DNA from: a virus
Virus record (IMG/VR): IMGVR_UViG_3300022539_000485
Coordinates: 1-32,343 of that record
Length of the DNA: 32,343 nt
Direction: 5' to 3' (one strand)
Made by a program: the position numbers and the translations under genes. The notes beneath the pieces are model-generated. The model made no database searches and had not been told where the DNA came from. It worked only from the letters and a program-made list of their open reading frames with translations. This document shows, one piece after another, positions 1 through 32,343 of this stretch (position 1 is the first letter of the stretch; every line of letters starts with the position of its first letter).

Positions 1-34
1 CTAGAAAGCGAAAGCGATCCTGGTTTTGTTTCAT
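1..34 (-). CDS. Start of an unidentified gene, cut by the window edge
   Basis: An ATG lies 4 nt after the stop of the upstream 369-residue gene and opens a frame (MKQNQDRFRFL) that runs off the window. The tight spacing fits the operon, but no clear Shine-Dalgarno sequence is visible. With only 11 codons no function can be given. Confidence 0.35.
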   Translation of the reverse strand, partial: MKQNQDRFRFL

Positions 35-38
35 AAGA

Positions 39-1148
39 TTAACACACAGTATTTCTTAATACCATAGTTAAATAATAGGCAAGATATAAGTTGATAAGAA
101 ATTGAGTTTGTGATGTGAGTTTTTCATATTTTTGTTTATAACCTATTTCATCTAAAATATTCATAAGTAAGATATTCACTTGTTGTTTAAAATAGATTTT
201 CATTTTCGTTCTTTTTATAGACATTAGTTGTCTAACATAATTTTCGTATTTCTTTCCACATAGTGACTGTACGTCTTTTAAATCTTTTATAAATAATTTA
301 TATATAATTCTTAGATTATCTGAATGTTTTATATTATTTAATTTAGATACTATCTGTGTTGCAAGAGATGAATTAATTTTTGCAAGACTACGAGCTGCTT
401 CTTGTGCTCGATTATCTGTAAATCTATATACGGTTATTTTTTTGGTTATCTCATCAGCTAGTTTACTTCCTTTTTCAGCTGCTTTAATTTGATATATATT
501 TTCTTCTTCTGATGGTTCTTTTTCACTTTTTATTCCAGCCCCTTCTTCTGCTGCTTTATAATATGTCTGTGCAAAACTCTTCATACTTTGAGAAACTCTA
601 GTTCTACTATCTTGCATAAATCTTGAGATTGCATCTAGATCTCCACTTCGTAAACCTCTTGACCAACGCCTAACCATTTCTTTTGCAATATACATGAGTG
701 CATTAGAGATTGTTTTCTCTCTTGCAAATAGGTGGGTTTTTGTTAAGACTTCTAATGCATATTTGAATGTTTCGTCATTACAATATTTAAATGTTTTATG
801 CATTAAGCTATCATAATGTCTAATAATATAGAACATCATCATATATGTATATGTCTTCTTGTCTCTCTTTTTTAGAAAATACTGTAGTAGGAATACATAA
901 AAATTTGCAAGCGCATTACTTTGAGTCCCAAATTTAGCTTCCTTTCTTCCTTTCCAACGTCTTTTTGCAAATTCTTTTATATCTTTTTCTGTTAGACCTG
1001 TCATCTTTAAAAAGTCATAATAGTGCTTTTTAAGTTCGGGATAATGACACGGTTCAGATAAAGATCCCAAATTCTTAGCTACAACTTTTACTATATAACT
1101 TTTTAGTCTAGCATCATTGACCTTTGCTTTTGCAAGTAACTGATTCAT
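39..1148 (-). CDS. Uncharacterised 369-residue basic protein at the end of the baseplate cluster
   Basis: I do not recognise this family. It is rich in Lys/Arg and aromatic residues and predicted largely helical. A Glu/Lys-rich linker sits near residues 208-220 (SEKEPSEEEN), followed by a second helical domain with several hydrophobic stretches near the C-terminus. There is no obvious signal peptide. It starts 3 nt after the stop of the baseplate J-like gene, with only a weak GGTGG upstream, so translation is probably coupled. Position suggests a virion or tail-assembly role, but that is inference from context only. Confidence 0.7.
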   Translation of the reverse strand: MNQLLAKAKVNDARLKSYIVKVVAKNLGSLSEPCHYPELKKHYYDFLKMTGLTEKDIKEFAKRRWKGRKEAKFGTQSNALANFYVFLLQYFLKKRDKKTYTYMMMFYIIRHYDSLMHKTFKYCNDETFKYALEVLTKTHLFAREKTISNALMYIAKEMVRRWSRGLRSGDLDAISRFMQDSRTRVSQSMKSFAQTYYKAAEEGAGIKSEKEPSEEENIYQIKAAEKGSKLADEITKKITVYRFTDNRAQEAARSLAKINSSLATQIVSKLNNIKHSDNLRIIYKLFIKDLKDVQSLCGKKYENYVRQLMSIKRTKMKIYFKQQVNILLMNILDEIGYKQKYEKLTSQTQFLINLYLAYYLTMVLRNTVC

Positions 1149-1151
1149 ATA

Positions 1152-3635
1152 TTATACCACCCTAACCGTAATACTATTTTCATCAAAATAGACGTATTCA
1201 GGACCATATGCTAACAACTGATCCTCAGTTAACTCTTTTAGTTGAAAGTTAAAGAATATACTTGTCTCCGGTTTTCTTAAACGACAATGACTTACACCAT
1301 CAACCGCTTGAACTACATCAATAATTTCCGACCTATATATTTCAGCCGCAGTACCAAATCTAGCATTAAATGCAGATATTATAGCCGTTCTAACAGTATC
1401 TTGTAACGATGTTAAAGTACCACTAAATGTTATATCTCTAAATACTTCAATTTCAATTTCAAGAGGAATTTCATAAAGAGGAAGAGGAATCCAACCACCT
1501 TCTGAATAAATATAATCGGCTGCTTTGTTTATAACATAAACAATTGAATCAGCAATAGGTTTTTCATAAAAGAATATTAACGCTGTTGCATCCGTACATT
1601 TAATAATATTATCTTGATGGATATCATTTCTACTCGTAGGTGCAAGAATGTATCTATCTCCAACATTACATGATATTGGTTCAACCAGTAAAATATCAAT
1701 AACCTCTGAGATCGTAGGTTGATTAAGTAACATTGTATTCAACACACCGAATGTATTAGTAAATTTTATATTTGAAAAGTCAGTCAACATTCTACGATCA
1801 GATAAATCTGCAGTACTAATTAATTCTTGAAGAACTTGAAGTTCAAATGCTTTTTGATCAATGCCATCATAGTAACCTTTTTCTATAACAGGAACATCAT
1901 AAACAATAATAGCAGTCGAATCATCAACAACATTTGATCTCATAAAGGTGCTTAAGTCAGCTCTGAATGTAACCTCATTAGAATATAACACAACTTCAGC
2001 ATTACTTGGATCCCTTATCGTAAACTCATATGTTTGTTCACCCTCTGGAATATCAGTATAGGGATCAAATGTATAAATAAAATGACCAGCTGTTGAGTCA
2101 TTAGTCATAGTTCTAACTGATCCACTTGATTTAATGAGCATTACACACGATGTTAAATCAGAATTAGATTCTGTAGATTTATAGTGTAATTTAAATATAC
2201 CTTTAGCACCCGTTCTTTTAACTTCTAATAAGTCAGCATAAATGTCATATGTTGATACATAACTTGTTTCTAAAGCTGGCAAAACTTCAACTTCTAAAAC
2301 AATATATTCATACTCACCTACTGTATTTGTAAGATCAATATCTATTTCAAAAATATTATAATAATCATAATTTCCAATTGTTATGGTATCATTTCTATAT
2401 AATCTTGTAGTCCCCACCGGTACAGTAAATGCGGCATTTCTTGTCGGAACTAAATTTGTAATTTCAGTTGAACCTGATCCAAATAATAAAGCACTAAATA
2501 GCTCAATCTCATTGACCTGCAAATCTGATCGTTTTAAAACAGGCAGCGCATTTTGAGCAAATGGAACATCAGGCTCAACTACACTAATATCTTCATAATC
2601 ACCTTCTGTGACTAAACGTTCTAATGCCCTAATTGCTGAAATTGAATTTCTTCTCACTTCTTCTAGAGATTCTTCATCTACTCCACCATATGCAGAGGAA
2701 GAGTTAACTACTTCATAATCAACAATTTGGGTAGTTCCAGCTAAAGTTGTCAAGTAAATTCTTTGTCCTTCCCTAATTGAACCAGCAATAACATTACCAT
2801 CAACTCCTTCTGTTGTTGATGTTGTTGCAAAGACAGTAGATCCTCCAGTTGGTTGTATACCAATTAATCCATTACCAAAAGTTAGTCTTCTTCCTGTATC
2901 AGTTCTTCTTGATACATAACCCTTATCTGTTGAAGTCATCAGAAAGAGACTATCAAATTCAGTCCAAGTTGTTGTTCCAGAACTTCCGGGTTCTTGAATT
3001 TTAACTACTAAACTAGAAACCTCACCATCAATTGGGACATCTAAAGTTATAAACTGATATTGTTGTACGTCAGTATCAATTTGAAACTCTTGTTCTACAA
3101 CTTTAATTTGTTTTAATGGTAAAACAAAACTAAAGTCCGTAGTTGTTAAATCAACAGGAAGGTTGAATCTTTTATTATCTTCATTAACTTGGATTGTTAC
3201 ATTTGCATTGTTTGTTACTTCTATATTTGTTTCATAGTAAGTTATAAATTCAATATCTCCATCAGCAGTAAATTTAAATTCCTCAGGAATTGAAAATTGA
3301 GTAATTGCGTCATCAAAACCAAATGGAATCGTTATTAATACGTTTACAGTTGATGCGGTAGCTTCTTGAGTATTATAACCTAAAAATGAAGACAGGTTTA
3401 ATATTGACTCGGGTAGTTGTGCTTTCGTTAAGAAAAACTCACGATATGTTGATAATTGATAAAATAAAAGATTGCTAGTTAATGTAGAGATAGTATCAAT
3501 TAAGAAAGTAAGGAATGATGACTTCGTTAAATCTACATTTTCTAACTCAAGATAATTTTTCACTTCGTTACTAATTAGTTCACGAATCGCATCTCTAGAT
3601 AAATATATTTGTTCCGATAGTAATGTATCAGCCAT
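1152..3635 (-). CDS. Baseplate J / T4 gp6-like baseplate wedge protein
   Basis: This 827-residue protein has the signatures of the baseplate J family, which forms the wedge ring around the tail hub. An N-terminal helical part contains the STYREFFLTKAQ segment. Near residues 250-285 is a TFGNGLIGIQPTGG stretch followed by TTEGVDGNV. Next comes the family's typical stretch SAYGGVDEESLEEVRR, followed by ERLVTEGDYEDI. It is longer than P2 gpJ and closer in size to T4 gp6 (about 660 residues), with extra beta-rich domains in the middle. The start has a good AGGAG upstream. It follows the gp25-like gene by two genes, as in many contractile tails. Confidence 0.9.
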   Translation of the reverse strand: MADTLLSEQIYLSRDAIRELISNEVKNYLELENVDLTKSSFLTFLIDTISTLTSNLLFYQLSTYREFFLTKAQLPESILNLSSFLGYNTQEATASTVNVLITIPFGFDDAITQFSIPEEFKFTADGDIEFITYYETNIEVTNNANVTIQVNEDNKRFNLPVDLTTTDFSFVLPLKQIKVVEQEFQIDTDVQQYQFITLDVPIDGEVSSLVVKIQEPGSSGTTTWTEFDSLFLMTSTDKGYVSRRTDTGRRLTFGNGLIGIQPTGGSTVFATTSTTEGVDGNVIAGSIREGQRIYLTTLAGTTQIVDYEVVNSSSAYGGVDEESLEEVRRNSISAIRALERLVTEGDYEDISVVEPDVPFAQNALPVLKRSDLQVNEIELFSALLFGSGSTEITNLVPTRNAAFTVPVGTTRLYRNDTITIGNYDYYNIFEIDIDLTNTVGEYEYIVLEVEVLPALETSYVSTYDIYADLLEVKRTGAKGIFKLHYKSTESNSDLTSCVMLIKSSGSVRTMTNDSTAGHFIYTFDPYTDIPEGEQTYEFTIRDPSNAEVVLYSNEVTFRADLSTFMRSNVVDDSTAIIVYDVPVIEKGYYDGIDQKAFELQVLQELISTADLSDRRMLTDFSNIKFTNTFGVLNTMLLNQPTISEVIDILLVEPISCNVGDRYILAPTSRNDIHQDNIIKCTDATALIFFYEKPIADSIVYVINKAADYIYSEGGWIPLPLYEIPLEIEIEVFRDITFSGTLTSLQDTVRTAIISAFNARFGTAAEIYRSEIIDVVQAVDGVSHCRLRKPETSIFFNFQLKELTEDQLLAYGPEYVYFDENSITVRVV

Positions 3636-3654
3636 TCTTTATCTCCTAACTTGT

Positions 3655-4320
3655 TTAAGTTCTGGGTGTAAAATAAAACCCAACTCTATTATCAAATAAT
3701 GTATCCTTTAAAACAGGTCTTAAAAGTGAATCTTTATATAGAAGTCTAGATATAAACTGGGAGTTTGAAAGCGTATGTATTTTTTTATCATACTCAACAA
3801 AAGAATATATATTAACAACTTGTGCATCCACAGCCGATAAAGTCTCACTTTGAAATACTTGACATTTTAACTTCCAATATCTTCTATCAGTATTTGGATG
3901 AATTTCTACTCCAGTAATTGTATAAAGAGGATATGTATCAGCTGTAGGTTTTAAAAAGGCCTGTTCAAATTTTATAATGTCATGCGGATATGGTTTAAAA
4001 CCATATGTACTTGGTATAACAATATTTGTTTCAGTATTTTTATTATATCCAATATCTTCAGCATCAAATGCAGTTGTTACTTCTTCTGGATAGTAAACAG
4101 GAAGGAGTAGAATCTTATTCCTTTTTATACCTGTCAGATCTCCAGTTTGTTCATATGACCCGCCGAAAATATCTTCGTCTTCCCATATTGTCTCATCTAT
4201 ATTTAAGTTATAGTATGTAACTAAAAATCTAACTACATGATTACTATAGTATTCGTATAGTAGATTTTGATATTCATGTACGTAAGCATATAACCTTTCA
4301 TAGTTTTGAATATTTGACAT
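3655..4320 (-). CDS. Putative baseplate-associated virion protein (221 aa)
   Basis: No family is recognised with certainty. The protein is Tyr-rich, with an N-terminal helical segment and then a beta-rich part containing PYPHDIIKFE and YTITGVEIHPNTDRRYWK. Such segments are common in small myophage neck or baseplate adaptors. Its ATG shares one base with the stop of the upstream Cys-rich gene (TAATG), indicating translational coupling. It lies between gp25-like and baseplate J-like genes, so a wedge or adaptor role is likely, by position only. Confidence 0.65.
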   Translation of the reverse strand: MSNIQNYERLYAYVHEYQNLLYEYYSNHVVRFLVTYYNLNIDETIWEDEDIFGGSYEQTGDLTGIKRNKILLLPVYYPEEVTTAFDAEDIGYNKNTETNIVIPSTYGFKPYPHDIIKFEQAFLKPTADTYPLYTITGVEIHPNTDRRYWKLKCQVFQSETLSAVDAQVVNIYSFVEYDKKIHTLSNSQFISRLLYKDSLLRPVLKDTLFDNRVGFYFTPRT

Positions 4321-5507
4321 TATATTTTACCTTCTCTTTTTTTTGCTCGAGCTAACTCTCCTCGCAAAGTTGATTCAAAATTAATTTTCCTTTCAACCTC
4401 TCTTTGTTTCCAATCCTCAAGTAATGAATAAATTTTCTTTTTACATTTGACAGGTTTATTAGCTTTATCACATTTTGATAATTGCGTCTTTAACATCTGT
4501 ACAGCATATTTTGCTGATAGATAACTGCATTGTTGAGTACATAATTTTCTAGAAAACTTTCTTTGCTTTACACATTTTTTCATACATGTAAAACTATATT
4601 TCTTTATGATATAATTAACAACATCATTAAAGAAAGGGATAGGTATTACCCAAAGACCAAGATATAATGCTTGTCTTGCCCATTTCTCTTTTTTAGGATC
4701 TATGGTTGGAGGTTTAACAGCTATTTCTTCTTCTTTAATCGAACTAACTGCTTGATAAATTTGGACATGTTGTCTAAACGGGATGTTCTGCCTAAATTGT
4801 TTATTTTCTATTACAATATTTAATAGTTTAGATTTTGGAAGTTGATAATTTGCAGCAATAGTTCTTGCTTTCTTAGCTAGTTCTTTTTGTTTTTGTTTTC
4901 TAGTTTTTTCTTCTCTTCCTAACATGGCTTGATTTAATTTAACCATTTGTTGCTGTAATCTTTTTGACCATTTAATATATTCTTTTTTTAATTTTTTCTC
5001 GCATTTACTTGGATTTCTAAATTGACTACATTTTGAAATTTCTGCCCTAAGATCATTTACAATTTTACGAACTGCGTTAACCTGGCACTCATACCGACAA
5101 ATTTTCCTTTCAGTTGACATTGGAAACTTTTTCCAACAACTTCTTGAGCATGTATCAGTAAGTTTTCTAAACATATATAGCACAAACATACCAAGAGGAG
5201 GTCCAGTTAATATAGCTCCAGCTGTAGCAGCTATACCTACAGCACCAGCGACTCCAACAGCTAGACCTGCAATTGCAGCAAAACCATATTTTAGAAATTT
5301 TCTAAATTTACCCTCAAACTCTTTAATATCTTCTGTAATAGTCAGTCCTATAACATCTTCATATGATAACTTAGAAATGAACTTGCATAAATCAACATGT
5401 TCTTTAAACGTAAGTTTATTTTTTAGTAACTGACTATCGAAGGCAATATCAAGCAAATATTTTCTTCCGACGTCTTTTAAAATATTTCTATCTTCTTGAG
5501 TAATCAT
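4320..5507 (-). CDS. Double-module membrane protein with repeated twin CX3C cysteine motifs
   Basis: This 395-residue protein is an internal duplication. Each half has a short helical region, a hydrophobic segment (about 74-112 and 279-301) and a six-cysteine motif. Half one has C120, C124, C137, C141, C160 and C169. Half two has C308, C312, C323, C327, C346 and C355. Spacing is C-x3-C-x12(or 10)-C-x3-C-x18-C-x8-C, with a shared core ISKC or LSKC followed by N-x-x-K-C. The twin CX3C pattern recalls disulfide-stapled helical hairpins of the small Tim/CHCH type, though homology is not claimed. Two shorter paralogues lie at 6982-7497 and 7511-7984. Its function is unknown; a membrane-inserted or tail-borne structural role is inferred from the gene neighbourhood. 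Confidence 0.8.
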   Translation of the reverse strand: MITQEDRNILKDVGRKYLLDIAFDSQLLKNKLTFKEHVDLCKFISKLSYEDVIGLTITEDIKEFEGKFRKFLKYGFAAIAGLAVGVAGAVGIAATAGAILTGPPLGMFVLYMFRKLTDTCSRSCWKKFPMSTERKICRYECQVNAVRKIVNDLRAEISKCSQFRNPSKCEKKLKKEYIKWSKRLQQQMVKLNQAMLGREEKTRKQKQKELAKKARTIAANYQLPKSKLLNIVIENKQFRQNIPFRQHVQIYQAVSSIKEEEIAVKPPTIDPKKEKWARQALYLGLWVIPIPFFNDVVNYIIKKYSFTCMKKCVKQRKFSRKLCTQQCSYLSAKYAVQMLKTQLSKCDKANKPVKCKKKIYSLLEDWKQREVERKINFESTLRGELARAKKREGKI

Positions 5508-5518
5508 ATATTAACCTC

Positions 5519-5962
5519 TTATTGTGTATCCGCTACTTCAAAGAATTTAAAATATGTAGCTTCGTCAATAACAACTTGTAATTGACCAGTATCTCCTTTG
5601 TAACTAACATCAACTGCAACAGAAAACCCCTTTAAGTTTTTGAAAAACGTAACATCCACATTTTTGATACTTGCACGATCATCATACCTCAATAAAGTAC
5701 TTGTAACTTCTTCTACAACTTTATTAACGGTAATTTGGTCAGCAGGTTCAAATACCATTTTATATAAATTACTACCATATTCAGGATCCCACTGATAAGT
5801 TCTTCTTGGAGTAATTAATATATTATTCCAAGAACTAACAATAACTTCTATGTCTTTAATTCTATTAAAATCCCCTACGGCTGCAACTTTTGAGGTATAA
5901 TCAGCTAATTTAGAATTTGAACCAGCAACTGACTCATTAAATCTATCTAATATATTAGCCAT
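5519..5962 (-). CDS. gp25-like baseplate wedge protein
   Basis: This 147-residue protein matches the gp25/GPW family, a wedge component of contractile-tail baseplates. The characteristic stretch is NILITPRRTYQWDPEYGSN near residues 48-66, followed by LYKMVFEP. A beta-alpha-beta core then ends in SVAVDVSYKGDTGQLQVVID. Length is typical for the family. The ATG overlaps the 3' end of the upstream small gene by 8 nt. The family is one of the most conserved markers of contractile injection machines, so identification is firm. Confidence 0.93.
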   Translation of the reverse strand: MANILDRFNESVAGSNSKLADYTSKVAAVGDFNRIKDIEVIVSSWNNILITPRRTYQWDPEYGSNLYKMVFEPADQITVNKVVEEVTSTLLRYDDRASIKNVDVTFFKNLKGFSVAVDVSYKGDTGQLQVVIDEATYFKFFEVADTQ

Positions 5963-6191
5963 ACTTTTTAGTTTCCTCTTCTAATCTCTTTTGCTTTTCT
6001 TCTTCTAATTGCGTTTTCCACTTGAGATAATCTTGAAATCTTTTGACTGGCATGAGTGTAACATCAGTATATGATTGGTTACTCATTTCCATACATGAAT
6101 AAATATTCTCAGCAAGCCCTTTTTTAAAGCTAAAAATTTCATTATGCTGAGAACAATGCACGAAAAAAACTTTCCACCAAATCAATATCAT
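5955..6191 (-). CDS. Small gene overlapping the gp26-like gene; possible second tail-assembly chaperone product
   Basis: I place the start at the ATG at 6191, because AGGA sits 5 nt upstream. A GTG at 6209 in the same frame is an alternative. The 78-residue product has a Trp/Phe-rich N-terminus, then YTDVTLMPVKRFQDYLKWK and a Glu/Lys-rich tail. That layout is common in downstream products of overlapping tail-assembly chaperone genes. It overlaps the gp26-like gene by 50 nt in another frame, around a run of seven T on the coding strand. Whether it is initiated independently, fused by +1/-2 frameshifting, or both cannot be decided here. Confidence 0.75.
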   Translation of the reverse strand: MILIWWKVFFVHCSQHNEIFSFKKGLAENIYSCMEMSNQSYTDVTLMPVKRFQDYLKWKTQLEEEKQKRLEEETKKYG

Positions 6192-6933
6192 ATTCGTCCT
6201 GGTTACCACAACTATTGCAATTACTTTGCATTCTCAAATTAATACCATAATTTCCAAATGCTTTTTCATAAGCGCTATATATGGCTCGTTTATCTCTAGC
6301 AGGTAATGAAAGATAAGCATCAATAATATCAATTCTTTCAGAATATACAACTGCTTCTTTTTGATCTGGAATATCTTGCTCAAATTTATCAATAATAAGA
6401 GTTTCTGTTATCAACTCAATTGTACTTCCAGGTCTATTTCCTAATTGTGTTATTCCAGAAATCTCATCAAATAAAGTTGGCTGTTTTACCGTTACAAAAA
6501 CACCCTTTGAAATAGGAAGTTCAACCTTCTGTCTGTCTGATATAACTGTCTCCCCTGGATACGCATTAAAGTTGAATGTACTAGATGCTTGTACAGTTAC
6601 AGCATATTCGTTAGCACAAGTTGTGCATCTTACCTGATAATTTCTAATTTCCTCATATGTAACATGATAAAGACCATATAGTAAAGCATCTCTATCTTTC
6701 AGTGTTACAGCACGAAGAAAAGAATCTAAATCCTCAATATCTTCCGGCATGGAAGCTAAAGAGGTAAAAATACAACTATTTAAATGTTCCGCAATTTTTG
6801 TTGGAGTAACTAAACTTCCTTTTAACTTCTCTTCCTCTTGTACGTTTAGAGATCTTAAAGTAAACGATTGTTTAGTTTGCGGTGTTATTACTTCATACTC
6901 CGGATATTGTACTGCAAATCCTTTGAATGTCAT
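6142..6933 (-). CDS. T4 gp26-family (T4_baseplate) protein / likely tail assembly chaperone position
   Basis: The start is set at the ATG at 6933, preceded by AAAGGAGAT with 7 nt spacing. An in-frame GTG 21 nt further upstream overlaps that Shine-Dalgarno and is rejected. The 263-residue product resembles T4 baseplate hub protein gp26, with YGLYHVTYEEIRNYQVRC in the first half. It also has two zinc-ribbon-like CxxC pairs, RCTTCANEY and NCNSCGNQDEYD near the C-terminus. It follows the tube gene and two Cys-rich genes, where tail assembly chaperones usually sit, and overlaps a small downstream gene, a typical chaperone arrangement. Confidence 0.78.
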   Translation of the reverse strand: MTFKGFAVQYPEYEVITPQTKQSFTLRSLNVQEEEKLKGSLVTPTKIAEHLNSCIFTSLASMPEDIEDLDSFLRAVTLKDRDALLYGLYHVTYEEIRNYQVRCTTCANEYAVTVQASSTFNFNAYPGETVISDRQKVELPISKGVFVTVKQPTLFDEISGITQLGNRPGSTIELITETLIIDKFEQDIPDQKEAVVYSERIDIIDAYLSLPARDKRAIYSAYEKAFGNYGINLRMQSNCNSCGNQDEYDIDLVESFFRALFSA

Positions 6934-6981
6934 TTTATATCTCCTTTCATTCACTTCTATGATTTAATTATAACTAGTTCA

Positions 6982-7497
6982 TTAATATTTAGCTTTTTTA
7001 CCCATCTTAGCAATCTTTGCTCGTATTCTTTCAACACGCTTGTTTAATGAAGTTTTACATTTTTCTGGATTTTTAGTTTGTGAGCATTTTCCAATTTGAC
7101 TTTTATAAACACCAATTTCTTCTTTAAAACCTCTTAGTTGTGCATTTTGAAAACAAATCATTTTTGCTTGACCTGATTTTGTTGCACAACCTTGTTGATG
7201 TCTAAGAATTGCGGCTCTCCTTTTTTTAGCACCTAGAACAGATGCCATAGTAAGAATAGCTGCTACACCAATGATCCCAATTTCACTAAAAGATTCAAAT
7301 CTATCATCAATAATCTGACGAGTATGCTCATCAAGTTTACTCACAGGAACAAGTTCTCCATCCATTGCTAAAACCTTTAATTGATGTTCATTAGCTTGTT
7401 CAATAAAATTTACAAGTTGAAGTTTGGCTTGTTTTGTTAACTTGTCATTCTCTGAAAACATATACATAAGACCTAACTTCATTTTATTAATATCCAT
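6982..7497 (-). CDS. Cys-motif membrane protein, paralogue 2
   Basis: This 171-residue protein has an N-terminal helical domain (LTKQAKLQLVNFIEQ, then QLKVLAMDGELV), a hydrophobic segment at about 72-90, and a C-terminal cysteine motif. C104, C115, C138 and C147 are spaced x10, x22, x8, and the last two fall in IGKCSQTKNPEKC. It is clearly paralogous to the adjacent 157-residue protein and to each half of the 395-residue protein. Relative to those halves it lacks the two outer cysteines of the twin CX3C motif. The start has GGAGG upstream. Function unknown. Confidence 0.8.
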   Translation of the reverse strand: MDINKMKLGLMYMFSENDKLTKQAKLQLVNFIEQANEHQLKVLAMDGELVPVSKLDEHTRQIIDDRFESFSEIGIIGVAAILTMASVLGAKKRRAAILRHQQGCATKSGQAKMICFQNAQLRGFKEEIGVYKSQIGKCSQTKNPEKCKTSLNKRVERIRAKIAKMGKKAKY

Positions 7498-7510
7498 CTT
7501 TAACTACCTC

Positions 7511-7984
7511 CTAGATAACCCTATCTTTTCGAATCTGTTTTTCAATTCTTCCTATATATTTAGTAAAATTATCACGACACTTTTTTACATCATTTGTTTG
7601 ACTGCATTTACCTATTTCTCTCTTTAGAGCTGCTACCTTTGCATAATTAGCTTTAAATCTAAAATCTCGTATACATTTCTTTTTATCTTCACGATCTTTG
7701 CCAGCACATGTTTTAGCAGCGGCACTAAGAAATCTAGCATGCGCTGCTTTTCCAGCTGCAATAGCCGCACCAATTATAATCGCCACAGCTAAAGGTCCGA
7801 CTTCTAATATGATCTCACTTTCAGATATTTTTCGTATTCTACCTTCAGTAATGAGTACCTTTAACTGAGATTCAGATGCTTCATTCTCAATAAAACGAAG
7901 CATCTGAATTTTAGCATATTTTGAAAGGTTAGACTCATAAATGATATATGCAGCAATAACTTTAAGATAAGATTTTGATAACAT
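7511..7984 (-). CDS. Cys-motif membrane protein, paralogue 1
   Basis: The 157-residue product mirrors its neighbour. It has an N-terminal helical domain (LSKYAKIQMLRFIENEAS then QLKVLITEGRI), a glycine/alanine-rich hydrophobic segment at about 60-80, and cysteines C93, C104, C127 and C136. The spacing x10, x22, x8 is identical to that of the 171-residue protein. The core EIGKCSQTNDVKKC is shared. The two genes are a tandem duplication placed directly after the tail tube gene. A GAGG lies upstream of the ATG. Function unknown; the location suggests a tail-associated or virion membrane-interacting protein. Confidence 0.8.
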   Translation of the reverse strand: MLSKSYLKVIAAYIIYESNLSKYAKIQMLRFIENEASESQLKVLITEGRIRKISESEIILEVGPLAVAIIIGAAIAAGKAAHARFLSAAAKTCAGKDREDKKKCIRDFRFKANYAKVAALKREIGKCSQTNDVKKCRDNFTKYIGRIEKQIRKDRVI

Positions 7985-7999
7985 TTTATTACCTCAATA

Positions 8000-8746
8000 T
8001 TACGATGGACCTTGTCCTCCAGAGGCTTGTCTCGGACCATATCCTGTAATAGTATCTTTAACTTTAGCAAATGCAGCGGCATATGTATTACACTTCTCAT
8101 AAACCCAAGGTTCGTGCCATGCATAATCAACATTGAACTCGATCTCAAGATCTAGCCGACCGACTGTTTCAACATCACTTGTGTACAAGTCTTGTGGATC
8201 TTTACCTGGAAATACGCCATCATATGCTGCATAATATTCAACTGTTCTAGCATCAGGAGCTGTAGTCCAATAATACATAAGACCAGCATAAGTTTTCTTT
8301 GTATAACCTTCGCCTTCTTCTCCATCTATTAAATCAGTAGTACCTGTTCTATAGTCTCTAATTAACTTCACCCAAGAGTGCATAATATCAAGTAGAGGTG
8401 TTCTATTAAATTCCAAGAATTTTACAGATACAGTATTTCCATAATCGATGTTTCCCGGCACAGCCCATTTAACGCCACCAAGACCAGTGTACTCAATTTT
8501 ATTTAACGTTCCACCTGGAGGTGTGACCGATAGACAAGATGCTGCAAGTATTGATTGCATTTCACCAATTGATGATAAACCGCTTATTCCATCAGTAACG
8601 TAAGTTGCTAATGCAGGGGGTAATTTATCAAACCAGATAAAATGATAACCTGTTGAATAAGGATCTGCCACTCCAGCAGATGTCCCACCAAATTTTCTCG
8701 TTAAAATATTTTGACCAAGTTCAGCAAACGAGTATTTCATTGTCAT
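8000..8746 (-). CDS. Tail tube protein (T4 gp19-like)
   Basis: This 248-residue beta-rich protein has features of myophage tail tubes. A stretch near 105-125 reads VSVKFLEFNRTPLLDIMHSW. It is followed by YAGLMYYWTTAPD, a GVFPGKDP segment, and DLEIEFNVDYAWHEPWV near the C-terminus. Tube subunits polymerise inside the sheath around the tape measure. The sheath gene lies upstream, separated by the HAD gene and a plus-strand island. The first ATG has AGGAGG 9 nt upstream; a second ATG two codons later is possible. The C-terminal tail is Gly/Ser/Pro rich. Confidence 0.82.
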   Translation of the reverse strand: MTMKYSFAELGQNILTRKFGGTSAGVADPYSTGYHFIWFDKLPPALATYVTDGISGLSSIGEMQSILAASCLSVTPPGGTLNKIEYTGLGGVKWAVPGNIDYGNTVSVKFLEFNRTPLLDIMHSWVKLIRDYRTGTTDLIDGEEGEGYTKKTYAGLMYYWTTAPDARTVEYYAAYDGVFPGKDPQDLYTSDVETVGRLDLEIEFNVDYAWHEPWVYEKCNTYAAAFAKVKDTITGYGPRQASGGQGPS

Positions 8747-8767
8747 TGTTTTTGTCCTCCTAGTTGC

Positions 8768-9292
8768 TTAAACAACTTTATACTTAGTACGTTTCTTTAT
8801 AACTTTAAGAACCGTTTTCCAATCGCCATTATGTATACTAATAGCTTTATCATCAATATAAAACTCTGCTGCAAGTTTTTCAGCAGTAATTCTATCAAAA
8901 TAAATACCTTTGTCTTTTAACCATTCGCTAACTTTCTTTATTTGATCTTCATGATTACCTCCAAGTTCATCAGCATTTTGTTTTGATACTCTTGTGGTAA
9001 ATATAACTATTTCATATCCATTTCCCCTTAACCAATCAATGACTTCCTTTGCACCGTCAAATGCATCGTCATAAATTGTTCCATTTTTATATCCTTTAGA
9101 ATATTTATGAATTGTTCCATCAAGATCAATCATTGCTCTTTTTGGGAGTTGTTCATTTTTATTTTCAGGATAAACGGTTCTTATAATCTGCCTTTTCTTT
9201 TTTCTCCGAGTTTTAGGAAATGAATCAATTGCAAACGAACCAACAGACTCACTATCTTCAACTTTTTCTAAAATTTTATCTATATAGTTCAT
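8768..9292 (-). CDS. HAD-superfamily phosphatase-like protein
   Basis: This 174-residue protein has the HAD motifs. Motif I is MIDLDGTI with nucleophile D56 and D58, motif II is IFTTR (T99/T100), the motif III lysine is about K139, and motif IV is YIDDKAI (D147, D148). A basic N-terminal extension (about residues 28-36, TRRKKKRQI) precedes the catalytic domain. Its small size and absent cap resemble phage nucleotide or polynucleotide 3'-phosphatase-like HAD proteins, but no kinase domain is attached, so the substrate is unknown. A class B promoter-like site lies about 20 nt upstream, and no clear Shine-Dalgarno is seen. Confidence 0.8.
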   Translation of the reverse strand: MNYIDKILEKVEDSESVGSFAIDSFPKTRRKKKRQIIRTVYPENKNEQLPKRAMIDLDGTIHKYSKGYKNGTIYDDAFDGAKEVIDWLRGNGYEIVIFTTRVSKQNADELGGNHEDQIKKVSEWLKDKGIYFDRITAEKLAAEFYIDDKAISIHNGDWKTVLKVIKKRTKYKVV

Positions 9293-9312
9293 TGATATTA
9301 CCGGTGATTAAT

Positions 9313-9327
9313 TTTATATTTTGTTCT
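9313..9327 (-). promoter_or_regulatory. Class B (late-type) promoter-like element for the HAD gene
   Basis: Read on the minus strand this is AGAACAAAATATAAA, 20 nt before the HAD gene ATG. The same 15-mer occurs before the minus genes at 14796 and 17964. The TATAAA core resembles T4-type late promoters; that role is inferred. Confidence 0.6.
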
Positions 9328-9365
9328 AAACTCAATAAGACATTGTTCATAAATTACCCAGTTAT

Positions 9366-9385
9366 CTATATATATTAATAAATGA
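9366..9385 (+). promoter_or_regulatory. Class A promoter-like element of island 1
   Basis: CTATATATATTAAT followed by AAATGAGAG, about 50 nt before the first plus-strand gene. The 14-mer is identical in six places in this window, always upstream of plus-strand units. Confidence 0.65.
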
Positions 9386-9431
9386 GAGATAAATCATTTG
9401 ACTTTTAATTTTTCATGAAAGGAGATTAAAA

Positions 9432-9812
9432 ATGACTAAAAGCAGTGGAAGTATTATAGGACTTCCAACAGTTGTTTTTATTTGTTGGGTCGCTTATGCA
9501 TTTTTCAGTAACGGTGACGATGATCAAAAAAAGACTGAAGTCAAAACAGAAGAAGAGCAGATCATCTCAGAAGAAACAAAAAAAGAGGTTGAGAAAAGTT
9601 TGCGAGAAATTGTCACTTCAGCTAAAAAAGCATATGAGGAAGTGAAAAAAGATCTCGGCAAACAACAGAAAGAAGGTGAGAAAATTGACGAGACACAAGA
9701 TCAGCAAACGCCTGAAGAAGAAGTTATTGAAAAAAGAGAAGAAGAGAAGTTGGAAACTCTCAAACCTCTGGAAGAAAAAACCAGAGAAGAAGTAGAGTTT
9801 AAAAGATTATGA
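9432..9812 (+). CDS. Membrane-anchored charged coiled-coil protein
   Basis: The 126-residue product has one hydrophobic segment at about residues 8-25 (IIGLPTVVFICWVAYAFF). A long, highly charged Glu/Lys-rich region follows, predicted coiled coil and disordered. No catalytic motif is seen. GAAAGGAG precedes the ATG. Its stop overlaps the start of the radical SAM gene (ATGA), so the two are translationally coupled. It may anchor or scaffold the island's other products at the membrane, which is inference. Confidence 0.8.
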   Translation: MTKSSGSIIGLPTVVFICWVAYAFFSNGDDDQKKTEVKTEEEQIISEETKKEVEKSLREIVTSAKKAYEEVKKDLGKQQKEGEKIDETQDQQTPEEEVIEKREEEKLETLKPLEEKTREEVEFKRL

Positions 9813-10822
9813 TATTTTTTGATAAAGTTTTCAGAAACTCTGATTATGAAATCTTTTTTAATTCAGCTAGTGGACTTGAGACAATACGAGGGAGCAATGG
9901 TAAAGAAGACCCATTTTCTTTATATTTACCTTCATTATTAGACGTGGGCATTATGGGACACTGTAAACATAAATGCTCATTTTGTTACCAAGGACATTCA
10001 AATAAACCCAATATGAAAATCGAGGATTTCAAATCAATTATAGATCAAGTAAAGCACCATACAAATCAGGTTGCTTTAGGAGGTAGAGGTGATCCGAATC
10101 ATCACGAGAATTTTGAAGAGATAATCTCATATGCTCGTAAGAATGGAGTTGTACCAAACTATACAACAAGCGGTATTGATTTAACAGATAAGCAAATTGA
10201 AATATCAAAAATGTGTGGAGCAGTTGCAGTTTCTGACTATGGAGCGGATTACACATATGAAGCTCTAGAAAAGTTAATGGATGCAAAAATAAAAACCAAT
10301 ATTCATTTAATATTTGCCAAGCACACATTTAGCATGGCAACAAGAATTCTATATGGTTACCATCCCTGGTTACATCATACAAGAAATTCTACCAAAAAAC
10401 TTGTCGATATTGATAGATTAAATGCTGTAATATTTTTATTATTTAAACCAGCAGGTGCCGGAAAAGATCTTGATTGGAAACCAACTAACTATCATTTTTC
10501 ATCATTTGCAAACCTTGTCTTTAACCCAAAGTCCAAGTTCAAAATTGGAATGGACAGTTGTTTAGTTAATCATGTCTTAAAATATGTTGAACCAAACAAA
10601 CTTCAAAAAATGTCAATTGATACATGCGAAGGTTCAAGGATGTCAGCATATATTACTCCAGATATGAAAATGATGCCCTGTAGTTTTGCAGACGAAAGCA
10701 AATGGTCAATTCCAATAAAGGGTAAAAAAGATATTAATTATATTTGGAATCGTTCAATGAAGTTTAAATCGTTTAGAACAATATTGCGAAAAAATCAAAT
10801 GTGTTGCCCATTAGGACTATAG
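9809..10822 (+). CDS. Radical SAM enzyme with SPASM-like C-terminal cysteines
   Basis: The 337-residue protein has the radical SAM CxxxCxxC cluster motif at C52, C56 and C59 (HCKHKCSFCYQG) and a GGRGDP stretch at 91-96, where GGEP-type motifs sit. The C-terminal third carries C251, C273, C291, C332 and C333 in a context (TCEGSRMSAYITPD, then MPCSF) like SPASM/twitch auxiliary-cluster domains of peptide-modifying enzymes. It overlaps the upstream gene by 4 nt and is followed 13 nt later by a gene for a protein with a conserved-looking Ser-rich N-terminus, a candidate substrate. The actual reaction is unknown. Radical SAM enzymes of this kind are unusual within a tail gene cluster. Confidence 0.88.
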   Translation: MIFFDKVFRNSDYEIFFNSASGLETIRGSNGKEDPFSLYLPSLLDVGIMGHCKHKCSFCYQGHSNKPNMKIEDFKSIIDQVKHHTNQVALGGRGDPNHHENFEEIISYARKNGVVPNYTTSGIDLTDKQIEISKMCGAVAVSDYGADYTYEALEKLMDAKIKTNIHLIFAKHTFSMATRILYGYHPWLHHTRNSTKKLVDIDRLNAVIFLLFKPAGAGKDLDWKPTNYHFSSFANLVFNPKSKFKIGMDSCLVNHVLKYVEPNKLQKMSIDTCEGSRMSAYITPDMKMMPCSFADESKWSIPIKGKKDINYIWNRSMKFKSFRTILRKNQMCCPLGL

Positions 10823-10835
10823 GAGACAACTAAAA

Positions 10836-11339
10836 ATGAAAATCAAAACCGATTTCGTAACCAACTCTAGTTCTTCATCTTTCATTGTCGTCTGGCCCTG
10901 TAAAATTACAAATAGAGGGCATGTATCTAAATATATACATAAACCAGACTTCGTCGATATTATTTTTAGAGATGCTATAAAACAAAAACCTCATAAACTT
11001 GGTCCAAGATGCATTTCTAAACTGGTTGCAGAACTCAGGACTGGTTATGTTGATGGTATTGAAGATTCTTGGAACCTTCAAGAAAAATTCTGTAAAAGAG
11101 AAGGTATCAAAACAGGAGACATTTGGAAAAATGAGCAATGGCGTGACTTGTGTTGGGAAGAAACAGATATTATTCGATTAGGGCAGGCAAAAGAAAAAGC
11201 TAAAGATTTTATATCAAGGAGTGGTAAAGGATATGTATACTATTTTGAATATGCTGATGAAGATGGTGGAATCTTTGCTAAACTGGAACACGACAACGAC
11301 TGGGGCGGACTCCCGTGTATCAGGGTTAGCCACCACTAA
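10836..11339 (+). CDS. Protein with N-terminal TDFVTNSSSSSF motif, candidate partner of the radical SAM enzyme
   Basis: This 167-residue protein begins MKIKTDFVTNSSSSSFIVV. I recall such an N-terminus from assorted bacterial and phage proteins of unknown function, but I cannot cite a defined family. The rest is mixed alpha/beta, with Cys and His residues including a CIRVSHH terminus. AGGAGA precedes the ATG, and the gene starts 13 nt after the radical SAM gene. The pairing makes it a plausible substrate or partner of the radical SAM protein, but no processing site or core peptide is proven. Confidence 0.78.
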   Translation: MKIKTDFVTNSSSSSFIVVWPCKITNRGHVSKYIHKPDFVDIIFRDAIKQKPHKLGPRCISKLVAELRTGYVDGIEDSWNLQEKFCKREGIKTGDIWKNEQWRDLCWEETDIIRLGQAKEKAKDFISRSGKGYVYYFEYADEDGGIFAKLEHDNDWGGLPCIRVSHH

Positions 11340-11364
11340 TCTTATTCATCCAGGAGAAGACGAT

Positions 11365-11895
11365 ATGAATATGAACATTGATAATCCAGATGATCACAGA
11401 GAATTAAATACCAGACTTAAAAATTATGTTATGGCTGAATTTGTTGCTGTCCCTCCTGATTTCGACTATCGGAGTCATTTAACCATGAGGGAACAAATTG
11501 GTATTTTCAATATTAAAGATGTTAATCTGAGTCAGGTTGATATTATATCAAGTGCAGTTGCAAACTCTGCCGTTTTTAGCACTCTAAATAATGCATTATT
11601 AGAACCTAAGTCATGTTTCTTTTTCCTACAACTACTATCAGAACTAAATCTAATTCTTAAGAAAATTGATAATCCTGTAAGAAGGAATCAGGATCAATAT
11701 GAGGCAATTGCAAAAAGGTGGAATGACGGCCGGTACACGTATGTTCGAGGTCAAGAGGTTGAAAGAATAAGTTTTCTTATTGTAAATATTGTTCCTCTAA
11801 TGGGTCAAAACATTATTGACGAAGCGTTGGGTGCATTGAATGAACTAAAAAAGTATCAAGATGAAATCAACAACAATAACTATAAATTTGATTAG
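11365..11895 (+). CDS. Uncharacterised 176-residue protein, last gene of island 1
   Basis: I choose the ATG at 11365, preceded by CAGGAGAAGA. The longer frame from 11221 lies inside the upstream gene. The protein is predicted largely helical, with a NIKDVNLSQVDIISSAVANS segment, a hydrophobic FFFLQLLSELNLIL stretch and an Asn-rich C-terminus. No catalytic motif is recognised. It sits 25 nt after the Ser-motif gene and ends just before a bidirectional terminator, so it belongs to the same transcript. Function unknown. Confidence 0.75.
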   Translation: MNMNIDNPDDHRELNTRLKNYVMAEFVAVPPDFDYRSHLTMREQIGIFNIKDVNLSQVDIISSAVANSAVFSTLNNALLEPKSCFFFLQLLSELNLILKKIDNPVRRNQDQYEAIAKRWNDGRYTYVRGQEVERISFLIVNIVPLMGQNIIDEALGALNELKKYQDEINNNNYKFD

Positions 11896-11930
11896 AGCTG
11901 ACTGTTATTAAGCTACTAGCACTAACGGAA

Positions 11931-11973
11931 AAAGAGCCACTCAAGATTTAATCTCGAGTGACTCTTTTTTTTG
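11931..11973. terminator. Bidirectional intrinsic terminator between convergent genes
   Basis: The arms AAAGAG-C-CACTC (11931-11942) and GAGTG-A-CTCTTT (11956-11967) pair. An inner AGAT/ATCT stem extends the hairpin. It is followed by a run of T on the plus strand and preceded by A's, so it can stop both island 1 and the sheath transcript. Confidence 0.88.
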
Positions 11974-11979
11974 GTTAAA

Positions 11980-13932
11980 TTATACAATAAAGAAGTTCAG
12001 TTCAATTTGTTCTACAGTTCTTGTAGGTTCTAGTAATACATTAACGTGGAATTTCTTCGTGCGTCGTTCATAAGATGTTGCGCTTACTTCTACTGAAAAG
12101 TTTGTTAGACCACGTTTCTTCTTAATTACTTCAAGAAAGTCAACTAGATTACCTGCTACAAGAGACCAAGTGATCGCATCGTTTTGTTCAAAGATGAAGA
12201 AACGACAGAAATCTTCAAATGCTCTCTTGATATATAGAATAAGTCTAACAATATTCAAGTCTTGTAAAGCGCTCGCTTTCGCTTGAGATGTTAACTGACC
12301 CCATACAACATATCCAGGATTGAATTTCACAATCGGATTTAGTTGTTTTAGATACAGTTGATCCCTTTCTCCAAGTCTTGGATTGAAACGAAGTTCTTTA
12401 ATTGTGTCGATTGCTGCTCTATTGAAACCAGCTGCTGCGAACCAAAGTTCAGCTACAGTATCGTTTCTTGGTAGAATATATGACATGTGATAAATTGGTG
12501 AGAACCACACATCCTGTCCTGTAAATGAATCAAATACTTTATTATATGATTCATATAGAGCAATAAAGTAATTATTAAATTTATTAGTATTATTTCTTGC
12601 AGCAAGAGATAGAGTAACGGTAGAGTTATCACCATTATCAACAATACCAACACAGTCACGTCTTGTTTGACATAAGGTACTAATCGCAGTTTTAACATCA
12701 GATGGGTACCCACAATCAAATACCATTGAGAAGTAAGTGTTTTCATTATCAAGTACAGTATCATCAATGATGCCACTATATGATTGATTCAAAAGTAGTG
12801 TAGCTTCAACAGTATCTAAAGAACCATCAGCTTCTAATAAATCTCCATCATTTCCCCTTTTGAGTGGTACAGGATTTGCAGATGTAAATGCTTGAGCAAC
12901 TGAACCATAAGATTTCTTAATACGATATTCAATCGCAGAAGCATTATCAAAAGTCGATATACTACCATTCCAGGTTTGTGTTGATAGTGATACTTCAGAA
13001 AAGACGTTAATTATTGAATCTTCTGCTCCAGAAGCAGCTCCACACCAACCCCAGATTTCAATTCCTCTGGCATCCTTAGCGACAATAACATAATCACCTG
13101 TGCCAGTTCCTTCCCAATCAGAGAAATCTTGTTTAATATCTGTAAGATCAGCAGAACCCGATGTTAATGTAACTTGTATATTTGTATCAATATCTTTATC
13201 ATAAATTTTAATATTTTCAATATATCCAGCAGATAAACGATCTGTGCTTTCACTAATCCACATCTCTGCTTTAAGAACTGATGAATATGTATTTAATATA
13301 TCGACAATCCAAATTGAATCTCCTGCACTATCTTTCGCTGTTTTTTCAAACGAAACTTCGAACGATTCAATAATTGCATCTTGACCATCAGATTGTCTTT
13401 CATAGATGTCTAGGATATATTGATCCCAAAGCGTTGGATTAGAAACTTCCGTTAATCTTACACCTATTTTATTATACCATTGCCCCCTTCCGATTGGATA
13501 TAAGAAGCAAACTGGGTATGCAGTACTATCTTGTGCTAAATTAGTTCCAAACTCACTGACTGCGTTCATACCTTCTACAAATGTAATCTGCATACCAGCA
13601 GTTGAATCTCCAGGAACGATTGTTGCATCGATCCTCATGTTTGCATACGCAGCATTATCAGAAAGAACTCTCATGAAGAAAAGAGAACCCGATTCTCCCA
13701 AATAATTGTACGCGCAATATGGACCTTGTCCGTAGTTTTTGCCATATGTTGCAATGTTTGGTTCACCATATTCCGAAATATAATCAGCTCTTGATCCAAT
13801 AAATTTTAAAGTGTTATCTTCTCCTTTTTCGGTAAGAGCTGCGATGAATCCAATTGTTGAGGGTACGGCCTGAACAAACTGAGAAAGGTCAATAATTTTA
13901 CTAAAAACTCCTTGTGAAACGTTAGCAGCCAT
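11980..13932 (-). CDS. Contractile tail sheath protein
   Basis: The 650-residue product is a myophage tail sheath, which forms the contractile cylinder around the tube. The N-terminus has SQFVQAVPSTIGFIAALTEKG, followed by GSRADYISEYGEPN, a typical sheath opening. The C-terminal domain has WFAAAGFNRAAIDTIKELRF, LYLKQLNPIVKFNPGYVVWG and RLILYIKRAFEDFCRFFIFE, the conserved polymerisation region of sheaths. Length is close to T4 gp18 (about 660). AGGAGG lies 10 nt before the ATG. A 174-nt leader-like gap separates it from the upstream gene and contains a TATAAATT sequence on the coding strand that could be a late promoter. Confidence 0.93.
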   Translation of the reverse strand: MAANVSQGVFSKIIDLSQFVQAVPSTIGFIAALTEKGEDNTLKFIGSRADYISEYGEPNIATYGKNYGQGPYCAYNYLGESGSLFFMRVLSDNAAYANMRIDATIVPGDSTAGMQITFVEGMNAVSEFGTNLAQDSTAYPVCFLYPIGRGQWYNKIGVRLTEVSNPTLWDQYILDIYERQSDGQDAIIESFEVSFEKTAKDSAGDSIWIVDILNTYSSVLKAEMWISESTDRLSAGYIENIKIYDKDIDTNIQVTLTSGSADLTDIKQDFSDWEGTGTGDYVIVAKDARGIEIWGWCGAASGAEDSIINVFSEVSLSTQTWNGSISTFDNASAIEYRIKKSYGSVAQAFTSANPVPLKRGNDGDLLEADGSLDTVEATLLLNQSYSGIIDDTVLDNENTYFSMVFDCGYPSDVKTAISTLCQTRRDCVGIVDNGDNSTVTLSLAARNNTNKFNNYFIALYESYNKVFDSFTGQDVWFSPIYHMSYILPRNDTVAELWFAAAGFNRAAIDTIKELRFNPRLGERDQLYLKQLNPIVKFNPGYVVWGQLTSQAKASALQDLNIVRLILYIKRAFEDFCRFFIFEQNDAITWSLVAGNLVDFLEVIKKKRGLTNFSVEVSATSYERRTKKFHVNVLLEPTRTVEQIELNFFIV

Positions 13933-14036
13933 TAGCGTATCCTCCTACTTAAAATTTTTTCTCTGTTATTTAATTCTAATCTTTTTCTATAGATAGTAAA
14001 AATCTCCTTGAAACATTTTCAGAATTTATAATTTTT

Positions 14037-14114
14037 CTATTTATTCTTTTTAGATACGCTTTCTAAAATCTCTATTGTCATTAATTGTTGCATGACAAGT
14101 AATACATTAAACAT
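14037..14114 (-). CDS. Possible 25-residue ORF after the fibre-like gene
   Basis: An ATG overlapping the stop region of the 229-residue gene opens a frame (MFNVLLVMQQLMTIEILES and six more residues) in the gap before the sheath gene. Codon usage resembles the neighbours, but no Shine-Dalgarno is clear and the ORF is very short. It could be chance. Confidence 0.22.
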   Translation of the reverse strand: MFNVLLVMQQLMTIEILESVSKKNK

Positions 14115-14796
14115 ATAAGAACCAAGAAAAGATGAGTCTTCGATCAGATGTTTTAACAATTGATGGAAAAGTAACCCTTGAAAAAAGTGTAAATTGACCG
14201 CTGTAACCTCCTACAGAAGATTCAGCTGTAAATAAACCAGCTTCGCTTATTTCTTTTTCATTTGCATAAGTGATACCAACTGTGGTAATAATTTTGATTA
14301 CTAACCATTTATCATCATTAAGTATATCTTGTTCAAAGGCAATTGAGTCAAATGGCATCTTATAATAACCAGTTTCTGGATGGGTAGCATCTGCAGTATT
14401 ATAATCAGCAACAGTTCCAGCTACTGTTGTAATCATGATCTGAGAAGATAATGCTATATCTTCTAAAGTTGGTGGTGTAGGATTCAATGGATCTCCTAGA
14501 ATAACTCCACCATCTCCAAGACCAAACCAAGTAATAAATTCATCCTTTGAAGATGGGACACTTGTATTAGCTATATTAACTACTCTTTGAGCTATCCATT
14601 CCCTTCCCACATAAAGAACTAAGTTGCTTTTTCCAACTAGTTTTCTGTTTCCAGAATCATCCACCTCATAGATTTCAACATAACCTTCTGGACTTCTCTT
14701 TTTTGCTCTGATGTTGGCACTAATTGAATCATTTAAACAATTGTCCCCATAAAAATCTCTGGCAACAATTTCTATTGTCTCAATTTTCTTTTCCAT
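14107..14796 (-). CDS. Tail fibre / baseplate-like virion protein (229 aa)
   Basis: The protein is beta-rich. It has a YVGREWIAQRVVN stretch, a glycine-rich WFGLGDGGVI segment with a Pro/Thr-rich PLNPTPPTLED following, and a C-terminal EISEAGLFTAES with LFSRVTFPSIVKTSD. These patterns recur in small myophage fibre or baseplate-peripheral proteins. AAGGAAA precedes the ATG and a class B promoter-like site lies 30 nt upstream, so it can be expressed on its own with the sheath gene. Exact location in the virion is not determinable. Confidence 0.65.
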   Translation of the reverse strand: MEKKIETIEIVARDFYGDNCLNDSISANIRAKKRSPEGYVEIYEVDDSGNRKLVGKSNLVLYVGREWIAQRVVNIANTSVPSSKDEFITWFGLGDGGVILGDPLNPTPPTLEDIALSSQIMITTVAGTVADYNTADATHPETGYYKMPFDSIAFEQDILNDDKWLVIKIITTVGITYANEKEISEAGLFTAESSVGGYSGQFTLFSRVTFPSIVKTSDRRLIFSWFLYV

Positions 14797-14826
14797 ATTA
14801 TAGTTTCCTTCTAAATGGTGGTATAC

Positions 14827-14841
14827 TTTATATTTTGTTCT
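14827..14841 (-). promoter_or_regulatory. Class B (late-type) promoter-like element
   Basis: AGAACAAAATATAAA on the minus strand, 30 nt before the 229-residue gene. It is identical to the sites at 9313 and 18001. Confidence 0.62.
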
Positions 14842-14878
14842 TATTATTCAGAGGGTTTAGATCTATATTAAAATAGGA

Positions 14879-14927
14879 GGGTGCTAGAGAGTAGTGAGCC
14901 ATATTTGTCATTACAGCTCTAGCGCCC
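14879..14927 (-). terminator. Long two-part hairpin downstream of the His-rich gene
   Basis: GGGTGCTAGAG (14879-14889) pairs with CTCTAGCGCCC (14917-14927). Inside, GTAGTGA (14891-14897) pairs with TCATTAC (14908-14914). On the minus strand a modest U-rich tract (CTATTTTAAT) follows, so it probably ends the 308-residue gene's transcript. On the plus strand GTGCT could instead pair with AGCAC at 14940-14944, before six T's. Confidence 0.55.
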
Positions 14928-14951
14928 CCGATGAAACCCAGCACTTTTTTG

Positions 14952-15878
14952 TTATTCTAAAAATGTCCCACAAATAGGACAATATTTAAATGATGATTTA
15001 GATTTTGTTCCACAAGTTGAACATTGAAGTTTAGTTGACACAGTTACAGATTGTTGAACTTTAGTTCCGCTTCCACTAATTCCTCTCAACTGAATAGTAA
15101 TAACTTGTGACTGTTCTAATTCTCCAATTGCTCCATATCTAAATGATTGATGGCATTCAAAACCTTTAACAGTAATACCCTCATCATCTAATGGTTGACC
15201 AAGAGATTCAATACCAAGAGAATCGACTTGAACCATATTAACATTAATATCGTTAATAGTCTTAGTACTAATATCTCCAGCACAATTCTCAGCTTTCATC
15301 CCTTTAACTTCATCACCCGAATTTATAAATGTTGCCTGATCTGAATCTGATCCAGCTGACAAACTATTTGATGAACTATATTTTATAGTCGAGTCTCCAG
15401 TAAACCAATCTCTATAATTCCAATCAAAGGTTGTTCTTGGATAATATCTTGGATAATAGTAGTCATGATGGTGATGGTGATGATCATGATGAACATCATG
15501 AATAATTGTCTTTGTAACGAATTCTGGTCTTGGTTTTTCAAATGCAAACTCAACTCGAACTAAACCATCGTCAATTTTATCACCTCTATGTTCCTGAACT
15601 TGTTTCGTCTTTTGAATGAATTTAAAACGATTTCTAGCAACTGTACCGCTAAGGAATCCCTCAAGTTCAGTACTAGAATTTGGTTCAAGAATTATAGAAT
15701 TGTAATCCAAAACATCTTGCCCGTCGATATGAACTTTAACAGATGCTTTTCTTGAGTTGAGATTTTTAAGAAGAAGTGTGTATTCACTTCCAAAAGGTAG
15801 GTGAACAGCTCCATCCTTAATTCTCAGGATTTTGCCATTACATTTTACTTCGGCTACGAAATTGTCTTTATACGTCAT
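14952..15878 (-). CDS. Protein with natural polyhistidine tract and C-terminal zinc ribbon
   Basis: This 308-residue protein has an N-terminal beta domain (about 1-118) with LPFGSEYTLLLKNLNSRKAS and VHIDGQDV. A linker follows with H127, H130, H131 and six consecutive His at 133-138, then a Tyr/Arg/Pro run (YYYPRYYPR). A Ser/Asp-rich middle comes next, and the C-terminus ends in a zinc ribbon CSTCG...YCPICG. The architecture suggests metal binding and protein-protein contacts. It sits between the fibre-like gene and a prepilin-like moron, with AAAAGGAG before the ATG. It is probably virion-related, but I do not know a function. Confidence 0.78.
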   Translation of the reverse strand: MTYKDNFVAEVKCNGKILRIKDGAVHLPFGSEYTLLLKNLNSRKASVKVHIDGQDVLDYNSIILEPNSSTELEGFLSGTVARNRFKFIQKTKQVQEHRGDKIDDGLVRVEFAFEKPRPEFVTKTIIHDVHHDHHHHHHDYYYPRYYPRTTFDWNYRDWFTGDSTIKYSSSNSLSAGSDSDQATFINSGDEVKGMKAENCAGDISTKTINDINVNMVQVDSLGIESLGQPLDDEGITVKGFECHQSFRYGAIGELEQSQVITIQLRGISGSGTKVQQSVTVSTKLQCSTCGTKSKSSFKYCPICGTFLE

Positions 15879-15953
15879 GATAGTATCTCCTTTTACAGGT
15901 TACAGACTAGAACCTCAGATTTGCTTAAAGTCTGTTAGATTTATCATGCTGGG

Positions 15954-15971
15954 TTTATATTAATATGTTCT
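15954..15971 (-). promoter_or_regulatory. Variant class B element upstream of the His-rich gene
   Basis: On the minus strand this reads AGAACATATTAATATAAA, a variant with 3 extra nt between AGAACA and TATAAA. It lies about 75 nt before the 308-residue gene. The leader carries complementary ACAGACT/AGTCTGT arms (15902-15908 and 15929-15935) that could form a hairpin. Confidence 0.4.
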
Positions 15972-15973
15972 TA

Positions 15974-15996
15974 CTATATATATTAATTAGTGAAAG
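15974..15996 (+). promoter_or_regulatory. Class A promoter-like element of the prepilin-like gene
   Basis: CTATATATATTAAT followed by TAGTGAAAG, about 37 nt before the ATG of the prepilin-like gene. Part of the repeated promoter block. Confidence 0.68.
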
Positions 15997-16032
15997 AAGA
16001 AAACTATTAATCTTATTATCGGGAGGATAAAA

Positions 16033-16407
16033 ATGAAAAATCAAAAAGGTTTTACCTTTATTGAGATAATAGCGGTAATAGTGATAATAAGTATGATATG
16101 TATTGTTATACTTCCAAGAATGTATTGCTTAAGTGAATCTGCTAGAAAGCAGGTCATTAAAAGTATCAATATCGAGCTTAATGGTAGAGAAATGACAGCA
16201 TGGGTTTACACTCATCTGGACTATGGATTTAAGTCCGATGAACAAGTATTTACTTATGTTGACCATCAACTTAATGGTTGCACATGGAACTTTATTGATA
16301 TTTCTGGAGGAATCTTACAATACGAAAAAACCGTTATACATCTCAACAGAAGGCCAGCAAGTGCAGAAACTCCCGCTAGATGGTCTGCTACGGGAACAAA
16401 GAATTAA
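16033..16407 (+). CDS. Type IV prepilin / pseudopilin-like protein
   Basis: The 124-residue protein begins MKNQKGFTFIEIIAVIVIIS. This is the class III signal of type IV pilins: a short basic leader, G, then F-T-F-I-E with Glu at position 5 of the predicted mature chain, and a hydrophobic helix to about residue 28. Host prepilin peptidase would be expected to cut after G6. The remainder has Cys at 31 and 87 and mixed beta content, and is shorter than most major pilins, closer to minor pilins or pseudopilins. GGGAGGAT precedes the ATG. The gene has its own promoter-like element and terminator on the plus strand amid minus-strand late genes, like a moron. Confidence 0.85.
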   Translation: MKNQKGFTFIEIIAVIVIISMICIVILPRMYCLSESARKQVIKSINIELNGREMTAWVYTHLDYGFKSDEQVFTYVDHQLNGCTWNFIDISGGILQYEKTVIHLNRRPASAETPARWSATGTKN

Positions 16408-16429
16408 AATATCTTTTTAATAGTGTAAA

Positions 16430-16507
16430 AAAGTGGGGGGGTAAGACCTTTTAGAGATACATATCCCTCGGCAGCACAATGTCCCCAGGTCGCCCCCGCT
16501 TTTTTTT
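16430..16507 (+). terminator. Elaborate intrinsic terminator after the prepilin-like gene
   Basis: AGTGGGGG (16432-16439) pairs with CCCCCGCT (16493-16500), followed by seven T's. GACC (16445-16448) pairs with GGTC (16488-16491). The roughly 39-nt apical part holds a GATA/TATC mini-hairpin. The apical region is far larger than a terminator needs. The start AGTGTAAAAAAGTGGG is shared with the structure at 16881. Confidence 0.8.
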
Positions 16508-16583
16508 AAAGTCTGTTAGAACTATCGTGCTGGCATTTTTTTATTTTTACTTATTCTTACTATATATATTAATCAGTGAAAGG
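16508..16583 (+). repeat. Promoter-block repeat, copy 2
   Basis: Begins AAAGTCTGTTAGAACTATCG and ends with the class A promoter-like core and CAGTGAAAG. It is homologous to 15927-15997. It sits directly after the terminator T-run, as if a gene unit plus promoter had been duplicated or inserted. Confidence 0.75.
16560..16582 (+). promoter_or_regulatory. Class A promoter-like element of the 68-residue gene
   Basis: CTATATATATTAAT followed by CAGTGAAAG, about 50 nt before the ATG of the 68-residue gene. Confidence 0.68.
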
Positions 16584-16634
16584 AAAAACCCATTATGTTA
16601 TTAACTTGATAATTTCTTTAAAAGGAGAAGTAAA

Positions 16635-16841
16635 ATGTTAACGATAAAGAAAGCAAAAAAAATGTTAAAATTGGAAGCAGAGGAAGATCACCCTGGAAAG
16701 GAAATTACTTATTGCGGAGACGGAAAAAATTGGGATGATTGTTTTACAGTTCTTGGTAATAAATTCATATTCTGGTATAACGTTGGTAAAAATACATACA
16801 CCAAAATGATTGATTATTCATTAATTAAAGGAGGTGAATAA
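16635..16841 (+). CDS. Small protein of unknown function (68 aa)
   Basis: AAAGGAGAAG sits well placed before the ATG. The product has a Lys-rich N-terminal helix (TIKKAKKMLKLEAEED), then a probable beta-hairpin region with aromatic residues (KFIFWYNVGKNTY). Two Cys are in YCGDGKNWDDC. No family is recognised. It forms a single-gene transcription unit with its own promoter-like element and terminator, like the prepilin-like gene just before it. Confidence 0.7.
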   Translation: MLTIKKAKKMLKLEAEEDHPGKEITYCGDGKNWDDCFTVLGNKFIFWYNVGKNTYTKMIDYSLIKGGE

Positions 16842-16890
16842 CGCTATACCGAAAAATGAACCAAGGTAATTATCTTTTACAGTGTAAAAA

Positions 16891-17045
16891 AGTGGGAGCT
16901 ATACCCGTTGGAGTATCCTGAATCGAGTCGTTTGGGACCACCAACCCAGGTAAGCGATGACTCACCCACTCTTTTAAGTGGGACGATGGCCTTTTGGGCA
17001 AGAACGCCCGGCAACACCCATGTTGTCTAACCGTCCCACTTTTTT
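16891..17045 (+). terminator. Tandem structured RNA and terminator with alternating AGUGGG/CCCACU boxes
   Basis: Arm 1 AGTGGG (16891-16896) can pair with CCCACT (16965-16970), enclosing a GAGTC/GACTC stem (16925-16929 and 16959-16963). Arm 2 AAGTGGGACG (16976-16985) pairs perfectly with CGTCCCACTT (17032-17041), enclosing GGGC/GCCC and GGCAACA/TGTTGTC hairpins, and runs into T's. The middle boxes CCCACT and AGTGGG can also pair with each other, giving mutually exclusive folds. GTTGG (16907-16911) complements CCAAC (16941-16945), a possible tertiary pairing. It ends the 68-residue gene's transcript. A regulatory RNA role is inference. Confidence 0.75.
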
Positions 17046-17046
17046 G

Positions 17047-17964
17047 TTATAAATTCTTTCCATAATATTTCCCATTAAACATGAAACTTCCTTCGATAAT
17101 AGTAATGGAATATAAATTAAAAAATCCAGTAGCTGGAAGGTGTTCTACGATTCCAAACCCATTAATCCAAAAGTTGGGTGTATTCCCTTTGTAATCTGGT
17201 TTAATATTACATAGACATCCCAAAGCCGTAGCAGTATGATATCCCTTACGATCTACTGGAGAAACCTTAGCATACACCTGAGGATTATGAACATGACCAT
17301 ATACCACATTTCCCCCAAATGCTTCTAATGTTTTTGTAGCATGATATTTATTCCAGTAATAACCATGAATAACACTGAGTTTACCAACCTTATGAATACC
17401 ATTAAAAGGTATAATTTCATAACCTCTTTCCTGCAATTCTAAATGTCTAATAACATCTATAAAACCTACTAACTCAGGATTCATCTCAGAATACCATTCA
17501 ATTCTCTGCTCATGATTACCAATCATAAAAGTTCGTCTAATATCAGATCTAGTCAGATTTTCATGGACCTGTAAAATATCTTCATCAAAATTGTCATAAT
17601 CTTGCATCAACCTCTGCCCTTCTTTCAACAAAGGTTTTCTTCTATTCCATCCAGAAATACAATCTAATGATAGCTGGTCACCCATATAAACTATCTCGTC
17701 TGGATCATAATCAAATATAAATTGATTAACAGCTTCCATTACTCTTTCTTCATAATGAGGGTGATGAATATCTGGCACAAGAATAGTCTTTTGAATCTTC
17801 CATGCTGCCTCATCTAACTTACTTTTTTCTTGGGATCTCTTAACATACGATCCAGCATATTTAAGAACAGTCTTCTCTGAACAATCAACAATTCTCGCAA
17901 TCTCTTTATTTGTTAAAGCAGTTGTATCTGCTAATTTCGTTATCTCGGTTTTTAGTTGTGACAT
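17047..17964 (-). CDS. HTH-linked calcineurin-like metallophosphoesterase
   Basis: The 305-residue protein has an N-terminal HTH-like segment (about 10-40, LTNKEIARIVDCSEKTVLKY). A calcineurin-fold domain follows with all metal-site motifs: D65 and H67 (PDIHHPH), D96 (GDQLSLD), N150 and H151 (GNHEQ), H200 (IHGYYW), and H224 with H226 (YGHVHNP). Members of this superfamily hydrolyse phosphomono- or diesters, and phage versions may act on nucleic acids or nucleotides. The HTH suggests DNA binding. GAGGAG precedes the ATG and a class B promoter-like site lies 36 nt upstream, so this is a separate late unit. Substrate unknown. Confidence 0.88.
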   Translation of the reverse strand: MSQLKTEITKLADTTALTNKEIARIVDCSEKTVLKYAGSYVKRSQEKSKLDEAAWKIQKTILVPDIHHPHYEERVMEAVNQFIFDYDPDEIVYMGDQLSLDCISGWNRRKPLLKEGQRLMQDYDNFDEDILQVHENLTRSDIRRTFMIGNHEQRIEWYSEMNPELVGFIDVIRHLELQERGYEIIPFNGIHKVGKLSVIHGYYWNKYHATKTLEAFGGNVVYGHVHNPQVYAKVSPVDRKGYHTATALGCLCNIKPDYKGNTPNFWINGFGIVEHLPATGFFNLYSITIIEGSFMFNGKYYGKNL

Positions 17965-18000
17965 ATAAGCTTCTCCTCAAATAATTGATTTAAAAAGAAT

Positions 18001-18015
18001 TTTATATTTTGTTCT
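18001..18015 (-). promoter_or_regulatory. Class B (late-type) promoter-like element
   Basis: AGAACAAAATATAAA on the minus strand, 36 nt before the metallophosphoesterase ATG. Identical to the sites at 9313 and 14827. Confidence 0.62.
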
Positions 18016-18068
18016 AAAAAATAAAATTAACTACTGAATAACCATTGGAATATTAACTAGTTATTAGT
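18014..18068 (-). terminator. Possible terminator of the long tail operon
   Basis: On the minus strand ACTAATAAC (18068-18060) can pair with GTTATTCAGT (18042-18033) with one bulge. A TTTTATTTTTT tract follows, just before the next promoter-like site. The stem is AU-rich and weak. Confidence 0.42.
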
Positions 18069-18103
18069 TTTCGACGAACTATATAGGTTGGAAACTTGCG
18101 AGG

Positions 18104-20749
18104 TTATAGAAGCATTCTTGAAACATCCTCTTGTAATAATAAGTTACCATCCTCTAGAATCATGTGTGCGACGACATCTTCAATCTCAATCTCTATAGCA
18201 TCAAAACCATGAGTACAATCAAATCTCCCTTGTGTACCTTCAACATAAATATAAGAAGTTGAATCGAGCAGAGTAGGGACGCCATCGAAGTTTACAAAAC
18301 CTCCAGTTTGATAGTAATTATATTCCTCTGCATATAAAGATGCACCTAATGGACGTGACCACATCAACTGATAATTAGGTGAATCTATTGCGCTTTCAAA
18401 CATTACAGTAAAACCATTGATTGATTTATCTATCACTATAAAAGGAATTATAGATGATGTTGCATCTATAGTATTTAATAACATAAGACTCAAACCATAA
18501 CTATCATTAACCTCGTATGGGCTTAAGGGTACGGTAACTGAGGTCCACCCTTGTGATAAAGGTGAAATATCCTGTTTATTATGTGTAATTATAATCCATT
18601 CTAGATAATAGTTTGAGGAATCCATCTCACCTGAGAATTGAACTGTAAAGTAAGTTAATGTCCTTTCGATTACTGAATAAGTATAGAATGATGGATTTGA
18701 ATCTATAGTATTAGAAAGACTTAAAGCAATTGTATATGATGTTGCATCAATTATCTCTGGGGGTGGAGGAATATTAACTATTATAATATTAGATCCATCA
18801 GGCACATGTACAATTCCTGAGTTATCAGAATTATCATAATCATATGATATAGAATAATTTGTAGAGTCCATTGGGCCAGAGAATGATACTGTAAAACCTG
18901 TAAGAGTCTTCTGTGTAATCATATGACTATATATTGATGGTACAGGATCATCTTCATTAAATAAATTTAGTGTTAATGCATAACCTGGTGCTTGCTCTTC
19001 TCTAAACAATCCACTAACAATATCGGATCCTTCATCAATATCTGTAATGTCAAACGTTATTATAGAATAATCTCTTAATTCAGACGTGACTATTGGAGCA
19101 TTTGGAGCACCCAAATTACTTGCAGCATATATAGCAGCAGTACCGTCTCCATAATATGAAGGACATCTCAATGCATCATAAATATCATCTTGAATCTCAA
19201 TAAATAATTCCTGTGGTAAATCAGTAACAGCACCAACATCATACCATGAACCACAGTCATATGTCTCTCTTGAATAGTAATCGAAAGCTGCAGTTGAGTC
19301 AATATTACAACATGGGATACTATCCCCAGTTAAAAAATCATGTATTTCCCGGTCGGTGTCAAACATTAACCTATCTTCAACTATAATTGAGTTGAATAAT
19401 CTGCTTGTGAATTGAATCATCTCAAGGGGAACTAATCTTGTTCTATATGGTTTAAAAAACTCAATTACATCGCTTATCTCAGCAAATAATGAGTCAATAC
19501 CAAACAAGATATAACTCATATTAATGAAACCGAAACTAATATTACTTCGTACCCATTCTCCTAAGTCTCTCATTAATGTACCCAATACAGTAATATTATC
19601 GACTGCTAAAGTATTAAGACTCGCTTTTACTGATGGATGAAGTACCGCTAAAACATCTCCAGCATCGTTATGATCTTGTAAAAAGTTGCTACCAATAAGT
19701 CTTGAAAATGTATCAAGATATACACCCCATTGAGTTTTCCATTCATCTCTAGAATAAACCCTTTCAGTTATAGTTCTAAATTCATCTATTATATCGACTG
19801 AATCAGTATTCGTTCCGTCATAACAAATAAATCTACTAGTTGAAGATCCAACAGTGAACTCTTTATTAAATGTATAGATACATGACAAATAGAGGGTTAA
19901 CATTGAAACAGTATCGCCAGTAATTGTAATAACTGCATCCTGAGGTAAAACAGCAATTAATCCTTCATTTGGTTGTCCAGCAGCATTCCATATATCATAT
20001 TGATCCTGGACTCTTCTCGTTAAGATACCAGTTGCAGCATCAGTCTGTTCTTCATCAAATAAAGGTTTAACAACGAAGTATGGGGACTGTGACGGAAAGT
20101 TGATTTTATTCGTAGTAAGTAAGCTTCTGATCTGTGCTTCAGTTTGAAACCAATGTGGATCTTCTTGAGTTAAGAAATTAAATGGTAAATAAATAGGTGA
20201 TACATCATCCGATGATGCAGCTACAACCTTTCCTTTGAATATCAAATCTGAGAGAGTTTTACCTACACGGTCTTCAAATTGTAATTGAAGCTCATAAATA
20301 TCAACATCAGTAATACCATAATATTGAAGAATATCAAGTAGAGCTTGTGGGGTTCCTTTTCTCTTATACAAATTTATTAAGTCAAGGAAAAGATTGATTT
20401 TTACTGCAGGAGATTCATTACTTGTTGAATCTTTCAAAATTACAGATAGATTATATCCAAAACTTCTAAATAGTTCATCTAACTGATCATTCGGCATTTC
20501 GTAGACATCAGATATATTAGCCTGAAAAGACGTTATAGTTCTATGAGCAGCATTCCAATCTCTAAAAAAGTTTTTTAACCTTGACCAGTCGGGAGATTTA
20601 TACGCAATCTGATCAATGACTGTATCCATTAATCTTTGAGACATTGTTTTCTCATTTTTAGCTATAGCGTCAACAGCTTCAGTCAAGTCAGTAGATTCAC
20701 CTTGAATTGAAGCAAGTATCTTCCAGAACTCAGCTATGTTATGCGCCAT
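18104..20749 (-). CDS. Large baseplate/tail protein: gpI-like N-terminus, repeated beta domains
   Basis: This 881-residue protein has an N-terminal part like phage tail protein I. LYKRKGTPQALLDILQYYGI near residue 130 is the family's familiar pattern. The final third carries three related beta domains marked by TLTGFTVSFSGPMDSTNY, TLTYFTVQFSGEMDSSNY and SINGFTVMFESAIDSPNY. Each is preceded by an L-x-L-x-N strand. Such repeats are typical of fibre attachment or adhesin-like arms. It is therefore probably a baseplate-periphery protein joining wedge and fibre. AGGAG precedes the ATG. It follows the 217-residue gene by 9 nt in the same operon. Confidence 0.78.
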   Translation of the reverse strand: MAHNIAEFWKILASIQGESTDLTEAVDAIAKNEKTMSQRLMDTVIDQIAYKSPDWSRLKNFFRDWNAAHRTITSFQANISDVYEMPNDQLDELFRSFGYNLSVILKDSTSNESPAVKINLFLDLINLYKRKGTPQALLDILQYYGITDVDIYELQLQFEDRVGKTLSDLIFKGKVVAASSDDVSPIYLPFNFLTQEDPHWFQTEAQIRSLLTTNKINFPSQSPYFVVKPLFDEEQTDAATGILTRRVQDQYDIWNAAGQPNEGLIAVLPQDAVITITGDTVSMLTLYLSCIYTFNKEFTVGSSTSRFICYDGTNTDSVDIIDEFRTITERVYSRDEWKTQWGVYLDTFSRLIGSNFLQDHNDAGDVLAVLHPSVKASLNTLAVDNITVLGTLMRDLGEWVRSNISFGFINMSYILFGIDSLFAEISDVIEFFKPYRTRLVPLEMIQFTSRLFNSIIVEDRLMFDTDREIHDFLTGDSIPCCNIDSTAAFDYYSRETYDCGSWYDVGAVTDLPQELFIEIQDDIYDALRCPSYYGDGTAAIYAASNLGAPNAPIVTSELRDYSIITFDITDIDEGSDIVSGLFREEQAPGYALTLNLFNEDDPVPSIYSHMITQKTLTGFTVSFSGPMDSTNYSISYDYDNSDNSGIVHVPDGSNIIIVNIPPPPEIIDATSYTIALSLSNTIDSNPSFYTYSVIERTLTYFTVQFSGEMDSSNYYLEWIIITHNKQDISPLSQGWTSVTVPLSPYEVNDSYGLSLMLLNTIDATSSIIPFIVIDKSINGFTVMFESAIDSPNYQLMWSRPLGASLYAEEYNYYQTGGFVNFDGVPTLLDSTSYIYVEGTQGRFDCTHGFDAIEIEIEDVVAHMILEDGNLLLQEDVSRMLL

Positions 20750-20758
20750 TTTATCTCC

Positions 20759-21412
20759 TTAATCACAACTATATAACAAGTCGGGTCTATGCTCTGTCAT
20801 AAAACAGAAATATTGGTCAATAAGATAGGACTCATAGCACGTTTGTAAAAGTCCTCCTGTTGAGACCAATGAGTCATTGTTATAATTTCCGTATCTATCA
20901 TATAACATTAAAGTTAAATATAAATATATCATTTTAGATAACTCTGTTGAAAGAATATCTAAAGTTGCATATAAAATAAATATTCCTGCTGTTGTATCAG
21001 ACACAAAACTAACAGATGTTGAATTTACAATAGTCAGTGCTGTACCGTCATTTCGATATGCTAATAAAGCATCTAATGTTGCAAAGTCATCAGATTGTAA
21101 ATTAAAAATATTTGAACCGGCAGAATCTAAATTGAGATATTGAGAGGATCCCGGATAAACCTGTAATCTTGTAGCTGCAACTCTTGGAATGGAAAGGGGA
21201 TCAGCTTCTGTACTATATCTATACTCATATGAATCATGTGCGTAAGAATTATTGAATAACATATCAATAAATGAGTTTTCACCAAGGTACAATTCCGGAA
21301 TATCCACAGGAGGGGGAACTCGATACTTATTAATTTTCGAGTTTATTACAAAATGGTTGAACCAATGTTGCAATTCGGGTACCAGTGAATAAGATGTTAA
21401 AGCTGTAGCCAT
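20759..21412 (-). CDS. Virion protein of unknown function (217 aa)
   Basis: Not recognised. It is Tyr/Leu/Ser-rich. The first 60 residues are aromatic (ELQHWFNHFVINSKINKYRV), the middle is beta-rich, and a helical hydrophobic stretch (LSKMIYLYLTLMLYDRY) leads to a Cys-containing C-terminus. It starts 3 nt after the stop of the HD gene and ends 9 nt before the gpI-like gene. It probably co-assembles with the latter at the baseplate. Inference from position only. Confidence 0.65.
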   Translation of the reverse strand: MATALTSYSLVPELQHWFNHFVINSKINKYRVPPPVDIPELYLGENSFIDMLFNNSYAHDSYEYRYSTEADPLSIPRVAATRLQVYPGSSQYLNLDSAGSNIFNLQSDDFATLDALLAYRNDGTALTIVNSTSVSFVSDTTAGIFILYATLDILSTELSKMIYLYLTLMLYDRYGNYNNDSLVSTGGLLQTCYESYLIDQYFCFMTEHRPDLLYSCD

Positions 21413-21415
21413 TCA

Positions 21416-21982
21416 TTACTCCCTCACATCTGTTTGGATTAAATCTGCTGTACTCATCATATCTAAGATATGAATAAAAAGTGTTTCTGGGTTATAATCA
21501 TCAAATTTAAATTTTTTATCTTTTGGAACATCAGTGCTCCATCTCCCGCTATGAAAACGTACAGCTTCTTCCATAACAAAGAATTGCTCCTCTGTTAAAA
21601 TTTTCTTAAAGGTTTCCTTATTTTCGGAAAGCATATCTGCCGCATTTTTGTCATGGTTATTATCTGTATGTATTCTACTTCCTAATGTTCCATATTTTAA
21701 TGAATCATGTAATGCTATGGCAAACAAAAATTTATCACTATCAGTTGTCTTTGACCTAACACCAAATAGTTTAAATATTTTAACAGATGAAAAAAGCATC
21801 TGATAAGTGTGCTCTGCTTGAACTGAAACTTCGCCATTTAACTTCTTATGATATTTACCAGTTGATGAAGTTGGTTTGTCCCATGTATCAGGTAATCTTG
21901 AATTAATACCTTCCCAAAGTTTAAAACTTTTTTCGGTCATATTCTCTTTTAACAACTCTATAATCTTCTCTTTGTAATTCAT
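21416..21982 (-). CDS. HD-domain phosphohydrolase-like protein
   Basis: The 188-residue protein shows spaced metal ligands of the HD fold: H58 (AEHTYQM), H92-D93 (ALHDSLKYG), H110, H144 (RFHSGRWS) and an Asp near 174-180 (HILDMMSTADL). HD proteins hydrolyse nucleotides or cyclic nucleotides. Here a role in nucleotide metabolism or in countering nucleotide-signal defence is conceivable but unproven. AAAGGG lies before the ATG. Its location between holin-like and tail genes is unusual for a metabolic enzyme, although phage late operons do carry such cargo. Confidence 0.72.
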   Translation of the reverse strand: MNYKEKIIELLKENMTEKSFKLWEGINSRLPDTWDKPTSSTGKYHKKLNGEVSVQAEHTYQMLFSSVKIFKLFGVRSKTTDSDKFLFAIALHDSLKYGTLGSRIHTDNNHDKNAADMLSENKETFKKILTEEQFFVMEEAVRFHSGRWSTDVPKDKKFKFDDYNPETLFIHILDMMSTADLIQTDVRE

Positions 21983-22010
21983 TATAAACCCTTTCTATAT
22001 TACTATAAAT

Positions 22011-22631
22011 TTAATTCTCATTAGTTTTCTTCTTTTCTTGTTGCTGTAAAAACTTGCTCACAGATCTGTCCCCTAACCACCACGTTACGCTAGAAGTTGT
22101 TAAAAAAATCATAGTCGATGTTACTTGATTAAAGATAGCAACAGCTTGATCAGCAGTAAGATCTAAACCATGAGTCTGCATAATTTTCCAAGCTAATAAT
22201 GTTATATATGAAGACGCCCCTAAAAGGTATATAGTGAGTGCGGGCCTCATCATAGCATTTAACCAATCTACAAAAGCGAATGAAGCAGAAATTATTGTAC
22301 CAAAAGTTTTAAAGACAAAACTATACCATTTTTCTGTCTTCCCTGCTTCCATAATCATATCAATCCACTTCTCATGGAATAGTTTTTGTGATCCAACCTT
22401 TTGGGAAGTATCAAAAGCAGCAGCATCTGCTAATTCGATCTCCCCTTCAATCCTAGATTTAGTTATATCAATTTGCATCTCTGCTTCTTGGATCATAGCT
22501 TGAGTTTCAAGGTCTACCATTTTTTCTTTATGGGCGTATTCCATTTTGGCATTCTTAAATTTGAACCACGTAGTGAACGCGTTCCCCAAAAGACCTGTTA
22601 CTCCACCCAAAATGACGTCAAGTCCTATCAT
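22011..22631 (-). CDS. Holin-like membrane protein (3TM holin family)
   Basis: The 206-residue protein has an N-terminal glycine-rich hydrophobic segment (LGGVTGLLGNAFTTW). A long charged amphipathic helix follows (about 25-90), then membrane segments at about 108-125, 132-150 and 166-188, ending in WWLGDRSVSKF and a Lys-rich tail. The WWxGDRS ending and layout resemble the 3-TM holin family, which forms lesions in the inner membrane at lysis. Its ATG overlaps the DUF5675 stop (ATGA), so the two are coupled and may be a lysis pair. Confidence 0.75.
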   Translation of the reverse strand: MIGLDVILGGVTGLLGNAFTTWFKFKNAKMEYAHKEKMVDLETQAMIQEAEMQIDITKSRIEGEIELADAAAFDTSQKVGSQKLFHEKWIDMIMEAGKTEKWYSFVFKTFGTIISASFAFVDWLNAMMRPALTIYLLGASSYITLLAWKIMQTHGLDLTADQAVAIFNQVTSTMIFLTTSSVTWWLGDRSVSKFLQQQEKKKTNEN

Positions 22632-23065
22632 TTTATTTTATCCTCCAAAAATGCTTCTTGTATTCTTAACTTAAATGGTTCGTATTCCATTTCTTCCATA
22701 AATGCTCGAACTGTTATCCTTGAGTTCAATACAGCAACTTGTCCACCCAAATAACCACCCCTTTTTCCAAGCAGGATACATCCTTGGACATGTGTTTTAT
22801 ATCCCTTATCTTTATCACCTGCAAAATTTCCAGAATGAATGAGTATATAAGTTCTATTAGGAACTCTTCTAACCCAATAAATTCTACCATATTTATTTGA
22901 AAGTCTTATTTCAACATTATATTCACCATATGGAATACAGGATATTCCTCTCTGGTTATCTCTCCATGGAAGTTCAAGAGTTCGACAGGCAAAGTCTCCA
23001 GTAACAAGTAGTCCTTCTGTTCCTTGATCACTTCTCTTTAACCTGAATAAGTTAACTTGTCTCAT
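22628..23065 (-). CDS. DUF5675-family protein
   Basis: The 145-residue product carries the DUF5675 pattern. It has ELPWRDNQRGISCIPYGEYN, then YILIHSGNF, followed by VQGCILLGKRGG. The fold is thought to resemble L,D-transpeptidase-like or phage tail-associated domains, but activity is not established. The conserved HSGN and Cys (GC) are present. It is coupled by a 4-nt overlap to the holin-like gene, suggesting a role in lysis or cell-wall modification. Only GAGAGA is seen as a weak Shine-Dalgarno. Confidence 0.8.
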   Translation of the reverse strand: MRQVNLFRLKRSDQGTEGLLVTGDFACRTLELPWRDNQRGISCIPYGEYNVEIRLSNKYGRIYWVRRVPNRTYILIHSGNFAGDKDKGYKTHVQGCILLGKRGGYLGGQVAVLNSRITVRAFMEEMEYEPFKLRIQEAFLEDKIK

Positions 23066-23086
23066 TGTTTAGATCTCTCTAAGTTA

Positions 23087-23218
23087 TTATCTTTTCTTTT
23101 TCAAAATTTTAACAATATGTTTTAAAACATCAATAGGGACAGATGTACCAGCAGCAATTTCAGCTTGTTCATAAATAAGTCTTTGAATCTTCTCATTTTT
23201 TGTGCCTGCTCTCGCCAT
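23087..23218 (-). CDS. Small ORF overlapped by an open upstream frame; possible frameshift extension
   Basis: From the ATG at 23218 a 43-residue basic, helical product is read (MARAGTKNEKIQRLIYEQAE, ending KILKKKR). Its codon usage resembles real genes here. The same frame stays open upstream into the end of the 141-residue gene (SKEEVKNISEEGVYEYMA) without a standard start codon. It could start at the ATG, start at a rare ATT, or be a frameshifted C-terminal extension of the 141-residue protein. Another frame with an ATG 6 nt after GAAGG gives a less convincing 35-residue ORF. Confidence 0.5.
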   Translation of the reverse strand: MARAGTKNEKIQRLIYEQAEIAAGTSVPIDVLKHIVKILKKKR

Positions 23219-23250
23219 ATATTCATAAACACCTTCCTCACTAATATTTT

Positions 23251-23676
23251 TTACTTCTTCCTTACTGATTCGATTACTTTATCTTCCTGGATAACTTTCT
23301 TAGTGGACCCGCTTTTTGTTACAAGTTTAGTTTTAAACGTAGGTATTGAATTAGAGCCATCCTCTATAATTTTAGCTTCAATAACCAGAGGATATGATAA
23401 TATAAATGTATCTTTCCAAGGTATTAAATGATGACCATCTGCTATAACTTCAAGTTTTACATTTACTTCAGTACCTTCTTTTAATTTTCTTGCAACAACA
23501 GTTTTCAATGCAGGAAGATTAACAATAACTGATTCTTGTTTTACTTGCGCAGGAAATCCATACTCGATCTCGTCAATTTCAATTCTGAGAAAACTAGAGA
23601 GTTGATCAGCTTGAACCCCACTAATCTGTATTTCAAAATTTAATTGTTTCTCTTGGTTAACATTTAATTTTAACAT
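23251..23676 (-). CDS. Beta-rich virion protein of unknown function (141 aa)
   Basis: The product is mostly beta strands, for example LNFEIQISGVQADQLSSFLR, EIEYGFPAQVKQES and a VNVKLEVIADGHHLIPWKD stretch. A basic C-terminus follows. GGAGG precedes the ATG. It is not recognised as a named family. The pattern suggests a small capsid-core or decoration-type protein, inferred from composition and late-operon position. Its 3' end overlaps an open frame of the next small ORF. Confidence 0.65.
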   Translation of the reverse strand: MLKLNVNQEKQLNFEIQISGVQADQLSSFLRIEIDEIEYGFPAQVKQESVIVNLPALKTVVARKLKEGTEVNVKLEVIADGHHLIPWKDTFILSYPLVIEAKIIEDGSNSIPTFKTKLVTKSGSTKKVIQEDKVIESVRKK

Positions 23677-23691
23677 TTTAAGGGCCTCCGG

Positions 23692-23877
23692 TCAATCTTT
23701 AAGTTTTACACTTATTTTACTTAATATATCTTCAGGTGAATTTATAGTAATCATCTCAACATTGTGAACAAATATAGCCGGTATTACATGCTCTTCTTCT
23801 TGCTGCCTATATGGCGGTGCTCCTCCTAATCTAAGACCATCTCTATACTTTCCCATCGTTGCGAGAGCTACGGACAT
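23692..23877 (-). CDS. Small protein of unknown function (61 aa)
   Basis: TTAGGAG precedes the ATG. The product starts MSVALATMGKYRDGLRLGG, has a Pro/Gln/Glu segment (PPYRQQEEEH) and ends in an amphipathic helix. No family is recognised. It is the first gene after a class B promoter-like site (42 nt upstream) and probably opens the operon running to the gpI-like gene. Confidence 0.6.
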   Translation of the reverse strand: MSVALATMGKYRDGLRLGGAPPYRQQEEEHVIPAIFVHNVEMITINSPEDILSKISVKLKD

Positions 23878-23918
23878 TTATTTATTCTCCTAACTACTAT
23901 AAAAACACCCAGTTTATT

Positions 23919-23933
23919 TTTGTATTTTGTTCT
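23919..23933 (-). promoter_or_regulatory. Class B element, one mismatch
   Basis: AGAACAAAATACAAA on the minus strand, 42 nt before the 61-residue gene. One base differs from the consensus (TATAAA to TACAAA). It likely drives the 23.9-18.1 kb operon. Confidence 0.52.
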
Positions 23934-23961
23934 AAAAATACTTGCTATTCACTATATAATT

Positions 23962-24414
23962 TTAGTGATTTTCTTTTTCAAATTCTTTAATTGCTTTATT
24001 AATCATATCCTCTTTTGCTTTTTCTATCTTCTTTTGCCACTCTATAGATTCTTGTTTATGATCAACTTTATGATCAACAACGTCACTTATAAAGACATAT
24101 GTAGTAGTTAATACTGTGAATGTAACTAATACAACAAGTATCATTTTATTTACTTTACTAGCAAGTCTTTTTACTTCTGCCATTAAATCTTCACTTGTAA
24201 TTTTAACAGTTTCAGTGCATAAATCAATACCTTCCGCTGAATTTTTTGCGTGGTCTTTTAAAGCTTGTTTTAAATCTTCAATTGGTAAATATTTAATATG
24301 ACCAACTAGCTCAAGCTGTTGAACCATTAACTGTTGTGTTGCTTCCTCATTTTTATCAGAAGACTCTTTTAATGTTTCAAATAACTTAAGAAGTATGTCT
24401 ATATTACTGCTCAT
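23962..24414 (-). CDS. Single-pass membrane coiled-coil protein coupled to the receiver-PAS gene
   Basis: The 150-residue protein has a long N-terminal helical region (1-90, heptad-like), one membrane segment at about 91-110 (MILVVLVTFTVLTTTYVFIS), then a charged coiled-coil tail. Its ATG shares one base with the stop of the receiver-PAS gene (TAATG), indicating tight coupling. It lacks obvious kinase or methyl-accepting motifs. Membrane partner or output for the receiver-PAS protein is a reasonable guess, no more. Confidence 0.72.
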   Translation of the reverse strand: MSSNIDILLKLFETLKESSDKNEEATQQLMVQQLELVGHIKYLPIEDLKQALKDHAKNSAEGIDLCTETVKITSEDLMAEVKRLASKVNKMILVVLVTFTVLTTTYVFISDVVDHKVDHKQESIEWQKKIEKAKEDMINKAIKEFEKENH

Positions 24415-25340
24415 TATGATACCTCACCTACATTTAAAGAAAGTATTTCACTATCTATTAATTTAAGTTGTTTTTCTTTCTTATTATTTCTTACGATAAT
24501 TTCTTCTTTCCATTCATGGATCTTACTTTCTAATGCCATAAAAACTTCTGTCTCTTTCTTCTTCAAAGCTTCCTCTGCTAACTTCTGGGATGTTATATCA
24601 ATACCAACAACATTTTCATTAATTACATTTTTATTCTTATCCTGTATAAATTCAGATGTGGTTAACATCCAAAATGTTGAACCATCTTTTCTAATACCTT
24701 CATATTCAAACACATCGTCTATATATTCTCTACGACTCATAGATTCCTGCCTTTTTACAAAGTTAAGCATACTAGATTCAGTTAAAACATCAACAGGACC
24801 CATATTAAGAAGTTCATCTTTACTCCACTCAAGTTGTTTACACATAACATCATTCACATAAGCAAATTTTCCAGAAACATAATCTATCTCAAATATAATT
24901 GCTCCAGTGACTTCAACTAAATACCTATATTTATTTTCTAATTTTTTTCTTCCAATAGAATATATTATAGATCTCTCAAGTAAATGTGTAGATGCTTCTA
25001 ATTTAAATATATAATCTTGAGCACCCAGTTTTACACATTCGTATGTGGTTTCCTCATGAGCTGAGATAATTATGATAGGAATAAAGTCACATTTATTTTT
25101 TATCATTTTAAACGTGCCTATCCCCTTACTATCTGGAAGAACTAAATCAAGCAAAATAACATCTATTTCACATAAATAAATATCTTTACAGTTAGTATCC
25201 AAATATTCTAAAGTATCCTTTATAGTTTTTTTACGGATAATATTAAAGTTATTACGATCAGACAGTCGTAAATAAGTTAATATAAGATGAGCAGAATTGT
25301 CGTCATCTTCAATATGTAATACATTTATTTTTTCAGACAT
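24414..25340 (-). CDS. Response-regulator receiver plus PAS domain protein
   Basis: The 308-residue protein has an N-terminal receiver domain (1-130). The acidic pocket is E11, D12, D13. The phosphoacceptor is D65 (ILLDLVLPD), with S93 (IISAHEE) and K113 (YIFKLEA), all in canonical places. A PAS domain follows (about 138-260), with YVNDVMCKQLEWSKDELL and FEYEGIRKDGSTFWMLTTSE. A C-terminal charged coiled coil follows with no kinase, DNA-binding or cyclase output domain. This is a bacterial signalling architecture embedded in a phage virion operon. GAGG precedes the ATG. It might tap host two-component signalling, but no partner is known. Confidence 0.88.
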   Translation of the reverse strand: MSEKINVLHIEDDDNSAHLILTYLRLSDRNNFNIIRKKTIKDTLEYLDTNCKDIYLCEIDVILLDLVLPDSKGIGTFKMIKNKCDFIPIIIISAHEETTYECVKLGAQDYIFKLEASTHLLERSIIYSIGRKKLENKYRYLVEVTGAIIFEIDYVSGKFAYVNDVMCKQLEWSKDELLNMGPVDVLTESSMLNFVKRQESMSRREYIDDVFEYEGIRKDGSTFWMLTTSEFIQDKNKNVINENVVGIDITSQKLAEEALKKKETEVFMALESKIHEWKEEIIVRNNKKEKQLKLIDSEILSLNVGEVS

Positions 25341-25384
25341 AATTAGACCTCATTTTTTGAAACACCTTTTTCATACAATGTCTA

Positions 25385-25903
25385 TTATGTTTCAACTTGT
25401 TTCCATGTGGTAAATCTTCCCATTAGAGTACTTATTGCTGTTATTTGATATGTTGCTATTACATTATTATCTGTTCCAACAGATGCAGAGTCCTCATATA
25501 TTCTTAATCTTGCATCTGATAAATTTCCATAATCATCATATTCTGTTTGATCAATTAACATGTTTTGATGAACAAGACCAAGAATCTTATCTACTTTAAT
25601 TTTGTCTATACTTATTTGTAAATCCTCTGTATAAATTGGAGCAAAATCATCATCGGTGCCAGATACAGACCATACAATAAGATAAGATCCAACTTCTTGA
25701 TCTATCCATGATACACTTGGAAAAAGAGTATCAACATATGATTTTGTTGTACTATTAAATATAGCTGAACCAGAGGTGCGTTCTACTGTTACCGTTGAGT
25801 CAAATATTTGGTAAGATACGGTTGCATTTTCTTCTACACTTTGACCATCACTTTTTATTAATTGAAGTGTTAATCCTATATTCTCACCTTTATTAACTAC
25901 CAC
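25385..25903 (-). CDS. Tail-fibre-region virion protein (172 aa)
   Basis: The start is a GTG at 25903 with AGAGG 9 nt upstream, overlapping the previous gene's end by 11 nt. The product is a beta-rich Ig-like domain (SYQIFDSTVTVERTSGSAIF, then GSYLIVWSVSG). It is followed by VDKILGLVHQNMLIDQTEYD and DARLRIYEDSASV, a pattern I associate with phage structural adaptor proteins. It is likely part of a fibre or baseplate periphery complex with its upstream neighbours. Confidence 0.65.
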   Translation of the reverse strand: MVVNKGENIGLTLQLIKSDGQSVEENATVSYQIFDSTVTVERTSGSAIFNSTTKSYVDTLFPSVSWIDQEVGSYLIVWSVSGTDDDFAPIYTEDLQISIDKIKVDKILGLVHQNMLIDQTEYDDYGNLSDARLRIYEDSASVGTDNNVIATYQITAISTLMGRFTTWKQVET

Positions 25904-26999
25904 TTCTTTGTTCCTCTCTACAAGAAACAGATATTCTAAATTTCAATAACTCTGACATATCATCTCTTATATTTATAATCATTTTATCTTCTTTTTCTGA
26001 TTTCAATAAAATAGGAGAAGTAAATATCTGACTCAAAATTAACCAAGTATTTACCCCATCACATCCAGCATTTAGAATATTTGTATTTGGTAATTGAAGA
26101 AACTCTAATAGATAACTGAATGAGATTGATAAAACTATCTTATTATTACTACGTATTTGATAAAGTAAACCAGCAGATAATTCTGATACACCAAGAAATT
26201 TATTATAACTCAAATTGTACATAGATGCATCTGCAAGAGTAGTAACTAAAGCATCTGCCATAATCGTATTCATTTGATCAACATATAACCAAGTATTAAG
26301 ATCAGGTTCAACGATATATTCTATAGACAAATCATTTTCCTGAATTTGTAGATCATCTAAATAATAAGCAGGAGGCGCACCAGCTCCCGTACTTATAGTT
26401 TTAACCCTTATCGAGTCAATAGTTTTATTAGTTAAATTCATATCAATCAAAGGAATAACAAATTTCTGCCAAGAATTAAAAACTGTTGTTTCAATATAGT
26501 TTCCAATATTAACAATATTACCAACTTGACCAACTCCTATATCCCATCCATATATATGAACTTCTTTTACGCCAGTAGTAACCCATCCTGTAATATAAAT
26601 CCATCCAGTAATAGTAGTGTATCCTGTAGTATCTTGACCTGAACCTTTAGCAAATTGTGCTTCATCTGAATTTATAGTTTGACTTACATCAATACTATGT
26701 GTTCCAGAATGTGCTTGATCAGTGCTATTAAAATCCCATCTAATACTACCAACTATTGCACTTGCTGTCCAATAGACATTATCTATTCCATTATGTATAT
26801 TAATAGGTGTACCAGCAGTACCTAAATCTTGGCGCATATCAATACCATAAACTGGATTAGAAACAAACAATAATTTATTAGTAAGGGTTTTTAACGGACG
26901 AGAAGCTACAACAAGAGCATTTTCTTCCAAATTATTATCATTATCAACTCTAGCTTTTAAACCACTAGATATATCCGTTATAAAAGTTTTTAAACTCAT
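25893..26999 (-). CDS. Tail-associated protein with carbohydrate-binding-like jelly-roll domain
   Basis: In this 368-residue protein the middle (about 80-225) looks like a carbohydrate-binding beta-sandwich. It has SGTHSIDVSQTI, then TITGWIYITGW and WQKFVIPLIDMN, and ends APPAYYLDDLQIQEN. This fits glycan adhesion at the cell surface. The C-terminal part (230-368) is helical with Leu-rich segments. The N-terminus (DISSGLKARVDNDNNLEENA) has a weak similarity in layout to the two upstream genes, whose first 30 residues also hold an A-R-[ILV]-D-type segment. The assignment to a receptor-binding or accessory adhesin is an inference. Confidence 0.6.
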   Translation of the reverse strand: MSLKTFITDISSGLKARVDNDNNLEENALVVASRPLKTLTNKLLFVSNPVYGIDMRQDLGTAGTPINIHNGIDNVYWTASAIVGSIRWDFNSTDQAHSGTHSIDVSQTINSDEAQFAKGSGQDTTGYTTITGWIYITGWVTTGVKEVHIYGWDIGVGQVGNIVNIGNYIETTVFNSWQKFVIPLIDMNLTNKTIDSIRVKTISTGAGAPPAYYLDDLQIQENDLSIEYIVEPDLNTWLYVDQMNTIMADALVTTLADASMYNLSYNKFLGVSELSAGLLYQIRSNNKIVLSISFSYLLEFLQLPNTNILNAGCDGVNTWLILSQIFTSPILLKSEKEDKMIINIRDDMSELLKFRISVSCREEQRSGS

Positions 27000-27015
27000 T
27001 TATATTATATTCCTT

Positions 27016-27570
27016 TTAATTTTCGTGAGGAAAATAGAATGATAATTTCCCATTAACTAATATACTACCGTTAACACAATATATAGTCAAAACTTTGTTT
27101 TTAGCTATAATAATATCTTGATCAAACTCAAAAAATTTACTTGAATCTCCTCCTTTAAGGAAAAATCTAAAGCAGGAACTACCTCCATTTAAACCTGTTA
27201 TGTTATTACCACCTTGAAAAATTCCCTCTGCTTCATTATTAACTCCAGTATTAAGATTAACTGGAGTTAATTCTACACCACCTACAGGATCTCCAATATC
27301 ATTTAGCACAATTTCTATCGTTTCATCCGTTGCTGTATTAATTGTAATACCCTCAAATATCATCTGTTCATCATTAAGATTTCTAATATATAATATACAA
27401 TCACCAGCTCCAGTTGCAGTCTGTGAAAAAAGTAAATTATATGACTCACCATGAATTAGATTAGTATGATGCTCTAAAGACTCAACAATAGAATATACAT
27501 GTAATCTATTTAAAGAGTCAATTCTTGCTTGATAACCCCCACCGCTTCCATCTTCTATCGTTAATCCCAT
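27016..27570 (-). CDS. Beta-sandwich virion protein, paralogue of the next upstream gene
   Basis: A 184-residue protein opening MGLTIEDGSGGGYQARIDSL, followed by NRLHVYSIVESLEHHTN and then beta strands. The upstream 193-residue protein has the same plan (I-x-DG-x-G, NR, SIVQSEE, then ILYIRN or LFLYIKN). They are probably duplicated small tail or head decoration proteins. AAGGAGA precedes the ATG. Confidence 0.68.
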   Translation of the reverse strand: MGLTIEDGSGGGYQARIDSLNRLHVYSIVESLEHHTNLIHGESYNLLFSQTATGAGDCILYIRNLNDEQMIFEGITINTATDETIEIVLNDIGDPVGGVELTPVNLNTGVNNEAEGIFQGGNNITGLNGGSSCFRFFLKGGDSSKFFEFDQDIIIAKNKVLTIYCVNGSILVNGKLSFYFPHEN

Positions 27571-27585
27571 CTTATTTATGTCTCC

Positions 27586-28167
27586 TTATTTATAAAAAAA
27601 TCTTACCGTTATTACTGCATCACCAATTTCTTCACCTGCAATTAAAAATCCCACAGAATCATTTAATCCTACAATCGGAATTCCTTGTACCTCAAGTCTA
27701 GAATGACCTTGAGCGAAAATTTCTTCTGAGATTAAAATTCCTCCTGTATAAGTCATACCGTCTCCAACACCATCCCATTTATAAATTAGTGATTCTGCAG
27801 TATTATTAGAAATAAAGTTAAGATTACTAGGTATTACAGCTGTATGGTTAGCTGTTGGTTCATTTGGAGTAATTACCCAACTCAATTTCATTGTTCTGTT
27901 ATGATTTATAGAACCGCCATTCCACGCAAAATTAGCAATCCAGAGGTACATATTTTTGTCAGTATTTGTATTTTTTATATATAAAAATAAATGAGGATTA
28001 GTACTATTCAAAGTAAGTACTTTTGTTGAAACAATAAATGCTAATGCTTCTCTTTCATTAATTTCCGATTCTTCAGATTGTACAATAGAAGAACACATCA
28101 TTCTATTACAGTCATTAACTTTTAATAATTTTCCTGTTCCTGTTCCATCTCTTATCTGTTCTGGCAT
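27586..28167 (-). CDS. Beta-sandwich virion protein, paralogue of the next downstream gene
   Basis: A 193-residue protein starting MPEQIRDGTGTGKLLKVNDC, then NRMMCSSIVQSEESEINERE. A beta-rich body follows (HLFLYIKNTNTDKNMYLWIA). It matches its neighbour in opening motifs and strand order. GGAGG lies well placed before the ATG. It is likely a decoration or tail-attachment protein; no fold match can be asserted. Confidence 0.68.
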   Translation of the reverse strand: MPEQIRDGTGTGKLLKVNDCNRMMCSSIVQSEESEINEREALAFIVSTKVLTLNSTNPHLFLYIKNTNTDKNMYLWIANFAWNGGSINHNRTMKLSWVITPNEPTANHTAVIPSNLNFISNNTAESLIYKWDGVGDGMTYTGGILISEEIFAQGHSRLEVQGIPIVGLNDSVGFLIAGEEIGDAVITVRFFYK

Positions 28168-28170
28168 TTA

Positions 28171-28386
28171 TTATACCTCCACTTCTTCTCTATCTATAGT
28201 ATTATCAGTTATAACAGACATGTGTAAATTTAATATCTTCAACTCTTTTATGACATTATATAATAAATCTCTTGCCTCATCATCGGCAACTTTTAAAGTA
28301 TCTTGTTCCACACCAATAACAGAAATGGGTTGTGTATTTCCATCTAAATCTGTTGCTGTCAGTCTACCATTTGCATATACTATCAT
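28171..28386 (-). CDS. Small virion-cluster protein (71 aa)
   Basis: I place the start at the ATG at 28386. A TTG at 28404 in the same frame would give 77 residues. GGAG lies 12 nt before the ATG, rather far, so either start is possible. The product opens MIVYANGRLTATDLDGNTQP and ends in an amphipathic helix (EARDLLYNVIKELKILNLHM). It is the first gene of the minus-strand virion run and follows a class B variant promoter. Confidence 0.6.
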   Translation of the reverse strand: MIVYANGRLTATDLDGNTQPISVIGVEQDTLKVADDEARDLLYNVIKELKILNLHMSVITDNTIDREEVEV

Positions 28387-28428
28387 ATCTTTATTCGACT
28401 CCAAATATTGAATTCTTTTAATAATGTC

Positions 28429-28443
28429 TTTATAATATGTTCT
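28429..28443 (-). promoter_or_regulatory. Variant class B element at the head of the virion run
   Basis: AGAACATATTATAAA on the minus strand, about 43 nt before the first ATG of the minus-strand run. Two bases differ from the AGAACAAAATATAAA consensus. Confidence 0.52.
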
Positions 28444-28506
28444 AAAAAATTTTTAGTAAAAGAAGAAATACTATGGAATAATACAAAATATTTTAAACAC
28501 TAAATA

Positions 28507-28527
28507 CTATATATATTAATATCTGAA
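28507..28527 (+). promoter_or_regulatory. Class A promoter-like element before the pseudoknot unit
   Basis: CTATATATATTAAT followed by ATCTGAAA. The tail differs from the usual AAGTGAAAG. It precedes an early terminator and the small gene at 28638. Confidence 0.62.
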
Positions 28528-28565
28528 ATGAAGTTTCTTCATCTTTATTTCATCCTATCGTGCTT

Positions 28566-28609
28566 CCTGGTCTAGCATTGTTTTTAATGTTAGGCCAGGT
28601 TTTACTTTA
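28566..28609 (+). terminator. Perfect 14-bp hairpin with U tract, possible attenuator
   Basis: CCTGGTCTAGCATT (28566-28579) pairs fully with AATGTTAGGCCAGG (28586-28599), including two wobble pairs and a 6-nt loop. TTTTACTTT follows. It lies between the class A element and the 53-residue gene, so it may attenuate that gene or end a short RNA. Confidence 0.75.
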
Positions 28610-28637
28610 ATTATATCAATTTATTTAGGAGAAATTT

Positions 28638-28799
28638 ATGTTAACGCTGCTTAAAATATGTTTAGGATTAACACTTCCATTATCTTTTTTTAGATTAGTT
28701 CTATGTATGACAGATATACCCCCAAAAACTGTATTCCGTTATATAGATTACGTGGTTGATGACAATGGGATATTAGTTTATACCAAAAAGAAAGTATAA
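28638..28799 (+). CDS. Small membrane-type protein (53 aa)
   Basis: TTTAGGAGAAATTT precedes the ATG. The product starts MLTLLKICLGLTLPLSFFRL, a hydrophobic N-terminal segment long enough to span a membrane. A short basic tail follows (DDNGILVYTKKKV). No family is recognised. It is the only coding sequence between the attenuator-like hairpin and the pseudoknot array. Confidence 0.6.
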   Translation: MLTLLKICLGLTLPLSFFRLVLCMTDIPPKTVFRYIDYVVDDNGILVYTKKKV

Positions 28800-28812
28800 G
28801 AGTTTCAGTTAA

Positions 28813-28969
28813 GGTGATGGTATTTCGCGGGAAATCCATTGCCCTCGCCTAGACACACGGCGGGTTTAGTAGTGTGTCACTCGCCTAGCACACGGCGGGA
28901 CCCTTTATGGGATTAGTAGTGTGCTCCTTCACTCGCTCTGGCACATGGCGGGAGGATAGAGTATGTGCT
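28813..28969 (+). ncRNA. Structured RNA: hairpin followed by three tandem H-type pseudoknots
   Basis: A 13-bp hairpin (28813-28843) leads into three units. Unit 1: stem CTCGCC (28844-28849) with GGCGGG (28859-28864), and loop GACACAC (28852-28858) with GTGTGTC (28872-28878). Unit 2: CTCGCC (28880-28885) with GGCGGG (28894-28899), and loop AGCACAC (28887-28893) with GTGTGCT (28919-28925). Its linker carries an extra CCC/GGG mini-hairpin (28901-28911). Unit 3: CTCGCT (28932-28937) with GGCGGG (28947-28952), and GGCACAT (28940-28946) with ATGTGCT (28963-28969). Loop pairings change between units while staying complementary, good evidence for real structure. The strand is inferred from the class A promoter and terminator. 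Function unknown. Confidence 0.85.
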
Positions 28970-28995
28970 GGACAAGACTTAGTCAAGCCTTGTTC

Positions 28996-29048
28996 CCCTT
29001 TCTGAAAAGGGTACTCAGATTCACTTGTGGATTTGGTACCCTTTTTTT
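28996..29048 (+). terminator. Terminator with competing upstream hairpin
   Basis: AAAAGGGTAC (29005-29014) pairs with GTACCC (29036-29041) and the following T's, with an inner AGATTCAC/GTGGATTT stem. The same AAAGGG (29006-29011) can instead pair with CCCTTT (28996-29001), which would disrupt the terminator. This is an attenuation-like layout at the end of the pseudoknot RNA. Confidence 0.75.
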
Positions 29049-29102
29049 ATAGGCGGGATCTGGTCTTTTTTCATCCTTGCTTATCTTGACCTCTCTTTCC
29101 TT

Positions 29103-29117
29103 TTTATATTTTGTTCC
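29103..29117 (-). promoter_or_regulatory. Class B element next to a class A element
   Basis: GGAACAAAATATAAA on the minus strand, one base from consensus. No minus gene begins close by. A transcript from it would run antisense through the pseudoknot region towards 28404. Alternatively the site serves the adjacent plus-strand promoter. Confidence 0.4.
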
Positions 29118-29123
29118 AGATTT

Positions 29124-29146
29124 CTATATATATTAATAAGTGAAGG
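29124..29146 (+). promoter_or_regulatory. Class A promoter-like element
   Basis: CTATATATATTAAT followed by AAGTGAAGG, about 28 nt before the first gene of a two-gene membrane protein unit. Confidence 0.66.
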
Positions 29147-29173
29147 AAGAAACTAATTTTTTAGGAGATTAAT

Positions 29174-29434
29174 ATGATAGAGGACCTTTTTGATGATTTA
29201 GGAAAATTTATAATTGATAAGTTTCTAAACCCATGTAAGAAATGTTTAGTAAGAGCAGTATGTAAACCAGTCTGGACGTCATGTGATAATTACACCCAAT
29301 ATCTAGATCGAATAGATGTAGCAGGAGATGCAATCAAAATGTGCGCAATAATATTATTACTTTTTATGGAATTTTTTATTATTATTATAGTAATTGGACC
29401 TGAATTATATGGATTGTTTAAGTCAATTTTTTAG
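29174..29434 (+). CDS. Small Cys-motif membrane protein, paralogue A
   Basis: The 86-residue product has an N-terminal cytoplasmic-like helix, then NPCKKCLVRAVCKPVWTSCD, and a strongly hydrophobic C-terminal half (about 55-82). TAGGAGATT precedes the ATG. It shares NPCKKCLVRA and the layout with the next gene, so the two are tandem duplicates. The CxxC plus downstream Cys may bind metal or be redox-active. Function unknown. Confidence 0.72.
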   Translation: MIEDLFDDLGKFIIDKFLNPCKKCLVRAVCKPVWTSCDNYTQYLDRIDVAGDAIKMCAIILLLFMEFFIIIIVIGPELYGLFKSIF

Positions 29435-29443
29435 GGGGTTAAT

Positions 29444-29686
29444 ATGTTAAGTAATTTAAGGGAATGGTTAATTGATAGAAAAAATCCATGTAAAAAATGT
29501 TTGGTAAGAGCAACATACAGACCATTTAAAACAAACTGTGATGAGTGGAAACAATTTATAAAAAAGAGAGATAAAGCTGAAGCAATAAAAGATTTTTTAA
29601 TATTAGCATCACTAATTGTAGGGTTTCTTTTTATTATTATAACATTTATATTTGGAATCCTCAAGTGGATTCGGTTAATTTTTTAA
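29444..29686 (+). CDS. Small Cys-motif membrane protein, paralogue B
   Basis: The 80-residue product has NPCKKCLVRATYRPFKTNCD near residues 14-33, matching its neighbour's Cys motif. A charged helix and a hydrophobic C-terminal segment (about 51-74) follow. GGGG lies before the ATG. A GAATCC/GGATTC hairpin followed by T's lies inside the 3' end of the gene (29655-29684) and may act as a terminator. Function unknown. Confidence 0.72.
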   Translation: MLSNLREWLIDRKNPCKKCLVRATYRPFKTNCDEWKQFIKKRDKAEAIKDFLILASLIVGFLFIIITFIFGILKWIRLIF

Positions 29687-29689
29687 GAT

Positions 29690-29710
29690 GAGGGGTTATT
29701 TCCACCCCTC
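29690..29710. terminator. Hairpin between convergent genes
   Basis: GAGGGG (29690-29695) and CCCCTC (29705-29710) pair across a 9-nt loop between the plus-strand membrane gene and the convergent SET gene, inside the SET gene's last codons. No T-run follows on either side, so its strength as a terminator is doubtful. Confidence 0.35.
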
Positions 29711-30031
29711 TTCTGGCTGCTCAAGTTCTTTATTGACAGTATAGTCTACAGTAACTTCATCATCTTTCTTAACATTTTTTTCTGCATATGTTTGATATGA
29801 ATTATCTTTCTGCTTTATAGAACGAGCACTTGGATTCGAAGAATGATTTAAAAAAGAACCAAACTCTGTAATGTTATCATTCACATCAAAATGAGTATTT
29901 ATAAAATCTCCTTTTCTAAAAGGTTTCTTTGCGAAAACTCCTTTTCCATGAATAGGAGAAGAACGAATTGTATAGTTGTTCATAAGAGATTTACTATAAA
30001 TCTCATTTAAATATTTATCTAATATACTCAT
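29696..30031 (-). CDS. Minimal SET-domain protein
   Basis: The 111-residue protein has SET-domain motifs in order. They are SPIHGKGVFA (25-34), FGSFLNHSSNPSA (57-69) with the NHS segment that binds S-adenosylmethionine, YQTYAEKNVKKDDEVTVDYT (79-98) and the final DYT. It lacks pre- and post-SET regions, so it is much shorter than eukaryotic enzymes, like the short stand-alone SET proteins of viruses and bacteria. It would be expected to methylate lysines on an unknown protein. A class B promoter-like site is 18 nt upstream. Confidence 0.85.
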   Translation of the reverse strand: MSILDKYLNEIYSKSLMNNYTIRSSPIHGKGVFAKKPFRKGDFINTHFDVNDNITEFGSFLNHSSNPSARSIKQKDNSYQTYAEKNVKKDDEVTVDYTVNKELEQPEEGWK

Positions 30032-30048
30032 TTTATTAACCTCTCATC

Positions 30049-30063
30049 TTTTATTTTTGTTCC
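30049..30063 (-). promoter_or_regulatory. Degenerate class B element before the SET gene
   Basis: On the minus strand this reads GGAACAAAAATAAAA, 18 nt before the SET gene ATG. It is shifted or shortened by one base relative to consensus. Confidence 0.4.
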
Positions 30064-30069
30064 AAAATT

Positions 30070-30092
30070 CTATATATATTAATAAGTGAAAG
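30070..30092 (+). promoter_or_regulatory. Class A promoter-like element
   Basis: CTATATATATTAAT followed by AAGTGAAAG, about 36 nt before the 58-residue Cys-rich gene and the J-domain gene. Confidence 0.67.
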
Positions 30093-30127
30093 GAAAATTT
30101 AAATCTATTTTATAGGAGGATTAAATA

Positions 30128-30304
30128 ATGATTGGACATATAAAGTTAAGAACTTTATTTAAAATTTGGCTATTGTCAATCTGGGATACAAGAGCAGAAT
30201 TCCTTAAGAAGTCATATTGGGTTACTGACTTTCCAGATTATTATGATGCCAAGTGTTTTGATTGTAATCTTAGGTCATGTGAAGGGTGTGAATATTATTT
30301 CTAA
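30128..30304 (+). CDS. Small Cys-rich protein (58 aa)
   Basis: ATAGGAGGATT precedes the ATG. The product starts MIGHIKLRTLFKIWLLSIWD and ends in CFDCNLRSCEGC with a C-x2-C-x4-C-x2-C ligand pattern typical of a small zinc-binding knuckle. It is too short for further assignment. It lies upstream of the J-domain gene by 17 nt. Confidence 0.7.
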   Translation: MIGHIKLRTLFKIWLLSIWDTRAEFLKKSYWVTDFPDYYDAKCFDCNLRSCEGCEYYF

Positions 30305-30321
30305 AACATCGGGAGGGTATT

Positions 30322-30642
30322 ATGAAAGCAAATGAAGTAGTTGAAACAGCTATCTCTGTTATCTATCTTGCACTTCTTATCATGTATATTATACAAATAT
30401 TCTACAGACCTGCATATTATTATGGCAGTAGGGTAAGAAACCGTTTTAACGGAAAGCATTGGAAATTGGCAGCTAAGGCATTCGGCATCAGAGTAAACAA
30501 ACTGAAAAAGATGTCTAAGGATGAAATCAAAAAAGTATATCGAGAGAAGGCGAAGAAAAATCATCCTGACCGTGGAGGCAACGCTAAAGATTTTAACAAT
30601 CTCCATGAAGCATACCAATTTGCATATGCTGCCGCATCATAA
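30322..30642 (+). CDS. Membrane-anchored J-domain (DnaJ-like) protein
   Basis: The 106-residue protein has one N-terminal membrane segment (about 10-27, ISVIYLALLIMYIIQIFY) and a C-terminal J domain. The J domain contains helix II KKVYREKAKKNH, the HPD motif at 81-83 (NHPDRGG), and a helix III sequence DFNNLHEAYQFAY. J proteins stimulate Hsp70 (DnaK) ATPase, so this would recruit the host chaperone to the membrane or to a viral client. GGGAGG precedes the ATG. The client is unknown. A terminator follows. Confidence 0.88.
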   Translation: MKANEVVETAISVIYLALLIMYIIQIFYRPAYYYGSRVRNRFNGKHWKLAAKAFGIRVNKLKKMSKDEIKKVYREKAKKNHPDRGGNAKDFNNLHEAYQFAYAAAS

Positions 30643-30650
30643 ATAAAACA

Positions 30651-30698
30651 CAGACATTATACATGTCTGGAAAAGCATCCATGTGGTGCTTTTTTTAA
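30651..30698 (+). terminator. Two hairpins with a T tract after the J-domain gene
   Basis: CAGACAT (30651-30657) pairs with ATGTCTG (30663-30669). Then AAGCATC (30673-30679) pairs with GGTGCTT (30685-30691), followed by a run of T's. The second is a standard intrinsic terminator. Confidence 0.85.
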
Positions 30699-30719
30699 AC
30701 TAATAAGGAGGCAAGTGAT

Positions 30720-30881
30720 ATGTTTATTTGTAATACTGGACTAGACTGTAGTGACTGTATTGGTGAGTGTGAGAATAATCTTGAATGGGATGAAGAGGCT
30801 GCTATACTTGAGTTAGAACGAGATATGTGTACTTTTATTAATATGAAATTACATATAAGAAAAAGGAGTTTAGAAAAATAA
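30720..30881 (+). CDS. Small Cys-rich acidic protein (53 aa)
   Basis: AAGGAGGCAAG precedes the ATG. The product has Cys at CNTGLDCSDCIGEC (residues 4-17) and an acidic middle (LEWDEEAAILELERD). It may be a small zinc knuckle protein. The stop overlaps the next gene's ATG by one base (TAATG). Confidence 0.68.
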   Translation: MFICNTGLDCSDCIGECENNLEWDEEAAILELERDMCTFINMKLHIRKRSLEK

Positions 30882-31060
30882 TGAACGAAAAGATTAAGCA
30901 TATGAATATATGTGAAAAATGTAATAACACCTATTTAACAAATTGTAAAGAAGATAAATGGTGCATGAAGTGTGTTGCATATGCTTTCGTAGTAGGAGTG
31001 AATAATTTTAGATATGAGGGGAAAGATTTAATTATCACAATACCCGAAGAAAGGAAATAA
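30881..31060 (+). CDS. Small zinc-ribbon-like protein (59 aa)
   Basis: The 59-residue product has ICEKCNNTY at residues 10-18 and WCMKCVAYAF at about 27-36, giving two CxxC pairs of a compact zinc ribbon. A basic beta tail follows. It is coupled to the previous gene by a one-base overlap and lies 1 nt before the ligase gene, so all three are probably co-expressed. Role unknown; DNA binding is conceivable. Confidence 0.72.
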   Translation: MNEKIKHMNICEKCNNTYLTNCKEDKWCMKCVAYAFVVGVNNFRYEGKDLIITIPEERK

Positions 31061-31061
31061 C

Positions 31062-32201
31062 ATGGAAAAATTAGAACTTCCAATTTTGTACGGAGTAAGC
31101 AGAGTAGGTAAAGTAAAACAATGGCAAGCAAAAGTTGAAGCACATGAAAACAACACAGCTTCTATTGTCATTGAGTCAGGATATGTTGATGGAAAAATTC
31201 GATCTATTGTCAAAGTTATTAAGAAGGGTAAAAATATTGGTAGATCAAATGAAACAACTCCATTTGAGCAAGCTGTATCAGAAATCCAATCAAAATGGAG
31301 TAGCAAACGAGATGAAAACTATGAGCCTGAACAAATGGATCCTGACAATTATACACCAAGACTCATGCTCCCTCAGTTATCCAAAGGTCCAGGTAAAGGA
31401 AAAATTATATATCCAGCGTATATTCAACCAAAGCTGAATGGAGTTTGTAATCTAGCTGAATTATATACAGACCCAAATTATTATAATAGTATTCTCCACC
31501 ATTCAAGAGGCGGTCATTTATTTGAGACTCTTGCTCATCTTGATGAATGGTTAACAAAACTCAACGCTCCAGCACCAACTCATGGAGAGTTATATGTTCA
31601 TGGATGGAGTCTTCAAAAGATTGGATCATATACCAAGAAAATAAAACCAGATCAACACTTGTTAGAATACTGGTTATATGATATTGCTTGGTTGGGTGTT
31701 CCGTTCGAAACAAGAATTGAATGGCTTAGTGAGATGACTCTCAAACTATATAAAGTAAGAGATGATTGTCCTATTAAGTTCACTCCAACCATCATAGTAA
31801 ATAACTATGATGAAGCAAAAACCTTTCATGACAAATGTGTTCAAAACGGTTATGAAGGAGCTATGCTAAAAAATACAAATGGTTTTTATATGTTCCAATA
31901 TAACTCCGATGATCTTGAAAAAGTGAAAGATTATGAAGACGATGAGTTTGAAATCGTCGGAGGAAAAGAAGGTACTGGAACTGATGCTGGATGTGTCATA
32001 TATAGATGTAAAGCTGGAGAAGGTCTTTATTTTGATGCTCGCCCAAGAGGTACAGTAGAGGACCGTCAAGAGATGTTTAGAAATCTTCCAAATGATATTG
32101 GTAAAATGCTTACCGTTAGATATGCTGAACTATCTGACAATGGTATTCCCTTACAACCAGTTGGAGTTCCCGTAGCAGAAGCAGTGAGGGATTATGAATA
32201 A
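31062..32201 (+). CDS. ATP-dependent DNA ligase
   Basis: The 379-residue protein has nucleotidyltransferase motifs. Motif I is IQPKLNG with catalytic Lys at K124. A HGELYVHG segment (motif III, E176) and YWLYDIAW follow. The C-terminal part has motif IV NGYEGAMLKN and motif V LEKVKDYED. An N-terminal domain with LYGVSRVGKVKQWQAKVE precedes it and may help DNA binding. In motif I the usual Asp (KxDG) is Asn. Some phage ligases carry this and it does not by itself imply inactivity. An OB-like tail follows with IGKMLTVRYAELSD. The enzyme would seal nicks during phage replication. Confidence 0.9.
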   Translation: MEKLELPILYGVSRVGKVKQWQAKVEAHENNTASIVIESGYVDGKIRSIVKVIKKGKNIGRSNETTPFEQAVSEIQSKWSSKRDENYEPEQMDPDNYTPRLMLPQLSKGPGKGKIIYPAYIQPKLNGVCNLAELYTDPNYYNSILHHSRGGHLFETLAHLDEWLTKLNAPAPTHGELYVHGWSLQKIGSYTKKIKPDQHLLEYWLYDIAWLGVPFETRIEWLSEMTLKLYKVRDDCPIKFTPTIIVNNYDEAKTFHDKCVQNGYEGAMLKNTNGFYMFQYNSDDLEKVKDYEDDEFEIVGGKEGTGTDAGCVIYRCKAGEGLYFDARPRGTVEDRQEMFRNLPNDIGKMLTVRYAELSDNGIPLQPVGVPVAEAVRDYE

Positions 32202-32343
32202 TGAACCTTGCAGAGTTTTTTGAAAAGAAAAGTAAACCAAAATTTAATTTAAAAAATTCTGATCTAGTCGGATGGTTCTCTTATGGTGGAAAAAATAGAG
32301 TAAAACATTATTATATAATTGATAGAAGGTATAGTTTTACAGA
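32201..32343 (+). CDS. Unidentified gene, cut by the window edge
   Basis: An ATG sharing a base with the ligase stop (TAATG) starts MNLAEFFEKKSKPKFNLKN. The frame continues through DLVGWFSYGGKNRVKHYYIID to the window end. It is probably coupled to the ligase. Too little is present for a family call. Confidence 0.6.
   Translation, partial: MNLAEFFEKKSKPKFNLKNSDLVGWFSYGGKNRVKHYYIIDRRYSFT

What the first reader, a model, noticed from the sequence alone, without database searches (positions are those of the whole stretch)
28813..28969. Three tandem H-type pseudoknots with compensatory changes between copies
Each unit has a 6-bp stem (CUCGCC or CUCGCU with GGCGGG). Its loop pairs 7 bp with a segment 7-19 nt downstream. 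The loop/partner sequences differ among units (GACACAC/GUGUGUC, AGCACAC/GUGUGCU, GGCACAU/AUGUGCU) yet stay complementary. Unit 2 also has its own inserted CCC/GGG hairpin. This is convincing within-locus covariation. Tandem pseudoknot RNAs are known from type III toxin-antitoxin systems, where repeats precede a terminator and a ToxN-type gene of about 170 codons. No such gene is visible here. Possible roles are a decoy antitoxin against host ToxN, a protein-sequestering or nuclease-stalling RNA, or an unknown RNA family.
Basis: partly seen in the sequence, partly recalled or inferred. Interest (0 to 1): 0.88.

Follow-up and report, generated by a model that had tools for sequence, protein, structure and literature searches.

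The report
Phage RNA with three tandem pseudoknots
A virus of bacteria known only from environmental DNA encodes, right after a tiny gene and before a transcription stop signal, an RNA stretch that can fold into three knots in a row; nothing like it was found in its relatives, and although it resembles RNA antidotes that neutralise bacterial toxins, no such toxin lies next to it and its job is unproven.

Summary
At 28844-28969 (+) three adjacent H-type pseudoknots are present, each with a 6-bp stem 1 and a 7-bp stem 2. Three stem-2 positions change on both sides between copies while pairing is kept. Conserved G-U pairs make the + strand the folding strand. None of 4000 dinucleotide shuffles gave two strong units. 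The array is the only tight tandem cluster in about 1.8 Mb of relatives, both strands, and the most GC-rich intergenic island there. It lies in one inferred transcription unit: phage promoter motif (28507), 53-aa ORF, hairpin abutting unit 1, three pseudoknots, terminator (about 29048). The next gene has its own promoter motif (29124).

No homologue of the RNA was found in IMG/VR pattern scans, INPHARED, PLSDB or Rfam, so cross-phage covariation cannot be tested. The one syntenic relative lacks the array. It is not a type III toxin-antitoxin locus: the gene after the terminator encodes an 86-aa protein of no known family, with its own promoter. Likeliest function: a trans-acting multivalent protein-binding or decoy RNA (inference, about 0.35). 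Main rival: a structured, stabilising 3' UTR. Nearest precedent: pseudo-ToxI of phage PhiTE.

The parts
28507..28521 (+). Phage promoter motif CTATATATATTAATA (inferred promoter of the unit)
   Evidence: 6 copies with 0-1 mismatch in the window, all + strand before + strand ORFs; 67 in window plus relatives
28566..28599 (+). Leader hairpin (terminator-like or 5' stabilising)
   Evidence: 15 pairs followed by TTTTACTTTA
28638..28799 (+). 53-aa ORF with ribosome-binding site; no known family
28813..28843 (+). 13-bp hairpin directly abutting pseudoknot 1
   Evidence: MFE fold, 94% of its pairing is internal
28844..28878 (+). Pseudoknot unit 1: S1 28844-28849/28859-28864, S2 28852-28858/28872-28878
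28880..28925 (+). Pseudoknot unit 2: S1 28880-28885/28894-28899, S2 28887-28893/28919-28925, with a CCC/GGG mini-hairpin in loop 3
28932..28969 (+). Pseudoknot unit 3: S1 28932-28937/28947-28952, S2 28940-28946/28963-28969, with three G-U pairs
28970..28996 (+). Small hairpin after the array
   Evidence: MFE fold
29005..29048 (+). Intrinsic terminator: long hairpin plus U tract
   Evidence: MFE fold, 97% of its pairing is internal; sequence
29124..29138 (+). Second copy of the promoter motif, starting the next unit (86-aa ORF 29174-29434)

Best explanation
The array is the noncoding 3' part of a short phage transcript (about 28528-29048), made from a phage-specific promoter and ended by an intrinsic terminator. 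It folds into a hairpin followed by three closely stacked H-type pseudoknots. The multiplied, co-varying unit most likely serves as a multivalent binding site for one RNA-binding protein and acts in trans, as a decoy or antitoxin-like RNA that titrates a host ribonuclease or another RNA-binding protein during infection. Shown by sequence: pairing potential, within-array covariation in stem 2, strand polarity, promoter motif, terminator, lack of an adjacent toxin. Inferred: actual transcription, folding in vivo, protein binding and the decoy role.
For: Tandem H-type units far beyond chance; three stem-2 pairs changed on both sides with pairing kept, and G-U pairs that only work on the + strand; own promoter motif and terminator; GC island in an AT-rich genome; only tiny ORFs inside the array; located among small variable genes without relatives. 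Repeated pseudoknots as protein-binding units are established for type III antitoxins (PMC5086642), and RNA mimicry by a phage is established for PhiTE (PMC3475682).
Against: No partner protein, transcript or homologue is known. Units diverge more than repeats of one protein-binding site usually do (unit 2 insertion, unit 3 changes). The array shares its inferred transcript with the 53-aa ORF, which also suits a 3' UTR role. Linkers are short (1 and 6 nt), unlike the single-stranded tails that ToxN holds.
Confidence: 0.35

Rival explanations
1. A structured 3' UTR of the 53-aa mRNA. Stacked pseudoknots and hairpins slow exonucleases, stabilising the message or leaving a stable 3' fragment, with no dedicated protein partner.
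For: The stop codon lies 13 nt before the first hairpin and the terminator follows the array, so ORF and array share one inferred transcript.
Against: A terminator hairpin is usually enough; three copies of one fold with compensated changes suggest a repeated specific shape. No other tight tandem array after genes was found in relatives.
Confidence: 0.3
2. A cis-regulatory element: tandem ligand or protein sensors that control termination before the downstream 86-aa gene.
For: The array lies directly upstream of a terminator and the next + strand ORF.
Against: The downstream gene has its own promoter motif at 29124; no alternative antiterminator pairing is evident, 97% of terminator pairing is internal; no Rfam riboswitch match.
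Confidence: 0.12
3. An orphan type III antitoxin whose toxin is encoded elsewhere in the phage or the host (addiction or protection against a plasmid- or host-borne toxin).
For: Unit sizes of 35-46 nt, number of units and following terminator match type III antitoxin arrays (34-36, 45 or 50 nt, 2.1-5.5 repeats; PMC12373285).
Against: No toxin beside it. Type III toxins are defined by being directly downstream. Search of relatives for ToxN negative but inconclusive, as its control failed.
Confidence: 0.1
4. Recent tandem duplication of one chance hairpin, without function.
For: Units 1 and 2 are very similar, stem 1 is almost invariant, and there is no conservation outside this record.
Against: Stem 2 changed on both sides at three positions while pairing was kept; unit 3 is clearly diverged yet pairs 6/6 and 7/7; GC island inside a promoter-terminator unit.
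Confidence: 0.08

Closest known systems
Type III antitoxin RNAs (ToxI, antiQ, CptI, TenpI) and the AbiF ncRNA RCd22
   Same: Tandem short structured units (H-type pseudoknots in ToxI and CptI) ahead of an intrinsic terminator; unit length 34-50 nt; CptI also has a one-base loop 1 and two coaxial duplex stems (PMC5086642; PMC12373285)
   Different: No toxin gene downstream; downstream gene separately promoted; units diverged, one with an inserted hairpin; array cotranscribed behind a 53-aa ORF; no Rfam match, abiF family RF03085 included in the library searched
pseudo-ToxI of Pectobacterium phage PhiTE
   Same: Phage-encoded repeated RNA proposed to mimic an antitoxin pseudoknot (PMC3475682)
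   Different: Wild-type PhiTE has only 1.5 repeats that do not encode a complete pseudoknot, and the activity arises by repeat expansion; here three complete, diverged units are present. ToxI sequence similarity was not tested directly
Tandem pseudoknots of tmRNA and of the tobamovirus 3' UTR
   Same: Several consecutive H-type pseudoknots forming a stalk (tmRNA: PMC1168896; TMV upstream pseudoknot domain: PMC4683447; details from general knowledge)
   Different: No tRNA-like domain or tag ORF here; ARAGORN and Rfam find no tmRNA; no similarity to the tmRNA of relative G003 (score 14, shuffled mean 17); tobamoviruses are unrelated

Membership tests
Type III toxin-antitoxin system | tandem array of short nucleotide repeats that fold as pseudoknots | tested here: met
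   Three tandem H-type units, 35-46 nt; folding itself not probed
Type III toxin-antitoxin system | intrinsic terminator directly after the array | tested here: met
   29005-29048
Type III toxin-antitoxin system | endoribonuclease toxin gene of the ToxN/CptN/TenpN fold directly downstream in the same operon | tested here: not met
   Next ORFs are 86 and 80 aa without Pfam, PHROG, PADLOC or NCBIfam match and have their own promoter motif
Type III toxin-antitoxin system | a ToxN homologue anywhere in the phage | tested here: inconclusive
   PF13958: 0 of 36 records, but no control genome rang and the contig is a fragment
Type III toxin-antitoxin system | RNA binds and inhibits a cognate toxin and is cut into units | not testable with these tools
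   needs experiment
pseudo-ToxI of PhiTE | sequence similarity to the ToxI repeat | not tested
   no PhiTE or ToxI sequence was aligned; blastn of the array against INPHARED gave no match
tmRNA | tRNA-like domain plus tag reading frame around the pseudoknots | tested here: not met
   ARAGORN and Rfam negative
Any Rfam family | covariance-model match at the gathering score | tested here: not met
   None at gathering; only implausible hits at E 0.17-4.8. The models do not score pseudoknotted pairs, so sensitivity is limited

The most novel reading that the evidence does not exclude
A large phage carries a dedicated, stand-alone tandem-pseudoknot RNA, not a mutant or hijacked antitoxin, whose job is to bind and neutralise a host ribonuclease or other RNA-sensing defence protein, i.e. 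an RNA-based counter-defence of a new family.
Probability: 0.2. Interest if true: 0.8.

Novelty: new variant of a known kind. Interest (0 to 1): 0.5.

Why it matters
Protein counter-defences of phages are known in numbers, while RNA ones are few (pseudo-ToxI is the example read here). A compact, GC-rich tandem-pseudoknot RNA in a defined phage transcription unit is easy to express and test, and could widen the class of RNA decoys. If it is only a 3' UTR stabiliser, it is still an unusual way to end a phage message.

Tried and rejected
The pattern CACGGCGGG-N-TAGTAGTGTG gave 0 in IMG/VR and two chance hits in GTDB genomes. The small nearby proteins (193, 77 and 53 aa) gave no IMG/VR relatives by peptide patterns, although G007 holds a 67% identical copy of the 77-aa one, so this search is not exhaustive. 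G007 has a 789-aa gene instead of the array.

tmRNA remnant: rejected. Recoding signal for the 53-aa ORF: no slippery heptamer in frame, and the alternative frame stops inside unit 1 (read). Coding function of the array: only ORFs of 33 aa or less within it. Similarity of the 5' hairpin to L136 and L025: chance matches in coding DNA. The MFE fold cannot contain pseudoknots and shows mixed nested alternatives, so it was not used as evidence against them. The alignment A1 misplaces unit 2, so pairs were counted by script instead. A relaxed pseudoknot scan of relatives gave only unrelated pairs of hits.

Full report
What is there. The window is a 32-kb fragment (G000) of a contractile-tailed phage known only from metagenomes. 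Its sheath protein has at least 80 listed IMG/VR relatives, down to 62% identity, but only 25-29% identity to the best cultured phages such as phiR1-37, AR9 and PBS1. One relative sits on a 223-kb contig (G003).

Is it more than chance. My H-type scanner finds three consecutive units here and no other tandem cluster on either strand of about 1.8 Mb of window plus relatives (overlaps included), among 135 hits in all. None of 4000 dinucleotide shuffles of the same stretch gives two strong units. Stem 2 changes on both sides at pairs 1, 2 and 7 between units with pairing kept. Stem 1 is nearly invariant, so covariation is silent on it. All units keep a U-G in stem 1 and unit 3 has two more G-U pairs; on the other strand these become mismatches, so the + strand RNA is the structured product. 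Unit 2 differs from unit 1 mainly by a 12-nt insertion that folds on itself and leaves loop 3 otherwise almost unchanged. Energetically the pseudoknots win over the nested optimum unless each costs more than about 11 kcal/mol, above the commonly used initiation penalty of about 9-10 (from memory). Limit: the scanner misses looser pseudoknots such as those in the tmRNA of G003.

Anatomy of the unit. The 15-nt motif CTATATATATTAATA occurs six times with 0-1 mismatch in the window, always on the + strand and before a + strand ORF, and 67 times with at most one mismatch in the window and the relatives' contigs scanned, mostly before an ORF; I take it as a phage promoter. From 28507 the order is: motif, leader hairpin (28566-28599), 53-aa ORF with a good ribosome-binding site, 13-nt spacer, 31-nt hairpin (28813-28843) abutting unit 1, three pseudoknots, small hairpin, intrinsic terminator (29005-29048). 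The following 86-aa gene has its own motif at 29124. The array is the most GC-rich noncoding island in all loci, 59% in a 32% GC contig.

Relatives. No homologue of the RNA was found in INPHARED, PLSDB, IMG/VR patterns, a GTDB pattern scan or Rfam. The 53-, 86- and 80-aa + strand neighbours have none among the fetched relatives or, for 53 and 86 aa, in INPHARED. The only syntenic relative, G007, has a 789-aa gene there instead.

Function. The layout (repeated pseudoknots of 35-46 nt, then a terminator) looks like a type III antitoxin array (PMC5086642; repeat sizes from PMC12373285). It is not a member of a type III locus, because the defining downstream toxin is missing and the next gene is separately promoted. 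A ToxN search of the window and 35 relatives was negative, but its control failed. Phages are known to use such RNA mimics: PhiTE escape mutants expand pseudo-ToxI (PMC3475682). My preferred reading is a trans-acting multivalent protein-binding or decoy RNA (0.35), followed by a stabilising 3' UTR (0.30), cis regulation (0.12), an orphan antitoxin with a toxin elsewhere (0.10) and non-functional recent duplication (0.08). The structure is well supported as a potential; transcription, folding and partner are untested.

Context that may help. Two relatives (G003, G013) have ORF-poor units behind the same promoter motif that carry 3-5 copies of another repeated structured element, some enclosing tRNA-like bodies. 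They are not related in sequence to the array as far as I can see, but suggest that this phage group makes repeated structured RNAs as a habit. This is an inference from two cases.

Verdict. A real and unusual element, new as a stand-alone natural array in a phage as far as these searches reach, of a structural kind already known.

Noticed in passing
window 16892-16972 (-); L013 6236-6316, L012 7558-7640, L038 6313-6395, also L061, L015, L045, L054, L057, L065, L083: A conserved GC-rich structured element of about 80 nt next to the metallophosphatase gene in many relatives (GTGGGG...CCCCAC outer arms); 8 of 13 predicted pairs show two-sided changes. No Rfam match. Possibly an elaborate bidirectional terminator or a new RNA family.
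   Followed up: partly
L154 (-) reverse-strand positions 13327-13990 (G003) and L167 (-) reverse-strand positions 11931-12600 (G013): Noncoding units behind the promoter motif with 3-5 copies of a repeated element (stem, AGACTTnnTGTnATTTCAGA, variable insert, ACATTTnCTACTT, stem); some copies enclose tRNA-like bodies. Rfam sees only weak tRNA-type matches nearby.
   Followed up: partly
window 9366, 15974, 16560, 28507, 29124, 30070 (+): Phage-specific promoter-like motif CTATATATATTAATA, often followed by NNTGAA, 67 instances in window and relatives.
   Followed up: yes
L159 (G003): Large tRNA array (20 tRNA genes by ARAGORN in 20 kb), a tmRNA, and a tRNA called tRNA-Pyl with anticodon CTA in a 223-kb phage contig.
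   Followed up: no
L154 18569-18643 (-): A c-di-GMP-I-GGC riboswitch aptamer above the gathering score in a phage contig.
   Followed up: no
window 9809-10822 and 10836-11339 (+): A radical SAM protein followed by a 167-aa protein starting MKIKTDFVTNSSSSSF; both conserved in many relatives. May be a peptide-modification pair.
   Followed up: no
window 24414-25340 (-): Response-regulator plus PAS-domain protein encoded among phage structural genes.
   Followed up: no
window 29696-30031 (-) and 30322-30642 (+): Small SET-domain protein and a membrane-type DnaJ-domain protein near the array.
   Followed up: no
window 16033-16407 (+): 124-aa protein with a type IV pilin-like N-terminal methylation motif in a phage.
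   Followed up: no
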